Source: Niastella sp. (GTDB taxonomy: Bacteria; Bacteroidota; Bacteroidia; Chitinophagales; Chitinophagaceae). Taken from it: DNA of 64,000 nt. How positions within the stretch are numbered: the stretch's first letter is position 1; every line of letters starts with the position of its first letter. The DNA lies in assembly GCA_017744515.1 (NCBI GenBank), contig JAGIBF010000009.1, forward strand, positions 15,934 through 79,933, read 5' to 3'. The notes under the pieces are model-generated. The model worked only from the letters and a program-made list of their open reading frames with translations. It ran no database searches and had not been told where the DNA came from. The position numbers and the translations under genes were made by a program. Positions 1-64,000 of this stretch are shown here, in pieces.

Positions 1-2
1 GT

Positions 3-935
3 TTCCAGGAAGTGAAGCCGATGGTATTTGCCGGTATCTTCCCGGTGAATACAGATGAGTTTGAAGAATTGCGCGATTGTATGGACAAGCTGCAGTTGAA
101 TGATGCTTCGCTTACTTATGAATTGGAAACCTCCCAGGCCCTTGGCTTTGGTTTCCGTTGCGGCTTCCTCGGTATGCTCCACATGGAGATCATCCAGGAA
201 CGTCTCGAAAGGGAGTTTGATCAAACGGTGATCACGACCGTTCCCAACGTGAGCTTTATTGCCTACACCACCAAGGGTGAAAAGGTAATTGTAAATAACC
301 CTACCGAGTTTCCCGATCCTGTAAAGACCGACCGGATCGAAGAGCCTTTTATCAAAGCGCAGATCATTACCAAGCCTGAATATATTGGTAACATCATGAC
401 GCTTTGCCTTGGCAAACGTGGCATTCTCATCAACCAAAGCTACCTTACTACTACGCGTGTGGAGCTGGTGTTTGAAATGCCTTTGACTGAGATCGTATTT
501 GACTTCTACGATAAATTAAAGAGCCAGACCCGTGGCTATGCTTCTTTCGATTATCATCCTATCGGTTATCGCGACAGTGATATCGTAAAGATGGACATTC
601 TCCTCAATAATGATAAAGTGGACGCACTCAGCGCCCTCATTCACCGTGGCCGTGCGCAGGACTTTGGTCGCAAGCTGTGCGAAAAGCTGAAGGAGTTGTT
701 GCCCCGTCAACAGTTCCAGATCGCTATCCAGGCTGCAGTAGGTGCCAAGATCATTGCCCGCGAAAACATCTCTGCAATGCGCAAGGACGTTACCGCCAAG
801 TGTTATGGTGGTGACATCAGCCGTAAGCGTAAGCTGCTCGAAAAGCAGAAAGAAGGTAAGAAGCGGATGCGCCAGATCGGTAACGTAGAGGTGCCCCAGG
901 AAGCTTTCCTGGCCGTACTGAAGCTGGATGATTAA
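3..935 (+). CDS. lepA: Elongation factor 4 (LepA), C-terminal part, cut by window edge
   Basis: About 311 residues of the C-terminal half of the ribosome-associated GTPase LepA (EF4), which back-translocates or remodels ribosomes. The reading frame is open to the window edge ([15 protein letters not shown]...), so the GTG at 12 in the ORF track is an internal valine codon and the GTPase domain lies outside. What remains matches the EF-G-like domain ([16 protein letters not shown]) and the LepA-specific C-terminal domain ending in the lysine/arginine-rich stretch with [20 protein letters not shown] and [15 protein letters not shown], the usual LepA end. The next gene follows on the same strand with little or no gap. 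The family call is firm. Confidence 0.97.
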
Positions 936-999
936 TTTCCGGATTGGATTCAGGATTAGGATGCTGCGTTTTACGGCTGGTTTCCTATATTGCTGCTGC

Positions 1000-2067
1000 A
1001 TGCGCAGAACGTTATTGCTGCTGATAACAGGCCTTTTGCCGTTTCATACGCTGTTAGCCCAGACTACCCGGGATATCCGGTTCAGGGATGAACCTCCAGG
1101 CCAGCGTATACAGCATTATTATGTCAATTCTGTTAAAGACGAGCGTACAGATACTTCCAGCATCGGTGTGTTGAAGGCAGGGGTATTCAACAAAAAGGAA
1201 ATTGCCGTAAACCTGGAACATGGTGCAGCAGCAGCTATCGGTTCGTATATTCAAAAAAACTATAAGCAGGATACTGCTTCTTCGGCTGCAGACCTTCGCA
1301 TTACCGATTTACAGATCAAACAATTGCCTGGTGGTATCAGGTCAAAAACAGAGCTTTCTCTTACGATTGCTTTTTTCATCAATGGCACGAAGCTAACCGA
1401 ATACAAGGGCAGGGGAGAAGTACAAACGATGGGAGATATGTTTAAGCATATCGAAGACATGGTTCGTCAGAGCTTGCAGAACAGTTTACAGGAATTCGAT
1501 ACATGGTGGGGTGCGAACAAGCTTTTATATGCCCCCGACGCCCCGGTAACGCTCCATGTTGAGATCGACCCTGCTCCCAAAGACCCCAACCAGCTCGGTT
1601 ATTCCAGATCACGTCCGCTGACGGCTAATGATTTTTTAGGCAAGCCCGATGATATGTCACGTGCTGCAGCCGCCACTGCCGGCGCCATAGGCATTAAATA
1701 TGCTTCTACTATTGAAAACGGACGGATCTCCGTTCAGGTGGTGATCACCCCTTTTTTTGATAAGCTGAATTCGTGGTACCTGGATAAGCACCGCGATAAT
1801 GCGAAAGTGCTGGCACATGAGCAGCGGCACTTCGATATTGCTGCCATCAAAGCATGTGAACTGGCCGATACGATGCGCTCGCGGAAGCTTACCAAAAGTA
1901 ATTACTTCGGTGAATTGGAGTTGATCGCTGCGAAGAAGCAACAAGAGACGAATGACTTGCAGGCGCAGTATGATGCAGAAACGCGTCATGGTATGAACTC
2001 GTCGGCGCAGGAAAAATGGAATAAGCTGTTGCTGGATATGCTGGCGAAGTTGACGTGCTATAAATAA
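1000..2067 (+). CDS. Secreted DUF922-type protein with HEQRHFD motif
   Basis: A secreted or periplasmic protein of about 355 residues. I chose the ATG at 1000 because it gives a clean signal peptide (MRRTLLLLITGLLPFHTLLAQ); the track start at 928 overlaps lepA and 961 is also possible. The C-terminal half has the DUF922 pattern: a RPLTANDFLGKP opening, an AAATAG stretch, then LAHEQRHFDIAAIKACEL. HExxH-like residues and the following Asp suggest a zinc peptidase-like fold, but activity is not established for the family. The N-terminal half (residues 25-190) is not recognised. It ends 30 bp before the PH-domain gene, so the two may be co-transcribed. Confidence 0.75.
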   Translation: MRRTLLLLITGLLPFHTLLAQTTRDIRFRDEPPGQRIQHYYVNSVKDERTDTSSIGVLKAGVFNKKEIAVNLEHGAAAAIGSYIQKNYKQDTASSAADLRITDLQIKQLPGGIRSKTELSLTIAFFINGTKLTEYKGRGEVQTMGDMFKHIEDMVRQSLQNSLQEFDTWWGANKLLYAPDAPVTLHVEIDPAPKDPNQLGYSRSRPLTANDFLGKPDDMSRAAAATAGAIGIKYASTIENGRISVQVVITPFFDKLNSWYLDKHRDNAKVLAHEQRHFDIAAIKACELADTMRSRKLTKSNYFGELELIAAKKQQETNDLQAQYDAETRHGMNSSAQEKWNKLLLDMLAKLTCYK

Positions 2068-2097
2068 ATGATTACATTTAATACCTAAATAATCCCC

Positions 2098-2742
2098 ATG
2101 CGTACTCCCTTGCAGAAAGAAGAAAAGATCTTACTGGTCACCCACAGGAGTTGGCTGCAACTGATCGTACCTGTGCTGTTGATGCTTGTTGGTTTTGTAG
2201 CTTCTTATTTTATCGGCTTTATCGAATACTGGGGATGGATAGCTGCGGTGGCTGGTATTATTTATTTTCTGTTTGCTTATTGGAGCTGGAAGGTAGATAT
2301 CTGGGTGGTAACCAATTTGCGGGTGATCGATGAAACCGGACTGCTCAATCACTACGCCAAGGAAAGCCCGCTGGAGAAGATCAACAACGTTTCGTACGAT
2401 CAGAATATATGGGGCCGCATCTTCAACTATGGTCATGTGGAAATTCAAACGGCCGCAGAGGTTGGCGCCACCGATTATTATAATGTTCACCATCCCAAAC
2501 GGCTAAAAGACACTATCACACTCGCACAATCTGAATACAAGAACTTTCAATTGTCAAGCCAGGCACGGCAAATGGCCGCTGCTATGGGCTGGCAATCTAC
2601 CGCTACTGCCAGCAATGCTACCAGTGGTCACACGCCCGGCCAGAATATTGCTTCTGAATTGGAAAAGCTGTTCCAACTCAAGCAACAAGGCATTATCAGT
2701 GAAGATGAATACAACAGGGCCAAGAGTAAGTTATTGGGGTAA
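2098..2742 (+). CDS. Membrane protein with bacterial PH domain and SHOCT tail
   Basis: A 214-residue inner-membrane protein. Two adjacent transmembrane helices lie at about residues 18-60 (LIVPVLLMLVGFVASYFIG and WIAAVAGIIYFLFAYW). They are followed by a YdbS/YdbT-like bacterial PH (bPH_2) segment with the typical VTNLRVIDETGLL and PLEKINNVSYDQNIWGRIF motifs. The last 32 residues (ELEKLFQLKQQGIISEDEYNRAKSKLL) are a classic SHOCT helix pair, a short oligomerisation module. The specific function is unknown for this architecture. It starts 30 bp after the DUF922 gene and faces the convergent gene at 2748. Confidence 0.85.
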   Translation: MRTPLQKEEKILLVTHRSWLQLIVPVLLMLVGFVASYFIGFIEYWGWIAAVAGIIYFLFAYWSWKVDIWVVTNLRVIDETGLLNHYAKESPLEKINNVSYDQNIWGRIFNYGHVEIQTAAEVGATDYYNVHHPKRLKDTITLAQSEYKNFQLSSQARQMAAAMGWQSTATASNATSGHTPGQNIASELEKLFQLKQQGIISEDEYNRAKSKLLG

Positions 2743-2747
2743 GACTG

Positions 2748-3770
2748 TTAGTTATTGGGCTTCTTCTTAGGTGGCTTTACAGGTTCAGGCTTTTTGTTGC
2801 CCTTATTCAGGTTGCGCCTGGATTGTTCTTCCAGCTGGCGTTCGTTCACGTTGCCGGCATCATCCATTATAAGAGCGTCTTTGGGGAAATCGCCATCCTT
2901 CAACATCTGGTTGAATAACTTATCGACATGCACCCACTGGCCATTCTGCCATTTGAAGGCTTCATAGTCTCCATCGGGAACCAGGGTCCATCTCTTTTCG
3001 GGCTCGTCGCTCTCTGAAACGAGGTGATCAACCAGTATCACATCTATTTCAGGATCGTAATTCAGGAAGGTCTTTGCTTCTTTTTTATACTCGATGCTAA
3101 ACCTTGTTTGTACCGCCTTCTTTATTGAATCGTTCTTATAAGAGAAGAACGGGCCACCGAACACGGGCTCGCCGTTTTGATTAAAGGTCAGCACCTCTAT
3201 CCACTTCTTGTTGCTGTTCACACTGAAATCATCGAAGCCCAGCAGTGTATAGTACTTCTTCCCATTGTATTCTTTCATTATGATACGGTAATAGAGCGCA
3301 CCGATCCAGTTGCGAACATTGCGAACGGAGTCCATCGGATTTTTGGTGAACATAGATGCATCGAACAGGGGAAACAATTTCAATGATCCGTCTTTCGTAG
3401 GTACCTGTATAGCGCCTTTTTGATGATAGACATACTCATCTTTCTTCATTTGCCAGGTGAAGATGCGGAAGCTGCTGTCCGGCGCATACAGCCGGGAGAT
3501 ATTCAGGGAGTCGAATGGATAATAAAAGGAATTTTTGGTAACCAATGCCCGCACGAAGGTGCGCACAAACTGGCTATCGCTGCGGAAGCGATTGGCTGTG
3601 ATGGAGTCGAACACCATGCGGGCAGAGAATTCTTTCAGTGAATCTTCTTTCTTCTGCAGGGTGGCTCTGTCGGCAGCGCTTATTTTTTGGGCCTGCAAGC
3701 TGCGGGGACTTGCCATGACGGCCAGTATCAGCAGGCTGGCAGACAGATATTTTATTATCCGGTTATTCAT
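2748..3770 (-). CDS. Secreted protein of unknown function
   Basis: A 340-residue protein with an N-terminal signal peptide (KYLSASLLILAVMASPRSLQAQ). The body is a soluble alpha/beta sequence rich in Lys, Asp and aromatic residues, and the C-terminal 40 residues form a low-complexity basic Pro/Lys tail (KPEPVKPPKKKPNN). I recognise no catalytic motif. It resembles the many conserved secreted proteins of Bacteroidota that carry only a hypothetical annotation. It lies convergent to the PH/SHOCT gene (5-bp gap) and downstream of gmhB with an 83-bp gap, so it could be the last cistron of the heptose operon, though its role there would be unclear. Confidence 0.7.
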   Translation of the reverse strand: MNNRIIKYLSASLLILAVMASPRSLQAQKISAADRATLQKKEDSLKEFSARMVFDSITANRFRSDSQFVRTFVRALVTKNSFYYPFDSLNISRLYAPDSSFRIFTWQMKKDEYVYHQKGAIQVPTKDGSLKLFPLFDASMFTKNPMDSVRNVRNWIGALYYRIIMKEYNGKKYYTLLGFDDFSVNSNKKWIEVLTFNQNGEPVFGGPFFSYKNDSIKKAVQTRFSIEYKKEAKTFLNYDPEIDVILVDHLVSESDEPEKRWTLVPDGDYEAFKWQNGQWVHVDKLFNQMLKDGDFPKDALIMDDAGNVNERQLEEQSRRNLNKGNKKPEPVKPPKKKPNN

Positions 3771-3853
3771 AATTATAGTACAATCAACGTAATAAGGAGT
3801 ATGGCAAAGGTATGCCAGTACCCCTCAAGGAACGCAAAAGCCGGGCTAAAATT

Positions 3854-4411
3854 TTATACCAATTGCAAAGCTTTTGCAAAATCGGCTAAATCCAAGACGG
3901 CCAAATCGATGGTGGGGTTGGGTAGTGGCTGGTTTGGGTGGGTAGTTTTTACAAATACGGTATGCATGCCGGCATTACGGCCAAACTCCATATCGCTGAT
4001 GTTGTTGCCAACGATGAGTGATTTGTGCAGGTCTATTTCGGGGTAATCTTTGGCTGCTTCGAGGGCCATGCCAGGATTGGGCTTGCGGTTGGGATGATCG
4101 TTGGTGAGGGAGGTGCAGTAGTAGATCTTGTCGATGCGGCCGCCGGCAGCTTCGATATCCTGCAGCATACGGGCATGTATCTCATGCAGGTCCGCTTCGG
4201 TCATCAATCCTTTACCGATGCCCCGCTGGTTGGTAGTAATGATGATGCGGCCAAAGCGGTTGGCAAATACGCTCATGGCTTCCGGTACACCGTCATAGAA
4301 TACGAACTCGTCATAGTTGTATACGTAGTCCTGGTATTTCTCGTGATTGATGACGCCATCCCGGTCGAGGAATAATGTCCAGCTATTGTCGATTTGTGTA
4401 AGATCAAGCAT
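3854..4411 (-). CDS. gmhB: D-glycero-D-manno-heptose 1,7-bisphosphate phosphatase (GmhB-type HAD)
   Basis: An HAD-IIIA phosphatase of 185 residues that removes the C7 phosphate of heptose 1,7-bisphosphate. Motif I is LDRDGVINHE (nucleophile and acid/base Asp), motif II is TTNQRGIGKG, and motif III/IV is RKPNPGM followed by IVGNNISDMEFG. The cysteine-rich zinc loop of canonical GmhB appears reduced: CTSLTNDHPNRKP keeps one Cys and one His but lacks the later CxC. This is seen in some HisB/GmhB relatives. It starts 2 bp after the hddC stop, so it is translationally linked to the GDP-heptose cassette, and that context supports the assignment. Confidence 0.87.
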   Translation of the reverse strand: MLDLTQIDNSWTLFLDRDGVINHEKYQDYVYNYDEFVFYDGVPEAMSVFANRFGRIIITTNQRGIGKGLMTEADLHEIHARMLQDIEAAGGRIDKIYYCTSLTNDHPNRKPNPGMALEAAKDYPEIDLHKSLIVGNNISDMEFGRNAGMHTVFVKTTHPNQPLPNPTIDLAVLDLADFAKALQLV

Positions 4412-4413
4412 AA

Positions 4414-5115
4414 TTAAAAACTCATGGTTCCGAACTCCTGATTGGCTTTTGCATAGTCGGCTGGTATGCCAATGTCTATGAAGTAAGCGTCTTGTGCCAG
4501 GCCATACATGTTGCGTTGAGCGTATAGCTTTTCGAGGTAATCTTTTTCAAAGGAGAACTTTTCAGGCAGCGTCTCCTGTAAAAAAGACGCTACGTTCAAT
4601 GCATATACGCCCCCATTGATATAGCCGGATTCGTAATATTGTTTTTCCCGGAAGTCGCTGATCCTGTGATCCTCCATCAGTTCTACCACACCATACCGGT
4701 CAAATTGCTGCATAGGCTTTAGGGAAAGCGTGCAATCAGCTGCGTGGCTGGTGTGAAAGGTGGCTAACTGATCAAGCTGAATGGTGAAGATGGTATCGCC
4801 GTTCAATACCAATACATCTTTCTCCTTGGCTTTACTGCAGGCCAGTTTAATAGCGCCGCCGGTACCCAGTGGTTCCTGCTCGATGGTTGTTTGTATATCG
4901 AGATGCGGGTATTGTTCCTGCAGGAATGCTTCGATCGCTTCATGCATATACCCCAGTGAAAAGATGAATCGTTCTATCCCCTGTTTGTGGAAATAATCGA
5001 TCACGTAAGCAAGGAAAGGTTTACCGGCTACAGGAGCCATACATTTGGGCAGGTCAGGTACAGCGCTACGTAAGCGGGTGCCTAACCCCCCGGCCAGTAT
5101 GATACACTCTTTCAT
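4414..5115 (-). CDS. hddC: D-glycero-D-manno-heptose 1-phosphate guanylyltransferase (HddC-type)
   Basis: A 233-residue nucleotidyltransferase of the sugar-1-phosphate type (GT-A-like Rossmann fold). The N-terminal signature LAGGLGTRLRSAVPDLPKCM binds the nucleotide. VLNGDTIF is the metal-binding Asp motif and YINGGVYAL is the substrate-side motif. Alone it could be any NDP-sugar synthase. Its place between gmhA and gmhB and next to the hddA-like kinase points to GDP activation of D-glycero-alpha-D-manno-heptose 1-phosphate. Its start codon overlaps the gmhA stop (TAATG), typical of coupled translation. Confidence 0.87.
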   Translation of the reverse strand: MKECIILAGGLGTRLRSAVPDLPKCMAPVAGKPFLAYVIDYFHKQGIERFIFSLGYMHEAIEAFLQEQYPHLDIQTTIEQEPLGTGGAIKLACSKAKEKDVLVLNGDTIFTIQLDQLATFHTSHAADCTLSLKPMQQFDRYGVVELMEDHRISDFREKQYYESGYINGGVYALNVASFLQETLPEKFSFEKDYLEKLYAQRNMYGLAQDAYFIDIGIPADYAKANQEFGTMSF

Positions 5116-5693
5116 TATTCTCCGAAGTATTGTTCTTCGACCAGTTCACAAATGATATGGCCAAGCATGATGTGGCTTTCCTGGATACGGGGCGTATTTT
5201 TGGAAGGCACATTGATGAGGTAATCACTGAGCTCTTTCATCTTGCCGCCTGTCTCTCCGGTAAATCCCACAGTAACGATGCCTTTTTCACGGGCCACTTC
5301 AAATGCTTTCATGATGTTGGTAGAGTTGCCGGAAGTGGAAAGACCTACCAGGAAGTCTCCTTTTTTACCAATGCCTTTTATCAGGCGGGCAAAGATCACA
5401 TCATAGCTGTAGTCATTGGCCACGGCTGTCATATAGGATGTGTTACAGTGCAGGGCTTCTGCCGGCAATGCTTCACGGTCTTTATAGAAACGGCCGGAGA
5501 ATTCAGCCGCGAGGTGTTGTGCATCGGCCGCGCTGCCGCCATTGCCACAGAAGTAAATGTGGTTGCCATTTTTCAGAGCAGCTACCATCGCTGCAACCAC
5601 TGCTTCTGTTCTCTTCAGCAGTGCTTCATCCTGCAGAACGCTGGTCTTAACAGCTATGGATTCGCTAACGATCTTTTTTATTCTGTCTTGCAT
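5115..5693 (-). CDS. gmhA: Sedoheptulose 7-phosphate isomerase (GmhA, SIS domain)
   Basis: A 192-residue SIS-domain isomerase converting sedoheptulose 7-phosphate to D-glycero-D-manno-heptose 7-phosphate, the first step of heptose nucleotide synthesis. The start was moved from the track's 5828 to the ATG at 5693 (MQDRIKKIVSESI), since the upstream 45 codons run back into the hddA 3' end and do not look like GmhA. Diagnostic motifs are CGNGGSAADAQHLAAE, LSTSGNS and HIMLGHIICELVE. It ends overlapping hddC by 1 bp. Confidence 0.92.
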   Translation of the reverse strand: MQDRIKKIVSESIAVKTSVLQDEALLKRTEAVVAAMVAALKNGNHIYFCGNGGSAADAQHLAAEFSGRFYKDREALPAEALHCNTSYMTAVANDYSYDVIFARLIKGIGKKGDFLVGLSTSGNSTNIMKAFEVAREKGIVTVGFTGETGGKMKELSDYLINVPSKNTPRIQESHIMLGHIICELVEEQYFGE

Positions 5694-5719
5694 AATATAT
5701 AATGATAAAGGATTTGCTA

Positions 5720-6739
5720 TTAAATGGTCCAGGAGGTCATTCCATGTTGAATGAACTGGTAATGCTTTACGTCTCCTCCAAACCTGGACAAGGTTTCGAT
5801 CACTGCATATTTTGTATTGTCGGGACAATAAAAGGTCATGAATCCCCCGCCTCCGGCGCCTGATATCTTGCCTCCGGTGGCGCCTGCTTTTTTAGCCGAC
5901 TCGTAAATGTCATCGATCAGGATATTGGAAATACCTTCAGCCATTTGTTTCTTCTGGCGGAAACCAAAGTCGAGGATGTCTCCGATCTCATGTACTTTGC
6001 CTTTCAACAAGGCTTCCTTCATCAGCTGTGCCTGGTGTTTGAGCTGGTGCATGGCTTCGATACTCTTCTCTTGTTTGTTCACCACATTCAGGCTCTGCTT
6101 TTCAATGATCTTTGCAGACTCCCGGCTGGTGGAAGTATAGTACAATACCAGGTTGTTTTCCAGTTCAAACAGGTATTGTTGTTTGATGCGTAAAGGGTTT
6201 ACGATCACTTTATCGTCGGCGTAGAATTCCATGTAGTTCACACCGCCGAATGTGCAGGCATATTGGTCCTGCCGGCCACCTGCCATGTTGAGGTCTTTTC
6301 TTTCTATTTCGTAGGCAAGGTGAGCTACGTCGTATTCGCCAAGGGGCAAACGCAGCATTTCGGCAAAAGCGCCAAGAATAGCCACCACAAGGGTAGAGGA
6401 GGTGCCCAGCCCCGATCCTGCCGGCGCATCTACAAAGGTAGACAGCCTGAATCCTGTAAGCGGAAATGCATATTGCTCCTGCAGCCGGTTGTATACTCCC
6501 TTCAGCAGGTCGAGCTTGCCATCGAGCGGCAGACGGTTGGTAAGGTCAAAACGTTGTTCTTCCTGCCTGTCCATCGCTTGCAGGATGATCACGTTTTCGC
6601 TCAGTGGTTCAATATTGGCGTACGCATAGAGTGATATGGTAGCGTTGAGGATGGCCCCGCCATAAAGGTCGCAATAGGGGCTTACATCGGTGCCGCCGCC
6701 AGCTAATCCAATTCTTAAAGGTGCTTTGCTCCTGTACAT
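5720..6739 (-). CDS. hddA: D-glycero-D-manno-heptose 7-phosphate kinase (HddA-type GHMP kinase)
   Basis: A 339-residue GHMP-superfamily kinase. The N-terminal substrate motif is RIGLAGGGTDVSPY, the ATP-binding motif is APAGSGLGTSSTLVVAIL, and the C-terminal motif is GGKISGAGGGGFMTFY. This set matches the HddA family, which phosphorylates C1 (alpha anomer) of heptose 7-phosphate and feeds the GDP-heptose branch rather than the ADP-heptose (HldE) branch used for lipopolysaccharide core. It is the first gene of the four-gene cassette, 26 bp upstream of gmhA. A 54-bp gap separates it from the preceding glycosyltransferase. Confidence 0.9.
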   Translation of the reverse strand: MYRSKAPLRIGLAGGGTDVSPYCDLYGGAILNATISLYAYANIEPLSENVIILQAMDRQEEQRFDLTNRLPLDGKLDLLKGVYNRLQEQYAFPLTGFRLSTFVDAPAGSGLGTSSTLVVAILGAFAEMLRLPLGEYDVAHLAYEIERKDLNMAGGRQDQYACTFGGVNYMEFYADDKVIVNPLRIKQQYLFELENNLVLYYTSTSRESAKIIEKQSLNVVNKQEKSIEAMHQLKHQAQLMKEALLKGKVHEIGDILDFGFRQKKQMAEGISNILIDDIYESAKKAGATGGKISGAGGGGFMTFYCPDNTKYAVIETLSRFGGDVKHYQFIQHGMTSWTI

Positions 6740-6793
6740 TGGTTTACTCCTGTTTTTTCCGCTGCGAAGATGCGAATAAAATGTATAATTCGG

Positions 6794-7945
6794 TCATGAC
6801 GGCGTTTTTGTTGCTGCCAGTTCGAGGATGGTATCTACAAGATTGTGCCAGGAGTATTTTTCTTTTTCCTGCCTCAACTGTGGTATGAAGTGTTGTTCGC
6901 CTATTTCAAAATAACGTATGATGGCGGCAGCGAGTGATGCCGGCTCTGGCTCACAGACAAGTCCTACCTGTTCATGTGGTACCAGCGCAGGCAATGCGCC
7001 TACATTGGTTACGATCATGGGCTTCTCGAAATGATAGGCGAGTGGTGTTACGCCGCTTTGCGTGGCGTTGCGGTATGGCTGCACGACGCAGTCGGCCGCG
7101 CACATATAATATTTTACTTCGCTATCGGCAATGAAATCTGTGCGCTGGATAAGCATATCTTCGATGCCCAGTTGTTTTATCTGGTCCTGGTAAGCTTTTG
7201 CATCGTGGTAATACTCTCCGGCTATCAGTAGTTTGATGTTTGCTGCGGGCGTTCTTTCTTTCACGATCTTCATAGCGTCCAGCAGCAGGTCCAGGCCTTT
7301 GTACTCGCGGATGAAACCAAAGAACAACAGTATTTTATCTTCCTGCGGCAGGCCAAGTTGCTGCCGTGCAACTGCTTTGGGCACTGCTTCGCCAAAATTG
7401 TCGTACAATGGATGGTTGACTAGCTGGGCGGGTTTGGTTTGTTCAAACTGACGCAAGTCTTTCATCACTTTTTCGCTCATGGTGATGAAGGCGTCGCAGG
7501 TCTTCAGGAAGTAACGGGTGAAGGCGGTATCACCGGGGCGCTTTTCATGCGGAATGACGTTGTCTGTTAGTGCTATGACCCGGGTATGTTTGTTTTTTTT
7601 CACCTGACGCAGGATGGTGCCAAGAGCAGGTCCCATCAACGGCAGCCAATAGCGTACGAGTATGACATCCGGTTTGATCTTTTTGAGGGTATTACCTACC
7701 TGCCACCAGTTGAACGGATGAATGGAATTGATCACTGAATAGATCTCTATACCTGCAGGTGCCGGCTCAGATGAATATTGAGTGGTGCCCGGAAACATGA
7801 ATGAAGGGTATTGCAGGGAGAAGGAATAGATGGAGCAGGCGTGTCCTTCGTCTATGAATTGCTTACATAGCCGCTGATTGAAGGTGGCTAAACCGCCCCG
7901 CAGGGGATGGCCGGGACCAATAATGACTACTTTTTTGTGCGCCAT
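6794..7945 (-). CDS. Glycosyltransferase family 4
   Basis: A 383-residue GT-B glycosyltransferase. The N-terminal half starts VVIIGPGHPLRGGLATFNQRL, an acceptor-side Rossmann fold with a glycine-rich loop. The C-terminal GT4 domain holds LLFFGFIREYKGLDLLLDAM and the nucleotide-sugar motif SGVTPLAYHFEKPMIVTNVGALPALV. Family knowledge gives transfer of a sugar from an NDP-sugar, retaining mechanism; donor and acceptor cannot be read from sequence. Its position directly upstream of the heptose cassette makes a GDP-heptosyl or neighbouring linkage plausible (inference). A REP-like inverted repeat lies between it and the upstream GT2 gene. Confidence 0.88.
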   Translation of the reverse strand: MAHKKVVIIGPGHPLRGGLATFNQRLCKQFIDEGHACSIYSFSLQYPSFMFPGTTQYSSEPAPAGIEIYSVINSIHPFNWWQVGNTLKKIKPDVILVRYWLPLMGPALGTILRQVKKNKHTRVIALTDNVIPHEKRPGDTAFTRYFLKTCDAFITMSEKVMKDLRQFEQTKPAQLVNHPLYDNFGEAVPKAVARQQLGLPQEDKILLFFGFIREYKGLDLLLDAMKIVKERTPAANIKLLIAGEYYHDAKAYQDQIKQLGIEDMLIQRTDFIADSEVKYYMCAADCVVQPYRNATQSGVTPLAYHFEKPMIVTNVGALPALVPHEQVGLVCEPEPASLAAAIIRYFEIGEQHFIPQLRQEKEKYSWHNLVDTILELAATKTPS

Positions 7946-7967
7946 GCAAGGGTTTCAATATTTTACT

Positions 7968-8013
7968 TGTCACCTTGAGCCTGCCGAAGGGTTTGGACAA
8001 GCTCAACCTGACA
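7968..8013. repeat. REP-like repeat, inverted pair
   Basis: TGTCACCTTGAGCCTGCCGAAGG and, inverted, GGACAAGCTCAACCTGACA form a 46-nt imperfect palindrome between two glycosyltransferase genes. It is the only locus here where two copies face each other, as in REP/BIME elements. Confidence 0.72.
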
Positions 8014-8019
8014 TTAATC

Positions 8020-8964
8020 TTATTCTATTCCTAATTTCTTTTCGATCAGGTAAGCGTTCCGGCTTGGAGCATTCCGGGCGATCAACTCACCCAAAAAGCC
8101 TGCCATGAATAGCTGTGTACCTATTACCATGCTGGTCAATGATATATAGAAAGGGGGGCGGTTGGTAAGGCCTTTCGTCGAGTCGACAATCTTGCCAATG
8201 ACCAATATGGCAATCATGGCAAAACCGATGAGGAAGAAGATTGTCCCTATCAATCCGAAGAAGTGCATGGGCCGTTTACCATATTTACTGACAAACATGA
8301 TGGAGGCGAGGTCGAGGAAACCATTCACGAAACGTTCCCAGCCAAATTTAGTAGTGCCGTATTTGCGTTTGCGGTGCTCGACTACTTTTTCTCCTATTTT
8401 CCGGAAGCCAGCCCATTTGGCCAGTACCGGAATATAGCGGTGCATTTCGCCATATACTTCAATGCTCTTGACCACCTTGCGCCTGTAAGATTTAAGTCCG
8501 CAGTTAAAGTCATGCAGGTGTATTTTGGATATGCGGCGTGTGCTCCAGTTAAAGAAACGGGAAGGTATGTTCTTGGTCAGTGTATTGTCATACCGCTTTT
8601 TCTTCCAACCGCTGATCATATCGTACCCATCTTCCACAATAAGACGGCGGAGTTCTGGTATTTCATCGGGGCTGTCCTGCAGGTCGGCATCCATGGTGAT
8701 CACCACATCGCCCAGCGCAGCTTTGAAGCCTTCATTGAGCGCAGCTGATTTACCATAATTGCGTTGGAAACGGATGCCTTTGACATTAGGATTGCTGGTA
8801 CGCAAAGATTCTATGACATCCCACGACTCATCGGTACTTCCATCATCTATCAATATGACCTCATACGAAAGGTTTTGTTCTTTCACCACCCTGTCTATCC
8901 AGGCGCACAGTTCCGGCAGTGATTCTGCCTCGTTCAATAAGGGTACGACAATGGAGAGATCCAT
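8020..8964 (-). CDS. Membrane-anchored glycosyltransferase family 2 (DPM/ArnC-like)
   Basis: A 314-residue GT2 enzyme with an N-terminal catalytic GT-A domain (IVVPLLNEAESLPEL; LIDDGSTDESW; metal-binding DADLQDSPDEI) and two C-terminal transmembrane helices (about residues 235-257 and 270-297). This is the layout of dolichol- or undecaprenyl-phosphate sugar transferases such as ArnC and GtrB, which make lipid-linked sugars at the cytoplasmic face. The sugar is unknown. The gene starts 1 bp after the stop of the DUF4199 gene, indicating a shared transcript. Confidence 0.9.
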   Translation of the reverse strand: MDLSIVVPLLNEAESLPELCAWIDRVVKEQNLSYEVILIDDGSTDESWDVIESLRTSNPNVKGIRFQRNYGKSAALNEGFKAALGDVVITMDADLQDSPDEIPELRRLIVEDGYDMISGWKKKRYDNTLTKNIPSRFFNWSTRRISKIHLHDFNCGLKSYRRKVVKSIEVYGEMHRYIPVLAKWAGFRKIGEKVVEHRKRKYGTTKFGWERFVNGFLDLASIMFVSKYGKRPMHFFGLIGTIFFLIGFAMIAILVIGKIVDSTKGLTNRPPFYISLTSMVIGTQLFMAGFLGELIARNAPSRNAYLIEKKLGIE

Positions 8965-8965
8965 A

Positions 8966-9481
8966 TTATTGGTTAAAGGAATTTTCGAATGGTGTCTTTT
9001 TCTTGGTTACTGCTGCACCAATCAGGGCTGCGATAGCTCCGGAAATAACGTACCAAAAGAGCAGTATGAATATCATGAACATGGTAAAGTTCTTCTCAAA
9101 CCATTGTATACCTTGTTCTATCTGGTTGGGGTCTGCATTAGGGTTTTTGGCGGCTTCGATCCTGGCCTGTTCAACAAACTTTTCTTTTATTTCGGGGAAT
9201 AAAAAGCCTTGGGCAATGGTATACGCAACCATCAAAACAGTGATAACAGCTACTATTTTAAATCCAAATCCAAAAAGCCCTCCAAAGGTGGCCTGGTATC
9301 CGGTTTCTTTTCCATGGTTGACGACGCCCCAGATGATAGAGCCTCCAAAAATGGCTATGCTAACATATTGGATCCATCTTTCGGTATATAGATTGGCAAA
9401 GTAGATCACCAATGCCAGTACAATCAGTACCAAAGAGGCGAGTAGACCTATTGTAACTGCAGATGTAGTTTTCCTTTCCAT
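8966..9481 (-). CDS. DUF4199 membrane protein
   Basis: A 171-residue inner-membrane protein with four predicted transmembrane helices (about residues 8-28, 38-54, 67-90 and 133-158) and a charged loop between helices 3 and 4 (FPEIKEKFVEQARIEAAKNPNADPNQ). This is the Bacteroidota DUF4199 pattern; members very often sit next to a GT2 glycosyltransferase and dihydroorotase, exactly as here. The molecular function is unknown. It is 12 bp downstream of the dihydroorotase-like gene and 1 bp upstream of the GT2 gene. Confidence 0.85.
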   Translation of the reverse strand: MERKTTSAVTIGLLASLVLIVLALVIYFANLYTERWIQYVSIAIFGGSIIWGVVNHGKETGYQATFGGLFGFGFKIVAVITVLMVAYTIAQGFLFPEIKEKFVEQARIEAAKNPNADPNQIEQGIQWFEKNFTMFMIFILLFWYVISGAIAALIGAAVTKKKTPFENSFNQ

Positions 9482-9493
9482 ATCAGGCTTGTT

Positions 9494-10759
9494 TTATTGG
9501 GTTAAATGTACGCGATCTCCATTAACAATACCCCTTACTGCACCGGTTAATGTTTTACCGATAAAGGCAGAGTTCTTCGACTTCGATTGGAAACGTTTTT
9601 CATCCACTGTAATTGTTCCGGCGGGATCATAAAGCGTGATGGCTGCTTTGGCTCCTTTTTGTATGGAAGCTGCTTCAAGCCCGAATATCTTACGGGGATT
9701 GATGCTGAGTAATTCCACCCACCTGCTTTCCGGAACTTCGGGCATAGCCGTTTTCAGAACTGCATAAGCGGTTTCCAGGCCTATCATGCCATTTTTCGCA
9801 TATTCAAACTCCAATACCTTGCTGTCGAACTCATGTGGCATGTGGTGTGTGGCAATACAATCGATGGTGCCATCGAGCACTGCTTTTTTCAGTGCATTCA
9901 CTTCCGTTGCTGTGCGTAGGGGCGGATACACTTTGAGGTTGGTATCGTATTGCAGCAGATCGGCATCCGTAAAGAACAGGTGGTAGGGAGTTACGGAACA
10001 GGTAACGGCCAGACCGCCTTCTTTAGCTCTCCGGATATAATCGAGCGAACGGGGAGAGGTGACGCCGGTAAAATGCAGTTTGGAGTCGGCATAGCGGGCC
10101 AGTTTGATGTCTCTGGCCACCAGCAGTTCTTCCGCCATCATGGGTTTGCCTGGCAAGCCCAGCTGGGTAGATATGATGCCTTCGTGCACCAGCCCGTTGG
10201 CGCCTACACTTTTATCGTCGGGTATCTGGATGACCACGCCGTCGAATGCTTTTACGTACTGCAGTGCTTTCACCAGCAGCCCGGCGCTCTGGATGGGGTG
10301 GAGGCCATCGCTGAAGGCTATGGCTCCGTTGCTCCGCATATCATACATTTCCGCCAGGTCTTTTCCTTCGGCGCCCCTGGATACAGCTCCGATGGGGTGC
10401 ACATTGACCGGGAGGCTTTTTGATTTTTGCTTGATGTATTCGGTCTGTGACTTGTTGTCTACTACCGGCTTGGTATTGGGTACCACCAGCACGTCGGTAT
10501 ACCCCCCTGCAGCCGCGGCGGCGGCGCCCGTTTCGAGGGTCTCTTTGTATTCGTATCCCGGGTCGGCAAACTGGGCAAAGATATCTACCCAGCCCGGCGA
10601 CAGGGTCAGGCCCTGACCAGCAATTACCTGGTCCGCCTTTGCCTCTATGCGGGGTTGAATGTCTTTAATAATGCCGGACTCAATAAGTATATCCTGCCTG
10701 GTTTCGTGAAAAGGAGAGGATGGATCGTTAATGTAAGCCTGTTGAATGAGCAACACCAT
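9494..10759 (-). CDS. Dihydroorotase-like protein lacking metal ligands (PyrC' type)
   Basis: A 421-residue amidohydrolase-superfamily protein aligning along its whole length with class I dihydroorotase (PGYEYKETLETG, AGGYTDVLVVPNTKP, ATHHMPHEFDSK). The zinc site has decayed by eye alignment: the HxH of strand 1 is DIFAQF (residues 59-64), the HCED histidine region reads IQIPDD, the HICHVS histidine is Gly in HFTGVTS, and the catalytic Asp of ATDHAPH is His. It is therefore probably catalytically inactive, comparable with the structural PyrC' partners of aspartate transcarbamoylase in pseudomonads. The frame is intact, so it is under selection for something. It heads the DUF4199-GT2-heptose gene string. 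Confidence 0.82.
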   Translation of the reverse strand: MVLLIQQAYINDPSSPFHETRQDILIESGIIKDIQPRIEAKADQVIAGQGLTLSPGWVDIFAQFADPGYEYKETLETGAAAAAAGGYTDVLVVPNTKPVVDNKSQTEYIKQKSKSLPVNVHPIGAVSRGAEGKDLAEMYDMRSNGAIAFSDGLHPIQSAGLLVKALQYVKAFDGVVIQIPDDKSVGANGLVHEGIISTQLGLPGKPMMAEELLVARDIKLARYADSKLHFTGVTSPRSLDYIRRAKEGGLAVTCSVTPYHLFFTDADLLQYDTNLKVYPPLRTATEVNALKKAVLDGTIDCIATHHMPHEFDSKVLEFEYAKNGMIGLETAYAVLKTAMPEVPESRWVELLSINPRKIFGLEAASIQKGAKAAITLYDPAGTITVDEKRFQSKSKNSAFIGKTLTGAVRGIVNGDRVHLTQ

Positions 10760-11210
10760 TGTTCAAAAAATTGAGCGAAGTTAAGGTATTACTGGCTAAT
10801 GGGTTGGGGAGCGTTGAAAAAATGTTGATTATCAAGCGTAAGAAGCCCGTTTTCATCCTTTTGCTTCATTTCCCTTATTTTTTGACTGTAACAGAACTTT
10901 TCTTAAAAACTACATCAAAGCATAGTTGAACACATTTTGCTATTCGTTATACCACACGGAGGACTAAGTCCAGACTTAAGGAATACAAAACCAGTACAGA
11001 GCGACAATTCCTCGCTCATGCAAGGAGGCAACTATTTTCAACGGAGGAAGAGTAATCATCCTCCGTTCACTCAAATCGTTCTTAATACACTCCATTCATT
11101 CTCTCCATACCCAGCATTCAGTTTTCAGGGAGGCTATCGGCACAGCGGGTCATTACTGCAGGTGTGCAGATCGCTTTCCAATAGCCTTCTGAAAACATGA
11201 GCGTTAACAA
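10760..11210. other. 451-bp gap rich in inverted repeats
   Basis: No convincing gene. The 87-aa ORF on the plus strand has no recognisable features. The stretch 10957-11196 carries several hairpin-forming segments: GGAC-TAA-GTCC (10961), GAGCG/CGCTC (10999-11016), AACGGAGGA/TCCTCCGTT (11040-11067), and a long nested hairpin at 11121-11196. It may encode a structured RNA or be the remnant of a mobile sequence. The orientation cannot be fixed; no TTG-N19/20-TAnnTTTG promoter was found on either strand. Confidence 0.5.
11121..11196. repeat. Long nested imperfect hairpin (76 nt)
   Basis: GTTTTCAG at 11121 pairs with CTGAAAAC ending at 11196. The stem continues with one bulge through GGCTAT/ATAGCC and CGG/CCA-side pairs, then AGCG/CGCT, and is capped by CTGCA-GGTG-TGCAG. 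In total about 27 of 33 possible positions pair, far beyond chance for an intergenic stretch of this size. No T-tract follows on either strand, so it is not an ordinary terminator. Confidence 0.6.
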
Positions 11211-11522
11211 TCAGGGCAGGTCACTGTAGATGATGGCTATCGGGAAAAACAGGAAAAAGCCATACTCGTACTCGTGGAGCCCCCATGCCGGCGTGGCGCT
11301 GAAGGTGTAGCCTGGGTTGGCATTGCGCAGGCGTTGCATTTCTCCGTTTACAGTGTTCGTGGTACCTACGGGATAGTACGCGTCATAATCGTAGTACCAG
11401 GTGTAGATAAACAGGGCTTTGGATGTGGCTGGTGCAGCAGGTTGTGGGGTGGCGGTAATGGATTGGCCTGGACATAGCGCCAGCAGCAGGGTAATGATAC
11501 CCAGGGAGAGTGCTTTTTTCAT
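11211..11522 (-). CDS. Small secreted protein of unknown function
   Basis: A 103-residue protein with a signal peptide (MKKALSLGIITLLLALCPGQSITA) followed by about 75 residues with many aromatics (FIYTWYYDYDAYYP; HEYEYGFFLFFPIAIIY). I recognise no family. An AAAGGAGG sequence lies just upstream of the ATG. The gene stands alone between an inverted-repeat-rich gap and the acid phosphatase gene. A real signal peptide and a clean stop make coding likely, but homologues would be needed to confirm it. Confidence 0.55.
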   Translation of the reverse strand: MKKALSLGIITLLLALCPGQSITATPQPAAPATSKALFIYTWYYDYDAYYPVGTTNTVNGEMQRLRNANPGYTFSATPAWGLHEYEYGFFLFFPIAIIYSDLP

Positions 11523-11636
11523 AACAAAGGAGGTTTAATGAATGAATAATCCTCCATCATTGCGCTGTATACAATTTACATCATTTATTCGGTGTGTTCG
11601 GGGCAATAACGTTGATAGAAGTCAAAAAACTCATAC

Positions 11637-12422
11637 TTAATAACCTGTTAACCTGGCCTGACGCTTGGCTTCTTTTTGTGCCGGCGTGAGGTTGCGTTCG
11701 TAATCGTACAGGGCGTTTTCCCATTCGCCGTAGATGGCATTGGGCAATACGATAAATTTGCGACCCCATTCGTCTTTTATCCTGTCAGCTTCCTCTCTTC
11801 TGATGTCGATCGGTTTCTTTTCAAATGCTGTGGTGAAATCGGTGAGGTTGTCGCCCAATAACATCACGATCTCATATTCCGCCATTACTTTCTGCCGCCT
11901 TGCTTCTTTGGAAGAAGTGTTAAGAAGGAACAACATGTGGGCGGTATCGGCGTCGGGCAATTGTAATTGTTGAAGGTTCAACAAGGTGCTGGTAATCTCA
12001 CTGGTGTCGCGGTTGCTGATGTAAAAGATGCTAAGACCTTTTTGTTTGGCCGCTTGCAAAAAAGCTACGGCACCCGGAAGGGCAGTAGCTACGGAGCGGC
12101 TGGTCCATTGTTTCCATGCCTGGCTGCTGTATTCTTTTCCCTGTTTGATGAGCTGGGCTTCGCTGTAGCTATTGTCGAGGATGGTTTCGTCGAGGTCGGT
12201 AACGATGGCCAGTTTCTTTTTGCGGAGCTTTCGCTTGGGTATTTCCTGCAGGCGCAGGTGTGCCAGGTTGAATGCCTGGTAGCATAAGGCCCTGTACTCG
12301 GCAGCTGTTTGCTGGAACAGCACGGGATATGACTTGATACTGGTAGCCGGCACGGTGGTTTCCTGTGCAGGCAATGCCTGAACGACTATCAGGCCAAATA
12401 AAAGCGGCATGAGTTGTTTCAT
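11637..12422 (-). CDS. HAD-superfamily acid phosphatase (class B / e(P4)-like)
   Basis: A secreted phosphatase of about 261 residues. The ATG at 12422 is chosen because it gives a signal peptide (MKQLMPLLFGLIVVQALPAQE); the track start adds 22 residues running into the neighbouring terminator. The HAD nucleophile motif is VTDLDETILDNS (DxDxT), followed by motif II FYISNRD and the Lys and Asp motifs MLLGDNLTDF. This is the e(P4)/acid phosphatase class, which dephosphorylates nucleotides or other phosphomonoesters in the periplasm or at the outer membrane. No lipobox cysteine is visible, so it is probably soluble. A TACATTTG -7-like box lies 5 bp upstream on the minus strand, without a good -33 partner. 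Confidence 0.85.
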   Translation of the reverse strand: MKQLMPLLFGLIVVQALPAQETTVPATSIKSYPVLFQQTAAEYRALCYQAFNLAHLRLQEIPKRKLRKKKLAIVTDLDETILDNSYSEAQLIKQGKEYSSQAWKQWTSRSVATALPGAVAFLQAAKQKGLSIFYISNRDTSEITSTLLNLQQLQLPDADTAHMLFLLNTSSKEARRQKVMAEYEIVMLLGDNLTDFTTAFEKKPIDIRREEADRIKDEWGRKFIVLPNAIYGEWENALYDYERNLTPAQKEAKRQARLTGY

Positions 12423-12467
12423 AGCCCAAATGTAACTTGTTTGGACTATTGGAGGATATGTAAAAAG

Positions 12468-12499
12468 AAACGGGGCACCTGATAACAAGTGCCCGTTTA
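12468..12499 (-). terminator. Intrinsic terminator of the wcaJ-type gene
   Basis: On the minus strand, AAACGGG-CAC pairs with GTG-CCCCGTTT around a 10-nt loop and is followed by TCTTTTTAC. It lies directly 3' of the sugar-phosphate transferase gene ending at 12529. Confidence 0.7.
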
Positions 12500-12528
12500 T
12501 TTATTCTACGGTAATAGGGAATACGCTT

Positions 12529-13908
12529 TTAAAAGGCTGCCTTATGTGTTTTCTCACTGAATACAGTAAGGAATATGATCTTGATGTCGAGCACAGGCGT
12601 CCAGTTCTCTACATACCAAAGGTCATGAGCGGTACGGTTGTTCTTTTGCTCGTCAGTATCAGTAGGGCCTCTCCAGCCATTTACCTGCGCCCATCCTGTA
12701 ATGCCGGGCTTTAGGTAGTGACGGATCATATAGTTGTCCACTTCGCGCTGCATCACCTCATTGAGGAAGATACGATGGGGGCGGGGACCTACCACGCTCA
12801 TATCACCGATCAAAACGTTGATGAATTGAGGTAACTCGTCAAGGCTGTATTTACGTATCACACGACCGATCTTCGTTACGCGGGGATCATCTTTGGTAGT
12901 AGATGCTTTTCCGGCAACAGCCGCATCGTTTTGATACATGCTCCTGAACTTATAAAGTTTGAACTGACGGCCACCTTGTCCCAAACGAATGGGGCAATAG
13001 AATACCGGGCCGGCAGATTCCCATTTGATAAGGATAGCCAATACCAGGAACAAAGGCGCCAGCATGATCAATGCCATCAGGGAGAAGATCACATCACAAA
13101 CACGCTTCAATGTTGCGAAGCGGAATCTGTCGAGTGATATCTCACGGATATTGATAATAGGCATATCGCCAAAACTGGTAGTCTTATAGTTGCGGCCTAA
13201 GAGACGAAAGTAGTCGGGCACCAGGCGCACCCGTATACCATGATAGTCGGCTTTATCGGCTACAAATTGAATTTTCTCATCGAGGTGAGTGGGTAATGCA
13301 ATGATCACTTCATCCACCTTTTTCTCTTTCAATACCTTGTCCATGTCCGATATGCGGCCAATGATCTGGTATTGGAGATCGGAATCTTCAGGATTGTCAT
13401 CGAGAAAGCCGATGATGCGGTATCCAAAGTCTGGATTCTGGTGAAAGTAGTTTTCGATGTGTGCACCAACACGTCCTGCACCAACTACCAATGCCTTGCG
13501 CACATTACGCCCGTCGATGCGCATGCTGCGTACGATGGAGAATAGCAGGTAATTGACAATCATATTGATTGCCGGAAAGCCCAGCAGGAATGTCATGAAT
13601 TGTGTTTTGGTATATCCTTGCGGTATACCCAGCACGAGATATAATAAGCAGAGCACCGCTATCATTTCGAAGTGCGTCTTCAAATGATTCTTAAAGCGAT
13701 ACCTCAAACCATTATGTAAGTGTAAATAATAAACCTTGTTCTTGGAGGTGATGAATATCCAGGTTAAGATCAAGGTAATGAGATACAGATAGTTCTGTTC
13801 ACTCATGCCATGTCCGTAGAACATGTTAATGCCTGCAAAACATCCTATAAGAGTCAGAAAGTCTCCGGCACCGTATAGCAACGTAAGTCGCCTGTCTGAA
13901 CGAATCAT
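12529..13908 (-). CDS. Undecaprenyl-phosphate sugar phosphotransferase (WcaJ-type)
   Basis: A 459-residue polyprenyl sugar-1-phosphate transferase that starts the lipid-linked repeat unit by moving a hexose 1-phosphate from a UDP-sugar to undecaprenyl phosphate. Four N-terminal transmembrane helices (residues 10-130) precede a CoA-binding-like Rossmann segment (VVGAGRVGAHIENYF), a fifth membrane helix (about 270-290), and the catalytic Bac_transf domain with KLYKFRSMYQNDA, SLDELPQFINVLIGDMSVVG and KPGITGWAQVNGWRG. It is the only initiating transferase visible, so it probably serves the exopolysaccharide operon at 15.5-31.3 kb although transcribed separately. A terminator follows. Confidence 0.92.
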   Translation of the reverse strand: MIRSDRRLTLLYGAGDFLTLIGCFAGINMFYGHGMSEQNYLYLITLILTWIFITSKNKVYYLHLHNGLRYRFKNHLKTHFEMIAVLCLLYLVLGIPQGYTKTQFMTFLLGFPAINMIVNYLLFSIVRSMRIDGRNVRKALVVGAGRVGAHIENYFHQNPDFGYRIIGFLDDNPEDSDLQYQIIGRISDMDKVLKEKKVDEVIIALPTHLDEKIQFVADKADYHGIRVRLVPDYFRLLGRNYKTTSFGDMPIINIREISLDRFRFATLKRVCDVIFSLMALIMLAPLFLVLAILIKWESAGPVFYCPIRLGQGGRQFKLYKFRSMYQNDAAVAGKASTTKDDPRVTKIGRVIRKYSLDELPQFINVLIGDMSVVGPRPHRIFLNEVMQREVDNYMIRHYLKPGITGWAQVNGWRGPTDTDEQKNNRTAHDLWYVENWTPVLDIKIIFLTVFSEKTHKAAF

Positions 13909-14226
13909 ATAAGGATATGGGTTAAGTTTTCTAAAGGATAATTGATTAACTGGCCAAACTGATCACGTACGAATAACCAATTAAGAAACGCAAAACTATA
14001 AGTTATATGATGCAGGTGAAAGTGGTGAAACATAATTTATTTGCGTGTATATATAAGTACAACATGTTTATCTGTATGGGAATTATTTTCCAAAAGAGGG
14101 AAAGTTGAGAATCATCAAAGAGCTAATTATCACGATTGTATATAATAATAATGGCTGTTCTATTGCGTTAAAGAAAAGCGGTTTCTATATTGTGCCGCAA
14201 TTGTTATTGCTCTAAACTCGTATCTT
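13909..14226. other. 318-bp AT-rich divergent promoter region
   Basis: The gap between the divergent wcaJ-type gene and the barrel-protein gene. Besides the wcaJ-side -7 box described separately, it is AT-rich (runs such as TATATAATAATAATGG) with no ORF and no strong inverted repeat. I see no convincing consensus promoter for the plus-strand gene. Confidence 0.5.
13991..14020 (-). promoter_or_regulatory. Candidate promoter of the wcaJ-type gene
   Basis: On the minus strand the -7 element TAGTTTTG (13998-13991) matches the Bacteroidota TAnnTTTG consensus exactly. A TTC replaces the -33 TTG at a spacing of 19 bp. It would place the start of transcription roughly 75 bp upstream of the start codon at 13908. 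Confidence 0.45.
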
Positions 14227-14790
14227 ATGATGGCATCCCTACGCTCCCGTATCTATGGGCTTATTCTATTGTCGTGTATATCACTTCCTGGTTTTTCTCA
14301 GTGGAGTGACGGGCCTTTTCTGAGTCTTGGTATACAGGCCGGTTTTCCTTTAAACAAACAAGTGAAAGCTTATTCATGGGCTGTCGGTGGTTTGGGTAAG
14401 TTCTCCCTTCCGCTGGGTACCAATGATTATTTCACTTTTTCATTAAATGCTTTAAGTATTAATGGAAAGGGCAAGGGAGCTGTGCAGGAGACTGATAAAG
14501 GCTTGAAAGAACATGATATTCTTTCAGGATTTATAGGTTACCGGTATGATTTCCGGAAGGAAGATGCTACTAATTATTTCTTTATGGAACCTCAGATCGG
14601 CTGGACTGCTTCCGGCACTGACTATAATACTTTCTCTGTGTTGCCGATGGTCGGTTACTCGCTGAATGCAAAGATCGATTTTGGTCTCTGGTATCATGCT
14701 TCTACTACTACACAGCGTTATTCCAAGATCGGTGTGCTGGGTGTTTTGGTAGCGTATAACTTCCACTTTGCAAGCAGAAATGCTGAATAA
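14227..14790 (+). CDS. Outer-membrane beta-barrel protein (porin-like)
   Basis: A 187-residue protein with a signal peptide (GLILLSCISLPGFSQ) followed by alternating hydrophobic/polar strands such as LSLGIQAGFPL, FTFSLNALSI, GFIGYRYDF and FFMEPQIGW, ending in AYNFHF. The 8-stranded outer-membrane barrel type is common in Bacteroidota. The C-terminal strand is followed by five residues rather than ending at Phe. Ligand or role is unknown. It is divergent from the wcaJ-type gene and 105 bp upstream of an acetyltransferase gene. Confidence 0.75.
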   Translation: MMASLRSRIYGLILLSCISLPGFSQWSDGPFLSLGIQAGFPLNKQVKAYSWAVGGLGKFSLPLGTNDYFTFSLNALSINGKGKGAVQETDKGLKEHDILSGFIGYRYDFRKEDATNYFFMEPQIGWTASGTDYNTFSVLPMVGYSLNAKIDFGLWYHASTTTQRYSKIGVLGVLVAYNFHFASRNAE

Positions 14791-14895
14791 AAAGTTATAT
14801 TAATCCAATTATAATGTCATCCTGCCAATAGCTTTTGAAGGGTTCCGTTAATACAAGGGAGCATTTTCCCCCATTGTTTAATTGCAGGAACCTAT

Positions 14896-15459
14896 ATGCA
14901 AAAGAATATTCAGAGTGATCTTTACCGGTATGGCGGATTGACCGGTTCAAAGGGCTTTTTAAAAGGCCTCAGGATACCCGGTTTTCGTTATACGTATTTA
15001 CTTCGTAAAGCTTCCACGTATAAAAAATATACTCCCGGTTGGTTTTTCTATTCTTTCCTATTGAACAGGTATGCTTATAAGTATGGCTTTCAGATACCTT
15101 CCCGTACTTCAATAGGTGAAGGTTTTTATATTGGTCATTATGGATTTGTTGTGATCAATGAAAAAGCCAGGATTGGCAGGAATTGTACCATAGGGCCTGG
15201 TGTTACTATCGGTCAGGCTAACCGGGGAAAGCTCAAAGGTTATCCCACCATTGGGGACAATGTGTGGATTGGAACGAATGCTGTAATTGTGGGTAATGTC
15301 AGGATCGGTTCAAATGTGTTGATCGCTCCTAATGCTTTTGTGAATCAGGATATTCCTGGAAGCTCTATGGTGATAGGTAATCCCTGTCAGATCATACCCA
15401 AAGAAAATCCTTGTGAGAGTTATATCAATTTTGTCCTGGAACCGGAAACAATAGTATAA
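14896..15459 (+). CDS. Serine-acetyltransferase-like hexapeptide acyltransferase
   Basis: A 187-residue left-handed beta-helix enzyme. The hexapeptide repeats are clear from residue 70 on (PSRTSIGEGFYIGHYG, IGRNCTIGPGVTIG, PTIGDNVWIGTNAVIVGNVR, IGSNVLIAPNAFV), with the catalytic-type His in FYIGHYG. The pattern resembles the CysE/serine acetyltransferase branch used in Bacteroidota polysaccharide loci to acetylate sugars. The N-terminal 60 residues are helical and basic, possibly membrane-associated (YKKYTPGWFFYSFLL). It is read toward the exopolysaccharide operon and shares a bidirectional terminator with it. Confidence 0.8.
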   Translation: MQKNIQSDLYRYGGLTGSKGFLKGLRIPGFRYTYLLRKASTYKKYTPGWFFYSFLLNRYAYKYGFQIPSRTSIGEGFYIGHYGFVVINEKARIGRNCTIGPGVTIGQANRGKLKGYPTIGDNVWIGTNAVIVGNVRIGSNVLIAPNAFVNQDIPGSSMVIGNPCQIIPKENPCESYINFVLEPETIV

Positions 15460-15485
15460 TGTAGATCTGATTGTTGTTTTATAGT

Positions 15486-15514
15486 AAAAAGCCAGCATAT
15501 TCTGCTGGCTTTTT
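15486..15514. terminator. Bidirectional intrinsic terminator
   Basis: AAAAA-GCCAGCA-TATTC-TGCTGGC-TTTTT forms a perfect 7-bp GC stem extended by A:T pairs. It has T-tracts on both strands and lies between the converging 14896 and 15552 genes, so it can end both transcripts, including the long exopolysaccharide operon. Confidence 0.85.
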
Positions 15515-15551
15515 GGGTAGTTGTAAGGGCTTGTATTAAAAAGGGAAATAT

Positions 15552-16316
15552 TTAGCGGGGCCTTACTTTTAGCATCAGCCTGAAAAAGAAGGCACTGTTC
15601 TGTATCAAAAAGCGAATGGTGGCATAATACTTTGGCCATAACCTTTTAGGCTCTTTTGTCAGCCTGTAAACCCATCTTAATCCCATCTTCTTTATCCATT
15701 CCGGGCTTTTCAATGTTTCATCAGCCAGGTACAGGAATACGCCTCCTACACCCATCATTAATGATTTATCCAGCTGCTGGTGAAAGTGGTGCATCAGGTA
15801 ATCCTGTTTAGGGCTGCTGATACCAATCCATACAATGTCTGGTTTAAGCGCATTGATAGTCGCTATGTCGGCTGTAATGGCTGCATTGCCTGCAATAGCG
15901 GAAGCTGCCACAAAAGGTGGTGCTTTATAACCAAGTATTTTTGCTTTGGGATATTGTTGTTGCAGATTCTTCTGCAGATTCACCAGCAATTCATCTGTGC
16001 CTCCGTAGAAGTAATGAGTAAGTTCTGTTTGCAATAATGCTTTGCACAAGTGAAAGCCTGAAACGGTGCTTACTGATTTGTTGCCACGCAGTCTTGCCAC
16101 TAATTGCGACGGCTTACCATCAGGCATCGTAAGGTAGGCATTGTTCAATATGCTCAACAGTTGAGGATCACCATTCGCTTCTTTTACCACTGATGCATCC
16201 GGAAAGCAGATGTAGGCCGGTGCATTAAATGGATAGCTGCTGACCTTTTTGATCGCTTCTTCAGGATTGATGACCGATATATGCACGCCTAAGAAATCAA
16301 ACCGGCTGTTGTTCAT
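15552..16316 (-). CDS. WecG/TagA/CpsF-family glycosyltransferase
   Basis: About 254 residues, GT26 family, which adds a sugar to a lipid-linked acceptor (for example ManNAc transfer in enterobacterial common antigen or teichoic acid linkage units). I chose the ATG at 16316 (MNNSRFDFLGVHISVIN), which overlaps the upstream gene by 20 bp; the track start at 16367 adds residues translated from that gene's coding strand. Family marks are FPDASVVKEANGDPQL, MPDGKPSQLVARLRG, FYGGTDELLVNL, DIVWIGISSPKQDYLM and GVGGVFLYLADETLKSPEWIKKMGLRWVYRL (in part). It is the last gene of the operon. Confidence 0.92.
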   Translation of the reverse strand: MNNSRFDFLGVHISVINPEEAIKKVSSYPFNAPAYICFPDASVVKEANGDPQLLSILNNAYLTMPDGKPSQLVARLRGNKSVSTVSGFHLCKALLQTELTHYFYGGTDELLVNLQKNLQQQYPKAKILGYKAPPFVAASAIAGNAAITADIATINALKPDIVWIGISSPKQDYLMHHFHQQLDKSLMMGVGGVFLYLADETLKSPEWIKKMGLRWVYRLTKEPKRLWPKYYATIRFLIQNSAFFFRLMLKVRPR

Positions 16317-16890
16317 CTTTTTTAAGTTTTTTGATAAAGCGGGCCGGATTGCCTGCCCATATTTCATTAGGTGGTATGTTGCCAGATACTACACTGCCTG
16401 CTCCCACCACTGAATTGTCGCCAATGGTAACACCTTTCAGTATGATTGAGGCGCCGCCAATGAACACATTGTTACCTATATGGATTGCTGCTGTTCTGTA
16501 ATTATCGTTGGGAGTGGCAAGACGAACATCCGGGTCGATGGGATGGAAGTCGGAATCCCAGATCTTACAACTTCCGCCGATCATTACATTGTTGCCCAGG
16601 GTGATGGATTGGGCACAATAGATGGCAGAGTTGCTCATCCGCAGGTTCGTTCCGATGGTCAATAATGCACCGGGTTTCACCACGATCGAGCTCCTCGTAT
16701 CTCCTCCGATAGGATTTTTGTATTTACCCGAGTTGATCCTTGCATGATCGCCAATAGTCATTCTGCCGCGGTTGATGATCAATAAGGGACCGAAGATGGT
16801 GATCTTTCCATGTTTCACTTTGAACAGCCACAATTTGAACAGGTTCAAAGGCAGGAAAAGGAGCTGATATATCTTTTTAAAGATTCCCAT
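16297..16890 (-). CDS. Hexapeptide acyltransferase (maltose O-acetyltransferase-like)
   Basis: A 197-residue left-handed beta-helix acyltransferase. An amphipathic N-terminal helix (FKKIYQLLFLPLNLFKLWLF) precedes hexapeptide turns: ITLGNNVMIGGSCKIWDSDFHP with the catalytic His, then IHIGNNVFIGGASIILKGVTIGDNSVV and the C-terminal GNPARFIKK. The WDSDFHP motif is the usual acetyl-CoA-dependent sugar O-acetyltransferase active-site loop. The acceptor sugar is unknown. It begins 2 bp after the upstream glycosyltransferase ends. Confidence 0.87.
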   Translation of the reverse strand: MGIFKKIYQLLFLPLNLFKLWLFKVKHGKITIFGPLLIINRGRMTIGDHARINSGKYKNPIGGDTRSSIVVKPGALLTIGTNLRMSNSAIYCAQSITLGNNVMIGGSCKIWDSDFHPIDPDVRLATPNDNYRTAAIHIGNNVFIGGASIILKGVTIGDNSVVGAGSVVSGNIPPNEIWAGNPARFIKKLKKDEQQPV

Positions 16891-16892
16891 AT

Positions 16893-17951
16893 TTATCTAA
16901 CTGCATTAGCCAGCAGACTATTGTATACTGAGCTCAATGATTTCATATAATAATCTGATGAGTATTCTTTTTCGATGGTAGCCCGGGCTTTTCTACCTAC
17001 CTCTGCCTGTTTGGCGGGATTGGTAAGTACGGTGGAGAGAGAGCGGGCCAGGTCTTCTGATGAACGCTGCTGCGCCAGAAAGCCATTCTCATTGTCTACT
17101 ACTACTTTTTTGAAGGCGTCCACGTCCGATACGACGACTGATTTTCCAAGCGCCATCGCTTCCAGCAATGCCATGGGCATTCCTTCGCCATGAGAGGGAA
17201 GCAGGAAGATGTCGGAGTCGTTGAGCGAGTGCCATTTCTGGGCGCCCCATACCACCCCTTTGTATTCAAATGAGTTACCGAGGTTGTCGGCCAGCGCTTT
17301 CAGAAACCATTCCTGGTCGGGACCGGAGCCGTATACATCCAGTTTGAAAGGTACCTGCCGTGCTTTGATGGTTTTAAGTGCCTCTACGATCTCCTTCAGT
17401 CCTTTGGGCATGTGCAAACGACCAAAGTAGATGATCCTGTTGTAGGTGGGCGCCTGGCTTTCGAGAGCCGGGATCTCATTCAGGTCGATACAGTTCCGCA
17501 GGATCAACACTTTTTCCGGCGACACATTGTACAGGCGCTGGATAGATTCCTTTTCATCCTCATTGAGCACGATGAGCTGGCTGGCTGCTTTCAATATCCA
17601 CTTCACCAGCGGAGAATTGCTTTTCTGGTAAGCCAGCACGCCGCCGTGAAAATGGACGATGAGGGGAATGTTCTTTTTCTTCGCGAGATACAGGAACATG
17701 AAATCCCTGATCACCGATTTATTATCGAATGAAAAATGAAAGTGTATAAGATCGTAGGTATTGTTCTTCAGGGTGCGCCTGAACTCTTTTATTTTCCGGA
17801 GGTAAGTACTCGTTTTGTTCTTGGTGCCGAGGTCCCTGTCGAAGAAATCTGTTGTATGCGGGGCATTGTTCAGGATCATGTTGATCACAGTAACGATACC
17901 TCCCAGTGATTGGGCTGGATCATTGTTGGGACCGGTCATCAGGATTTTCAT
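16893..17951 (-). CDS. Glycosyltransferase family 4
   Basis: About 352 residues, GT-B fold. The start was set at the ATG at 17951 (MKILMTGPNNDPAQSLGGIV). The extra 37 codons of the track ORF come from an intergenic REP-like repeat (18002-18025) read as protein. Donor-binding C-terminal motifs are IIYFGRLHMPKGLKEIVEAL and PSHGEGMPMALLEAMALGK, with the EGMP...E pair typical of GT4. Sugar specificity is not readable. The surrounding genes are three other GT4 enzymes and three hexapeptide acyltransferases, all same strand, so it acts in repeat-unit assembly. Confidence 0.88.
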   Translation of the reverse strand: MKILMTGPNNDPAQSLGGIVTVINMILNNAPHTTDFFDRDLGTKNKTSTYLRKIKEFRRTLKNNTYDLIHFHFSFDNKSVIRDFMFLYLAKKKNIPLIVHFHGGVLAYQKSNSPLVKWILKAASQLIVLNEDEKESIQRLYNVSPEKVLILRNCIDLNEIPALESQAPTYNRIIYFGRLHMPKGLKEIVEALKTIKARQVPFKLDVYGSGPDQEWFLKALADNLGNSFEYKGVVWGAQKWHSLNDSDIFLLPSHGEGMPMALLEAMALGKSVVVSDVDAFKKVVVDNENGFLAQQRSSEDLARSLSTVLTNPAKQAEVGRKARATIEKEYSSDYYMKSLSSVYNSLLANAVR

Positions 17952-18001
17952 CTGGTATTGGTTTTTCTGTATTGCTTGATTGCTGTCACTATCACTATTG
18001 C

Positions 18002-18060
18002 TGTCACCCTGAGCTTGTCGAAGGGGTGTGGAATCGTCAAAGGGCGGCTCACCCTTTGAC
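18002..18060. repeat. REP-like repeat copy plus adjoining hairpin
   Basis: TGTCACCCTGAGCTTGTCGAAGGG at about 18002-18026, the consensus form of the dispersed repeat seen at four loci here. It is followed by a perfect 9-bp hairpin GTCAAAGGG-N7-CCCTTTGAC at 18036-18060. It sits between two co-directional genes of the exopolysaccharide operon and extends the downstream ORF only artificially. Confidence 0.75.
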
Positions 18061-18064
18061 AATC

Positions 18065-18637
18065 TTATGGTACATTACTAAAATCAGTTATCACCTTTCC
18101 GTACAGGCTTGTCTCATGTTTTATCAGTTCGTCTTTACTTCCTCTGTAACGGATATGTTTTGCAGGCACACCGCCTGAGATAGAGTAGGGCATAACATCT
18201 TTGTTGACTACTGCCCCGGCCGCAACGATGGCGCCCCGGCCGATGGTAACGCCTTTAAGCAAAGTAGCACCGGCGCCTATCCATACGTCCGATTCTATTT
18301 TTACGGGCATATCTTCGTGCGGTTGCTTTTCCCGGATATCAGCTATGTAACGGCCACGTAGATCAACGGGGTGCTCACCGGTGATGATGGTAACGTTGGG
18401 ACCCATGATCACTTTGTCGGCTATTTCTATATGCGCCACGCCACAGATGAAACAGGCAAAGGGGCCAATGTATACATCGTTACCCACCTGCATATTCCAA
18501 TAATGGATATCCGAGTTGAATGGAAAGAACCGCACGTTCTTGCCTGCTTTGGCAAAGAGACGCGTGTAGAAGGCGCGGCCGGTGTAGTTGGCCGCTTTCT
18601 TTCCGTATTGTCCTATTTTGAATAATGCTTTGATCAT
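18065..18637 (-). CDS. Hexapeptide acetyltransferase (WcaF/LbH type)
   Basis: A 190-residue beta-helix acetyltransferase. The turns are DVYIGPFACFICGVAHIEI, VIMGPNVTIITGEHPVDL (catalytic His in GEHP), DVWIGAGATLLKGVTIGRG and YSISGGVPAKHIRYRG at the C-terminal cap. It resembles colanic-acid WcaF-like O-acetyltransferases. It sits 12 bp downstream of a glycosyltransferase gene. It is one of three such enzymes in the operon, so the polymer is probably O-acetylated at several positions (inference). Confidence 0.87.
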   Translation of the reverse strand: MIKALFKIGQYGKKAANYTGRAFYTRLFAKAGKNVRFFPFNSDIHYWNMQVGNDVYIGPFACFICGVAHIEIADKVIMGPNVTIITGEHPVDLRGRYIADIREKQPHEDMPVKIESDVWIGAGATLLKGVTIGRGAIVAAGAVVNKDVMPYSISGGVPAKHIRYRGSKDELIKHETSLYGKVITDFSNVP

Positions 18638-18649
18638 GGTATCTCCTGT

Positions 18650-19915
18650 TTATGCTGCTATCCCGCCCCTTTCTCTTTCTTTTTGTGCTGCTGCCCGGGC
18701 AGCAGTGCCCGGCCTGTTGTATTGACCAAAGAAATCGTTGATCTTCTTTTCCAGTACTTCCCAGGAAAAATTGTTGACCACGAAGTCGTAGTTGGCCTGA
18801 CCCATGGCCTGGCGTTTTTCAGGCGAGGCCATCAGGGTGATGATGCCTTTCGTCAGTTCTTCTATGATTTTCTCTTCAGATTGGATGTTGATCTTGATAG
18901 CGCCTTCATCGGGAACCATGTATTTAGGACCACCGTTATTGATGGTCAGCATCGGAAGGCCGTAGAGGCTGGCTTCCAGCAATACGTTGCCGCTTGCCTC
19001 TGTCAAGGAAGGGAAACAGAAAATATCGGCTTTCTGGTAATGTTCGAAAATGTCGGTCCTTTGCATGTTGCCATGGAAGATGACCATATTCTCCAGACCA
19101 TTTTGCGCCACTATATTTTTGAGGTTGTCTCTTTCACCACCATCACCAATAACGTTCAGCACCAGGTTGGTTTTCCCTTTCAGCGGTATGAGCGATTTGA
19201 TCAGTAGCTCTGCTCCCTTGTATCTCACCAGCTTGCCTACATACAGTAAGTTGAGCTTGTCGTTTTGTTTGGGTGCTACGGCTATTTTCCGGTCGCCGAT
19301 GTTGATACCGGTATCCAGTATGGTGATCATTTTGTGCACGTACTGAGGGGGCAATACTTCGCGCAGGTAATCGAGTGTGATCAGCAACTTATGGCTGCTT
19401 TTCAGTTGTTTGCTGAAAGGCGGGAAACGTAGTATCCAGCGATCGAGCACACGCAGTTTATTGAGCTTAGGCTCTTTCTTGAAGTATGATTTTAGTTCCT
19501 TTGGTATTTGTAATCCGCCACCAATGGGGCCTACTACGAGCGGCTTGCCCAGTTTATAAAGAGAAGTGTAATACCGGAAACTGGAGGGTGTTTTTTTCAG
19601 GATCACATCTGTCCATTCAAGCAGTTCTTTGTTTTGCTTTACATATTTATAGCTTTTGCTGTCGAAGCTGAAGTAGCCGGGATACAGCTGCATTTTCCTT
19701 TTCTTCTCCAACCAATAAGGGATATCAAAGCCAATAACCTCCAGGTTGTGGGGCATTGGGTTGAAATAGGATTCCAATGCTTCAGCGCAACTGCGGTTGG
19801 TAAGCAGTTTTACATTGTGCTCTTTCAATAGCACCTCCAGCCATTTAACGGCGGTATAGGATTCGGAACTTTCGAAAGGGTTACAGAAGTAAGCTGAGTA
19901 TAAAATATTGGCCAT
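18650..19915 (-). CDS. Glycosyltransferase family 4
   Basis: A 421-residue GT-B enzyme. The N-terminal part starts ILYSAYFCNPFESSESYTAVK. The central GGGLQIP motif lies near residue 133. The C-terminal GT4 half has NLLYVGKLVRYKGAELLIKSL and FPSLTEASGNVLLEASLYGLP. The last 20 residues are an Ala/Arg/Gly-rich low-complexity tail (TAARAAAQKERERGG), unusual for the family and possibly dispensable. The gene is 14 bp downstream of the next glycosyltransferase and 12 bp upstream of an acetyltransferase in the same operon. Confidence 0.87.
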   Translation of the reverse strand: MANILYSAYFCNPFESSESYTAVKWLEVLLKEHNVKLLTNRSCAEALESYFNPMPHNLEVIGFDIPYWLEKKRKMQLYPGYFSFDSKSYKYVKQNKELLEWTDVILKKTPSSFRYYTSLYKLGKPLVVGPIGGGLQIPKELKSYFKKEPKLNKLRVLDRWILRFPPFSKQLKSSHKLLITLDYLREVLPPQYVHKMITILDTGINIGDRKIAVAPKQNDKLNLLYVGKLVRYKGAELLIKSLIPLKGKTNLVLNVIGDGGERDNLKNIVAQNGLENMVIFHGNMQRTDIFEHYQKADIFCFPSLTEASGNVLLEASLYGLPMLTINNGGPKYMVPDEGAIKINIQSEEKIIEELTKGIITLMASPEKRQAMGQANYDFVVNNFSWEVLEKKINDFFGQYNRPGTAARAAAQKERERGGIAA

Positions 19916-19929
19916 GGTTGGGGGGATTA

Positions 19930-21087
19930 TTATAGTTTATTCAGGAAGTCGTGGGTCAACTGTCCGTAAGTAGTATAGTTAAAAGTTGTTTCTCCTAATT
20001 TTCTTCCTTCGAGGCCTACGCTGTTGGCCAGTTGTTTATCGTTGGCTGCCAGGCTCATCAGGTCGGCATAGGCTTCTTCGGTATATTCCGTTGCTACAAG
20101 CGCATTCTTCTTGTGTTCGAAGTAGTACTCAATTTCTCCGATATTGCCGGTGATGATGGGCCTGCCGCTGGACAGGTATTCACCGATCTTATGAGAGAAG
20201 CGGGCTTTGTCTTGCTTATCCGGACGTAAGGGGATCAGCAGTGCCAGCGCATACTGGTATCCTTCGAGCAGTTTAGCGAACGGCAGTTTCTGCTCGATGA
20301 CCACTTTACCTTGCAGGCCTTCCTGTGTAATGAGGTCCTCTACTTTCCGGATCATATGTGCTGACCCGCTCAATACGAGCTTCAACTTCTGCTTATGGCC
20401 TCTGGCCGTAAAGATGGAAAAGCTTTTGATGATGAATTGTATCACGGTGAAGTAACCTGCGGTACCGCAATACATGAAGTATTCTGCACTTTCATCTTTA
20501 ATATCATAATTTACCGGCTTCAGCATTTCGAAGTCGGCAAGGATAGGTACTTTAAGAACAGGTTTTTTGAAGCGTGCTACTTTTTGTTCCAGCAGCGTAC
20601 TGATGGGGAAGATGCCCTTTACAAAATAGCCAAAGGTATAATCGAATACAAAGAAGTCGAACCGCTTCACCGGCGTTATCTCCGGAAAGTACAAATGCCA
20701 TTCGGTAAGGGTAACTACGGTTTTATAATTCAGCCTTTTGGCGAAGAATACATAGAGCAGGAAGAAAGGGTAGTAGCTGTGCTCCATGATCAGTACGTTT
20801 TGCTGTGCCTTGCTCCGTTTTTCTTTCAGCAGCTTATAAATAGACTTGATGTTCTTTATCAGCGACAGTTTACCATTCTTGGGAAAGATATGGTATTCGA
20901 TACCTTCTCTGGTGCCTGTTTGGCCTGTTGCCGGCAGGCCCGACAAACCGAAGGGTGAATTAATGATGGATACTTTATCGGTATGGTTGAGCAAACCCCT
21001 TGCTATCAATTCATTTTTTGAATTGGTGGCGGTGAATTTTGCCGGATAGTTATCTGTTGCCCCTAAAAAGATTACGTTGCTGCTCAT
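19930..21087 (-). CDS. Glycosyltransferase (GT4-like)
   Basis: A 385-residue GT-B-type protein. The N-terminus IFLGATDNYPAKFTATNSKNE gives the acceptor-domain loop. The C-terminal half contains YFMYCGTAGYFTVIQFIIKSF, an L-V-L-S-G-S segment, and LSSGRPIITGNIGEIEYYF where a more typical E-x7-E motif is expected. The nucleotide-binding region is weaker than in the other GT4 proteins of the operon, so donor preference may differ. It sits between an acetyltransferase gene and a GT4 gene with gaps of 22 and 14 bp. Confidence 0.78.
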   Translation of the reverse strand: MSSNVIFLGATDNYPAKFTATNSKNELIARGLLNHTDKVSIINSPFGLSGLPATGQTGTREGIEYHIFPKNGKLSLIKNIKSIYKLLKEKRSKAQQNVLIMEHSYYPFFLLYVFFAKRLNYKTVVTLTEWHLYFPEITPVKRFDFFVFDYTFGYFVKGIFPISTLLEQKVARFKKPVLKVPILADFEMLKPVNYDIKDESAEYFMYCGTAGYFTVIQFIIKSFSIFTARGHKQKLKLVLSGSAHMIRKVEDLITQEGLQGKVVIEQKLPFAKLLEGYQYALALLIPLRPDKQDKARFSHKIGEYLSSGRPIITGNIGEIEYYFEHKKNALVATEYTEEAYADLMSLAANDKQLANSVGLEGRKLGETTFNYTTYGQLTHDFLNKL

Positions 21088-21109
21088 TGTTATCCCTTTT
21101 GCTGTTCAC

Positions 21110-21700
21110 TTATAGTTCGCGGATTACTTTACATGGATTACCTGCTGCAATAACATTGGCCGGTATGCTTTTAGTGACTACGCTATTGGCCCCGATAACG
21201 GTATTGGCGCCAATGGTAACCCCTTTCAATACGACGCTGTTAACGCCCAACCACACGTTGTCTTCTATCACTACTGCCGCCGGTGCGCCACTCCTCGGAT
21301 CGTCGAGATGCCAGTCGGAATCGGTGATCAGGGTATTGGCGCCACAGCGTACATTATTGCCGAGTGTAATGCTTTTGAAGGCGCCGATCACGGTGCCGCT
21401 GAACCCACAGCCATCGCCAATGCGGATGGTCGCTTTCTCTTCGCTTCCCAACGTGGATACCATACAAGGACGGTTGACCCCAATGAGGTTGGACGTAGGT
21501 GTAGAAAAGAAAGTGCAGTTATTTCCTATTGTAATGCTTGTTCCCGGATAGCGCCTGAAATGGCATTTGCCCTGGAACGCTGCGTTGCTTCCCAATTGTA
21601 CGCCCCACCACTGTGCGCGCACGGTGTTCCATTTCCCTGCCAGTTGTGCAAGCCGGATGCTGAAAACTTGAGTCGTATGGGCCAGGCTTCTAAACTTCAT
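21110..21700 (-). CDS. Hexapeptide acyltransferase
   Basis: A 196-residue beta-helix acyltransferase with hexapeptide turns TSITIGNNCTFFS, ATIRIGDGCGFSGTVIGAFKSI, ITDSDWHLDDP (catalytic His) and DNVWLGVNSVVLKGVTIGANTVIGANSVV. It ends GNPCKVIREL, the standard cap. The substrate is presumably a sugar of the repeat unit. Its start overlaps the 3' end of the polymerase gene by 11 bp, indicating coupled translation. Confidence 0.86.
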   Translation of the reverse strand: MKFRSLAHTTQVFSIRLAQLAGKWNTVRAQWWGVQLGSNAAFQGKCHFRRYPGTSITIGNNCTFFSTPTSNLIGVNRPCMVSTLGSEEKATIRIGDGCGFSGTVIGAFKSITLGNNVRCGANTLITDSDWHLDDPRSGAPAAVVIEDNVWLGVNSVVLKGVTIGANTVIGANSVVTKSIPANVIAAGNPCKVIREL

Positions 21701-23033
21701 ATTGTGGTACGGTTAATGGAGTCTCCGGTGCTTCTTCTGTTTTTTGTACTACTTTATACTGCTCGTAGTATTTGTTGTATGCCAGGCATATCAACAGCCC
21801 TGGTATATTCATATTGAGGTGCACAAGGGTGAGGTTGGCTACTATAAATCCCATCATACCCCAGTAAGGTCCCCAATAGTCGAGTCTTTTAGCGGTGTTG
21901 TGCAGCTTCTTCATGAGGCACCAGAGGAAGAAGATAAAAGGTAATGTGCCCAGCATGCCATACCAGTAAAAGAGCGACAGGTAGCCTACATGTATCTGTG
22001 AGGAGCGGCCTTTGAGCAGGGCGGTGAGTTCTTTATCGCCAGTGGCGCCTTCCCCCCAGCTCAGGTTGCCTTTGCCCAACACTGGATTGTCGGGGTATAC
22101 TTTCCCGAATATCTCGAAAGCAAGCAGGCGCGTGGAGGCAGCTCCTTCTTTTAATCCACCGTGTTTGGTTTCCAACAGCCTTTCTGCTACCAGCTCGTCG
22201 ATGTTAAAGCCAAAATAACTTAGTACCCAGGATGTTGCAAAGCTCACTACAACGATCATCAGGACGAGCCTGAATATCTGTACGAGGCTGGTTTTCCGCA
22301 GTGTAAATTTTGTAAATAAGGTAATGAACAAGTTGATAAGTATCCATCGTGATTTGTTGATCAGTGAAAAGATGGCGCCTGCTACGTAGTATACCATAGC
22401 TGGTTTATTCCGCTTGATGTTCTCGGCAATGATGATGCTGAGTATCGGCACCACGGTGAGCCCTGCATAGATAGTACCGCCGAGGTAGGAATAGATAGAA
22501 CTGAACCTGCGTTCCATTTCTTCGGTGGCTTCCACTTCTTCAAGCGAGTGGGGGTTGAGCAGGAAGTTGTAATCGATAGTTTGTTGTATCAATATGACCA
22601 CTACAGAAAGCCAGAACAGTATTTTGAGATAGCTGGTCAGCTTTTTCATGTAGGGCTTGGAAAACCAGGTGTTCTCGATAACGAGTGCGGCCAGGAACCC
22701 AAACAGGACCTGGTTTTTGAAGAGATAAGTAAAGGTGAAGCTTTTATTGGCTAAGAACAGATCGGAAAAGATAGTGTATAGTGCGAAAATACCGAGGTAG
22801 CGCAGGTAGAACGGGAAGCGAAGCCCACCATTCTTATGTGCTTCCAATAGCAATACCACCACGGTGGCAGCTATGAGCATGTTGAACACGTAGGTGCCGC
22901 TTTTCACAGAAGTAAAGGTTACGATAAAGTAACTCAGCAAGGGTGAAAATGCGATCGCCATCAACAGCAGCAGGTTGATGCTGTTGGCAGGTGTTCTTTT
23001 CAACGTGGTCGTATAGTATTGACGGGCTATCAC
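21690..23033 (-). CDS. O-antigen ligase/polymerase-like membrane protein (Wzy candidate)
   Basis: A 447-residue polytopic inner-membrane protein with 10-12 hydrophobic helices and one large periplasmic loop (about residues 285-345, RLLETKHGGLKEGAASTRLLAFEIFG, in part) before the last helices. This is the usual Wzy_C layout in which the loop carries the glycan-handling residues. Family knowledge places it as polymerase of lipid-linked repeat units in the Wzx/Wzy pathway. With Wzx, Wzc and Wza in the same operon, the Wzy role is the best reading. Sequence conservation in this class is low, so the call rests on topology and context. It overlaps the upstream GT by 4 bp (ATGA). Confidence 0.78.
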   Translation of the reverse strand: MIARQYYTTTLKRTPANSINLLLLMAIAFSPLLSYFIVTFTSVKSGTYVFNMLIAATVVVLLLEAHKNGGLRFPFYLRYLGIFALYTIFSDLFLANKSFTFTYLFKNQVLFGFLAALVIENTWFSKPYMKKLTSYLKILFWLSVVVILIQQTIDYNFLLNPHSLEEVEATEEMERRFSSIYSYLGGTIYAGLTVVPILSIIIAENIKRNKPAMVYYVAGAIFSLINKSRWILINLFITLFTKFTLRKTSLVQIFRLVLMIVVVSFATSWVLSYFGFNIDELVAERLLETKHGGLKEGAASTRLLAFEIFGKVYPDNPVLGKGNLSWGEGATGDKELTALLKGRSSQIHVGYLSLFYWYGMLGTLPFIFFLWCLMKKLHNTAKRLDYWGPYWGMMGFIVANLTLVHLNMNIPGLLICLAYNKYYEQYKVVQKTEEAPETPLTVPQYEV

Positions 23034-24292
23034 TGGTGGTTCCTGATGATTTCGTGATAGATCGATACCAGGTCATTGGTGATATTGCCGGGATCATGCC
23101 GGTCGAGTGAACGCCGGCGGGCCTGTTCTCCATATTGTTTTGACTGGTGGAAGGTGCCTGCCACTTCTGTGATAGCGCCTGCGAGGGAATAAGGATCGCC
23201 ATCCTGTACCAGCAAGCCTTCTTTACCATTCTCCAGCAGGGAAGCCGTGCCGCCTGCATAACTGGCCACAACAGGCATGCCCATCAGTAATGCTTCGCAC
23301 AGGCTGTTGGGACTGTTCTCTATATGACTTACCTGACAATACACATCAGCTTCAGCCAGTAATTGTGCTATTTCTTTTTCTCCTTTCGATCCCAGCAGGT
23401 GCAGGTGCAGTTTTGGGTAATCGGCTTTCAGCCATTGGCCGGCTGTTTTTACAATGATGCTCTGCGCATTCAAGCCTACCACCTGCCACTCGAAATTAAT
23501 GCCCCCTGCTTCGGTCAGCAGACGGGCGGTGTTCACGATCGTCTCGAAACCTTTGTACAAAGAATCGCTGGAAATGGTGACGATCTTCAGGGTTTCAGAA
23601 AACTGGTTCTTCGTCCAGGCTTTTTTATAGAAAGTATCTCTTAGAATTTCGTTGTTTTTATAATAAGCACTTTGAGGAGCCAGCACACGCGTAATGCGCC
23701 TGTCCCAATCGGTACGACCTATGATGTGGCGGGCATGGCGCAATATTTTCTGTTCCCTTGCCGCCCTTGTACGCATGTCTTTGTATTGACGGCCCGCAGA
23801 ACGTAGTTTTATTTTCTCTTTGATGCCTTCATACCTTTTAGCTACGTCGAGCGGGATGCCTGCAAAATATTTTTCACTGTAGGGCAGGAGGGCGCCTTGT
23901 ATGGATATCACCACAGGGATATTGGTATGGTATTGCAGGAGGCCAAAGTTCTCTTCTGTACCATGTATATGGATCAGGTCGGGCTGCACGGTTTGCATTA
24001 CCTGCAATAACTGGGGGAGCTCCTGTTCGTCGTTGGCCGGTTTGTTCAGCAGCTTATTGAAGTACCGGGCCGATTTGGAGCCGGTGTTTTTTCTATGTAA
24101 AGGATAGTAGTTCGTTTTGTTATATGTAAAAGGTGCCATGGGCTGGCCGGTATAGAATGCGATGTGCAGCTCTACACCTCCACGGTTGTGCACGGCATTT
24201 TCGAGGGAGGTCAGCCATCCGCCGCGGTGGCTTTCCAGTCCCATCTTCTCGGTTGCTGAGCAAGGTGTATTTGTGAACCAAAGGATCTTCAT
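23030..24292 (-). CDS. Glycosyltransferase family 4
   Basis: A 420-residue GT-B enzyme. The N-terminal MKILWFTNTPCSATEKMG is followed by a long acceptor domain with DLIHIHGTEENFG. The C-terminal GT4 domain has VTISSDSLYKGFETIVNTARLL, VYCQVSHIENSPNSLCEALLMG and GGTASLLENGKEGLL. The E-N-S-P-N-S-L-C-E motif is the nucleotide-sugar site. It is co-transcribed with the polymerase (4-bp overlap) and lies 11 bp downstream of the SGNH protein gene. Confidence 0.88.
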   Translation of the reverse strand: MKILWFTNTPCSATEKMGLESHRGGWLTSLENAVHNRGGVELHIAFYTGQPMAPFTYNKTNYYPLHRKNTGSKSARYFNKLLNKPANDEQELPQLLQVMQTVQPDLIHIHGTEENFGLLQYHTNIPVVISIQGALLPYSEKYFAGIPLDVAKRYEGIKEKIKLRSAGRQYKDMRTRAAREQKILRHARHIIGRTDWDRRITRVLAPQSAYYKNNEILRDTFYKKAWTKNQFSETLKIVTISSDSLYKGFETIVNTARLLTEAGGINFEWQVVGLNAQSIIVKTAGQWLKADYPKLHLHLLGSKGEKEIAQLLAEADVYCQVSHIENSPNSLCEALLMGMPVVASYAGGTASLLENGKEGLLVQDGDPYSLAGAITEVAGTFHQSKQYGEQARRRSLDRHDPGNITNDLVSIYHEIIRNHQ

Positions 24293-24303
24293 GTTCGCTC
24301 TTG

Positions 24304-25236
24304 TTATTGCTGTTCTTCCTGTTTTATCTTTTCTGCTATGAGCTTTGTGAAATATTGGGCGCCTTCATCGTTGAGGTGGGCACGGTCGGCAAACCACTCC
24401 CTGTGTTGCTGGAGAGCGGTATCACGACTGTAATCCCAGAATGTCACTCTATTGTTTTGGCAAATGGCACGGGCAAGCCCGATGGTTTGCGATCTTTTGT
24501 ATTGGTAGTAAATGGGCGACACCACTACGAATACTTTGCTGCCGGCTGCCTTTGCCGAGGTGATAAAGCTGGTAAAGCTTTTTACCAGTTGGGTGTCTAT
24601 CTTCTCTTCGATGTTGTATTCCTGTATATCATTTTTGTACGTGGTGGTAAGCGCCACATAGCCGTTGAGGTCTGTTTTCCTGCTTTTGTTCATTTCAGTG
24701 TTGCCCACCGCTATTTTGAATATCAATGAGTTGAACGGGTATACTGCTGACTGGAGTTTTATTTTTTCGAAGGGGCTTTTCAGTTCTACGATGTCCCTTA
24801 TTTCTTCATGTGTTTTATAGTAGGGAAGGAGCGCCGAAAGCCGGTCGTAATTCTCAGGCGATTCGTTGAAGGTGTAAACATCCAGGTCGAGCAGAATGAC
24901 CTTGGGAGTATATCTTTTAAGGATGCTTTTGAGTACTGCCGTGTTGTAAAAGATAAAGTTGCCATCCCGGCCAGTGTTGTAGGTCCTCATGCCCAGTTGT
25001 TGCTCCATCACCGCAGGATGGTAGTGGTGGTTGGCGCGGGAGGAGCCAAAGATGAGCGCATCGCTATGGGTAACTTCCATGGCGTAGGTGGTGCGGTACA
25101 GTAAGCCCGATTCCTGTTTGAAGTACCAATAGCGCAGTACTTTTCCCAACAGGAAGTCGCCACCAACGATGATGACGGCCAGTAATCCCAGTTTGTACAG
25201 CAGGCGGCCTGTTCTATTGTTCAGTGCTTGTTGCAT
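24304..25236 (-). CDS. SGNH-like membrane-anchored protein paired with MBOAT acyltransferase
   Basis: About 310 residues. The ATG at 25236 (MQQALNNRTGRLLYKLG) is chosen because it avoids a 32-bp overlap with the MBOAT gene; the track start at 25272 adds 12 residues. One N-terminal transmembrane helix (LLAVIIVGGDFLLGKVL) is followed by a periplasmic SGNH-type domain: LIFGSSRANHHY (block I Ser), NTGRDGN (block II/III-like Gly and Asn) and FADRAHLNDEGA (Asp-x-x-His dyad). Proteins of this type (compare AlgJ/AlgX, DltD) finish acyl transfer started by an MBOAT partner. The neighbour immediately upstream is that MBOAT, so a joint role in polysaccharide O-acylation is likely. Confidence 0.8.
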   Translation of the reverse strand: MQQALNNRTGRLLYKLGLLAVIIVGGDFLLGKVLRYWYFKQESGLLYRTTYAMEVTHSDALIFGSSRANHHYHPAVMEQQLGMRTYNTGRDGNFIFYNTAVLKSILKRYTPKVILLDLDVYTFNESPENYDRLSALLPYYKTHEEIRDIVELKSPFEKIKLQSAVYPFNSLIFKIAVGNTEMNKSRKTDLNGYVALTTTYKNDIQEYNIEEKIDTQLVKSFTSFITSAKAAGSKVFVVVSPIYYQYKRSQTIGLARAICQNNRVTFWDYSRDTALQQHREWFADRAHLNDEGAQYFTKLIAEKIKQEEQQ

Positions 25237-25240
25237 GAGG

Positions 25241-26659
25241 TTAGAATTGGAAGTAAATGAATTGGCCGCCATCGAATACCCCGATAAGGAGAATCAACAG
25301 TACGATGGAGGCATAGGTTACATTTCTTATCACCACATTCCTGTTGTTGATCAATATGTTTTTGTTGACAAAGAATTCGTTTTGCAGATCGTAAGCAAAA
25401 AGTACTGTTATGCCAATGAGGGAGAACAGTAGCTGTGATGGATCCGACAGGTAGGGCTTGCCACTGGTGGTGAATATCTTTTGCATAATGAGCAGGGCGT
25501 CGTGGGTGCTATTGGCCCTGAAGAATATCCAGCCAAAGCTGATGAGCAGAACGGTAATAAGTGTAGCTACCACGCGCGGCAGTTGGATGCGACTGAGAAT
25601 GCCGCCATTCTTACGGGCCTCATTGATCAATCTTTCTCCCGCCAGGTACAATCCGTTCAGCGCGCCCCATATAATGAACGTCCAGCTGGCGCCGTGCCAA
25701 AGTCCGCTCACCATGAAAGTGATGAAGAGGTTGAAACAATTACGGGATATTTTTACGCGGCTGCCGCCTAATGGAATATACAGATAGTCCTGAAACCAGG
25801 TGGAGAGGGATATATGCCATCTTTTCCAGAATCCCGATGGTGAGGTGGCTAAGTAAGGGCGTTTGAAGTTGGTCATCAGCTCGAAGCCAATCACTTTGGC
25901 GCATCCGAGGGCGATGGTCGAGTAGCCGGCGAAGTCGCAATAGATCTGGATGCCAAATAAGAATGTGGCTATCGTGAGGCTGGTGCCGTTGTGTTCGCCT
26001 GGGTTGTTGTATATGGCGTCCACGTAAATGGAAAGGCGATCGGCTACCACCACTTTCATGAAGAAACCCCACAGCAGGAGCTTGCATCCTTCGATAAACT
26101 TGGTGTAGTCGAATTTGTGGTATTCACGAAACTGGTGCAATACGTTTTGGGGCCTTTCGATAGGGCCTGCCACCAGCTGGGGGTAGAACATGACGTACAG
26201 AGAGTAGATACCAAAATGCCTTTCCGCCTTCTGGTTACCACGATACACCTCGATGGTATAGCTCATGGCCTGGAACGTGTGGAACGACAGGCCAATGGGC
26301 AACAGGATCGAGAGGTAAGGAATGTTATTCACTACGCCCAGTGACTGGCATAGTACGGATATGTTTTCGTTGATGAAGTTGTAATATTTGAAGACCGCCA
26401 ATACGCCGATGTTGGCCACCAGGCTGCATACCAGGAAGAGTTTCCTTTTACGGCCACTTGCTTTTTCGATGAAAATACCTGCATAATAGTCGACTACGAT
26501 GGTGAATCCGAGAATGAGTATATAGATGGGCACGAAGGCCATGTAGAAATAGCAGCTGCTTGCCAGAAGCCAGAGCCACCTGAACCGGTGGGGTAGCAGG
26601 AAGTACAGCAGTGTAACTACCGGAAAGAAGATCAGGAATTCAAAGGAATTGAACAGCAT
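25241..26659 (-). CDS. MBOAT-family O-acyltransferase (AlgI-like)
   Basis: A 472-residue polytopic membrane protein with about 11 helices. The MBOAT signature is seen in FWKRWHISLSTWFQDYLYIPLGG and the catalytic histidine in MVSGLWHGASWTFIIWG (about residue 320). The FEFLIFFPVVTLLYFLLP N-terminus is the AlgI-like start. AlgI-type enzymes move acyl groups across the inner membrane for alginate or other exopolysaccharide acetylation. The SGNH gene follows 4 bp downstream, reproducing the AlgI/AlgJ arrangement. Confidence 0.93.
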   Translation of the reverse strand: MLFNSFEFLIFFPVVTLLYFLLPHRFRWLWLLASSCYFYMAFVPIYILILGFTIVVDYYAGIFIEKASGRKRKLFLVCSLVANIGVLAVFKYYNFINENISVLCQSLGVVNNIPYLSILLPIGLSFHTFQAMSYTIEVYRGNQKAERHFGIYSLYVMFYPQLVAGPIERPQNVLHQFREYHKFDYTKFIEGCKLLLWGFFMKVVVADRLSIYVDAIYNNPGEHNGTSLTIATFLFGIQIYCDFAGYSTIALGCAKVIGFELMTNFKRPYLATSPSGFWKRWHISLSTWFQDYLYIPLGGSRVKISRNCFNLFITFMVSGLWHGASWTFIIWGALNGLYLAGERLINEARKNGGILSRIQLPRVVATLITVLLISFGWIFFRANSTHDALLIMQKIFTTSGKPYLSDPSQLLFSLIGITVLFAYDLQNEFFVNKNILINNRNVVIRNVTYASIVLLILLIGVFDGGQFIYFQF

Positions 26660-26722
26660 TGGATTTGGTTTTGGCCAGGGTTTTAGAGAATCTGCTTTGG
26701 TTTGTTTTTTTGGTTTAATTGC

Positions 26723-28102
26723 TTACTGGTTCCATATTCCCGTTGCTTTTTCGTCTATAATTTTATTTACCTGAATATATTGTAATACAAATGTGAACGA
26801 CTTGGTAATGATAGAAGCTACAATAACGCCATAAACACCCATTACGTATTTACTGAGTACAAAAGCCAGCAATATATAGGCAGCGATCTCGAAAAAGGTA
26901 AAGTACATGGCCAGTTTGATCTTTCCCGATCCGTTGATGAACATGTTGTAGACAGAGATAAACACGATCTGTATAAAGTACAACGCCATGGTGATGGTGA
27001 TAGCAATCGGTATTCTCACTTTATCCCCGATCCAAAGCTCGAATACCCAGGGAGAGATGGCAGCCATGAACAGGATACCAAGGCTCAGTACCAGGGATAT
27101 TTTGTTGATCTTTTTGATGGTGTTCCTGATCCAGCTATAATCCTTCTTTACGAGCATTTCGGTGAAGCCCGACCAAAGGGGCGTTACTACGATGGCATTG
27201 AGAATGAGGATCACCTGGAAATACTTGAATACGATGTTGTAAATGGTCACCTGGTCGGGACCAAAAAGTTTGATAAGGATGATGCTGGCGCTCGAGTTCA
27301 GGATGATGGACGCTATCTGGATGAACAGGAATTTGAACCCGAGGGCTGTAATATGCTTTGCGTGGCTGAAATCGATGTGTTTTATACCGGGCTTGATGTG
27401 TTTCAGCCAGGTGTTGTACAGGATGATGGAGCCCACGGTAAATGTAAAAAGAGGCACCACGCTCAATACGATCCCGGCAGTGAGTAAGGGCGGCAGGCTC
27501 GTTTTGGACAGGAAATAGATGGTGATGAAACTAATGAGGTTGGAGATCGTGGGGAAGGCTACGCTAAGCGCAGACTTCTGTATCGCAAATAATATGGGTT
27601 GTATCAGCTGCGCCACAAAGGTGAGACAGAGGCTGGTGAACACGATCAGTGTCAATACCTGCAGCTCATGATTGCCGACGAGTTTTACATTGAGGAAGCC
27701 CGCCCAGTTGATGTAAAACCCAATAGCGCAATAGAGCAGTGCAATGGCGCTGAAGATCAGGAATACCAATATATACGAGGTGCTGATCAGGCTTTTGGCA
27801 GTATCATGGTCTTTGTTTACCAGTGCCTGCGTCAGTTTATTGCGGAGGCCATTGCCGATGCCAATGTCGAAAAACTGGAACCAGGACAGAAAAGAGGTGA
27901 GGGCGATCCAAACGCCATACCGCTCACTATCGAGGTAGTGGATGAGCAAAGGAACATACAGCAGGTTGATGATGATGCTCAGCCCTTTTACCATCAGTCC
28001 GCCGAAAATGTTCTTTTTGATATTTTCTGACAATGCATGGCCCTTTCCGGAGCCGGGTAGTATTTTTCTGTACAGTTTCAGGGTGGGTAGCATTGTTCTC
28101 AT
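26723..28102 (-). CDS. Wzx-type oligosaccharide flippase
   Basis: A 459-residue MATE/MOP-superfamily membrane protein with 12-14 helices. The N-terminal NIFGGLMVKGLSIIINLLYVPLLIHYLD segment (in part) is the typical polysaccharide-biosynthesis exporter start. WIALTSFLSWFQFFDIGIGNGLRNKL is the conserved second-helix and loop region of Wzx proteins. It should flip the lipid-linked repeat unit to the periplasm for the Wzy candidate. The start codon overlaps the stop of the Wzc-type gene by 4 bp. Confidence 0.9.
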   Translation of the reverse strand: MRTMLPTLKLYRKILPGSGKGHALSENIKKNIFGGLMVKGLSIIINLLYVPLLIHYLDSERYGVWIALTSFLSWFQFFDIGIGNGLRNKLTQALVNKDHDTAKSLISTSYILVFLIFSAIALLYCAIGFYINWAGFLNVKLVGNHELQVLTLIVFTSLCLTFVAQLIQPILFAIQKSALSVAFPTISNLISFITIYFLSKTSLPPLLTAGIVLSVVPLFTFTVGSIILYNTWLKHIKPGIKHIDFSHAKHITALGFKFLFIQIASIILNSSASIILIKLFGPDQVTIYNIVFKYFQVILILNAIVVTPLWSGFTEMLVKKDYSWIRNTIKKINKISLVLSLGILFMAAISPWVFELWIGDKVRIPIAITITMALYFIQIVFISVYNMFINGSGKIKLAMYFTFFEIAAYILLAFVLSKYVMGVYGVIVASIITKSFTFVLQYIQVNKIIDEKATGIWNQ

Positions 28103-30489
28103 CGTACGGCCACTTTTTTAGCTGTTTTTCTCTCTTTTTTCACATCACTTTCATACGCGCCGTATCCATAGCCGTAGCTATAGCCGTAACCATAGCCACG
28201 TTTTTTGAGGAGTACGTCGTTGACGATGATGTTTATCTTAGGCATTACTTTCTTGCGGTTGAACTTTTCGATCAGCGTGATCTGCTGTTTGTAAGTAAGG
28301 CGGTGACGCACTACGTACAAGGTTGCATCTGCATGGCTTGCCATGATCTCTGCGTCGGTAACCAGGCCTACGGGCGGGCTATCGATGAGAATATAGTCGT
28401 AATGTTTTTTCAGCTCTTCGAACAGTTGCTGCGTTTTGGGCAGCATCAACAATTCTGTTGGATTGGGCGGCAAAGGACCTGATGGCAGCACCGTAAAGTT
28501 GTCATCTACACCAGATGGCTGTGTCCATTGAAGCCAGTTGTCATCGTTGGAGATGATGTAGTTGGAAAAGCCTGTCTTACGCAGGTTCAGGTTTTCTGTG
28601 ATCTTGGGTTTGCGCAGGTCAAGCTCCAGCAGGATCACTTTTTTACCTGCCAGTGCAAGCGCTGCCGACAGGTTGATCGACAGGAATGATTTTCCTTCAC
28701 CACTCATACTGGAAGTAACAAGGATTGTTTTTTCATGTTCTCCCGGCAGCAGGTACTGCAGGTTGGTGCGGAGTGAGCGAAGCTGCTCGGCAATCAACTG
28801 GCGCGACCTGAGCGAGATGGTCACTACGTCTTTCTCGTTGTTGTGTCCTATTTCGGCCAGCACGGGTGCGCTGGTAAGCGCATTGATGTCTTCTATCGAA
28901 TTGACACGGTTATTGAAGTAGTCCTTTCCAAAGCTGATCACCAATGGAATTAGCATGCCTATAAGGAAGGCCGTCATCATGATCATGCTCTTTTTGGGCT
29001 TGAAAGGTGATGATTCGGCTTTGGCCATATCGATGATCCGGGCGTTGGCAAGCGTGGATGATTTCGATATCGCTGTTTCTTCCTGTTTCTTCAGGAGAAA
29101 CAGGTAAAGTTCTTGTTTGATGGCCTGCTGCCTTGAATAGTCGAGGAAGATGCGTTCTTTCGACGGCACTTTGCTGATCATTCCTTCCACGCCATTGTTT
29201 CTTTTTTTGAGTTCTGATATGCTTACGTTGAACCCCTGTTTTACGGAGTTGATGCTGCTCAGCAGTTCGCCGCGCATGTTGACGAGTTGTTCATCCAGGC
29301 TGAGGACAGAAGGGTGCTGAGGCGTATGGCTCAACAGCATTTTGTCTCTCTCCAGCTGCATCTCATTGTACCGTTGTACGAGCGCCACAAAGCTGGGGTC
29401 CTGCATCACAAGAGAGGAAGGAACGATGCGTGCGTTGTTCTGGTTGCTTTTCAGGAACTGCTCCAGCGCCTCGATCACGGAGAGCTGTACTTCCTGGGTA
29501 GTTTGCTGTTTGGAAAACTCGCTGGTATTGTCGAGCAATATGCGTGATTGTTCGGTAAGGTCGGTGAGTTTGTTCTTTGTTTTAAACCCTTCAATATCCT
29601 TTTCTATACCCGATAGCTCACTTGACACAAGGGAAAGCCTTTCGTCGATGAATTTCATCGTGCTATCGGCAATCCTGTTCTTATCGTTCACGTTGGCCTG
29701 CAGGTAGGTGTTGATAAGCGCGTTCAGTATTTTCTGTCCCTTCTCAGGCAGGGTTTCTGTGAGCGTAAGGTAGATCACGCTGACTTCATCATTGGGAATA
29801 TCAACAGTGAGCGACGCCATGTAGCCCTGTGTAGTGCCATCGATTGACCCGATGGTGATCTCGAGCCGTTGCTCTACCGGCCATCTTCCAAATCCTTTAG
29901 AGGGGTTGATGACTGCGGTGCCTTCGCTCAGGTTGAGGGTATCGCCAAAATGTCCTTTGAGCCTGGTATGTTCGTTGCTTAATGTGAAGTTGGTAGGGTT
30001 TGTCTTGTCAAACTCCAGGTGATAACTCAGCGAATTGCCCGGGAATGAATCTGTTGCTTTGATAATAGTCAATACTACCGGGCTTTCGGTATAGATCTCT
30101 GTATTTTGTAATTGACCAGGTATGAAGTAGTGTATGTTGAGCTGCAGGTTCCTGACTACTTGCTCCATGAGTGTACGGCTCTTGAAGATCTCCGCTTCAT
30201 TATCCACATTACTTTTACCACCCAGCAGCCCGAAGTCCTGCAGTATGCTGGCGCCTCCCAGTTCGGAACTTTTTTTATCATCCTGTACCAGTACCGACGC
30301 ACGTATTTTATATTGACGGGGAGAGGTCTTAAAATAAAAGACGGCAATAGCAAGACTGACGGACACAGAAAGGATCAGCCAGGGCCATAGGGATAAAAGC
30401 TTTGAAATGATCTTCTGGAAAGAGATCATTTCATGCGATGCTTCTGGATCGTCGAACGGGGTGATATCTGCCGGCGCTTTCTTTTGCAT
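28099..30489 (-). CDS. Wzc-type polysaccharide co-polymerase / BY-kinase
   Basis: A 796-residue inner-membrane protein. The N-terminal Wzz domain is flanked by transmembrane helices near residue 40 (WPWLILSVSVSLAIAVFYF) and residue 510 (MIMMTAFLIGMLIPLVISF). A periplasmic coiled coil occupies about 260-430. The cytoplasmic BY-kinase domain has Walker A SSMSGEGKSFLSINLS (about 592), Walker A' ILLELDLRKP and Walker B YILIDSPPVG. The C-terminus carries a tyrosine cluster (YGYGYSYGYGYGAYE), the usual autophosphorylation tail. It controls polymer length and couples synthesis to Wza. It is 11 bp downstream of the wza-type gene. Confidence 0.94.
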   Translation of the reverse strand: MQKKAPADITPFDDPEASHEMISFQKIISKLLSLWPWLILSVSVSLAIAVFYFKTSPRQYKIRASVLVQDDKKSSELGGASILQDFGLLGGKSNVDNEAEIFKSRTLMEQVVRNLQLNIHYFIPGQLQNTEIYTESPVVLTIIKATDSFPGNSLSYHLEFDKTNPTNFTLSNEHTRLKGHFGDTLNLSEGTAVINPSKGFGRWPVEQRLEITIGSIDGTTQGYMASLTVDIPNDEVSVIYLTLTETLPEKGQKILNALINTYLQANVNDKNRIADSTMKFIDERLSLVSSELSGIEKDIEGFKTKNKLTDLTEQSRILLDNTSEFSKQQTTQEVQLSVIEALEQFLKSNQNNARIVPSSLVMQDPSFVALVQRYNEMQLERDKMLLSHTPQHPSVLSLDEQLVNMRGELLSSINSVKQGFNVSISELKKRNNGVEGMISKVPSKERIFLDYSRQQAIKQELYLFLLKKQEETAISKSSTLANARIIDMAKAESSPFKPKKSMIMMTAFLIGMLIPLVISFGKDYFNNRVNSIEDINALTSAPVLAEIGHNNEKDVVTISLRSRQLIAEQLRSLRTNLQYLLPGEHEKTILVTSSMSGEGKSFLSINLSAALALAGKKVILLELDLRKPKITENLNLRKTGFSNYIISNDDNWLQWTQPSGVDDNFTVLPSGPLPPNPTELLMLPKTQQLFEELKKHYDYILIDSPPVGLVTDAEIMASHADATLYVVRHRLTYKQQITLIEKFNRKKVMPKINIIVNDVLLKKRGYGYGYSYGYGYGAYESDVKKERKTAKKVAVR

Positions 30490-30500
30490 GGATAATCGGT

Positions 30501-31319
30501 CTATATTCTTGAGAAAATCACAATTAGTAAAGAGATACCTGTGGCAATCAGGCTGATGTTCCTTGTTTTAACCGCATCTGTCGAGGCGATCTTTGATTTG
30601 CCCGGTTCCACATAGATCATATCACCCTGCTTCAGGTAGAAGTAGGGTGAGCTGAACATATCGGCTGAGTTGAGGTTGAACCTCACGTATTGTTTTTGTC
30701 CCAATGAATCGCGTATCAACAGCACGTTCTCTCTTTTCCCAAAGATGGTAAGGTCGCCGGCCATGCCGATGGCATCGAGGATGCTTACTTTTTCATTGGG
30801 TACTACATACGAGGCAGGGCGGGCTACTTCGCCCAATATGGTGATGCTGAAGTTGGCAAAACGTACATTGACTACAGGGCTGTTGTAGAACAGGGACACT
30901 TTGTTGCGTATGGAGTCTTTTGCCACGGAGGTAGTTAAGCCTGCTACTTTGATCCTGCCGATCACGGGCAATTCGATGGTGCCCTGGTTATCTACCAGCA
31001 ATCCTGATATGGGTGTTGGTGCCACCGGTGAGGTAGAGGAGCCGGGTTGTATAGCAAAGGAAGTGGTGTTGCCCGCTGTCAATACGGTGTTCACCTGCGG
31101 GTCGAGCGTCAGGATGGAAACCTGTAAGATGTCGTTGGGCTGAATGATGGGATCGCTAAAGCCAAGGCTTGGGATATTCCTGGCGCCCTGATAAACCGTA
31201 TCGGGGATGTTCTTGAAGTAGGTGATCTTTTTATCTGTACCGCATGAGCTGGCAAAGATGATAATGCATAGGAATGCAGCGATAGTAATGGATAGACTTA
31301 ACCGGCTCATGGGTTTCAT
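30501..31319 (-). CDS. Wza-type polysaccharide export outer-membrane lipoprotein
   Basis: A 272-residue lipoprotein with a type II signal (LCIIIFASSCGTDKK) and the poly_export/SLBB architecture: PNDILQVSILTLDP, VDNQGTIELPVIGRIKVAGLT, VRFANFSITILGEVARPASYVVPNEKVSILDAI (in part) and YLKQGDMIYVEPGKSKI. It ends with a short hydrophobic helix (LIATGISLLIVIF), the amphipathic outer-membrane helix of Wza. It forms the export channel with the Wzc homologue downstream. It is the first gene of the operon; the preceding 353-bp gap holds leader and promoter. Confidence 0.93.
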   Translation of the reverse strand: MKPMSRLSLSITIAAFLCIIIFASSCGTDKKITYFKNIPDTVYQGARNIPSLGFSDPIIQPNDILQVSILTLDPQVNTVLTAGNTTSFAIQPGSSTSPVAPTPISGLLVDNQGTIELPVIGRIKVAGLTTSVAKDSIRNKVSLFYNSPVVNVRFANFSITILGEVARPASYVVPNEKVSILDAIGMAGDLTIFGKRENVLLIRDSLGQKQYVRFNLNSADMFSSPYFYLKQGDMIYVEPGKSKIASTDAVKTRNISLIATGISLLIVIFSRI

Positions 31320-31355
31320 CTGATATTAGATTTTTAACTAATGGTTTTTCAATGG

Positions 31356-31385
31356 GCCTGTTCATATATCGACTACTGAACAGGC
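31356..31385 (-). promoter_or_regulatory. Inverted repeat in the leader of the exopolysaccharide operon
   Basis: GCCTGTTCA at 31356-31364 and TGAACAGGC at 31377-31385 are perfect 9-bp inverted arms around 12 nt, 37 bp upstream of the wza-type start codon. It could be an operator or an RNA leader hairpin. No T-tract follows on the minus strand, so a simple terminator is unlikely. Confidence 0.5.
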
Positions 31386-31581
31386 AAATGATGCTAAATA
31401 AGTTGATGGCAAGTAACCGTCCAATTCCCAAAACTGGATATAGAATCTAAAAACGGGACAAAATGGTGTTTATTATAAACCTACCTATTTAATTTTTAAT
31501 TATTTAAGACCCCGCCTGAACATATATGAATGAGGTTGTATGTGATAATGGTAAATTAATATTATGGGTGTTGTATATGGC

Positions 31582-31618
31582 AAAAAAAAGTGATCCCAAC
31601 CGACGGTTGGGATCACTT
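31582..31618 (-). terminator. Strong intrinsic terminator of the SusC/D operon
   Basis: AAGTGATCCCAACC-GTC-GGTTGGGATCACTT on the minus strand is a perfect 14-bp stem with a 3-nt loop followed by TTTTTT. It lies 55 bp after the stop of the DUF5007-like gene. Confidence 0.93.
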
Positions 31619-31672
31619 AAAGGGTTTGGATAATAGAGTATGGATGGTTGGGTCGAATAGCGGGCCGTCCTT

Positions 31673-32653
31673 CTAATTTACTTTGCTTACATCAGTAAAC
31701 TTAAGTTCAATGATGTAAGTGCCTTCCATTTTCAAAGTGAATGCAAAACGGGGATTAACCGAGTATAACCCAGGTGTAAATCCGTCCACAGTTGCAAACT
31801 GGCTCGGTATGCGGTAATAGATGAGGTGTCCCCAGTCTGTAGTGGCATCCACATATTTAGCCAGTGGGAAGGGAGCTACCTCAAAGTCGCAGATCATAGC
31901 TGTATCTGTGAACTGTACGGGTGTAAAGCGGGCATAGTTCTCGAAGGTGGGGCGGTCGCCGCGCCTGATGATCTCTCCGGCTTTTGGATTGAAAGCCCTA
32001 CCATTTTTATCGGTAAGCTTAAGAATGATCCTGGCCCCATCGTTGGACACCTTGGTGAAGGTGAGCTTAGGATTTTTATGTGGGGTAGCTACACCAGTCA
32101 CATTGTGAAACGCATTGGACACATTGTCTTCCTGCTGGAAGATGTCGTCGGGAAGCGGGTCTACTATATTGATGGTGCCAAATGATGGGAACACTTTCGT
32201 AGTGCTTGAATTGGTAGCCTGCAGGTCGAAAGTGTATTTACCGAGGGGAATATTAACCGATCCGCGGTTAAAGCTGATCTGACCGCTAACCGGGTTAAAT
32301 TCCATCGGTGTTACGGTTTTTTTCTCCCGCTTCTTGTTGAGCTCCGCTACAGTCGTATCAGTTTTAATATCGAAGGTCATGCCTGGTTTGAACATGAGCA
32401 CTTCGTATTTCTGGTTAAACTCCTTTGGTGCGGCGCTTCCGTTCTCACCACGCAGGTTAAGCATCTCAAAGGTGATGGGTGGTGTTGAACCGTCGATGTC
32501 AATGCGCTGGGATTGTACCAGGGGCAAACCACGCAGGCAATAAATGTTCTTATCGATGTAGCGCATGGTATCGCTGAGGAATCCTTCCTGTATTTTTTTG
32601 CAGGCTGCGCCGGCTATGATAAGTACCAGCAATATGATGGTTATCTTTCTCAT
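31673..32653 (-). CDS. Lipoprotein, DUF5007-like
   Basis: A 326-residue lipoprotein: signal peptide ending ILLVLIIAGAACKK, so the mature protein starts at that Cys. The opening GFLSDTMRYIDKNIYCLRGLP and the IDIDGSTPPITFEMLNLRGENG region resemble the Bacteroidota family annotated DUF5007, which usually follows SusC/SusD/fasciclin genes as here. The rest looks like beta-sandwich domains. It is probably a surface-exposed accessory of the SusC/D complex (inference); substrate unknown. It is the last gene of the operon. Confidence 0.72.
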   Translation of the reverse strand: MRKITIILLVLIIAGAACKKIQEGFLSDTMRYIDKNIYCLRGLPLVQSQRIDIDGSTPPITFEMLNLRGENGSAAPKEFNQKYEVLMFKPGMTFDIKTDTTVAELNKKREKKTVTPMEFNPVSGQISFNRGSVNIPLGKYTFDLQATNSSTTKVFPSFGTINIVDPLPDDIFQQEDNVSNAFHNVTGVATPHKNPKLTFTKVSNDGARIILKLTDKNGRAFNPKAGEIIRRGDRPTFENYARFTPVQFTDTAMICDFEVAPFPLAKYVDATTDWGHLIYYRIPSQFATVDGFTPGLYSVNPRFAFTLKMEGTYIIELKFTDVSKVN

Positions 32654-32667
32654 GATTATTTTATTTT

Positions 32668-33357
32668 TTATTTAGGAAGTGCTTCTGTATTGAAGAATAG
32701 ACGATGAAAATCGCTTAACACGTGTATGGTGCCCGTAGTGGTAATGATACCGCTGGTTTGACAGTCATAGCTCATATCTCTATCCTTATTGGGGATTGAG
32801 TTGTAGTCGGGTTCTGTTTCATCACGCGTACCGATCACTTTGGTGAAATTGACATAGTCGACGTGGTCGATGTAGGAACCATAATCCTGGGTCCTCCTGA
32901 GCTTGATGTAGAATTGTACGTTGGGGATGTTGCCGAGCAGGTTTTGATAAAACTTACCATCTACCGTGAGTTTTTCCCGTCCGAGGTCACCCGTGTACAT
33001 ATACATCTTGATAGAGTCTTTTATTTCCTGCAGTGGCAGACTATCCAGCGTGTACTTGATGTTCTCATTATTCAGTTCCAATGCTCGTCTGTTGTAACGT
33101 GCTCTTACGAATTCGTCGACGCTATAGTTGGTAGTAGCAAAGAAAGTGATATTGCCATTCACGGCATCCTTCAGGCCAGCTCTGTCGATGAGATGAACCA
33201 GCGAAGAGAACTGGGGCTTTGATTTCAGGAAGTCGTAGGTGGTCATATTGACCTTGGGATTGTGCGTCCCTCCGTCATTCTTGTAGCTGTCCTTGTTGCA
33301 GGAAACGAGGCTGCCTGCTGTAACGAGGATGAGTAATGCTGTTATAATATTTTTCAT
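32668..33357 (-). CDS. Fasciclin-domain lipoprotein
   Basis: About 229 residues. The ATG at 33357 gives a lipoprotein signal (MKNIITALLILVTAGSLVSCNKD); the track adds 9 residues. The body matches a fasciclin (FAS1) domain: TTYDFLKSKPQFSSLVHLIDRAGL, FFATTNYSVDEFVRAR and the C-terminal GIITTTGTIHVLSDF, which corresponds to the conserved NG-x-IHVID end. FAS1 domains mediate adhesion or ligand binding. Next to SusC/D they are presumed surface accessory proteins. It is 33 bp downstream of the susD gene. Confidence 0.82.
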   Translation of the reverse strand: MKNIITALLILVTAGSLVSCNKDSYKNDGGTHNPKVNMTTYDFLKSKPQFSSLVHLIDRAGLKDAVNGNITFFATTNYSVDEFVRARYNRRALELNNENIKYTLDSLPLQEIKDSIKMYMYTGDLGREKLTVDGKFYQNLLGNIPNVQFYIKLRRTQDYGSYIDHVDYVNFTKVIGTRDETEPDYNSIPNKDRDMSYDCQTSGIITTTGTIHVLSDFHRLFFNTEALPK

Positions 33358-33390
33358 ATAAGTATAATTATTTGTGTTAAGCACGGATGA

Positions 33391-34968
33391 TTAGATCTTA
33401 CCCAGCCACCAGGAGGTTTGTACCAGGAACCTGTTGTTTCTGAACAGATCAGGGCTAACGGGCCAGTAGAAGCCTCCCCGTGCAAAACGCGCTTCTGACA
33501 GCCAGTCCACAAAGTTTACATACTGTCTTGTTCTCAGCAGGTCCCAGAAAATATGTCCTTCTACATAGAGTTCTTTGCCTCTTTCCACGATGTACTCATA
33601 CATGAGGTCGTCTTTTGTGTAGCTGTTGTCGACACGGTTATCGGGATGTGCACCATTTCTCTCGCGGAAGGAGTTGATCACCTGCATAGCAGTAGCGAGA
33701 TCATTCTTGTAAAGTGCTATTTCCGCACGCAGCAATTGCATATCCGAGTAGCGGAAGAGGATCATGTCGTTGCTCAGGTAAGCATCCAGGTTTTGGCCGG
33801 GATTGCGGTATACCACGTTGCTGTACTTGCGGCACATCGGCTCTGATGTCTTTGTATAATCGAAGTTTTTGCGATAACGAACATCTGCAGTATCCAGCGG
33901 GCGTGTCCACTGGCTGCCATCCCAATACCAGAACTGGTAATTGTTGTTGAAATAGGTGCTTGGAACCCAGAAACGGGCATTGCTGCTATAGTAAGCCACA
34001 TAGTCAGGGCCGCGCAGAAACTCCAGGCCAATGTGGGCGTTGGAACCTTCCTGAGTTTTGTCGTCCATGTACAACTGGAAGATGCCTTCGTTTGAAGTAG
34101 CGGTGTTGCTGCGGCCAACGAAAGTGGTGTAGTAGTTCGCTGTGTCGGTGTAAGAGTATCCGCCCAGTGCCAGCAGTTTGGTAACGGTGGTATCGGCACT
34201 GTTCACATCTTCTGCGTTGGGCGTATTGCTGGCAAGATTGCTCATGGTAGCGCGCCAGAGGTAGAGGTGCGCCAGCAGGGCATATGCTGATCCGCGATTG
34301 GCTGTTACGGCTCTTTCTGACTTTACCGCATAGCCCCAGTCGAGAAGGGCTGCTGCTTGTTTGCAATCTTTTTCTATTTGTTTCAGTACGTCGGCCACCG
34401 GAGTACGCGCGAGTTGGGGTGCAACAATGGCGTCATCATAGGCTTCCACTACAAGCGGCACATCGCCCCAAACCTTCGCCATTTCAAAATAGGTGAAGGC
34501 ACGGATGAAGAGCGCCTGACCTTTCATTTTGTTTTTGAATTGCTGGATGTTGTCTACATCGGCAAAATCGGCATCTGTTGATTTGTCAACCTTGCTGATG
34601 ATCAGGTTGCTCATGTTGATGGTCTTGTAAAACAATGACCAGTCACCCAGGCTTTGCACGTTGTATTTGAAGGTGAAATCGCCATTCTGAATACCTTCGA
34701 GACCGTCACCATTATAATCGATGGTAAAGTAGTTTTTGGCTACTGCATCGCCATACATATAATAGCGATTGCTTTTATCGGTGAGCGTGCGTCTCAGCAG
34801 CGAATAGTTGCCGGCCATGGCTGACTGGTAATCACGGCCGGTTTTCCAGAACACTTCGTCGTAGGTGGAGTTTTTGGGTGTTTGCTCCAACAGTTTCTTG
34901 CACGAACTACCAGCGAGCACACAAAGCAGCAGGAGTGGGATGCTATATATAGATATGTTGCGTTTCAT
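33391..34968 (-). CDS. SusD/RagB-family substrate-binding lipoprotein
   Basis: About 525 residues. The start is placed at the ATG at 34968 (MKRNISIYSIPLLLLCVLAGSSCKKLLEQTP), a lipoprotein signal; the 38 upstream codons of the track ORF overlap the susC 3' end. SusD marks are LEQTPKNSTYDEVFWKTGRDYQSAMAG (in part), FIRAFTYFEMAKVWGDVPLV, the TPR-like middle, and the C-terminal NSFRERNGA and ERGKELYVEGHIFWDLLRT motifs. It binds the ligand at the cell surface and caps the SusC channel. No glycoside hydrolase or peptidase is encoded nearby, so the substrate stays open. Confidence 0.93.
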   Translation of the reverse strand: MKRNISIYSIPLLLLCVLAGSSCKKLLEQTPKNSTYDEVFWKTGRDYQSAMAGNYSLLRRTLTDKSNRYYMYGDAVAKNYFTIDYNGDGLEGIQNGDFTFKYNVQSLGDWSLFYKTINMSNLIISKVDKSTDADFADVDNIQQFKNKMKGQALFIRAFTYFEMAKVWGDVPLVVEAYDDAIVAPQLARTPVADVLKQIEKDCKQAAALLDWGYAVKSERAVTANRGSAYALLAHLYLWRATMSNLASNTPNAEDVNSADTTVTKLLALGGYSYTDTANYYTTFVGRSNTATSNEGIFQLYMDDKTQEGSNAHIGLEFLRGPDYVAYYSSNARFWVPSTYFNNNYQFWYWDGSQWTRPLDTADVRYRKNFDYTKTSEPMCRKYSNVVYRNPGQNLDAYLSNDMILFRYSDMQLLRAEIALYKNDLATAMQVINSFRERNGAHPDNRVDNSYTKDDLMYEYIVERGKELYVEGHIFWDLLRTRQYVNFVDWLSEARFARGGFYWPVSPDLFRNNRFLVQTSWWLGKI

Positions 34969-34990
34969 GTTTTTCCTTTTTAGCGTTTGA

Positions 34991-37900
34991 TTAGAATTGA
35001 ACCTCCAGGCCGAGCGTGAATTTTCTTGGAATGGGGTATCCGGCTCCGTTGTACTCTCCATAAGGATTAACAGCTTCTGCATCAGGTAGGTCTTTCGAGC
35101 GCTGGAACATCGCTACGTTGTCGACAGTGCCAAATACTTTGAAGCGGTCAAGCTTGAATTTGGTGAGCAGGCTGCGGGGAAGATCGTAGGAGAGGATAAC
35201 GCTCCTGATCCTGAAGTAATCGCCTTTTTCAAGGAAGAAAGTCTGGGCTGACGTGTAATAGTAGCGATACGTGCCGAGGTCATACTTGGCATATTCGGCC
35301 TTATCGCCTGGTTCGCGCCAGATGTTGATCTTATTGAGATTGGGGGTGGAGAACCTTACGAAGTTATAGTAGGGGTCGCCATCCTGTGAGTTGGCAAAAC
35401 GGTCGGATTTAAAGAGGTTCAACACGTCCCTGTCGAAAGTGAACGTACAGAAGATACCGAGTGTTAAATTCTTCCAGGTAAAGTTGTTGGTGAAACCGCC
35501 GGTGATCTTGGGATTGGGATCACCAGTGGGAACTTTATCAGGATTAAGACCATCGTTGAAGATATCGATCAGGTAATCTCCGTCGAGATCGGCAAACTGG
35601 AAGTCTCCCCCGCGATATTCTCCATTGGGGTTACGGAAGCGGGCGCCTGTGTAGGGGTTGATGGGAACGTCCTTGTCTGTGGCGTACACACCCAATGTTT
35701 TATACAGGTAGAACGCATAGATGGGGCTGCCTACTGACAGAATATGCGATTTGTCGAAGCGGTCTCCACTGAGTACGAGATCACGACCTGCATTGGGAAG
35801 GTTCATGATCGTGTTCTTGTTGTATGCGATGTTCACACGGCTGAACCATTTGATCGCGCTCCCGTTGGGCAGGGGATTGGCAGCGAGTGTCAGTTCCACA
35901 CCCGCATTTCTTACGCCGATCGCATTGGTTTGGGCCATATCATAACCGGTGGTAACGGGCAGTTCTACGGCGAATAATCCGAAGGAGTTTTCTTTATTAT
36001 AGAAATCCAGAGAAGCGGAATACTTTCCGTTCATGACTTCCAAGTCAGTACCGATATTCCATTGTTTTGATTTCTCCCAGCTCAGGTCTTTCTGGGCCAC
36101 ACCATTGGTAAAGTTGGGGGTAACGGCGGTAATGGAATTGTAAGTAGCTGCACCACTTCCGTTGTATCCTCCTGCATTTACGCTATACCTGTTATACTGC
36201 AGGTAGTTGTCGCGCGGCTGGGCGCCGGAGGTACCTAAGCTGGCGCGGAGTTTCACCATGGAGAAAGTGTTGGCCACTCTTTTCATCCAGGGCTCTTCAG
36301 TGAGTATCCACGCTGCTGATGCGGCAGGGAAAAAGCCCCATTTGTTGTTTTCTCCAAAGCGTGATGATCCATCCGTACGAAGGCTACCGGAAAAGAGGTA
36401 CTTGCCATCGAAGTCATAAGAGGTACGGAAGTAGTAAGACAATAAACCATAGGCCTGGTAGTCGGAATAAGCTCCGATCTTTAATTGCTGGAACCCTTGT
36501 ACCACTTGTATTTGGTCGGAAGCTCCACCATAACCAGATGCCTGTGTCTGTTGGAACTGGTCATAGGTAAATTCCTGGCCAGCTACCATGCTGAGGTTAT
36601 GTTTGCCAAATGCATTTACATAGCTCAGGTAGTTGGATGACATCACATTGATGGCATTATCGGTATACGTGTAGGAATAGTTACCGTTACCGTTCTGCAA
36701 TTCATTGGTGCGGTTGTAGTCACGGCGTGAGTTCTTATATATATAAGAGGTGAGTGAGGTGAGCCGCAGGTGATTGGAGAAGGTATAACCGAGGTTCATT
36801 GTAAAGTTGAACTGATTGGCTATGTTTTTATCGAGGTTATCCTTATACTGTCCCAACAGGAATTCTTTTTTATTGGGATCGAGGTTGAACAGGGAAGAGG
36901 GCATGTTGCCTGCACCAAGGGAGATCGGGCTGTTGCCATCTCCGTTTCCGCGTGCTTTATCTGTACGGAAATAGCTGATGATGGGGTTGATCTCCAGCTT
37001 ACCGCCGAGTGAGCGGGCGCCGAGGTTGAGGCGCATGGTGTATCTCTTGAAACCGGTGGCTTTGATGGTACCTTTTTCATCGTAGTAGTTGGTGCTGAAG
37101 CGATAGTTGGTTCCTCCGTCGCTGGCGCCGCTAAGGCTCAGATCCACGCTCTTTACATTACCAGGCTGGTAGAACATATCCTGCCAGTCGGTATTGCCGT
37201 TGAAAGCAGGGTTGAGACTGTCTGTGATCAGCGCAGGCAACCCTCTTTCCTGGTTGTAATCCAGCTGTTGCTGGAGGATAGCGAGCTTGGCCCTTCTTTC
37301 TTCTGCTCCGAGGGTAACATCGCGCAATTTGGGACGCTGCGTAATACCTGCGAAACCAGACACGATGACTTTGGGTGGTCCGTTTCTACCTTTCTTGGTA
37401 GTGATGAGGATTACACCATAAGCTGCGCGTGATCCATAAATGGCTGCGGCTGATGCATCTTTTAGTACGTCGATAGATTCAATATCATTAGGGTTTACAC
37501 CGCCGAGATAGTTCATGCCGGTACCAACGCCGGGACCTGCATAAGACTCTGTAGGCTGGGGTACGCCGTCTACTACATAGAGGGGGCTGTTCATGATGTC
37601 GTACTCATCATAGTTTGAGTTGATCTGTGAGTTACCACGTACCAGCACCGTTGGTGTGGCGCCGGGGGCTCCACTGAAGTTCTGTACGTTTACACCAGAA
37701 AGACGGCCTTGCAAGAGCTGGTCGAAGCTGGAAGCCGGCAGGTTGGCCAGTTCTTTTCCGGAAATACTGGACACCGCAGCGGTGTTTTTCTTACGCGTTA
37801 CTTTCTGGTAACCGATGACGACTGTTTCGGTGAGGTTACTGTTCGATTCTGCAAGCTTGATGGAAAGCGGTTTTTCACTGGTGATCTTGATGCTTTGTCC

Positions 37901-38131
37901 GGCATATCCCACCGACGAGACCTCGAGCGTTGCATTGATGCTGGTGGGAATGGAGAAGAATCCTCTGTCATTGGTTGTAACACCCCTGTCGGTGCCTTTG
38001 ATTTTAACGCTGACACCTGAGAGAGGTTCGTTTTTGGCATCGGTCACGATACCTGTGACGATTAACTGCTGTGCCTGTATATAGCAAAACAGGCATAGCA
38101 GTACACATGATAAAAAGAGCTTTTTCATCAT
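34991..38131 (-). CDS. SusC/RagA-family TonB-linked outer-membrane transporter
   Basis: A 1046-residue TonB-dependent transporter. The signal peptide is followed by a carboxypeptidase-regulatory-like domain (residues 24-105, VTGIVTDAKNEPLSGVSVKI). Next come the plug with VVIGYQKVTRKK and the SusC signature ESIDVLKDASAAAIYGSRAA, then the 22-strand barrel ending in GLEVQF. It imports ligand delivered by SusD, powered by TonB-ExbBD. No N-terminal STN signalling domain is present, so it is not expected to drive an anti-sigma cascade. It is first in the operon, with a LacI-like palindrome 119 bp upstream of the start. Confidence 0.95.
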   Translation of the reverse strand: MMKKLFLSCVLLCLFCYIQAQQLIVTGIVTDAKNEPLSGVSVKIKGTDRGVTTNDRGFFSIPTSINATLEVSSVGYAGQSIKITSEKPLSIKLAESNSNLTETVVIGYQKVTRKKNTAAVSSISGKELANLPASSFDQLLQGRLSGVNVQNFSGAPGATPTVLVRGNSQINSNYDEYDIMNSPLYVVDGVPQPTESYAGPGVGTGMNYLGGVNPNDIESIDVLKDASAAAIYGSRAAYGVILITTKKGRNGPPKVIVSGFAGITQRPKLRDVTLGAEERRAKLAILQQQLDYNQERGLPALITDSLNPAFNGNTDWQDMFYQPGNVKSVDLSLSGASDGGTNYRFSTNYYDEKGTIKATGFKRYTMRLNLGARSLGGKLEINPIISYFRTDKARGNGDGNSPISLGAGNMPSSLFNLDPNKKEFLLGQYKDNLDKNIANQFNFTMNLGYTFSNHLRLTSLTSYIYKNSRRDYNRTNELQNGNGNYSYTYTDNAINVMSSNYLSYVNAFGKHNLSMVAGQEFTYDQFQQTQASGYGGASDQIQVVQGFQQLKIGAYSDYQAYGLLSYYFRTSYDFDGKYLFSGSLRTDGSSRFGENNKWGFFPAASAAWILTEEPWMKRVANTFSMVKLRASLGTSGAQPRDNYLQYNRYSVNAGGYNGSGAATYNSITAVTPNFTNGVAQKDLSWEKSKQWNIGTDLEVMNGKYSASLDFYNKENSFGLFAVELPVTTGYDMAQTNAIGVRNAGVELTLAANPLPNGSAIKWFSRVNIAYNKNTIMNLPNAGRDLVLSGDRFDKSHILSVGSPIYAFYLYKTLGVYATDKDVPINPYTGARFRNPNGEYRGGDFQFADLDGDYLIDIFNDGLNPDKVPTGDPNPKITGGFTNNFTWKNLTLGIFCTFTFDRDVLNLFKSDRFANSQDGDPYYNFVRFSTPNLNKINIWREPGDKAEYAKYDLGTYRYYYTSAQTFFLEKGDYFRIRSVILSYDLPRSLLTKFKLDRFKVFGTVDNVAMFQRSKDLPDAEAVNPYGEYNGAGYPIPRKFTLGLEVQF

Positions 38132-38249
38132 TTAGCAGTTGTTTGGTTGAGCCTAAAGGTACCGGTATGCTAAACAGAAATTGACTCAAAACTTAACTTT
38201 TCTTTAACCGATTTTGCCCTACTAAAACCTTTTAGCATGTGGTTTTAAC

Positions 38250-38265
38250 GCGCAACCGGTTGCGC
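38250..38265. promoter_or_regulatory. 16-bp perfect palindrome, LacI-family-like operator
   Basis: GCGCAACCGGTTGCGC is perfectly self-complementary and has the central AACCGGTT typical of LacI/GalR-family operators. It lies 119 bp upstream of the SusC start codon. No LacI-family gene is in the window, so the regulator would be encoded elsewhere. Confidence 0.75.
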
Positions 38266-38287
38266 ATCCGAGAGAGAATTCTGCGTC

Positions 38288-38320
38288 GTTAATGACTCGT
38301 TAATGAGTTGTTAACGAAGC
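38288..38320. promoter_or_regulatory. Three tandem 11-bp direct repeats
   Basis: GTTAATGACTC, GTTAATGAGTT and GTTAACGAAGC follow each other with exact 11-bp periodicity, i.e. one site per helical turn. They are 23 bp beyond the LacI-like palindrome relative to susC. This is a candidate binding array for a second regulator. Confidence 0.6.
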
Positions 38321-38556
38321 GCTGTGCATGAAGTGAGTAAGTGACCATCGGTTCTTGCTACGTCCGTAGTAAAATCTATCCAATAGCGATATTGACTGTT
38401 TTTTTTGATCACATAGGCTGTTATCCTATTAAAAGATAAGTAACCAATAAATACCTGTTTACTCCGGGCAAATCAGTAAGTGTGCTGATCAAAGAGTAAA
38501 ACGTACAGTTGTAAAGTAAAAGTGTGCTGATATTCGTAAAGGTTCGGAACGGGGTC

Positions 38557-38570
38557 TCGTATTTCTACGA
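38557..38570 (+). promoter_or_regulatory. Upstream palindrome of sRNA unit copy 1
   Basis: TCGTA-TTTC-TACGA, with perfect 5-bp arms. It ends exactly 45 bp before the -33 TTG, the same distance as in copies 2 and 3. Candidate activator or repressor site. Confidence 0.7.
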
Positions 38571-38615
38571 TGGGTGTTGTAAATACTGAAATTTGATAAT
38601 CAAGCAGTTTTCCTC

Positions 38616-38646
38616 TTGTGTTAAAGGAAAGGTAAAACTACTTTTA
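38616..38646 (+). promoter_or_regulatory. Promoter of sRNA unit copy 1
   Basis: TTG (38616-38618), 20 bp, TACTTTTA (38639-38646), one mismatch from TAnnTTTG. The -33 lies inside the conserved GCAGTTTTCCTCTTGT, shared with the other two copies (15 of 16 identical to copy 2). Confidence 0.75.
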
Positions 38647-38650
38647 CACT

Positions 38651-38891
38651 GTTGATAAATGATACGGTTTCCGAAAAAATCCAAACATCCTGAAAGACCG
38701 CAATATCCAGGAAAAACCAAACGTCCAGAGTCCAACGTCCAAAAAGAAACCAACTGGAACAATATCATTTAAACAACCATTTAAAATTCCAGTATCGATT
38801 ATCCAATTATCCCGGAAAATCTTCATGGTTAATGTTCATCTGAATCACGTCCAAAAGATTTTAAGCCCCGCAGCAATGTGGGGCTTTTTTA
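38651..38891 (+). ncRNA. Putative small RNA, three-copy family, copy 1
   Basis: About 240 nt starting 4 bp after the -7 box with GTTGATAAATGATACGGTTTCC. A closing stem pairs TAAATGATA with TATCATTTA (38657-38664/38763-38770 region) and G-TTTCC with GGAA-C, separated by a conserved CG/AA internal loop; one U is bulged in this copy. The loop and linker are A/C-rich with 11 UCC motifs. The box ACGTCCAAAAGATT precedes the terminator. Homology with copies 2 and 3 is in blocks, not throughout. Neither strand has a shared reading frame. Function unknown; it does not match any small RNA I know. Confidence 0.78.
38863..38891 (+). terminator. Intrinsic terminator of sRNA copy 1
   Basis: AAGCCCC-N10-GGGGCTT followed by TTTTT. 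The stem sequence differs from those of copies 2 and 3. Confidence 0.85.
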
Positions 38892-39000
38892 TGCCCATCC
38901 CCGGAGAAATAATGACAAGCTATCACGTACAAAAGGCTGTCTGTGTAGAAGAGGTGGTAGGGTAGGTCAGAGGGCGTATATTTATTAAAAGCACTTAGCC

Positions 39001-39915
39001 ATGAACTTCCTGCGCCTTTGCGGCAGCCTTGCCTGCCTGTTATCCCTTATGCTGCTTGCCCGCTGTGGCGCTCCATCTTATTCCTCAGCCATAGTTTACC
39101 CTTCGCCCATGCCCGATTCTGTTGCGCTGCCCTTTATGCCCGGCATCGTCTGCAGCGACTCCCTCGACTTCAATGCGGCCTTTTCTCCTGACGGAAAATC
39201 CTTCTATTTCACCCGGCGACTGACGAAATGGGTAGTGCTGGTGTCTCATTTCAACGGCTCGAAATGGAGCGCACCCGTACCTGCTCCCTTTGCCGATACC
39301 GCTTATGCCGAGGCGGATGCCACTTTCGCGCCGGATGGCTCCGTATATTTTATTTCCAACCGTCCGCGCAGTCCTGCCGATACCTTATCCGATTACGATA
39401 TCTGGCGCAGGCGTCCCCTCGCCAATGGTGGCTGGAGTGAACCGGAGAATGTTACGGTCATCAACTCTGATAGTACCGAATATTATATCTCTTTTGCCGA
39501 AAATGGCAACCTCTATTTCGCCTCCTTTCGCGCCGGCGGTTATGGTTCGGTTGATATTTATGTAAGTAAGCTTGCCAACGGGGAATATACAGCACCGGTA
39601 AACCTGGGACCAGCGATCAACACTGCCGGCACAGAACATGATCCCTGTATTTCCCCCAAAGAAGATTACCTGGTCTTCACCGCCGCCGAAAGAAAAGACA
39701 CCATCGGCGAGGCCGACCTGTATGGCTCCAGACTGGTAGCCGGCAAATGGTGCCCTTCCGTTAACCTCGGCAAGCGTGTCAACACGCCTACGTATGAGTA
39801 TTGTTCTTACTTCTCTCCGGATGGGCAGTATCTCTTCTTCAGCAGTGACTTTGATGTGAAATGGGTGAAAGCGAAGTCTGTGCTGGATGATATTGACAGA
39901 GCATGTAAGTATTGA
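39001..39915 (+). CDS. WD40-like beta-propeller (PD40/TolB-type) lipoprotein
   Basis: A 304-residue protein with a lipoprotein signal (LACLLSLMLLARCGAPS). The mature part has repeated PD40 units: NAAFSPDGKSFYFTRR, ADATFAPDGSVYFISNR, YISFAENGNLYFASFR, HDPCISPKEDYLVFTAAE and CSYFSPDGQYLFFSSD, i.e. at least five propeller blades ending in the standard C-terminal blade. Such propellers bind peptides or glycans on the cell surface or in the periplasm; no catalytic domain is attached. It lies 110 bp downstream of sRNA copy 1, whose terminator should insulate it, and convergent to the DMT permease gene. Confidence 0.87.
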   Translation: MNFLRLCGSLACLLSLMLLARCGAPSYSSAIVYPSPMPDSVALPFMPGIVCSDSLDFNAAFSPDGKSFYFTRRLTKWVVLVSHFNGSKWSAPVPAPFADTAYAEADATFAPDGSVYFISNRPRSPADTLSDYDIWRRRPLANGGWSEPENVTVINSDSTEYYISFAENGNLYFASFRAGGYGSVDIYVSKLANGEYTAPVNLGPAINTAGTEHDPCISPKEDYLVFTAAERKDTIGEADLYGSRLVAGKWCPSVNLGKRVNTPTYEYCSYFSPDGQYLFFSSDFDVKWVKAKSVLDDIDRACKY

Positions 39916-39917
39916 AA

Positions 39918-40823
39918 CTACGTGCTACGCGCCGTGAGCCTTGAACGAAAATGCACATGTATGTTCATCCACACAATGGCCAGCAGCATGATAACGATGC
40001 CTGTCCATTGCAGCGGAGCAATCCGCTCGTCCAGCACAATACTGGCGCATATTACAGCTACCGGTAATTCAGCCGTCATGATGATGGCGCTGATGCCTGC
40101 CCCTATACGGGGTATGCCCTGTGCAAAAAGCACCGGAGGAATGATGGTGCCAAAGAGAGCAAGAAACAAGGTCCATTTGATCAATCCCATATCGAAATGG
40201 TGCCCAACGGTAAGCTGGTGAAAATTCACGACCGCTATCCCGATGGTTGAACCAGTCATGATGATGGCGCTTTTTTCCAATGCCGGTATCGCGATGCCGA
40301 TCCTGCTGTTGGCTACCACATAGATGGCATACAGGAATGCCGACGCAAGGGCGTATAACATCCCTTTTATGAAGGCGCCATCGACTTGTAGGCGTGTCAT
40401 CCCGCTGGCCAGCAGGGTGCCCGCCAGTATGATGGCGATAGTAATCAACTGTATGGCATCCGCTTTCTTATTGAAGATGATGCGGTCCAGTAATACACCC
40501 ATCCAGGTAAACTGCATGAGCAGGATAATGGCCACCGATGCAGGGATGTATTTTACAGATACATAGTACACGAAAGTAGTGAGGCCGATGGCCGCGCCTG
40601 TGATCAATACCGGCCAGCTGTTGGCTATTGGTATTGCTGATTGCGTCTTTTGTTGTTTACGTTTCAGCCAAACGCACAGCCACAATACGAGCATGCCGGT
40701 GAAAGCCTGTGTAACAGATATGCCGGCGGCCGTATATCCTTCACGATACGCCAGCTTTACGAACGTAGAGAGTATGCCGAAGCTGCAGGCTCCGGCGAAA
40801 ACCATCAATATATATTTAGTCAT
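39918..40823 (-). CDS. EamA/DMT-family permease
   Basis: About 301 residues with ten transmembrane helices in two EamA repeats, ending with a short basic tail (HFRSRLTARS). The ATG at 40823 (MTKYILMVFAGACSFG) is preferred because it starts directly at helix 1; the track adds 23 residues without membrane character. RhaT/EamA-type carriers export amino acids, nucleobases or drugs; nothing in the sequence fixes the substrate. Convergent with the beta-propeller gene (2-bp gap). Confidence 0.88.
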   Translation of the reverse strand: MTKYILMVFAGACSFGILSTFVKLAYREGYTAAGISVTQAFTGMLVLWLCVWLKRKQQKTQSAIPIANSWPVLITGAAIGLTTFVYYVSVKYIPASVAIILLMQFTWMGVLLDRIIFNKKADAIQLITIAIILAGTLLASGMTRLQVDGAFIKGMLYALASAFLYAIYVVANSRIGIAIPALEKSAIIMTGSTIGIAVVNFHQLTVGHHFDMGLIKWTLFLALFGTIIPPVLFAQGIPRIGAGISAIIMTAELPVAVICASIVLDERIAPLQWTGIVIMLLAIVWMNIHVHFRSRLTARST

Positions 40824-41072
40824 TGTTTCCGGTTGTGATAATAAAAGGCTACGAGGCAGAAAGGCATTGAGGCAACAAGAGAAAACGCTCATGTTGACTT
40901 AATCTTTACAATACCTGTTGATTTCAGGCATTGAATAGGAAATGCAATAACAACCGGGCTTACGTGGTTACAAGCCGCCAAGAGCATGGAATGTTCCGGT
41001 CATTATGCAAATGCAACCGGAGGAGGAGGTGTGGAGGAAAGTATTCTGTGATTCATGATGTCTTCAATTGTG
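40824..41072. other. Gap without recognised feature
   Basis: About 250 bp upstream of the DMT permease with no supported ORF, promoter consensus or repeat. It may contain the permease promoter on the minus strand. Confidence 0.4.
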
Positions 41073-41420
41073 TTACAATAATAGCAAGAAATATCCAATC
41101 TCAGGCAATTCAGCATAGGGTTGTTTTCTTGCACGGGCGCCTGCCATAATACTCAGTTTATATCTTTCCGGATTGAATTTTGCCCGCATAAAGAGTGGGG
41201 TACTCTTATTGGCTGCTATCAGCAACTGAAGTCCGTTTATACGATCCGTTAATGGTTTTTGGCGCCATTGCTCACGTGTAGGGCTGTGCCAATAAGGAGG
41301 CTGGTTACATCTATGTCAAGCACTTCATAGCCATCCCTATAAGCAGGGTCTGCATTTGTTTGGCTAACATAATGAAGGAAGGGTTATGCCTCCTCAAACG
41401 CATCGACTACCCGGTAGCGT
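41073..41420 (-). pseudogene. Probable decayed gene fragment, family unknown
   Basis: On the minus strand a protein-like stretch can be read only with frame changes. Around 41330-41270 one frame gives AYRDGYEVLDIDVTSLLIG; from about 41300 to the stop at 41073 another gives PPYWHSPTREQWRQKPLTD and STPLFMRAKFNPERYKLSIM. There is no start codon in either piece, and upstream codons end in stops. The residue composition looks like real protein, which suggests a frameshifted, truncated remnant. I do not recognise the family; it could also be chance. Confidence 0.4.
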
Positions 41421-41460
41421 ATAGTCATTTTCCTAAAGAAATGCAAATGTGTAGTGTGGT

Positions 41461-41895
41461 TTACCCCCGGCGGGAACGCATGGCCCGCACGTGCTGGAGC
41501 GCTTTGTCTTTGGCCAGTTTTTTATACTCGGGTGAGTCGACGGCATAGATAGCTACTTTGCCTTCTCCATCACTGTGCACGCCCCAGCCATAACGCTTGG
41601 CCAGCGGGGAGGAGCGGAGGCAGGGTTGCCCTTTGGAAAAGAACTGTTCGCGTGCGGCAGGTTGCTCATTCCGGTTGATCTTATTCCTTTCGGCAAACAC
41701 CTGAAACAGCACATCGTCGGAAGTGTATTTGTAAGGATTGTTGGCAATGAGGTCAAACTGGCTATTGGCTACCGTTTTATTATCCCCTTTTTGTGGAGGT
41801 ACTTCTCCTATTTTCACCGGGCAGTCGTCGGCCACCTCTATGAAGGTATTTTGGTAGTTGGTGGTGTGTATCCTAAAATCTTTCATGGCTTTCAA
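41461..41895 (-). CDS. DUF6157 family protein
   Basis: A 144-residue cytosolic protein (no signal peptide or membrane helix). The pattern HTTNYQNTFIEVADDCPVKIGEVPP, KTVANSQFDLIANNPYKYTSDDVLF, then CLRSSPLAKRYGWGVHSDGEGKVAIY matches the DUF6157 family, widespread in soil bacteria and functionally uncharacterised. Starts at M1 or M4 are equally possible. It sits between the decayed fragment and the promoter of the split T9SS gene. Confidence 0.8.
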   Translation of the reverse strand: MKAMKDFRIHTTNYQNTFIEVADDCPVKIGEVPPQKGDNKTVANSQFDLIANNPYKYTSDDVLFQVFAERNKINRNEQPAAREQFFSKGQPCLRSSPLAKRYGWGVHSDGEGKVAIYAVDSPEYKKLAKDKALQHVRAMRSRRG

Positions 41896-41998
41896 TGTAT
41901 AGTAAACGGCTCATGCGGCCCCTACCAAGTTAGCAAAATTTCCGGTCAGTAAGCCAGGGCTTCTGGCAGGTCTGAGCGATTTTTAATTTGCCAGTTTA

Positions 41999-42028
41999 TT
42001 GGGAATTATGACTTTTTTCTTACATTTG
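41999..42028 (+). promoter_or_regulatory. Consensus promoter upstream of the split T9SS gene
   Basis: TTG (41999-42001), 19 bp, TACATTTG (42021-42028), a full match to the Bacteroidota consensus. Transcription would start near 42035, giving a leader of roughly 140-190 nt before the small signal-peptide ORF. There is no TCGTA palindrome 45 bp upstream, so it is not part of the sRNA regulon. Confidence 0.65.
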
Positions 42029-42176
42029 ATACAGCCTTGTGTGAAATCCTTTTTTGATTCCCCTGTTATTCCAGTCTGCTATATTTTATAGTGGCGGTAT
42101 TGATCCCGGTGCATTCCTTGCTTTGTTTATTATTCATTAAGAAGCTTGCTACGGCAATGATCTGTATGCTTCGTCT

Positions 42177-42545
42177 ATGGAGCTACTGATGTATGCTTTG
42201 ATTGCTCATAAATTAACTGTTTTGAAAAAATATCTATTACCCATTTTCCTGTTGATTGCCCTGCTGATCGCCACTGGTCTGGCATGGGCCCAGGGGATTT
42301 AATCGTTTCACATGTTTACCATCAAAGTGCGTCCTAACCCGGTTGATGATGTAGTAACCGTTGCCGGCCTGGCTCCCGGAAGCCAGCTATGCCTGATCGA
42401 CGCCTCAGGTAATGTTGTAGCCAATGTCATCACCACCCAAACAACCCAGGAGATCGACATGCGAACCCTTTCCCGGGCTTCCTACATTTTGCAGGTGTTG
42501 TATGATAACAAGATGGTCAAGAGTGTTCAACTGACCAGGCAATAG
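42177..42545 (+). pseudogene. Small secreted protein with T9SS sorting domain, split by an in-frame stop
   Basis: One continuous frame encodes a signal peptide (possible starts ATG 42177, ATG 42189 or TTG 42222; KKYLLPIFLLIALLIATGL, then AWAQGI), a TAA at 42300-42302, then SFHMFTIKVRPNPVDDVVTV and a complete T9SS type A C-terminal domain ending LYDNKMVKSVQLTRQ. The ORF track sees only the second part (42312). A single C-to-T change (CAA to TAA) would explain the split. A consensus promoter lies upstream. Alternatives are a recent nonsense mutation, a sequencing error, or recoding. Without the stop it would be a minimal, roughly 120-residue exported protein consisting mostly of sorting domain. 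Confidence 0.65.
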
Positions 42546-42553
42546 CTGGCTGC

Positions 42554-44287
42554 TTATTTCCACACAGGTATGTCGAGATAGCTGCTATTGTACCATTGAA
42601 CGTGAAGGGGCGCGCCTGCGTCTTTAATCGTTTCCGTATTGACGTCCCTGCCGGTACCATAATTGATTTGCTCGAAGGGGCTTTTATTGATGTTGACGAT
42701 GGCCACTATCCTGCTGCCCTTGCTAAGTTGCCTGCCGGTGATATAGGAATTGTCAAAGGGTATCGTTTCTTTTCTTCCTGGTGTTAGCAGCTGCCTTTTG
42801 GTGTTGCTGCGCGCAAAGCTCGCACGTCCCATATAGTAGGAGAGGTAAAAATACCTTCCATCCGGCATCTGCTCAAACAAGGCGATGCTATAGTCCATGT
42901 CTTTCTTATTGATGCTGGCTATGATCTCTCCCGTAAATCTTCCTGTTATTTGCATGGGTTCTTGCAACGGAGCTGTTTTATATACCAGCCCATTGGTGAA
43001 CACGGTATCGTAGATGATATTGTTGGCGTAGTAATAACTGCGCCTGCTGGTGCGATCCGTAAAGTCTATCTGCTGGCTTACTGCCTGTTGTTGTAATGGC
43101 CGTTGTGGACTGAGTAAGTGATGCGCACGCTTATTATCTGGCGTGAGATAAAGCCGCAGCGTATGGTTGCTCATTTGCTTTAGTGTAGGCACATGCTTCC
43201 ATTCATTGGCGCCCATCACCTCGAAGTTGATGTAGTCCTTTAGCAGGGCTGGTTTAGGACCACCTTTAAGTATGTAATCAAACCATTGGTAAATGATAGC
43301 ATGAATGGGAATATTAGCCACCGGGTCGATCGGATAGTTGATGTATACGGAGTCTGGATAACCCTGCGATCCGAAATGGCCATAGGGACCGATCAGGAAA
43401 TAATGTTGGGCGTTGGGGTTGTATTTAAGGTGCTCGCGCAGGTAGTAAGTGGCGCCTGGTTGTCCGCCGTCATAATAGCCGGTGGTAGTGAGCACAGGAA
43501 TATTGATACGCGCAAAGTCCTGCTGATAAGGGATCATGCTCTGCCAGTATTGGTCATAGGTAGGATGGTCGAGCCAGCGTTGAAAGATCGCATTGCCGGG
43601 GCGCCCCGCCAGTGTGTCGAGTGCGCGGTAAGAGCGTCCTTCTTCAAACCACCGTTCGTATACATCGCCCCAATGACGGCTGTTATAATCCGCAGTGTCC
43701 AGCCATTTGTTGTTGGTAGTATAATAGATCCACGGAAAGGGAAAGCTCATGAATACATTGTTGGTCATGGGCACATCGAGACCTGGCGCTGCGGAAGCAG
43801 AAGGCACGATGGTTTTCAGGGCAGGGTGCAGATGTTTGGTAGCGGCCCATTGCACAAAGCCACTATAACTCCCTCCATACATGCCTACCTTTCCATTACT
43901 CCAGGATTGATGGGCAATCCAGTCGATGACATCGTACGCATCGGCGCCTTCATGCTCATAAGGCACTATTGCATCGGGGCTGTATCTTTTTCCTCTTGTG
44001 TAGGCTACTATGCCCACGTAACCATTATTAACCGCTGCTATCGCTTTTTTGATATCTGTTGTGCGGGCATAGATGGTAAAGAAGAGGATCGTGGGCTGTG
44101 GGGCAGTAAGGCCTGCCTTCCTTACTACCAATGCTGAAATATGAGCGCCATCCCGGGTTTTGATCAGTACACTATCATCGATGATATACTGTTGGTTGGT
44201 GCTGCTGTCTTTGGCTGGCGTTGATTGCGCAGTCAATCGAATGCTTGCTATCAGGCAAAAGAATGTCAGTGAGAAAAATGCTCTCAT
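42554..44287 (-). CDS. CocE/NonD-family secreted hydrolase (S15-type)
   Basis: A 577-residue protein with a signal peptide (FFSLTFFCLIASIRLTAQ). The alpha/beta-hydrolase domain carries the nucleophile in GMYGGSYSGFVQWAA (Ser near residue 140), an Asp in TGYYDGGQPGATYY and the His in LIGPYGHFG. The C-terminal third is the jelly-roll PepX_C domain (TGRFTGEIIASINKKDMDYS). The family includes X-Pro dipeptidyl-peptidases, cocaine esterase and glutaryl-7-ACA acylases; the acyl or peptide substrate is not readable. It lies downstream of the LytTR regulator gene by 34 bp. Confidence 0.9.
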   Translation of the reverse strand: MRAFFSLTFFCLIASIRLTAQSTPAKDSSTNQQYIIDDSVLIKTRDGAHISALVVRKAGLTAPQPTILFFTIYARTTDIKKAIAAVNNGYVGIVAYTRGKRYSPDAIVPYEHEGADAYDVIDWIAHQSWSNGKVGMYGGSYSGFVQWAATKHLHPALKTIVPSASAAPGLDVPMTNNVFMSFPFPWIYYTTNNKWLDTADYNSRHWGDVYERWFEEGRSYRALDTLAGRPGNAIFQRWLDHPTYDQYWQSMIPYQQDFARINIPVLTTTGYYDGGQPGATYYLREHLKYNPNAQHYFLIGPYGHFGSQGYPDSVYINYPIDPVANIPIHAIIYQWFDYILKGGPKPALLKDYINFEVMGANEWKHVPTLKQMSNHTLRLYLTPDNKRAHHLLSPQRPLQQQAVSQQIDFTDRTSRRSYYYANNIIYDTVFTNGLVYKTAPLQEPMQITGRFTGEIIASINKKDMDYSIALFEQMPDGRYFYLSYYMGRASFARSNTKRQLLTPGRKETIPFDNSYITGRQLSKGSRIVAIVNINKSPFEQINYGTGRDVNTETIKDAGAPLHVQWYNSSYLDIPVWK

Positions 44288-44321
44288 AATAGTGTCTTTA
44301 AAAATGAATGAGTCGTTTACG

Positions 44322-45041
44322 CTATAGTCTGCTCTTGCTTTTGAATGCTGCCGATTGCCGGGTCGACAAAATAATTGCCGTGCCAGTGTGCAGGCTTACC
44401 TGTAGCCTTCCGTCGGGCAGCGGTTGCACTGCTGCGATAAAGTTGGTATTGATGATGGCTGTTCTGCTGGTTCTGAAAAACATTGCCTGGTCAAGCTGTT
44501 TTTCCAGTTGATTCAGCGATCGTTTGATGTATGCTTTTTTGTTACCAAAGTATAGCCGGGCATAGTTGCCGGTAGATTCTATGAGGTATATATCCTTTAC
44601 CTGTATAAAGTGATACTGTTCCCCTTCTTTAATGAACAAGGTATGCGTACCGGGCAGTGTTTCACTCGTACTGGTCCTGACTGCGAGCATTGTCCTGATC
44701 TTTTCTATCGCTTGCGCAAAGCGTTCTTCACGGATGGGTTTTACGAGGTAATCGAGAGCATTGGCATCGAACGCCTGTACGGCATATTGGTTATACGCCG
44801 TAGTAAAAATGACTTCCGGCAGTTCTTCCAATGATTCAAGCAGATCGAACCCGGTTCGTTCAGGCATTTGTATATCGAGGAAGATAAGATCGGGATGAAG
44901 CATATTGATCTGTTGTTCCGCCTCGTCGGCATCGGCGGCCTCTGCCACCACTTCAAAGTCATTATAGGGCAGGAGGTGGCGTCTGATCTCTTCACGCGCC
45001 AGTCGTTCATCATCGATGATCAGGGTGCGGTACGGCTTCAT
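44322..45041 (-). CDS. LytTR-family response regulator
   Basis: A 239-residue regulator. The N-terminal receiver has the phosphoacceptor in LIFLDIQMPERTG (Asp near 56), the acidic pair DDERLAREE, the conserved Thr region VIFTTAYNQYAV and Lys in YLVKPI. The C-terminal LytTR DNA-binding domain (about residues 135-235) shows IKDIYLIESTGNYARLYF-like and RSLNQLEKQLDQAMFFRTSR motifs. It overlaps the histidine kinase gene by 4 bp, forming a standard pair; targets are unknown, with the CocE-type gene next in line a candidate. Confidence 0.94.
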   Translation of the reverse strand: MKPYRTLIIDDERLAREEIRRHLLPYNDFEVVAEAADADEAEQQINMLHPDLIFLDIQMPERTGFDLLESLEELPEVIFTTAYNQYAVQAFDANALDYLVKPIREERFAQAIEKIRTMLAVRTSTSETLPGTHTLFIKEGEQYHFIQVKDIYLIESTGNYARLYFGNKKAYIKRSLNQLEKQLDQAMFFRTSRTAIINTNFIAAVQPLPDGRLQVSLHTGTAIILSTRQSAAFKSKSRL

Positions 45042-46096
45042 GTGCGCGGCATGGTGATGGTGGCTAATACGGTTTCAGTAGTGAGCTGCGTAAGGTGCAG
45101 GCTGGCCTGGCCACCAAACTGCAGTTGCAGGCGCTCCTGCAGGTTCTTTAACCCCAGCCCGCCATTATGTTGCGCCTGTAATATGCCCGGGTTTTGCACC
45201 GTTGCCTGCAGGTGGCCATTGTGTTGTTCTACTTTGATGCTGATCGAGCCACCACTTTTACGTTGCGCTATTCCGTGCTTGATAGCATTTTCTACAAGCG
45301 TTTGTATGCTCAATGGCAGAATAGCAGTGTGGGCCAGTTGAACATCTATTGTTATCTGTGTATGCAATCGTTCTTCGAAGCGTAGTTTTTCCAGTTCAAG
45401 GTAGTCTTCAACAAGTGCCATTTCCTGCTGTAGGGTAATGAGTGGCGTATCCCTGTTGTACAGAGCCGTGCGCAGTACTTCAGAGAGCAGGTCGATGGCC
45501 CTGCGGGCTGCCCGTGGGTCTTCCATCACCAGCGCCTTTATATTGTTGAGCGAGTTGAAGAAGAAATGCGGATTGAGCTGGGCCGTAAGGTTATTGAGCT
45601 GCGCCTCTTTGGCGATGAGAGCCAGCCGGGCACTTTCCCTGGTGGCGTTGATCTCCCGCTGCGCGTAATGATAACCATAATAAGCCAGCAGCCAGATGCT
45701 CATGAGGCGCATGCCGGTCATAAAGGTCGTAAGGGTTTCTGACCGGAAGCTTTCTTCCAGTGTTCCGGTATAACCATATTCGAACCAATACCGGATGAGG
45801 TGGTTTTTACCGACCGTCAATAGAACGAACAGACCTCCGAGAATAATTACTGAAGGTATAAGCCTGGTGAGGAGCTTACGTGGCTGCAGCTGATGCCATC
45901 CCTGACGCACGGAGATCGTACGGTACAGGTGCGTCACAGGAATATAGATAAGCAGATCGCCCGCAAAGTGGATAACTGCCAGCCAGGGGCTGAAATTGGT
46001 GCCTATAAACCCCATAAAGTTCCAATAAAGCGAAGCCACGGACCAGCCGATAAGCTGGCATTTCCAGTAAAGTGATAGACTCCGTGTAGCTTTCAT
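45038..46096 (-). CDS. LytS-type sensor histidine kinase
   Basis: A 352-residue membrane kinase. Four N-terminal transmembrane helices (residues 10-145) form the sensor part. The His_kinase domain (PF06580 type) contains the phosphorylated His in LTAQLNPHFFFNSLNNIKAL (about residue 178). The ATPase domain has LVENAIKHGIAQRKSGG (N box) and NGGLGLKNLQERL (G box). There is no periplasmic sensor domain, so the stimulus is likely membrane-borne. It is co-transcribed with the LytTR regulator. Confidence 0.94.
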   Translation of the reverse strand: MKATRSLSLYWKCQLIGWSVASLYWNFMGFIGTNFSPWLAVIHFAGDLLIYIPVTHLYRTISVRQGWHQLQPRKLLTRLIPSVIILGGLFVLLTVGKNHLIRYWFEYGYTGTLEESFRSETLTTFMTGMRLMSIWLLAYYGYHYAQREINATRESARLALIAKEAQLNNLTAQLNPHFFFNSLNNIKALVMEDPRAARRAIDLLSEVLRTALYNRDTPLITLQQEMALVEDYLELEKLRFEERLHTQITIDVQLAHTAILPLSIQTLVENAIKHGIAQRKSGGSISIKVEQHNGHLQATVQNPGILQAQHNGGLGLKNLQERLQLQFGGQASLHLTQLTTETVLATITMPRT

Positions 46097-46242
46097 GGCT
46101 GTGTTGTCTGTTTGTAAGGCAAACCAACAAAATCTATCCGTTATGATGAAAACAAAGTACAGGAGCGCGTTTGAGCGGGTGATGAACGTCAGGCGATGAA
46201 CTGACTGGATAAGTTATTCAGTCTGTTTAGGTTATCAGGTGT
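46097..46242. other. Gap between histidine kinase and sRNA copy 2
   Basis: No ORF or strong repeat. It should contain the promoter of the two-component pair on the minus strand, but no full consensus was found. Confidence 0.4.
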
Positions 46243-46256
46243 TCGTAGATTTACGA
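46243..46256 (+). promoter_or_regulatory. Upstream palindrome of sRNA unit copy 2
   Basis: TCGTA-GATT-TACGA, perfect 5-bp arms, ending exactly 45 bp before the -33 TTG at 46302. Confidence 0.72.
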
Positions 46257-46301
46257 TCCGCGCCGTACTTGATGCAGTTTGTAGATTGGGCAGTTTTGCT
46301 C

Positions 46302-46332
46302 TTGTATCCACAAGTGGGGATAAGTATTTTTG
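46302..46332 (+). promoter_or_regulatory. Promoter of sRNA unit copy 2
   Basis: TTG (46302-46304), 20 bp, TATTTTTG (46325-46332), a full TAnnTTTG match. Preceded by the conserved GCAGTTTTGCTCTTGT (46290-46305). Confidence 0.82.
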
Positions 46333-46336
46333 TATT

Positions 46337-46570
46337 GTTGATTAATTGATACGGTTTCCAAAAATCCAACGGCGCCCATGGCCAAATATCCTGAAAAACC
46401 AAGGCTCTGATAGCAACCAATATCCAAAAACCAGGAAACAATATCAGTTAACGGCCCTTCAAAATCCAATGTCGATATCCAATTATCCGGGAAAAGCTGT
46501 GTGATTTATTTTCCTGATGACCGTCCAAACGATTTAAAGGCCCTGATTTTTCAGGGCCTTTGTCTTTTAT
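46337..46570 (+). ncRNA. Putative small RNA, three-copy family, copy 2
   Basis: About 230 nt starting GTTGATTAATTGATACGGTTTCC 4 bp after the -7 box. TTAATTGATA (46342-46351) pairs with TATCAGTTAA (46442-46451) including one U-G pair; GTTTCC (46354-46359) pairs with GGAAAC (46434-46439); CG faces AA between them. The hairpin loop is A/C-rich (CCAATATCC, AACCAA). Downstream come GATATCCAATTATCCGGG and CCGTCCAAACGATT, then the terminator. Nine UCC motifs. An ORF on the opposite strand (46235-46441) is an artefact of this element. Confidence 0.82.
46536..46562 (+). terminator. Intrinsic terminator of sRNA copy 2
   Basis: AAAGGCCCTGA-TTTT-TCAGGGCCTTT, an 11-bp stem, then TGTCTTTTA. Different stem sequence from copies 1 and 3. 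Confidence 0.85.
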
Positions 46571-46661
46571 GTACCTTCCTCTGTTTGTTACTCCACTGTT
46601 ATGGCTGTTGGCATTTGAGTAAAATGCTTTATTTTGATGCCATTACTTTTCAATTGCCTGT

Positions 46662-47327
46662 ATGTTTAAGACCCTGACGTTCTGCTGTGCCATCTTCCTT
46701 GTAATTAGTTGTTCTCACAAGTTGCATTCCGGTAAATCGCTCAACAATGATGGCGTTGCCAATTGGTATGCTTATGTAAAAGATCATAAGTACGACAAGG
46801 CGAGTGACGTCTATCAATTTACCGACAGCATGATCCGCCTGCATGGTGATAAAGCGGGCTACCTGATGTCCAATAAGTCTTATGGTGATTTCGAACTGAC
46901 ATTGGAGTATCGTTGGAACATGGAGCCGGCTTATCAGCGGGGTAGCGGCAAGAAAAACAGTGGTGTGATGTACAATGTGCCGGATACTGCACATGATATG
47001 TTATGGCCGGCAGGTATTCAGTTCCAGGTGAAGGAGGACGCTACCGGTGATTTTATATTATTGGAGAACGTAACACTGACGGTGCGTGATACAACCCGTG
47101 CTCCTGGCAAAAGTGTGGCAGTACCCCGGCTTAGCGGGCAGGAGAAACCATTAGGTCAATGGAATACCATTCTTATCAGGAATGTTCAGGGTAAGTGTGC
47201 TCAATATTTGAATGGCATATTGGTCAATGAAGGAGCCAATGCCTCTTCTAAAACCGGCCGCATTTTACTCCAGTATGAAGGCTCACCGATTGACTTCAGA
47301 AAGGTAGTGGTGAAGACACTTAGATAA
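46662..47327 (+). CDS. DUF1080-domain secreted lipoprotein
   Basis: A 221-residue protein with a lipoprotein signal (CCAIFLVISCSHKLH). The rest is the 3-keto-disaccharide hydrolase/DUF1080 LamG-like fold: KSYGDFELTLEYRWN, KKNSGVMYNVPD, WPAGIQFQVKED, GQWNTILIRNVQGKCAQYLNG and GRILLQYEGSPIDFRKVVVK. Members occur in large numbers in Bacteroidota and Planctomycetes and are linked with cleavage of 3-keto-glycosides; activity of this copy is not proven. It stands alone between sRNA copies 2 and 3, all on the plus strand. Confidence 0.9.
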   Translation: MFKTLTFCCAIFLVISCSHKLHSGKSLNNDGVANWYAYVKDHKYDKASDVYQFTDSMIRLHGDKAGYLMSNKSYGDFELTLEYRWNMEPAYQRGSGKKNSGVMYNVPDTAHDMLWPAGIQFQVKEDATGDFILLENVTLTVRDTTRAPGKSVAVPRLSGQEKPLGQWNTILIRNVQGKCAQYLNGILVNEGANASSKTGRILLQYEGSPIDFRKVVVKTLR

Positions 47328-47522
47328 TCTCACTTTTATACTATGTGTAACTGGCTGCTAAATGGGCCTTGCTAAATCGATATTCGCTTGTCGTTTTGGT
47401 GTCAATGTAGATTATAGCTGCCTGTATAACACTGATTAGGATTAGTTGTCAGGCAATTAAGTTATCCGTAGAAGCCCTGTGAACTCACTAATAACTGCGT
47501 CTTTATTGGCCTATGCTCTTAC
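47328..47522. other. Gap between DUF1080 gene and sRNA copy 3
   Basis: No ORF, terminator or repeat recognised; moderately AT-rich. The DUF1080 transcript has no obvious terminator of its own and might read through to the sRNA copy 3 terminator. Confidence 0.4.
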
Positions 47523-47536
47523 CCGTAATTTTACGA
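47523..47536 (+). promoter_or_regulatory. Upstream palindrome of sRNA unit copy 3
   Basis: CCGTA-ATTT-TACGA: CGTAA/TTACG pair perfectly, with one outer mismatch against copies 1 and 2. It ends exactly 45 bp before the -33 TTG at 47582. Confidence 0.68.
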
Positions 47537-47581
47537 AATAGCCCGTAGATGGTGAAGTGATATGAAAGGGCGGTTTTGCTC

Positions 47582-47612
47582 TTGTGCCCGCAGGCGCTGG
47601 ATGGTAGCTTTG
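47582..47612 (+). promoter_or_regulatory. Promoter of sRNA unit copy 3
   Basis: TTG (47582-47584), 20 bp, TAGCTTTG (47605-47612), a full TAnnTTTG match. Preceded by GCGGTTTTGCTCTTGT, 15 of 16 identical to copy 2. Confidence 0.82.
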
Positions 47613-47616
47613 TATT

Positions 47617-47840
47617 GTTGATTAAATGATACGGTTTCCCAAGTCCAATGTATCCATGAAAAACCAGTCTTAAATAGGGATGCCAATATCTGAAAAACCA
47701 TGGGAAACGATATTATTTAATGAACAACCAAGCCTTATCCTGATCCAATATCCAGAAGAACCAAAGGTTAAGTTTTCCTGATCACGTCCAAAAGATTCTG
47801 TACAAGGGCGAGTTGTTTTTCCAAACGACTCGCCTTTCTG
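47617..47840 (+). ncRNA. Putative small RNA, three-copy family, copy 3
   Basis: About 225 nt starting GTTGATTAAATGATACGGTTTCCC 4 bp after the -7 box. ATTAAATGATA (47621-47631) pairs with TATTATTTAAT (47711-47721) with one G-U pair; GTTTCCC (47634-47640) pairs with GGGAAAC (47702-47708); CG faces GA between them. Eight UCC motifs, the ATCCTGATCCAATATCC block and the ACGTCCAAAAGATT box are present. It lies between the ends of the DUF1080 gene and the convergent antiporter gene. Confidence 0.82.
47804..47840 (+). terminator. Intrinsic terminator of sRNA copy 3
   Basis: AAGGGCGAGTTG pairs with CGACTCGCCTTT-side bases (12 pairs, two G-U) around an 11-nt loop, then TTTCTGTTTAT. It may also limit transcription from the convergent antiporter gene. 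Confidence 0.75.
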
Positions 47841-47847
47841 TTTATGA

Positions 47848-49467
47848 TCAATGCCCCGCATGGTTATACTGCACATAAAGTTTCTCCTCTTCAATATCCA
47901 ATAACGACAGGTATTTTCGGATAATAACATCATCCACTTCTTTCTTAGTGTTCAGTTGGTGTAAGAGTTGCCTTTGTGCATTCAATATCTCGAGATACAC
48001 CAGCCGGAAGTGCGGATAGAAAGTGGCTGTCTCTTCCGGCAATGCCGTTGTCTGCGTCATTGTATGCAACATCGTCACTTCAGCTTCGAGCCGTTGTTGA
48101 AGGCTCTGCAACAGTTTATTGGTTTGCAGTTTTTCTGCATGTTGTTGCTTTAACAACTGCAGGGCAGCCTGCGACATTTTCTTCCTTACAGCAGCATCCT
48201 GTTGTTCTTCCGGTATCACTGCATCGGGATCTTCCAACTTTAGCCATTTGATCAGGAAGGGTAGTGTAAGGCCTTGCAACACCAGGGTCACGAGGATCAC
48301 AGAGAAGGTGATGAAAAGTATCAGGTTGCGTTCCGGAAAATGGGCGCCATTATCGAGGTACACGGGTATCGACAAAGCCGCTGCCAACGACACCACACCC
48401 CGCATGCCTGCCCAGCCAAGTACCAATGGGCCCTTCCATCCTGGCCGGTTGTCGGCAGTGGTGATATACTGGCTTACCCACACGGTAAAGGCTGAAGCAC
48501 CGAACGTACAGAGTATCCGCAATACGATGATCAATCCGGAAATAGCCAGTCCATAACCAACGGCGGTGCCCAGACTTACGCCGCCGAGGTCTTTGATCAC
48601 TACAGGCAGTTCCAGCCCGATGAGCATAAATACCAGTCCGTTCAATACAAAGCTGATCGTTTCCCACACATTCCAACCCTGTATACGGCTGCGGTGGTCG
48701 AGAAACTGGTGACTGCGCAGCGACAGGAAAAGGCCACCACTCACCACGGCCAGCACACCAGAGAAATGGAACTCTTCCGCCACGATATACATAGTGTAGG
48801 GGGCAAGAAAAGTAAGCACGATATTGATAGGAGGCGTTGTTGGAAGCCAACGGTGCAGGGCGTAAAATACCAATGCTATGAGTATACCGGTAAGGATACC
48901 CATAATAATGACTATAAAGAAGCTAAGCGCCGCATCCCGGAATACGAAGTTGCCGGTGGCGACCGCCAGGAGGGCAAACCGGAATACGATAAGGCTGGCT
49001 GCATCATTGAGCAGACTTTCACCCTCTACAATGGAGAGTAACCTCTTGGGTACCTTCACGGTTTGCATCACGGAAGAGGCGGAGACGGCATCGGGCGGGG
49101 AGATGATACCACCCAGCAGGAAGCCCAGCGCAAGGGTAAAACCGGGAATGAGCCAGTTGGAAAATACGGCTACTACGCAGGAGGTAAGCAGTACGATGAG
49201 GAACGCAAAACTACTGATTACCCGCCGCCAGCGCCAGAGCTCTTTCCAGGAGGTTTTCCATGCCGCTTCATATAATAACGGTGGCAGGAATATGACGAAT
49301 ATGAGCTCGGGATCTATTTCGATGGGCGGCAACCCGGGAATAAAACTGATGGCCAGCCCCGCCACTACCAGCAGGATGGGGTAAGATACTTTGATCTTTT
49401 GCGCCAACATGACCAGCAGCATGATAACAAGGACCAGGATGATATAGGCGATGAATGTATGGTGCAT
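47848..49467 (-). CDS. CPA1-family Na+/H+ antiporter
   Basis: A 539-residue transporter with 12 or so helices in the first 400 residues. Conserved CPA1 motifs are LPPLLYEAAWKTSW, GGIISPPDAVSASSVMQ (the ion-binding ND-like region reads PPDAV), EGESLLNDAASLIVFRFAL, SGVLAVVSGGLFLSLR and GWAGMRGVVSLAAALSIP. A 120-residue cytosolic tail of helices follows (QAALQLLKQQHAEKLQTNK). Exchanges Na+ or K+ for H+ at the inner membrane. Divergent from the amidase gene. Confidence 0.93.
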   Translation of the reverse strand: MHHTFIAYIILVLVIMLLVMLAQKIKVSYPILLVVAGLAISFIPGLPPIEIDPELIFVIFLPPLLYEAAWKTSWKELWRWRRVISSFAFLIVLLTSCVVAVFSNWLIPGFTLALGFLLGGIISPPDAVSASSVMQTVKVPKRLLSIVEGESLLNDAASLIVFRFALLAVATGNFVFRDAALSFFIVIIMGILTGILIALVFYALHRWLPTTPPINIVLTFLAPYTMYIVAEEFHFSGVLAVVSGGLFLSLRSHQFLDHRSRIQGWNVWETISFVLNGLVFMLIGLELPVVIKDLGGVSLGTAVGYGLAISGLIIVLRILCTFGASAFTVWVSQYITTADNRPGWKGPLVLGWAGMRGVVSLAAALSIPVYLDNGAHFPERNLILFITFSVILVTLVLQGLTLPFLIKWLKLEDPDAVIPEEQQDAAVRKKMSQAALQLLKQQHAEKLQTNKLLQSLQQRLEAEVTMLHTMTQTTALPEETATFYPHFRLVYLEILNAQRQLLHQLNTKKEVDDVIIRKYLSLLDIEEEKLYVQYNHAGH

Positions 49468-49810
49468 TACGCAGGTAGCTTTGGTATTAGGGGTAAAAAT
49501 AACGAAGTATTGAGGTAGTCGGATGGTGTTTTAAAAAATATGAGCTTTTTTATTGACATTTTTGATGTTAATACCAATCAGCCCGGCAGAAAACCGCACA
49601 CCTTTCAGTTTGTATACGGCAGGTAAAGGAAGGTGTTGAGAATGTTCCGTTTGTTAAGCCTGTATGACCAACATATAATTTTACCAGATGCCTCCGGGTT
49701 GCTACACAGCAGTATTTATTTCATTATAAATGCATGGTGTAACCGCACAATACGGCTACTTTCCGCATGCGTGTTTTCAGTAAGTTTATGGACCAACTAA
49801 CAGTAGCTTC
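49468..49810. other. 343-bp divergent promoter region
   Basis: The gap between the antiporter (minus) and the T9SS amidase (plus). No ORF above background (a 28-codon ORF at 49540 has no support), no strong inverted repeat, no full promoter consensus on either strand. Confidence 0.45.
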
Positions 49811-52800
49811 ATGAGAAAAATACTCGCATCGCTCCTGGTGGCATACCTATGTTTACTGGGAACTTCTTCTTTTGCACAGCGTGATACAAGTCTTGTGGCA
49901 CGCATCAACCATTTGATCAGTCAGGAAATCAATCTATCGCTCAGGGCAGATAGTGTTGCTACACAGGCTGGTCTGCTGCAGGTTTATTTCAATACGGGCA
50001 GCGCACTGCGGAAGGGTGTCTTGTCTGAAACCGAATCTGAATTATTGACGGAACTGTTGGTCCACCTTACTACTGAAACGAATACCAATAACATAGTGTT
50101 GCTTGCCAGAGATGCAGCTTCTGGCAAGTGGCAATCCCTGGATTATTTTACAGATCAGCCAGCGGTATCGAAGTTCATACCTGTGAAGAACCATGATGCG
50201 TATCCGGAAAAAGCCGGTCAGGTCCGCTCCTCCAACAGCAGGGTATTTCCCGGTGGCGGTATTCCGGGCGTCACCGGAGCGCTCTCGGGAAAATCAGTCT
50301 GGTTAAGTCCGGGGCATGGCTGGCAAAATACGGGCACTGGCTATACCACGCAACGCGGCACCACCAACCAGGTGGTGGAGGATTTCACTACGGCTGAAAC
50401 GGTGGACTACTACCTGCAACATTATTTGATGAATGCCGGCGCCAGTGTATGGAGCGTGCGCGAGCGGGATGTGAACCCGGAGGAGATCATTGTAGACAAT
50501 GACCAGGGCCCACCCGGTTACACGGAAACAGGCACCTGGGCCAATGGTACGATTGCCGGTTATAATGGTACATACCGCACCAGTTCGGCCGATGTTATGG
50601 AGTCGGCTGCGGCTATTTTCACACCATCTGTTACGGTCAGCGGATATTATTGGGTATCGGTACGCTTTATCAGTGGTGTGAACCGCGCTGCCGATGTGAA
50701 GTACACAATTAATCATGCGGGCGGTACTGCTACTTATACAGTGAACCAGGAAGTGCATGGTGATACCTGGGTTTACCTGGGCCAATATTACTTTTTTGCC
50801 GGTGGTAACAACAAAGTGGTCATCAGCAATCAATCCGCTGATGTGGGGCAGGCAGTAGTGGCGGATGCTGTGCGATTGGGTGGTGGTATTGGCATCGAGC
50901 CCGATTGTGCTACCGGTGGCGTAGCCAGTGGTAAACCCCGCTTTGAAGAGGCGGCCCGTCAATATGCACGCTTTCAGGGGCACCCGGTATGCCGGGAGGA
51001 TGTTACGGTGCGTCCTGTGTATACAGAGTGGGAATTGTCGAAAGGCCTGCCTGCTGAGATCAACAATGCTATCTATGTAGCTTTTCATACCAATGCCGGT
51101 GGTGGCACGGGTACGGAGACGTATCGTTACAATGGATTGGGTGCTTCGCAACCGGTCATTACGTCCGGCAGCACAGAGTTGCGCGATAGCATTCACCGGC
51201 AGATCATTGCCGACCTGCGTGCGGGCTGGCGCAGCACCTGGACCGATCGTGGTGTAAAAGAAGCCAACTTTGGCGAGTTGCGGGAACTGCGCACGATCCC
51301 GGGCACACTGATCGAGTTGGCCTTTCATGATCTGGCTGCCGATGCTACCGATCTGCGGGCGCCTGAGTTTCGCCGCATGGCGGCACGCGCTATTTATAAA
51401 GGCATAGTAAAGTTCTTCAATTACCGTGATGGCATTCCGCTGGTGTTCCTGCCCGAGCAGCCTACAGGTGTGCGCGCAAAGAATATTGGTGGTGGACAGA
51501 TCATGCTCAACTGGACAGCGCCGGTAACCGGCGGCATCTTTGGTCATGCTGCTACCAGTTATCGCGTATATGTAAGTGAGAATGGCCGTGGTTATGATAA
51601 TCCCACAGAAGTGCTCACCACGGATTATTCTTTTAGCGGAACCGCTGGTAATACGTACTTTTTTAAGATAACAGCAGTGAATGCGGGTGGCGAGTCTTTT
51701 GCTTCAGGTGTGGTAGCTGCGCGTATTCCTTTGCCTGGTGAAACGGTGAAGTTCCTCGTCGTAGATGGTTTCGACAGGCTGGATGCTTCTGCTATGTTGC
51801 TGAAGAACGAAGGAGCGGTACTGGGCAATGTGCGCAGAATGGTGCTGGACAAGATGAACAATTATCATTACATGGTGGAGCATGGCACTGGCCTGGCAAG
51901 TTGCAACCTTGCTTTTGATGGCGCACAGAATGAAGCAGTGGCAGCAGGCAGCGTGAACCTCGCTGATTATTTTGCCGTCGATTGGTTTGTAGGAGAGGAG
52001 AGTACGGCCGACAGAACACTGGACGCCACAGAAAAGCAATTGCTGAAGAATTACCTCGATGGTGGGGGACGATTGCTGATATCGGGTGCGGAAATCGGCT
52101 GGGACCTGGGCAGGGCCGCATCTGCCAATGCAGACCTGAACTTTTACAACAATTACCTCAAAGCCCTGTATGTAAGTGATGGTGCAGGCACTTATAATTT
52201 TACCGGTACGCCTGCTTTGTTGAATGGTGGTAATGGTGTGTTCGGCAATGGCGTGAATGGTTATTACAATGTCGATTTCCCCGATGTGATCAATGTGAAC
52301 GGTGGTTCGGAGATTGTGTTGAATTACAGTGGTGGCACGGGCGGTGGCGCTGGCATTGGCTACAAAGGGGCCAACTTCAGGGTACTGTACCTCGGCTTTC
52401 CGATCGAAGCCATTACGGATGAAACGGTCAGGAATAATCTCTTCTGTCAGTCGGCCAATTACCTGTCCGCCAGTACAACACTGCCGGTGCATGGTTTTAT
52501 GCTTACCGGCCGGGCAGAGTCTGGCGCCAACAGGTTGCAGTGGACTACCCAATCAGAAATAAATACAGATCATTTTATCATAGAACGCAGTGTGGATGGT
52601 GTTCACTTCATGCCGGTGGGCAGACCGGTGAAAGCGCAAGGTTCTGCGGCTGCGGGACACACTTACTCCTGGATCGATCACGATGTGCTGCCCATGGCCC
52701 AATACCGGATAAAGGGTGTGGATGTAAACCTCTATGAAACCCTTTCCAATATTGTGATCATCCGCAACACGCCCGCGCGTATGTTCTATGTAGTAGAAAA

Positions 52801-53020
52801 TCCTGCTGTATCCACCATTCGCATGCGCGTCAATCATGCCGGTGCTTTCCGGCTCCAGCTGGCCAATGCACAGGGACAGGTGTTGTACCGGTCAAGCCAC
52901 GCAGCAACAGGTGGCGGGGAAGTGAAGGTGCCTGTCAACGGGTTAAGCAAAGGCGTTTATTGGTTGTCTGTTTACCCGGATGGCGAAGCAGTTCAAACGT
53001 TCAGAATAATGCTTCAATAG
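49811..53020 (+). CDS. Secreted N-acetylmuramoyl-L-alanine amidase with inserted golvesin-like domain and T9SS tail
   Basis: A 1069-residue exported enzyme. The signal peptide (LLVAYLCLLGTSSFAQ) is followed by an Amidase_3-type catalytic domain split in two. The first half has the zinc motif WLSPGHGWQ (about 169) and a Glu in VVEDFTTAETV. The second has VAFHTNAGGGTGTE (zinc His near 424) and GTLIELAFHD (catalytic Glu near 500). Between them, residues about 227-359 (VDNDQGPPGYTETGTW to DAVRLGGG) form a golvesin C-terminal-like domain. A fibronectin III domain (about 552-637), a Rossmann-like stretch (TVKFLVVDGFDRLD), and a type A T9SS sorting domain (about 990-1069) follow. It probably acts on peptidoglycan outside the cell. 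Confidence 0.85.
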   Translation: MRKILASLLVAYLCLLGTSSFAQRDTSLVARINHLISQEINLSLRADSVATQAGLLQVYFNTGSALRKGVLSETESELLTELLVHLTTETNTNNIVLLARDAASGKWQSLDYFTDQPAVSKFIPVKNHDAYPEKAGQVRSSNSRVFPGGGIPGVTGALSGKSVWLSPGHGWQNTGTGYTTQRGTTNQVVEDFTTAETVDYYLQHYLMNAGASVWSVRERDVNPEEIIVDNDQGPPGYTETGTWANGTIAGYNGTYRTSSADVMESAAAIFTPSVTVSGYYWVSVRFISGVNRAADVKYTINHAGGTATYTVNQEVHGDTWVYLGQYYFFAGGNNKVVISNQSADVGQAVVADAVRLGGGIGIEPDCATGGVASGKPRFEEAARQYARFQGHPVCREDVTVRPVYTEWELSKGLPAEINNAIYVAFHTNAGGGTGTETYRYNGLGASQPVITSGSTELRDSIHRQIIADLRAGWRSTWTDRGVKEANFGELRELRTIPGTLIELAFHDLAADATDLRAPEFRRMAARAIYKGIVKFFNYRDGIPLVFLPEQPTGVRAKNIGGGQIMLNWTAPVTGGIFGHAATSYRVYVSENGRGYDNPTEVLTTDYSFSGTAGNTYFFKITAVNAGGESFASGVVAARIPLPGETVKFLVVDGFDRLDASAMLLKNEGAVLGNVRRMVLDKMNNYHYMVEHGTGLASCNLAFDGAQNEAVAAGSVNLADYFAVDWFVGEESTADRTLDATEKQLLKNYLDGGGRLLISGAEIGWDLGRAASANADLNFYNNYLKALYVSDGAGTYNFTGTPALLNGGNGVFGNGVNGYYNVDFPDVINVNGGSEIVLNYSGGTGGGAGIGYKGANFRVLYLGFPIEAITDETVRNNLFCQSANYLSASTTLPVHGFMLTGRAESGANRLQWTTQSEINTDHFIIERSVDGVHFMPVGRPVKAQGSAAAGHTYSWIDHDVLPMAQYRIKGVDVNLYETLSNIVIIRNTPARMFYVVENPAVSTIRMRVNHAGAFRLQLANAQGQVLYRSSHAATGGGEVKVPVNGLSKGVYWLSVYPDGEAVQTFRIMLQ

Positions 53021-53138
53021 CTGGCAGAAGGGTGGGGACGCAATAGCCTTTTTATTAAAATGTAATAAATGTTGCGGCAGGCTGTAACATTTGTTTTTCC
53101 CGGGCGTCTCTACTACATAAATCTGTTAACCAGCGCTT

Positions 53139-55502
53139 ATGTTTAAAAGCTTTTTCAAAATAGCCTGGCGCAACTTACTGCGCAGTAAAGGATTTTCAGC
53201 CATCAATATTGCAGGTCTGGTCGTAGGGATGGCCAGCGCCATCCTCATTTTGTTGTGGATACAGAACGAAGTGAGCTATGAGCAGTTTCATGAAAAGAAA
53301 GATCGTATTTATGAAGCCTGGAACAAGGCCGAATTCAGCGGAGAATTGAATTGCTGGAATACCACGCCCAAAGTGCTGGCCAGAACGTTGGAAAAGGACC
53401 TGCCCGAGGTAGAAAGTGCCGTGCGGGTAAACTGGACCAGCAGTTTCCTGTTTACCATCGGCGATAAGAAGATTAAGATACGTGGCAACATGGTAGACTC
53501 CAACTTCCTGCAGGTGTTCACTTTCCCTTTGCTGAAAGGTAATCCTGCACTGGTGTTGAAAGACATGCACTCCATTGTGCTTACGGAGAAACTGGCGAAT
53601 AAGCTGTTTGGCAAGGAAGACCCCATGGGGAAAGTCATTAAGATCGACAATAAAGAAAACTTTACGGTCACGGGTATCTTGAAAGACCTGCCCAATAACA
53701 CACGCTTCAATTTCGAATACCTGCTACCCTGGGCCTACAATCGCTTTATAGGCAATGACGACGAGTACTGGGGCAACAACAGCACCCGCACATATGTGTT
53801 GCTGAAGCCCAATGCCACCCTGGCTTCCGTAGCGCCTAAGGTAAAAGTGATCAAACAACGCTATGCCAAGGATGAACCTAAGTGGGAGATGTTCTTATAC
53901 CCCATGAAAAAGTGGAGACTGTATTCCAGCTTCACCAATGGAGTGGAAGATGGCGGTGGCCGTATTACATTCGTAAAGCTATTTGGCATCGTGGCTGCTT
54001 TCATCCTGCTGATCGCCTGTATCAATTTCATGAACCTGAGTACCGCCCGCAGTGAGAAACGCGCCAAAGAAGTAGGTATCCGAAAAGTAGTAGGCGCGCA
54101 AAGATTCTCATTGATAGGTCAGTTCATCAGCGAGTCGGTGTTGTTGGCGTTGATCGCGGGTTTCTTTGCCATCATCGTGGTGCAATGCAGCCTTGGTGGC
54201 TTCAATACCCTTACCGATAAAAGATTGTATGTGCCTTATGCCAGCCCCTTGTTTTGGCTGATAGGTCTTGCGTTTATATTATTCACCGGGCTGCTCGCAG
54301 GAAGTTATCCTGCTTTCTTCCTCTCTTCGTTCAAACCGGTAAAAGTATTGAAGGGCACGTTCAAGAAGGCGCAATCTGTAGTGACGCCGCGCAAAGTGCT
54401 TGTTGTATTGCAATTCACCTTTGCCATTGTGCTGATCATTTGCACGATTATCGTGAAGCAACAGATCGATTATGCCCGCAGCCGCCAGACGGGCTACAAC
54501 AGAGACAACCTGGTGTACCATATTTTCACGGGAGATATCGGGAAGCACTTTGAACTGATCAGGAATGAACTGATCAGTACAGGAGTGGCCACTTCTGTTA
54601 CCAAGACGAGCGCGCCCATTACAGAAAGCTGGAGCGATGGCTGGGGCCAGGAGTGGGAGGGCAAGGATCCTAATGATAAAACTGATTTTTACCGGTACAA
54701 CGCAGATGAGGGGCTGGGTAAAACGGCAGGACTGCAGTTTGTACAGGGGCGCGATTTCGACCTGAAGAAGTTTCCTACGGATTCGACGGGTATGATCATC
54801 AACGAGTCGTCGCTGAAGGTGATGAAGTTTAAAGACCCCATCGGTAAGATCGTGAAGGATAATGGAACCGAATGGCATATCGTGGGTGTGATCAAGGATT
54901 TTATTCTCACTGACCCTTATCAACCTACGCGGCCGATGCTGATTGCCGGCGGTAAGGCCTGGTTCAATGTGATCCTGATGCGGTTCAATGGCGATAACTC
55001 AACAGAGAAGAACCTGAAAACGGCAGAGAACATTTTCAGGAAGTTCAATCCCGAATACCCCTTTGAGTACCAGTTTGTGGATGAGGAATATGCCCGCAAG
55101 TTTGAAGATGAGAAACGGATTGCCACACTGGCGGGCCTGTTTGCCGGGCTCACGATCTTTATTTCCTGCCTTGGCCTCTTTGGTCTGGCCATCTATATGG
55201 CAGAGAGCCGGGTGAAGGAGATTGGCGTGCGCAAAGTGCTGGGCGCTTCAGTGACAGGGCTGGCCACGCTGCTTTCAAAAGACTTCCTGAAGCTGGTATT
55301 GATCGCTTTTGCGCTCGCTTCGCCAGTAGCCTGGTGGGCTATGAATACCTGGCTTAAAGATTATCCGTACAGGATATCCATTCAGTGGTGGGTATTTGCC
55401 ATGGCAGGTTTACTATCTGTTATGATCGCGCTGGCCACAGTAAGCTACCAGGCTATCAGGGCCGCGCTGGCAAACCCGGTGAAGAGCCTTAGGACTGAGT
55501 AA
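53139..55502 (+). CDS. MacB/FtsX-type ABC transporter permease
   Basis: A 787-residue membrane protein of the Bacteroidota FtsX-permease family: helix 1 near residues 20-42 (INIAGLVVGMASAILILLWI), a MacB_PCD periplasmic domain, three FtsX helices around 290-420 (AFILLIACINFMNLSTARSEKRAKEVGIRKVVGAQ, in part), a second periplasmic domain, and a second FtsX set at the C-terminus (RVKEIGVRKVLGASV). No ATPase is encoded next to it, so it must borrow a distant MacB-like partner. Such proteins act mechanically on lipoproteins or export peptides. It starts 118 bp after the amidase gene. Confidence 0.93.
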   Translation: MFKSFFKIAWRNLLRSKGFSAINIAGLVVGMASAILILLWIQNEVSYEQFHEKKDRIYEAWNKAEFSGELNCWNTTPKVLARTLEKDLPEVESAVRVNWTSSFLFTIGDKKIKIRGNMVDSNFLQVFTFPLLKGNPALVLKDMHSIVLTEKLANKLFGKEDPMGKVIKIDNKENFTVTGILKDLPNNTRFNFEYLLPWAYNRFIGNDDEYWGNNSTRTYVLLKPNATLASVAPKVKVIKQRYAKDEPKWEMFLYPMKKWRLYSSFTNGVEDGGGRITFVKLFGIVAAFILLIACINFMNLSTARSEKRAKEVGIRKVVGAQRFSLIGQFISESVLLALIAGFFAIIVVQCSLGGFNTLTDKRLYVPYASPLFWLIGLAFILFTGLLAGSYPAFFLSSFKPVKVLKGTFKKAQSVVTPRKVLVVLQFTFAIVLIICTIIVKQQIDYARSRQTGYNRDNLVYHIFTGDIGKHFELIRNELISTGVATSVTKTSAPITESWSDGWGQEWEGKDPNDKTDFYRYNADEGLGKTAGLQFVQGRDFDLKKFPTDSTGMIINESSLKVMKFKDPIGKIVKDNGTEWHIVGVIKDFILTDPYQPTRPMLIAGGKAWFNVILMRFNGDNSTEKNLKTAENIFRKFNPEYPFEYQFVDEEYARKFEDEKRIATLAGLFAGLTIFISCLGLFGLAIYMAESRVKEIGVRKVLGASVTGLATLLSKDFLKLVLIAFALASPVAWWAMNTWLKDYPYRISIQWWVFAMAGLLSVMIALATVSYQAIRAALANPVKSLRTE

Positions 55503-55511
55503 TAATATCAT

Positions 55512-55559
55512 TGTCAGGCTGAGCTTGATCACTGTCAGGCTGAGCTTGTCGAAGCCTCA
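55512..55559. repeat. REP-like repeat, two tandem copies
   Basis: TGTCAGGCTGAGCTTGATCAC is followed directly by TGTCAGGCTGAGCTTGTCGAAGCC, two copies of the dispersed repeat in a GGC/GCC variant where the other loci have CCC/GGG. Located after the permease gene and before a terminator. Confidence 0.75.
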
Positions 55560-55587
55560 TTCAACATAGCAACACACAGGCTCACAT

Positions 55588-55621
55588 AAAAGAACCCCGG
55601 GTTAACCCCGGGGTTCTTTTT
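55588..55621. terminator. Bidirectional intrinsic terminator
   Basis: AAAAGAACCCCGG-N7-CCGGGGTTCTTTT, a perfect 13-bp stem with T-tracts on both strands, between the converging permease and AraC-type genes. Confidence 0.93.
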
Positions 55622-55656
55622 ATGCACAACAACAATAAATATGGTTATTTGATCAT

Positions 55657-56469
55657 TTATTGTACAGTGGCTAAGTTGTCAATAATTTCGGCAGACTCTT
55701 TTTGATACTGGAACGGTGAGACGCCTGCAAACTCTTTAAAGGCGCGTATGAAGTGAGATTGGTCGGCATAATCATTCTCAAAAGCAATATCAGATAGTTT
55801 TCCGTAATCATTGTTCCTCAGTTGCTGTAAGGACGCCTGAAACCGACATATTCTTGAAAATAGTTTAGGAGAAATTCCAATATATTCTTTGAATTTACGT
55901 TCAAAGCTTCTTTCGGATAGTTGTAATTCAGTCTGTAACCCTTTCAAAGCTACATTTCCCTTAGACCTTGCTATGACAGAAATGGCGTATTGCATCATGT
56001 CATTTTTCCGGTTCTGATGCTTTTGCGCCTGCGCATTCAACCAGCCAGAAAGCAATTCAATTTTGCCGGGCATGGATGATGTATTCTGCAATTGTTCTGT
56101 AAGTGATGAATTCCCTTTTATAATCAGGGTGCTCGCATCCATGCAGGTATCGGTGAGTATGCCGGCATTGAGACCAAAAACGGCTTTCAGTGCATTGGGA
56201 CGAAGAAAGATACCTACAGCGGTAAGCGGCCCGGTAGAATGGATCCTGGCATGGGTGGTAGCCTGCCCATATAAGCAAAGATCAGGTAGTTGCTTATCGT
56301 TCTGGTAAAAAGAACCTTGCGCTACCTGGTGAAAGATAAGTCCCGGACAACCGTCGGCAAATGTGCGGAATGATTGAGGCGCCTTACTATCAGAAGGTGC
56401 TTCGAGTGTCCAGAAGCCGCGGACAAACTCCTTCAGGTGCGCTGGCGGTGGTATTTGTTCGTATTTCAT
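55657..56469 (-). CDS. AraC-family transcriptional regulator
   Basis: A 270-residue regulator. The N-terminal domain (residues 1-150; QIPPPAHLKEFVRGFWTLEA, GLIFHQVAQGSFY) is the DUF6597-like ligand domain found in Bacteroidota AraC proteins. The C-terminal double helix-turn-helix holds LQTELQLSERSFERKFKEYIGISPKLFSRICRF (in part) and IAFENDYADQSHFIRAFKEFAGVSPFQYQ, the canonical AraC signature. It is divergent from a small membrane-protein gene (77-bp gap), which it might control. Effector unknown. Confidence 0.92.
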   Translation of the reverse strand: MKYEQIPPPAHLKEFVRGFWTLEAPSDSKAPQSFRTFADGCPGLIFHQVAQGSFYQNDKQLPDLCLYGQATTHARIHSTGPLTAVGIFLRPNALKAVFGLNAGILTDTCMDASTLIIKGNSSLTEQLQNTSSMPGKIELLSGWLNAQAQKHQNRKNDMMQYAISVIARSKGNVALKGLQTELQLSERSFERKFKEYIGISPKLFSRICRFQASLQQLRNNDYGKLSDIAFENDYADQSHFIRAFKEFAGVSPFQYQKESAEIIDNLATVQ

Positions 56470-56546
56470 GGCTATGAAAGGCTGCTGCCTGGGATGAAGT
56501 TACTCAATTACGTTGTCATAACCTATACCCCTAAAATCAATAAACT

Positions 56547-56825
56547 ATGGACACTCTCGTTGCCATTTTCGCCAATTCACTCGTTTGTGCGCTGTTGTTT
56601 TCCCAATTGTTACGCCTCTACAAAGGAAGAAAAGCCCGCCATCTTTCCATCGGATTACTGGTACTGCTGCTCCCTGCTACGCTTTGCTGGGCCGTTTTCG
56701 GTTACCTCGAAAGTAAACAGCTGATGTTCTTGTCAAGTGTTGGAACAGCCGTGTTGACTGTCCTGACGCTTGGTGTATACATCAGTACCACAAGGCATTG
56801 GCGCATAAACAACCACGCCAGCTAA
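56547..56825 (+). CDS. Small membrane protein of unknown function
   Basis: A 92-residue protein made almost wholly of three hydrophobic helices (residues 2-20, 33-52, 57-80: LVLLLPATLCWAVFGYLE; MFLSSVGTAVLTVLTLGVYI). It starts 77 bp from the divergent AraC gene and is followed by its own terminator, which supports a real transcript. No family recognised; being adjacent to an AraC regulator suggests regulated expression. Confidence 0.65.
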   Translation: MDTLVAIFANSLVCALLFSQLLRLYKGRKARHLSIGLLVLLLPATLCWAVFGYLESKQLMFLSSVGTAVLTVLTLGVYISTTRHWRINNHAS

Positions 56826-56842
56826 CTTGCTGCATTAACTTT

Positions 56843-56881
56843 AAAAGCCATCAGGAGCATCCGCTGCTGATGGCTTTTTTT
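56843..56881 (+). terminator. Intrinsic terminator
   Basis: AAAAGCCATCAG-N12-CTGATGGCTTTT followed by more T residues; a 12-bp stem just after the small membrane-protein gene. Confidence 0.9.
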
Positions 56882-56974
56882 ATTTCCTCCCGGCGCTCAC
56901 TACCGTCCGCATCAATCGTTTCTGAACAGAAAATAGATTTTCTGCCTATATTTTCTTACATTCAATAAACTTTC

Positions 56975-57544
56975 GTGCTGAAACGGCTGTTTGCCATAAC
57001 GCTGCTGATTGTCCACCTGTTCAATCTCACCGGATACGCCATCCTGTTTGAATATTTTATGGCCCGCTCTGATCTGCAACTGGTAAAGCAGTTGGATGCC
57101 AACCAATATAGCGACCACGAATTATTTGTTGTAAAGGTGCCCCTGTATGTACCTTATTTAGCCAACCGGAATGAATACGAAAGGGTTGATGGTGAAATGC
57201 AAGTGGACGGTGTTTATTACAACTATGTAAAAAGGAAGGTCAGCAACGACACCTTGTTCCTGCTCTGTGTGCCCAATAAAGATAAAACCCACTTTTACCA
57301 TGCCCGTAATGAATATGGCAAACAGGCAAACGGCATTCCTGCTGGCGAAGAAAACAGCAGGTCGCTGATAAAGAAGATCAATATCTCCAGCGAATACAAT
57401 CAACCCGTATTACTATACGCTTTCACCTCCACTGCTGAGCCAATGATCGCTCATTGCGGATACCCGGTTGACCAATTGATCGATGTTTTTACTGCCGATA
57501 CGTACAAGCCTCCACGGATCAAACACTCCATGTTGTTGAATTAA
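56975..57544 (+). CDS. Membrane-anchored protein of unknown function
   Basis: A 189-residue protein beginning at a GTG (no in-frame ATG gives the N-terminal helix). One hydrophobic helix (LFAITLLIVHLFNLTGYAILF) precedes a soluble extracytoplasmic domain with YVPYLANRNEYERVDGEMQV and VSNDTLFLLCVPNKDKTHFY. No known motif. Similar small anchored proteins are common as lineage-specific genes in Chitinophagaceae. A run of REP-like repeats follows its stop codon immediately. Confidence 0.65.
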   Translation: MLKRLFAITLLIVHLFNLTGYAILFEYFMARSDLQLVKQLDANQYSDHELFVVKVPLYVPYLANRNEYERVDGEMQVDGVYYNYVKRKVSNDTLFLLCVPNKDKTHFYHARNEYGKQANGIPAGEENSRSLIKKINISSEYNQPVLLYAFTSTAEPMIAHCGYPVDQLIDVFTADTYKPPRIKHSMLLN

Positions 57545-57545
57545 G

Positions 57546-57624
57546 CTGTCACCCTGAGCAATGTCACCCTGAATTGCTGTCACCCTGAGCTTGTCGAAGG
57601 GTTGTCGAAGGGTTGTCGAAGGGT
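57546..57624. repeat. REP-like repeat cluster with tandem 11-bp tails
   Basis: CTGTCACCCTGAGCA, ATGTCACCCTGAATTG and CTGTCACCCTGAGCTTGTCGAAGGG follow one another, then TTGTCGAAGGG recurs twice more in 11-bp tandem. This is one complete copy of the dispersed repeat with partial head and tail duplications, as left by slippage. Confidence 0.8.
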
Positions 57625-57687
57625 TTCAGTCAAGTCATCTGTTCTGTCTTCATCCGACGGGCAATCGCCTGTTATAAAACCTATGTT

Positions 57688-59913
57688 ATGAAATTCTTAT
57701 TGTCAAGGATGACCACTGTCCTTTGTGTACTGTTGTTATTTGTCTCCTGTTCTACTGACAAACATCCCAATGCCGAAATGATCAACCTGTTGGGGTCTAT
57801 TGCTCAATCGGAATACAGCTCCGGTAATTCTTTTTGCCCGGAAGCGAAGTTGGCTTACTTCGATTCGTTGTTGCACCATGCAGCCAATGCAGCCGACTCT
57901 AATTTCCTGGAGTTCTCCATTGCCAGAACGTTATTGGAATTGGGCGAAGAGGAAAAAGCCATGCAGATCAGCGACCGGGTGGTGAGACGGATACCAGAGT
58001 ACGAGTGGAGCCATTTACAGGCAGTAACGAAAGATATAGCTATTGCCAGTTTAAGGATTGGCGAGCGAAAGAACTGCATTAAGAATCATACAGGCGAATC
58101 CTGCGTTTTCCCTATTGCCGGAGGCGGCATTCATGCCGACAGAAATGGTTCTTTAAAAGCCATCGAAACGTATGAAAAGCTATTGAGCTACGAACCGAAT
58201 GATCTCGAATCGAAGTGGCTGTTGAACATTGCTTATATGACAATTGGTGAGTATCCGCATGGAGTTCCGGGTAAGTTGCTGATCAAAGGACTGGATGCGG
58301 ACACCGCTTACAGCGTGAAACCTTTTACTGATGTGGCTGCCCGTATAGGTTTAAATACGAACAACATGGCAGGTGGCAGCATTGTCGATGATTTTAACAA
58401 TGATGGTTACCTCGATATCATAACCAGTAGCTGGGGACTGGCACAAGGCATGCATTATTGTCGCAATAATGGCAATGGCACGTTTACGGACCTGTCGGTA
58501 GTCTCCGGTCTGCGGGCACTTACCGGCGGACTGAACATCATGCAAACCGATTATAACAACGATGGCTTTAAAGATATTTTTGTACTGCGCGGCGCCTGGA
58601 AAGGCAAGTATGGCAAAGAACCCAATTCCTTGTTGAAGAATAATGGTGATGGCACCTTTTCGGATGTGACGAAAGAGTGTGGCCTGCTTTCTTTTCATCC
58701 TACACAAACCGCCACCTGGGCCGATTTCAATAACGATGGCTGGCTGGATGTATTTATCGGCAATGAAACCTCCACCGCCGATGAAATGCACCCCTGTGAA
58801 TTATTCATGAGCAATAAGAACGGCACCTTTACCGAAGTAGCTACAGCTGCTGGTTGTGCTGCAATAGCTTTCGTAAAAGGAGTGACTTCCGGTGACTATG
58901 ACAACGATGGGCTCACTGATATATTCATTTCTACATTGAATGGGAAGAAAATGTTGTTCAGGAACGAAGGAGTAAAAGATAATATGGTCAGGTTTACCGA
59001 TGTTACTGCCCAGGCAGGGATTGCTGCTAATAAAACGGGTACTTTCCCCACCTGGTTTTGGGACTATGATAATGATGGCTGGCTCGACCTGCTTATTTCC
59101 GGCTATGAATTCAACAGGTCTTTAGCCTGGTATGCTGCAGCTGAGGCGATGGGACAGTCCGTTGGCAATTCCGGTAAATTATTTCTGTACAGAAATAAGC
59201 ATGACGGCACTTTTGAAGATGTGTCTGCCAGTATGGGGCTCAACCGGGTTGTGTTTGCGATGGGCGCCAATTTTGGCGATATCGATAACGATGGATACCT
59301 CGATATGTATTTCGGTACCGGCAATCCTTTATACCAGTCGCTGGTACCTAATAAAATGTTCAGGAATCTCGGAGGGAGCCGGTTTGTTGATATTACTACC
59401 ACTGCCCGGGTAGGTAACCTGCAGAAAGGGCATGGTGTTTCTTTTGCAGACCTTGATAACGATGGCGACGAAGATGTTTACATCGATATGGGGGGCGCGT
59501 ATATAGGAGATGCTTACGAAAATTCGCTGTACCTGAACCCGGGGCAAAACGACAATCGCTGGATCAATCTTACGTTGGAAGGTGTTACGGCTAACAGAGC
59601 CGCTATTGGTGCAAAAGTAAAGGTCACCTTTAAAGAGAATGGAAAAGAAAGATCTGTTTACCGCGACGTCAATTCGGGCGGCAGTTTTGGCTCCAATCCC
59701 TTAACGCAGCATATTGGTATTGGCCAGGCAGCCGTTGTTGAAAGCCTTGAGATCAAATGGCCTGTCACTGGAAAAGTACAAGAGTTCAGGAACATACATG
59801 CCGGTGAGGATATTGCCATTCGCGAAGGAGCCACTACGGTAGTGAAGCGGGCGATCAACCGGGTTGATTTTATGCTGGCAGGTAACCGCGTGATCGGCTG
59901 TTCCCCGTTTTGA
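57688..59913 (+). CDS. CRTAC1/UnbV-type FG-GAP repeat lipoprotein
   Basis: About 741 residues. The ATG at 57688 (MKFLLSRMTTVLCVLLLFVSCSTDK) gives a lipoprotein signal; the track start at 57613 lies inside REP-repeat-derived sequence. After a helical, TPR-like N-terminal region (residues 30-200), FG-GAP/VCBS repeats recur with Ca2+-binding DxDxDG-like loops: DFNNDGYLDI, DYNNDGFKDI, DFNNDGWLDV, DYDNDGLTDI, DYDNDGWLDL, DIDNDGYLDM, DLDNDGDEDV. The C-terminus is an ASPIC/UnbV domain (RWINLTLEGVTANRAAIGAKV, GGSFGSNPLTQHIGIG). It is probably a cell-surface beta-propeller for glycan or protein contact. The DUF3179 gene follows 46 bp later. Confidence 0.9.
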   Translation: MKFLLSRMTTVLCVLLLFVSCSTDKHPNAEMINLLGSIAQSEYSSGNSFCPEAKLAYFDSLLHHAANAADSNFLEFSIARTLLELGEEEKAMQISDRVVRRIPEYEWSHLQAVTKDIAIASLRIGERKNCIKNHTGESCVFPIAGGGIHADRNGSLKAIETYEKLLSYEPNDLESKWLLNIAYMTIGEYPHGVPGKLLIKGLDADTAYSVKPFTDVAARIGLNTNNMAGGSIVDDFNNDGYLDIITSSWGLAQGMHYCRNNGNGTFTDLSVVSGLRALTGGLNIMQTDYNNDGFKDIFVLRGAWKGKYGKEPNSLLKNNGDGTFSDVTKECGLLSFHPTQTATWADFNNDGWLDVFIGNETSTADEMHPCELFMSNKNGTFTEVATAAGCAAIAFVKGVTSGDYDNDGLTDIFISTLNGKKMLFRNEGVKDNMVRFTDVTAQAGIAANKTGTFPTWFWDYDNDGWLDLLISGYEFNRSLAWYAAAEAMGQSVGNSGKLFLYRNKHDGTFEDVSASMGLNRVVFAMGANFGDIDNDGYLDMYFGTGNPLYQSLVPNKMFRNLGGSRFVDITTTARVGNLQKGHGVSFADLDNDGDEDVYIDMGGAYIGDAYENSLYLNPGQNDNRWINLTLEGVTANRAAIGAKVKVTFKENGKERSVYRDVNSGGSFGSNPLTQHIGIGQAAVVESLEIKWPVTGKVQEFRNIHAGEDIAIREGATTVVKRAINRVDFMLAGNRVIGCSPF

Positions 59914-59959
59914 TCTTCGTCAGGATATCCTTATATTACGATACTACAACCATTGCCAC

Positions 59960-61141
59960 ATGAAAGGATCGCTTTTAACCTTAGGGCTCTTGCTGCTCTT
60001 TGTCGTTGAAATACTACGTGTTTATTTAATTATGCCTTTTCCCGGAAGCCAGCAAAGTGATACGATCGATTGGGCTTACTGGCTACACAATAATATATGG
60101 TGGATAAGGATCATTGGCCTGCTGCTGATTGTTTATCCGGTAGTGCAGGTCATGCGTAATGCCAAACGCTGGAAGAAGCTGTTGCTCGTTGTTGGTTTGG
60201 CGTTGTATGGTGTGGTGTTTTATTGTTTCAATTTCCGTTTCCTCGCCGATAAAATGTTTTATCAACCCACCTATACCCGGTTTGCAGACGCTGATCATAA
60301 TAAGGTGGCTGCCGATAAACTGGTGATCGGCGTGGTCATCAATGGAGAGGCGAAGGCCTATCCCATCCAGATGATCGGTTATCACCACCAGGTGCGTGAC
60401 ACGATTGCCAATACACTGGTCATGGTTATTTATTGTACGGTTTGCAGGACCGGCCGTGTTTTTAGTCCGGTGGTCGATGGCCGGTTGGAAACATTCCGGC
60501 TGGTAGGTATGGACCATTTCAATGCCATGTTCGAAGATGCAGCTACCAAAAGCTGGTGGCGTCAGGCTACCGGCGTTGCTGTGGCCGGACCATCGAAAGG
60601 AAAAAAACTAACGGAGATTCCTTCCACGCAACTTTCGCTTAAAGCATGGCTGCAGGAATATCCCGGGGCTGTTGTTTTTCAGGGCGACACTGCTTTCAAT
60701 AAACAATATGAACACCTCGCTGCATTTGATAATGGGACTATCGGGAGCGGTTTAGAAAAACGGGATTCCGGTTCCTGGCAAATGAAATCGTGGATAGTAG
60801 GTATGGTACAGGGTGAGCAGGCAAAAGCCTATGATTGGAACGAACTGGTCGATAAAAAGATCATACAAGATTCGCTGCCCGGCCTACCGGTATTGTTGGT
60901 ATTGGAAAAAGACAATGCTTCTTTCCATGTGTGGAACAGGCGGGTGAAGGATAACACGTTGCAATTCGCTACGCACAACATTAATTATCTAAAAGATTTG
61001 AACACGCTATCGGTATGGGACATGACAGGATTATGCATTGATGGCCCTTTTAAGGGCGAACAGTTGTTACCGCTACAAGCTTATCAGGAGTTCTGGCATT
61101 CCTGGAGCACCTTTCATCCCGGCACGGCAAAGTTTCCCTGA
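59960..61141 (+). CDS. DUF3179 family membrane protein
   Basis: A 393-residue protein with three N-terminal membrane helices (residues 5-25, 45-62 and 72-92) and a DUF3179 domain: VVINGEAKAYPIQMIGYHHQV, MVIYCTVCRTGRVFSPVVDG and WDMTGLCIDGPFKG. The C-x-x-C pair in YCTVCRTG is a family hallmark. Function unknown; members recur near UnbV/FG-GAP proteins, as here, suggesting that they work together (inference). It is convergent with the CaCA antiporter gene (4-bp gap). Confidence 0.9.
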   Translation: MKGSLLTLGLLLLFVVEILRVYLIMPFPGSQQSDTIDWAYWLHNNIWWIRIIGLLLIVYPVVQVMRNAKRWKKLLLVVGLALYGVVFYCFNFRFLADKMFYQPTYTRFADADHNKVAADKLVIGVVINGEAKAYPIQMIGYHHQVRDTIANTLVMVIYCTVCRTGRVFSPVVDGRLETFRLVGMDHFNAMFEDAATKSWWRQATGVAVAGPSKGKKLTEIPSTQLSLKAWLQEYPGAVVFQGDTAFNKQYEHLAAFDNGTIGSGLEKRDSGSWQMKSWIVGMVQGEQAKAYDWNELVDKKIIQDSLPGLPVLLVLEKDNASFHVWNRRVKDNTLQFATHNINYLKDLNTLSVWDMTGLCIDGPFKGEQLLPLQAYQEFWHSWSTFHPGTAKFP

Positions 61142-61145
61142 AACA

Positions 61146-62243
61146 TCAGGGTACAATGGTCGTGAATAAATAAGTAGCCAGTATTACCAGCAATACAATA
61201 CCCTGCAGGATATTGGTGCGCCCTGCACCGAACGAGATGCTGATGGTGAATAGTGACAGTATCAGCAGCAGCGTCGACTTGGTGTCGATACCCAGCGTAA
61301 TATGGAAGCCGGTGAAATACCCCACGATGGCCACCGCCGGTATGGTAAGCCCAATGCTGGCCAGAGCAGAGCCCAACGCAAGGTTGAGGCTTGTTTGCAA
61401 ACGGTTGCGCCTGGCAGCCCTGATGGCTGCAAGCCCTTCGGGCAGCAGTATCACCGTAGCGATGATGATCCCTACGAGACTTTTGGGTGCGCCCATGCTT
61501 ACCACGATGTTTTCAATAGCAGGAGATAAGTTTTTAGACAAGATGACTACTACTGCCAATGCCAGCAACAGAAACAGCAGGCTGCTGACGGCGGTGACTG
61601 TATTGGGAGGTTCGGCATGTGTATCTTTTTCGCCTTTAGGCAAAAAGTATTCCCGGTGACGGACGGCCTGCACGGCCACAAAGCCCAGGTACAGCACCAA
61701 TGATACAATAGCAACAAATATCAGCTGGCTCGTAGTATACACAGGCCCCGGCGTACTGGTGGTATAATTGGGCAACACCAGCGTGAGGATAGTAATGGCG
61801 GTGAGGGCTACGAGGGAAGCACTTACACCTTGTTTTACAAACACCTGTTCTTTGAAGCGATAACCGCCCACCAGCAGGCACAGGCCGATAATGCCGGTGA
61901 GGATAAGCATAATGGCCGCAAACACGGTATCCCGCGCCAGTGTGGAGCCCTGTTCCCCTTCCGTAAGCATGATGGTCACGATCAGTGATACCTCGATGAT
62001 CGTGATGGCCAGCGCCAATATCAGCGTGCCGTAAGGTTCCCCCACTTTATGAGCCACTACCTCCGCATGATGCACAGCACTCAGCACCACAGTGATCAAT
62101 ACAATACCCAGCAAGCCATTGACCCAGCCGCTGTTTTCTTTCCCGGTCATCAATAGTAATAGTAAACCAATCAGAGGACAAAGAATAGTCCACATTGGCA
62201 ATGCAATCTTAAAGCGCCGGAAGAGAAAACCTTTTTGCTGCAT
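61146..62243 (-). CDS. CaCA-superfamily Ca2+/H+ antiporter (ChaA-like)
   Basis: A 365-residue transporter with 11 hydrophobic helices in two repeats. Alpha-repeat motifs: GEPYGTLILALAITIIEVSLIVTIM (the first Glu-containing repeat, in part) and VILLPEGLAAIRAARRNRLQTSLNLALGSALASIGLTIP (the second, in part). ChaA/y4hA-type proteins exchange Ca2+ or Na+/K+ for H+. The same layout and length fit. Divergent from the YdcF-type gene with a 213-bp gap. Confidence 0.9.
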   Translation of the reverse strand: MQQKGFLFRRFKIALPMWTILCPLIGLLLLLMTGKENSGWVNGLLGIVLITVVLSAVHHAEVVAHKVGEPYGTLILALAITIIEVSLIVTIMLTEGEQGSTLARDTVFAAIMLILTGIIGLCLLVGGYRFKEQVFVKQGVSASLVALTAITILTLVLPNYTTSTPGPVYTTSQLIFVAIVSLVLYLGFVAVQAVRHREYFLPKGEKDTHAEPPNTVTAVSSLLFLLLALAVVVILSKNLSPAIENIVVSMGAPKSLVGIIIATVILLPEGLAAIRAARRNRLQTSLNLALGSALASIGLTIPAVAIVGYFTGFHITLGIDTKSTLLLILSLFTISISFGAGRTNILQGIVLLVILATYLFTTIVP

Positions 62244-62456
62244 GATAATGGAATTAGCTGTTTAACAGATGGATAGGGTGAAACGGTAAATATAAGAAAG
62301 TTGCCGATATAGCCCTTTTTCCCCTATATCAGCATGTACTATTTCTAATTGTGAATAAAATCTTGTTAAAAGATTGGTAACAATCCAGTAATACAGGCGT
62401 GATATTAAGTTAACCTCAACACAGGACTTTTGCCGCCGAAAATACTACATAAAATA

Positions 62457-63713
62457 ATGGTTAAGGCGTTCCTCACAATGGTCATGTTGTGCATGACTTG
62501 TTATCTTTTTGCTCAACAACCAGCTCCTGATCCTCGCTACAAGCTGGTAACTGGTGATCATATTGTACAGTGTAAAAACTATTACCTGCTTACGCTGCTG
62601 AAACAGGATAAAGAAGCGCGCAAAATGGTAGAAGGTGATACGGCATTAGCCAATATGGCGCAGCGTAAGCTGGCTGGCCTTGCCAATGCGCTGAAAACTT
62701 GTGGAAACACCGCTACCTGCTACACTGAACAGTTAAAGCTGTCAGGGCAGGAAATACAAACTGTCGGCGCCCGCCTTGCAGCTTTATACAATGAAAACAA
62801 TGCGCTGGGTAAATTAGTAAAACAACACCTTATTCCTTCAGGTACTTATATTCTCTTTCAAAAAGAAAGCGGCGCTGAGCTGTTGCGCAAAGCCTGGGAG
62901 CAGGATGCGATGGGAATCAACTTTGCCATTGGTGTGTATGCTGAAGGTAAAAAAGCCAATTATCCCCTGATTGATTCCATCAGCTTTAATGTAAACAATC
63001 CCCGCTATGGCAGCATGCTGTATTCACCCGCCTATGTGGTGATGCAGGAGTGCGCGGCAAGCCGGCTCTTTTTCCTGCCTTCGCTCACCGCCTCCTTGCT
63101 GTTCATTGAAATCAATGAGCGGGATCAGGCAGCTGATTATGAGCCGATGGAAACGACGGTGAACAAAGCCGCTTACGACAGAATACAGACCATCAAGTGG
63201 ACCAGCTATAAATATTCTGTGATCCTGGTGCCTGGTGCAGGCCCTGAAGATCCGGCGGTGCCCCTGAGCGCTGGCGGTATGCTCCGTTGCCGGTTGGCTG
63301 CCATACAATACCAGAAAGGATTGGCGCCATTTATAATGGTGTCTGGTGGCAAGGTGCACCCCTATAAAACCAGGTACAATGAAGCGGAAGAAATGAAACG
63401 CTTCCTGATTGATAAGCTGCACATACCCGAAAATGCCGTTATCATGGAGCCCCATGCACGGCATACTACGACCAACATGCGGAATGCGGTGCGCCTTATG
63501 TTCCGCTACGGAATGCCCATGGATAAGCCGGGCCTTGCTTCCACAGAAAGAGGACAAAGCACCTGGATATCCGGTACCCTCGTAGAAAGGTGTAAAAAGG
63601 AGTTGGATGAAGTACCCTATAAACCAGGCGAGCGCCTTTCTGAAACGGAAGTAGAGTTTTATCCATTGCTCGATGCACTGCACATCGATCCGACAGAAAT
63701 AATGGACCCGTAA
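62457..63713 (+). CDS. YdcF/DUF218-family protein with extended N-terminus
   Basis: About 418 residues. I use the ATG at 62457 (MVKAFLTMVMLCMTCYLFAQ), which yields a signal peptide; the track start at 62430 is not ATG. Residues 30-245 form an unrecognised helical domain (TALANMAQRKLAGLANALKT; MQECAASRLFFLPSLTASLL). From about 250 the DUF218 domain follows: YSVILVPGAGPEDPA, PFIMVSGGKVHPYKT, EAEEMKRFLIDKLHIPENAVIMEPHARHTTTNMRNA (in part). DUF218 proteins such as ElyC and SanA act in envelope metabolism. The export signal makes this a periplasmic version. Confidence 0.85.
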   Translation: MVKAFLTMVMLCMTCYLFAQQPAPDPRYKLVTGDHIVQCKNYYLLTLLKQDKEARKMVEGDTALANMAQRKLAGLANALKTCGNTATCYTEQLKLSGQEIQTVGARLAALYNENNALGKLVKQHLIPSGTYILFQKESGAELLRKAWEQDAMGINFAIGVYAEGKKANYPLIDSISFNVNNPRYGSMLYSPAYVVMQECAASRLFFLPSLTASLLFIEINERDQAADYEPMETTVNKAAYDRIQTIKWTSYKYSVILVPGAGPEDPAVPLSAGGMLRCRLAAIQYQKGLAPFIMVSGGKVHPYKTRYNEAEEMKRFLIDKLHIPENAVIMEPHARHTTTNMRNAVRLMFRYGMPMDKPGLASTERGQSTWISGTLVERCKKELDEVPYKPGERLSETEVEFYPLLDALHIDPTEIMDP

Positions 63714-63794
63714 TGGCCAGTGGTGAATAGTGTGTGGTGAGTAAGCACTCACAACTGACAACTCACGATTGCTGCCTGTCAAAAAGAAACACCA

Positions 63795-64000
63795 ATGAAA
63801 TTACTTACTGCCTTTGTTAGTTGCACTCTTTTAGCTTTTACGGCACACCGTGCCGGTGTAGATATGCAGATCAATCACGCACTTTCTGTCGATTCATTAG
63901 GCGCATGCCAGGGCGTATCCTTTCAAAATGGCCGCCTCTTCTTATATGGCGATAGGGAAGTAGGCATGATCAGGGAATACAAACTATCCGGCGATTCGAT
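63795..64000 (+). CDS. Secreted protein, truncated by window end
   Basis: The first 68 residues of a protein with a signal peptide (MKLLTAFVSCTLLAFTAHRAG), followed by LSVDSLGACQGVSFQNGRLF and LYGDREVGMIREYKL. It is too short for the ORF track and too little is visible to name a family; a beta-propeller-like start (GRLFLYGDREVGMI) is possible. It begins 81 bp after the YdcF-type gene; the gap carries GTGAGT-AAGC-ACTCAC, a small hairpin. Confidence 0.6.
   Translation, partial: MKLLTAFVSCTLLAFTAHRAGVDMQINHALSVDSLGACQGVSFQNGRLFLYGDREVGMIREYKLSGDS

Follow-up and report, generated by a model that had tools for sequence, protein, structure and literature searches.

The window, by which the whole analysed stretch of 64,000 nucleotides from Niastella sp. 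is meant, encodes a full-length homologue of type I dihydroorotases (DHO) that has lost its zinc ligands and its catalytic residue and that has most probably (at a probability of about 0.83, judged from the comparison of genes and genomes) been retained to serve PyrB, the catalytic chain of aspartate transcarbamoylase (ATCase), as a structural partner, as does the PyrC' subunit of the class A2 ATCase of Pseudomonas. This pseudo-dihydroorotase (pDHO) would bind PyrB physically and take part in the assembly of a dodecamer, its dimers linking PyrB trimers to one another and stabilising them, and PyrB would depend on its presence. The PyrC'-like ATCase scaffold, already considered in a preliminary description of this DNA, is supported by the mutual exclusion of pDHO and PyrI, by its association with one pyrB lineage, by its absence from the corresponding operon in PyrI-bearing genomes and by a parallel case in the family f27.

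The open reading frame of pDHO runs from an ATG at 10759 to a stop at 9494 with neither a frameshift nor an internal stop (Table 1), and its product scores 351 bits against the family model TIGR00857 (pyrC_multi, cut-off 279), which places it within the family, and far under the cut-offs of all active-DHO equivalog models. The nearest solved relatives by sequence are the Aquifex aeolicus DHO chains 3d6n/4bjh (E ~1e-80). Equally, an AlphaFold monomer model built from the window protein plus 45 relatives, 46 sequences in total (pLDDT 85.8, pTM 0.89), has as its top fold match in the PDB the ATCase-bound Aquifex DHO (3d6n_A) with a TM score of 0.89 at 34% identity, so that the initial assignment as a full-length dihydroorotase homologue with frame and fold intact is borne out. 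A relationship to the CRMP/dihydropyrimidinase-like pseudoenzymes was considered and rejected, as type I DHOs are far closer in sequence and fold. Two apparent DHO fusions in other genomes (a 748-aa open reading frame in G111 and a 974-aa one in G173) proved to be long open frames without a PyrB part.

Table 1. Features of the pDHO locus; positions are those of the window
Feature	Positions	Strand	Remarks
pDHO	9494..10759	minus	421 aa; TIM-barrel fold intact, all zinc ligands and the catalytic Asp lost
FAQFA (residues 61-65) replacing the zinc motif HxHxR (H61F, H63Q, R65A)	10565..10579	minus	Alignment to Aquifex DHO
Gly152 replacing the alpha-zinc ligand Asp153	10304..10306	minus	Alignment to Aquifex DHO
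Ile179 replacing the beta-site ligand His180	10223..10225	minus	Alignment to Aquifex DHO
Candidate PyrB-contact loop, residues 182-205	10145..10216	minus	Lowest-confidence segment of the model; E193, G194, S197 and G201 conserved
Gly232 replacing the beta-site ligand His232	10064..10066	minus	Alignment to Aquifex DHO
His305 replacing the catalytic Asp305	9845..9847	minus	Alignment to Aquifex DHO
DUF4199 membrane protein	8966..9481	minus	PF13858; 12 bp downstream of pDHO; judged not functionally tied to it
GT2 polyprenyl-phosphate-type glycosyltransferase	8020..8964	minus	PF00535; 1 bp downstream of the DUF4199 gene
Likely GDP-D-glycero-D-manno-heptose gene set	3854-6739	minus	Beside envelope glycosyltransferases
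Open reading frame of 103 aa	11211-11522	minus	Signal-peptide-like start; no Pfam match

Mapped residue by residue and numbered according to the Aquifex aeolicus DHO, for which the ligands have been listed (PMC3880350), pDHO retains none of the six zinc and catalytic positions (H61F, H63Q, D153G, H180I, H232G and D305H), and the substrate residue Arg65 is replaced by Ala, with His309 and Asn95 still present. The replacement of ligand and catalytic positions noted in the preliminary description is thus real, while its extent, given there as four of five, was an undercount, since the mapping onto Aquifex leaves no zinc ligand at all. The alignment with type I DHOs, which had been recommended as a check, gives the same result on a broader basis: all 17 active type I homologues keep the six residues complete, as against none of the 95 distinct homologues that come from the class of this genome; 23 of these keep none of the six, 43 one, 15 two and 14 three. 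Read from these lost residues, pDHO is a 'dead' type I dihydroorotase. The second, intact pyrC that had equally been proposed as a check is present as well. The source genome (7.6 Mb, G000), whose near relatives belong to Niastella and Paraflavitalea (Chitinophagaceae), contains besides pDHO a single clear homologue of DHO, which is of the PRK09236 type (G000:C116) and has the motifs HxH, HCED, HILHIS and ATDHAPH intact; catalysis therefore does not need the pDHO gene. PyrB is encoded on a different contig than pDHO (G000:C91), and a search of the genome for PyrI (TIGR00240) gave no match, so that the ATCase is not of class B (PyrB-PyrI).

The distribution of pDHO was assessed in 247 genomes, each at least 90% complete, of one class, which we take from the named relatives and general taxonomy to be Bacteroidia. 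A homologue is found at E <= 1e-30 in 212 of the 247 genomes, and a more sensitive profile search adds very divergent copies in eight genomes of the family f91 and in G259, raising the total to about 221. These genomes had first been counted as lacking pDHO, an assignment that was rejected as their divergent homologues score best with the pDHO profile; for f91 this rests on profile comparison in three of the eight genomes and, in the remaining ones, on profile matches to frames separate from the second DHO. In the DHO tree, which leaves the position of the f91 and G259 copies unsettled, the 48 sampled class members form one clade (SH-aLRT 99). In f91, with genomes of ~2 Mb, PyrB, pDHO and the second DHO all evolve unusually fast (L369, L376, L382, L194-L200). 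A PRK09236-type DHO occurs in most of the class (235/247 genomes); the family f25 (G110) of the same class has no PRK09236 match and possesses an intact type I DHO directly adjoining pyrB. Outside the class, homologues are intact and in several families located directly after pyrB, with the exception of f27. In this family of another class of the same phylum (four genomes, G041, G046, G050 and G055; loci L160, L178, L182 and L183), which is placed separately in the DHO tree, the gene immediately downstream of pyrB encodes a DHO that has lost HxH, Asp153, His180, His232 and Asp305 (at most His61 is kept) and that, as its sequence reads, is a separate loss independent of the Bacteroidia clade. 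No pDHO-type gene was found in the viral contigs searched.

The presence of pDHO follows the type of PyrB. PyrI occurs in 12 of the 247 class genomes, none of which carries pDHO, as compared to about 221 of the 235 others (Fisher p about 1e-13, phylogeny ignored). In PyrB sequences taken from about 100 genomes the trees of PyrB and DHO correspond, the PyrB of pDHO genomes branching beside the PyrB of genomes in which it is linked to an active DHO, as expected if PyrB and a DHO-type subunit had been passed on together. Foreign or divergent PyrB proteins come without pDHO, as in G314, in f98 and in f20, whose Bacillus-type PyrB is placed outside the native clade by an AU test (p 1.5e-8); for the PyrI-type PyrB and for that of f98, a sister position to the native clade was not rejected by such tests. 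Among the 14 genomes that have neither PyrI nor pDHO, five are without PyrB (G204, G256, G268, G301 and G327), one has a Bacillus-type PyrB (G051), three f98 genomes have a divergent PyrB, G314 has a PyrI-like or divergent PyrB and G411, a MAG of a PyrI-bearing family, shows a weak PyrB match only. The remaining three (G430, G436 and G438) possess a native-type PyrB. In G430 the missing pDHO is probably an assembly gap, because the BatA-like gene, the neighbour of pDHO in that family, ends at a contig edge; G436 is without both neighbours. The MAG G362 (L100, C66), in which no PyrI was found, encodes a second, PyrI-type PyrB alongside a native-scoring PyrB and pDHO, and may be contaminated. 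One genome from outside the class, G234, carries an intact type I DHO together with PyrI and as many as three PyrB-like genes (L174, L202, L169 and L062).

Some observations count against a PyrB partner. In two genomes, G436 and G438, PyrB is of the native type and no pDHO was found; in three others (G251, G359 and G401) pDHO is present and PyrB was not found; and the Bacillus-type PyrB demonstrates that an ATCase can work alone. A mirror-tree comparison is not discriminating, with a partial correlation of 0.36 for pDHO and PyrB versus 0.47 with the second DHO. A location beside pyrB is typical of the Pseudomonas PyrC' gene, although not strictly defining, and pyrB stands next to pDHO neither in the window nor in 25 class loci inspected with ~3-5 kb flanks. 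An elaboration of the partner role, in which the vacated pocket or the placement in an envelope operon couples pyrimidine synthesis to the building of the envelope and pDHO would be a class-specific regulatory subunit replacing PyrI, seems unlikely to us.

Still somewhat less likely is a function of pDHO in the envelope itself, shared with DUF4199 and GT2 and, across most of the class, with a membrane protein encoded upstream that has a BatA N-terminal domain. This protein, of ~640-720 aa (for example L154:6321-8246), is encoded with near-zero or overlapping spacing upstream of pDHO in most Bacteroidia, and the tight class-wide pairing speaks for an envelope role. The BatA-like gene lies directly upstream in about 30 families, among them f21 (14/14), f72 (7/7) and f86 (3/3), in most f19 and in a few f1 genomes, while the DUF4199 and GT2 genes follow directly downstream in the order of the window and in f24. 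The arrangement BatA-pDHO-DUF4199-GT2 is seen complete in G102 and G224; the window genome has pDHO-DUF4199-GT2, and in it, in other Chitinophagaceae and in G042 pDHO occurs without BatA, no BatA-like match being found in the window genome. The description of DUF4199 and GT2 as constant neighbours consequently holds for the order of the window and some others and fails elsewhere, as both are absent beside pDHO in most other families (0/14 in f21 and 0/7 in f72). Against an envelope role stands a double dissociation, since pDHO persists without BatA or without DUF4199 and GT2, and the BatA-DUF4199-GT2 set persists without pDHO: in f107, represented by three PyrI genomes, pDHO is gone from between BatA and DUF4199 and the GT2 orthologue is kept, and in the f25 genome G110, where the active DHO is located beside pyrB, BatA, DUF4199 and the start of GT2 are found together with no DHO in between. 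Moreover, it is the PyrB type that the presence of pDHO tracks. The envelope role hinted at previously is accordingly disfavoured, and the chance sharing of an operon, offered as its alternative, comes close, as pDHO appears to have been inserted early in the class into a pre-existing envelope operon. Elsewhere in the window the likely heptose gene set comprises an HddA-like kinase, a GmhA-like isomerase, an HddC-like guanosyltransferase and a GmhB-like phosphatase, named from best matches under the equivalog cut-offs. The short open reading frame of 103 aa (Table 1) is flanked by pDHO and a gene for acid phosphatase B.

Conservation within the protein bears on the readings that retain an enzyme. 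Fourteen columns that are invariant in the active family are lost in the pDHO clade, all six ligand and catalytic positions, Arg65, Asn95 and His309 among them, and 29 other such columns stay at least 90% conserved. An enzyme that works in the former DHO pocket without metal or after re-tooling could explain the strong purifying selection throughout the class and the presence of Asp305 or His305 in 75 of the 95 class homologues. Yet the former ligand positions vary widely across lineages, with F, Q, S, H, N, R or G at position 61 and G, T, N, S, A, H or P at position 232, without a common new constellation, and the new near-invariant residues E137, D140, M141 and Y223 fall outside of them. The former active-site columns are conserved below average (1.76 vs 2.51 bits), so that no new catalytic centre is visible there, and we consider a re-tooled enzyme very improbable. 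A working dihydroorotase, the ligands of which another alignment would restore, is more improbable still: the score above the TIGR00857 cut-off speaks for it, for which reason annotation pipelines would name pDHO a dihydroorotase, but the motifs align gap-free around the lost residues, the six positions separate active from class homologues entirely and an intact DHO is encoded elsewhere. A decaying pseudogene on its way to loss, to which the fast evolution (mean distance 0.92 vs 0.26 for PyrB) might point, is hardly credible for an open, full-length gene that forms one clade, occurs in about 221 of 247 genomes and keeps the conserved columns mentioned above.

How a PyrB partner might have arisen can be outlined from present-day gene orders. 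The phylum may ancestrally have possessed a pyrB-pyrC pair (class A1). Once a PRK09236-type DHO had taken over catalysis in Bacteroidia, the former PyrC would have been deprived of its active site, relocated to the BatA-DUF4199-GT2 operon and retained for the sake of PyrB; it would later have disappeared wherever another PyrB took the place of the old one or PyrBI was acquired. BatA would have been lost in the family of the window. The contact with PyrB may involve the loop of residues 182-205, one of three low-confidence stretches of the model (the others being 272-275 and 313-321), which overlaps the Aquifex loop after Cys181 that becomes ordered on ATCase binding. The low-confidence loops are slightly more conserved than the remainder (2.75 vs 2.49 bits), a difference that is not significant, with 70 of 421 circular shifts as high.

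If PyrB is indeed the partner, nearly every Bacteroidia species outside the PyrI families has two genes that would be named 'dihydroorotase', one of which encodes a dead ATCase subunit, and metabolic models and gene-essentiality data would need to be reread. Equally, a subunit type known from Pseudomonas would then span an entire class, with f27 adding a second loss in parallel, and pDHO would illustrate clearly how a pseudoenzyme is retained just as long as its partner enzyme is present. The pyrB-linked dead DHO of f27 offers the easier system for studying a complex of PyrB and pseudo-DHO. No published account of a Bacteroidota pseudo-DHO was found in the literature searched, most subscription papers being outside its reach. 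As far as this literature shows, the kind of subunit is already known from Pseudomonas, and its wide occurrence in Bacteroidia, away from pyrB and with natural deletion in PyrI genomes, is apparently undescribed.

Pseudomonas PyrC' is one of the known systems nearest to pDHO. Both are full-length type I DHO homologues of ~45 kDa without zinc ligands, encoded in genomes with a separate active DHO and PyrB and without PyrI. The PyrB of P. aeruginosa requires the dead subunit in order to assemble as an active trimer in the dodecamer (PMC7053772). The complex has been shown for Pseudomonas only, and the Bacteroidia gene is placed not beside pyrB but in the BatA/DUF4199/GT2 operon. The DHO-ATCase reactor of Aquifex (class A1; 3d6n, 4bjh, PMC3880350) provides the closest solved structure and a homologous PyrB partner. 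In it two ATCase trimers are held by three DHO dimers (PMC7053772) and three DHO loops are ordered only on ATCase binding (PMC3880350); unlike pDHO, which has none of the ligands, the Aquifex DHO still binds zinc and works as an enzyme in its complex with ATCase. In fungal CAD-like proteins such as Ura2 and that of Chaetomium, a dead DHO domain is attached to ATCase (PMC7053772); CPSase, ATCase and this domain there share a single polypeptide, whereas pDHO has a gene of its own. The f27 pseudo-DHO, likewise a dead type I DHO, differs in its location directly downstream of pyrB and in its position outside the Bacteroidia clade.
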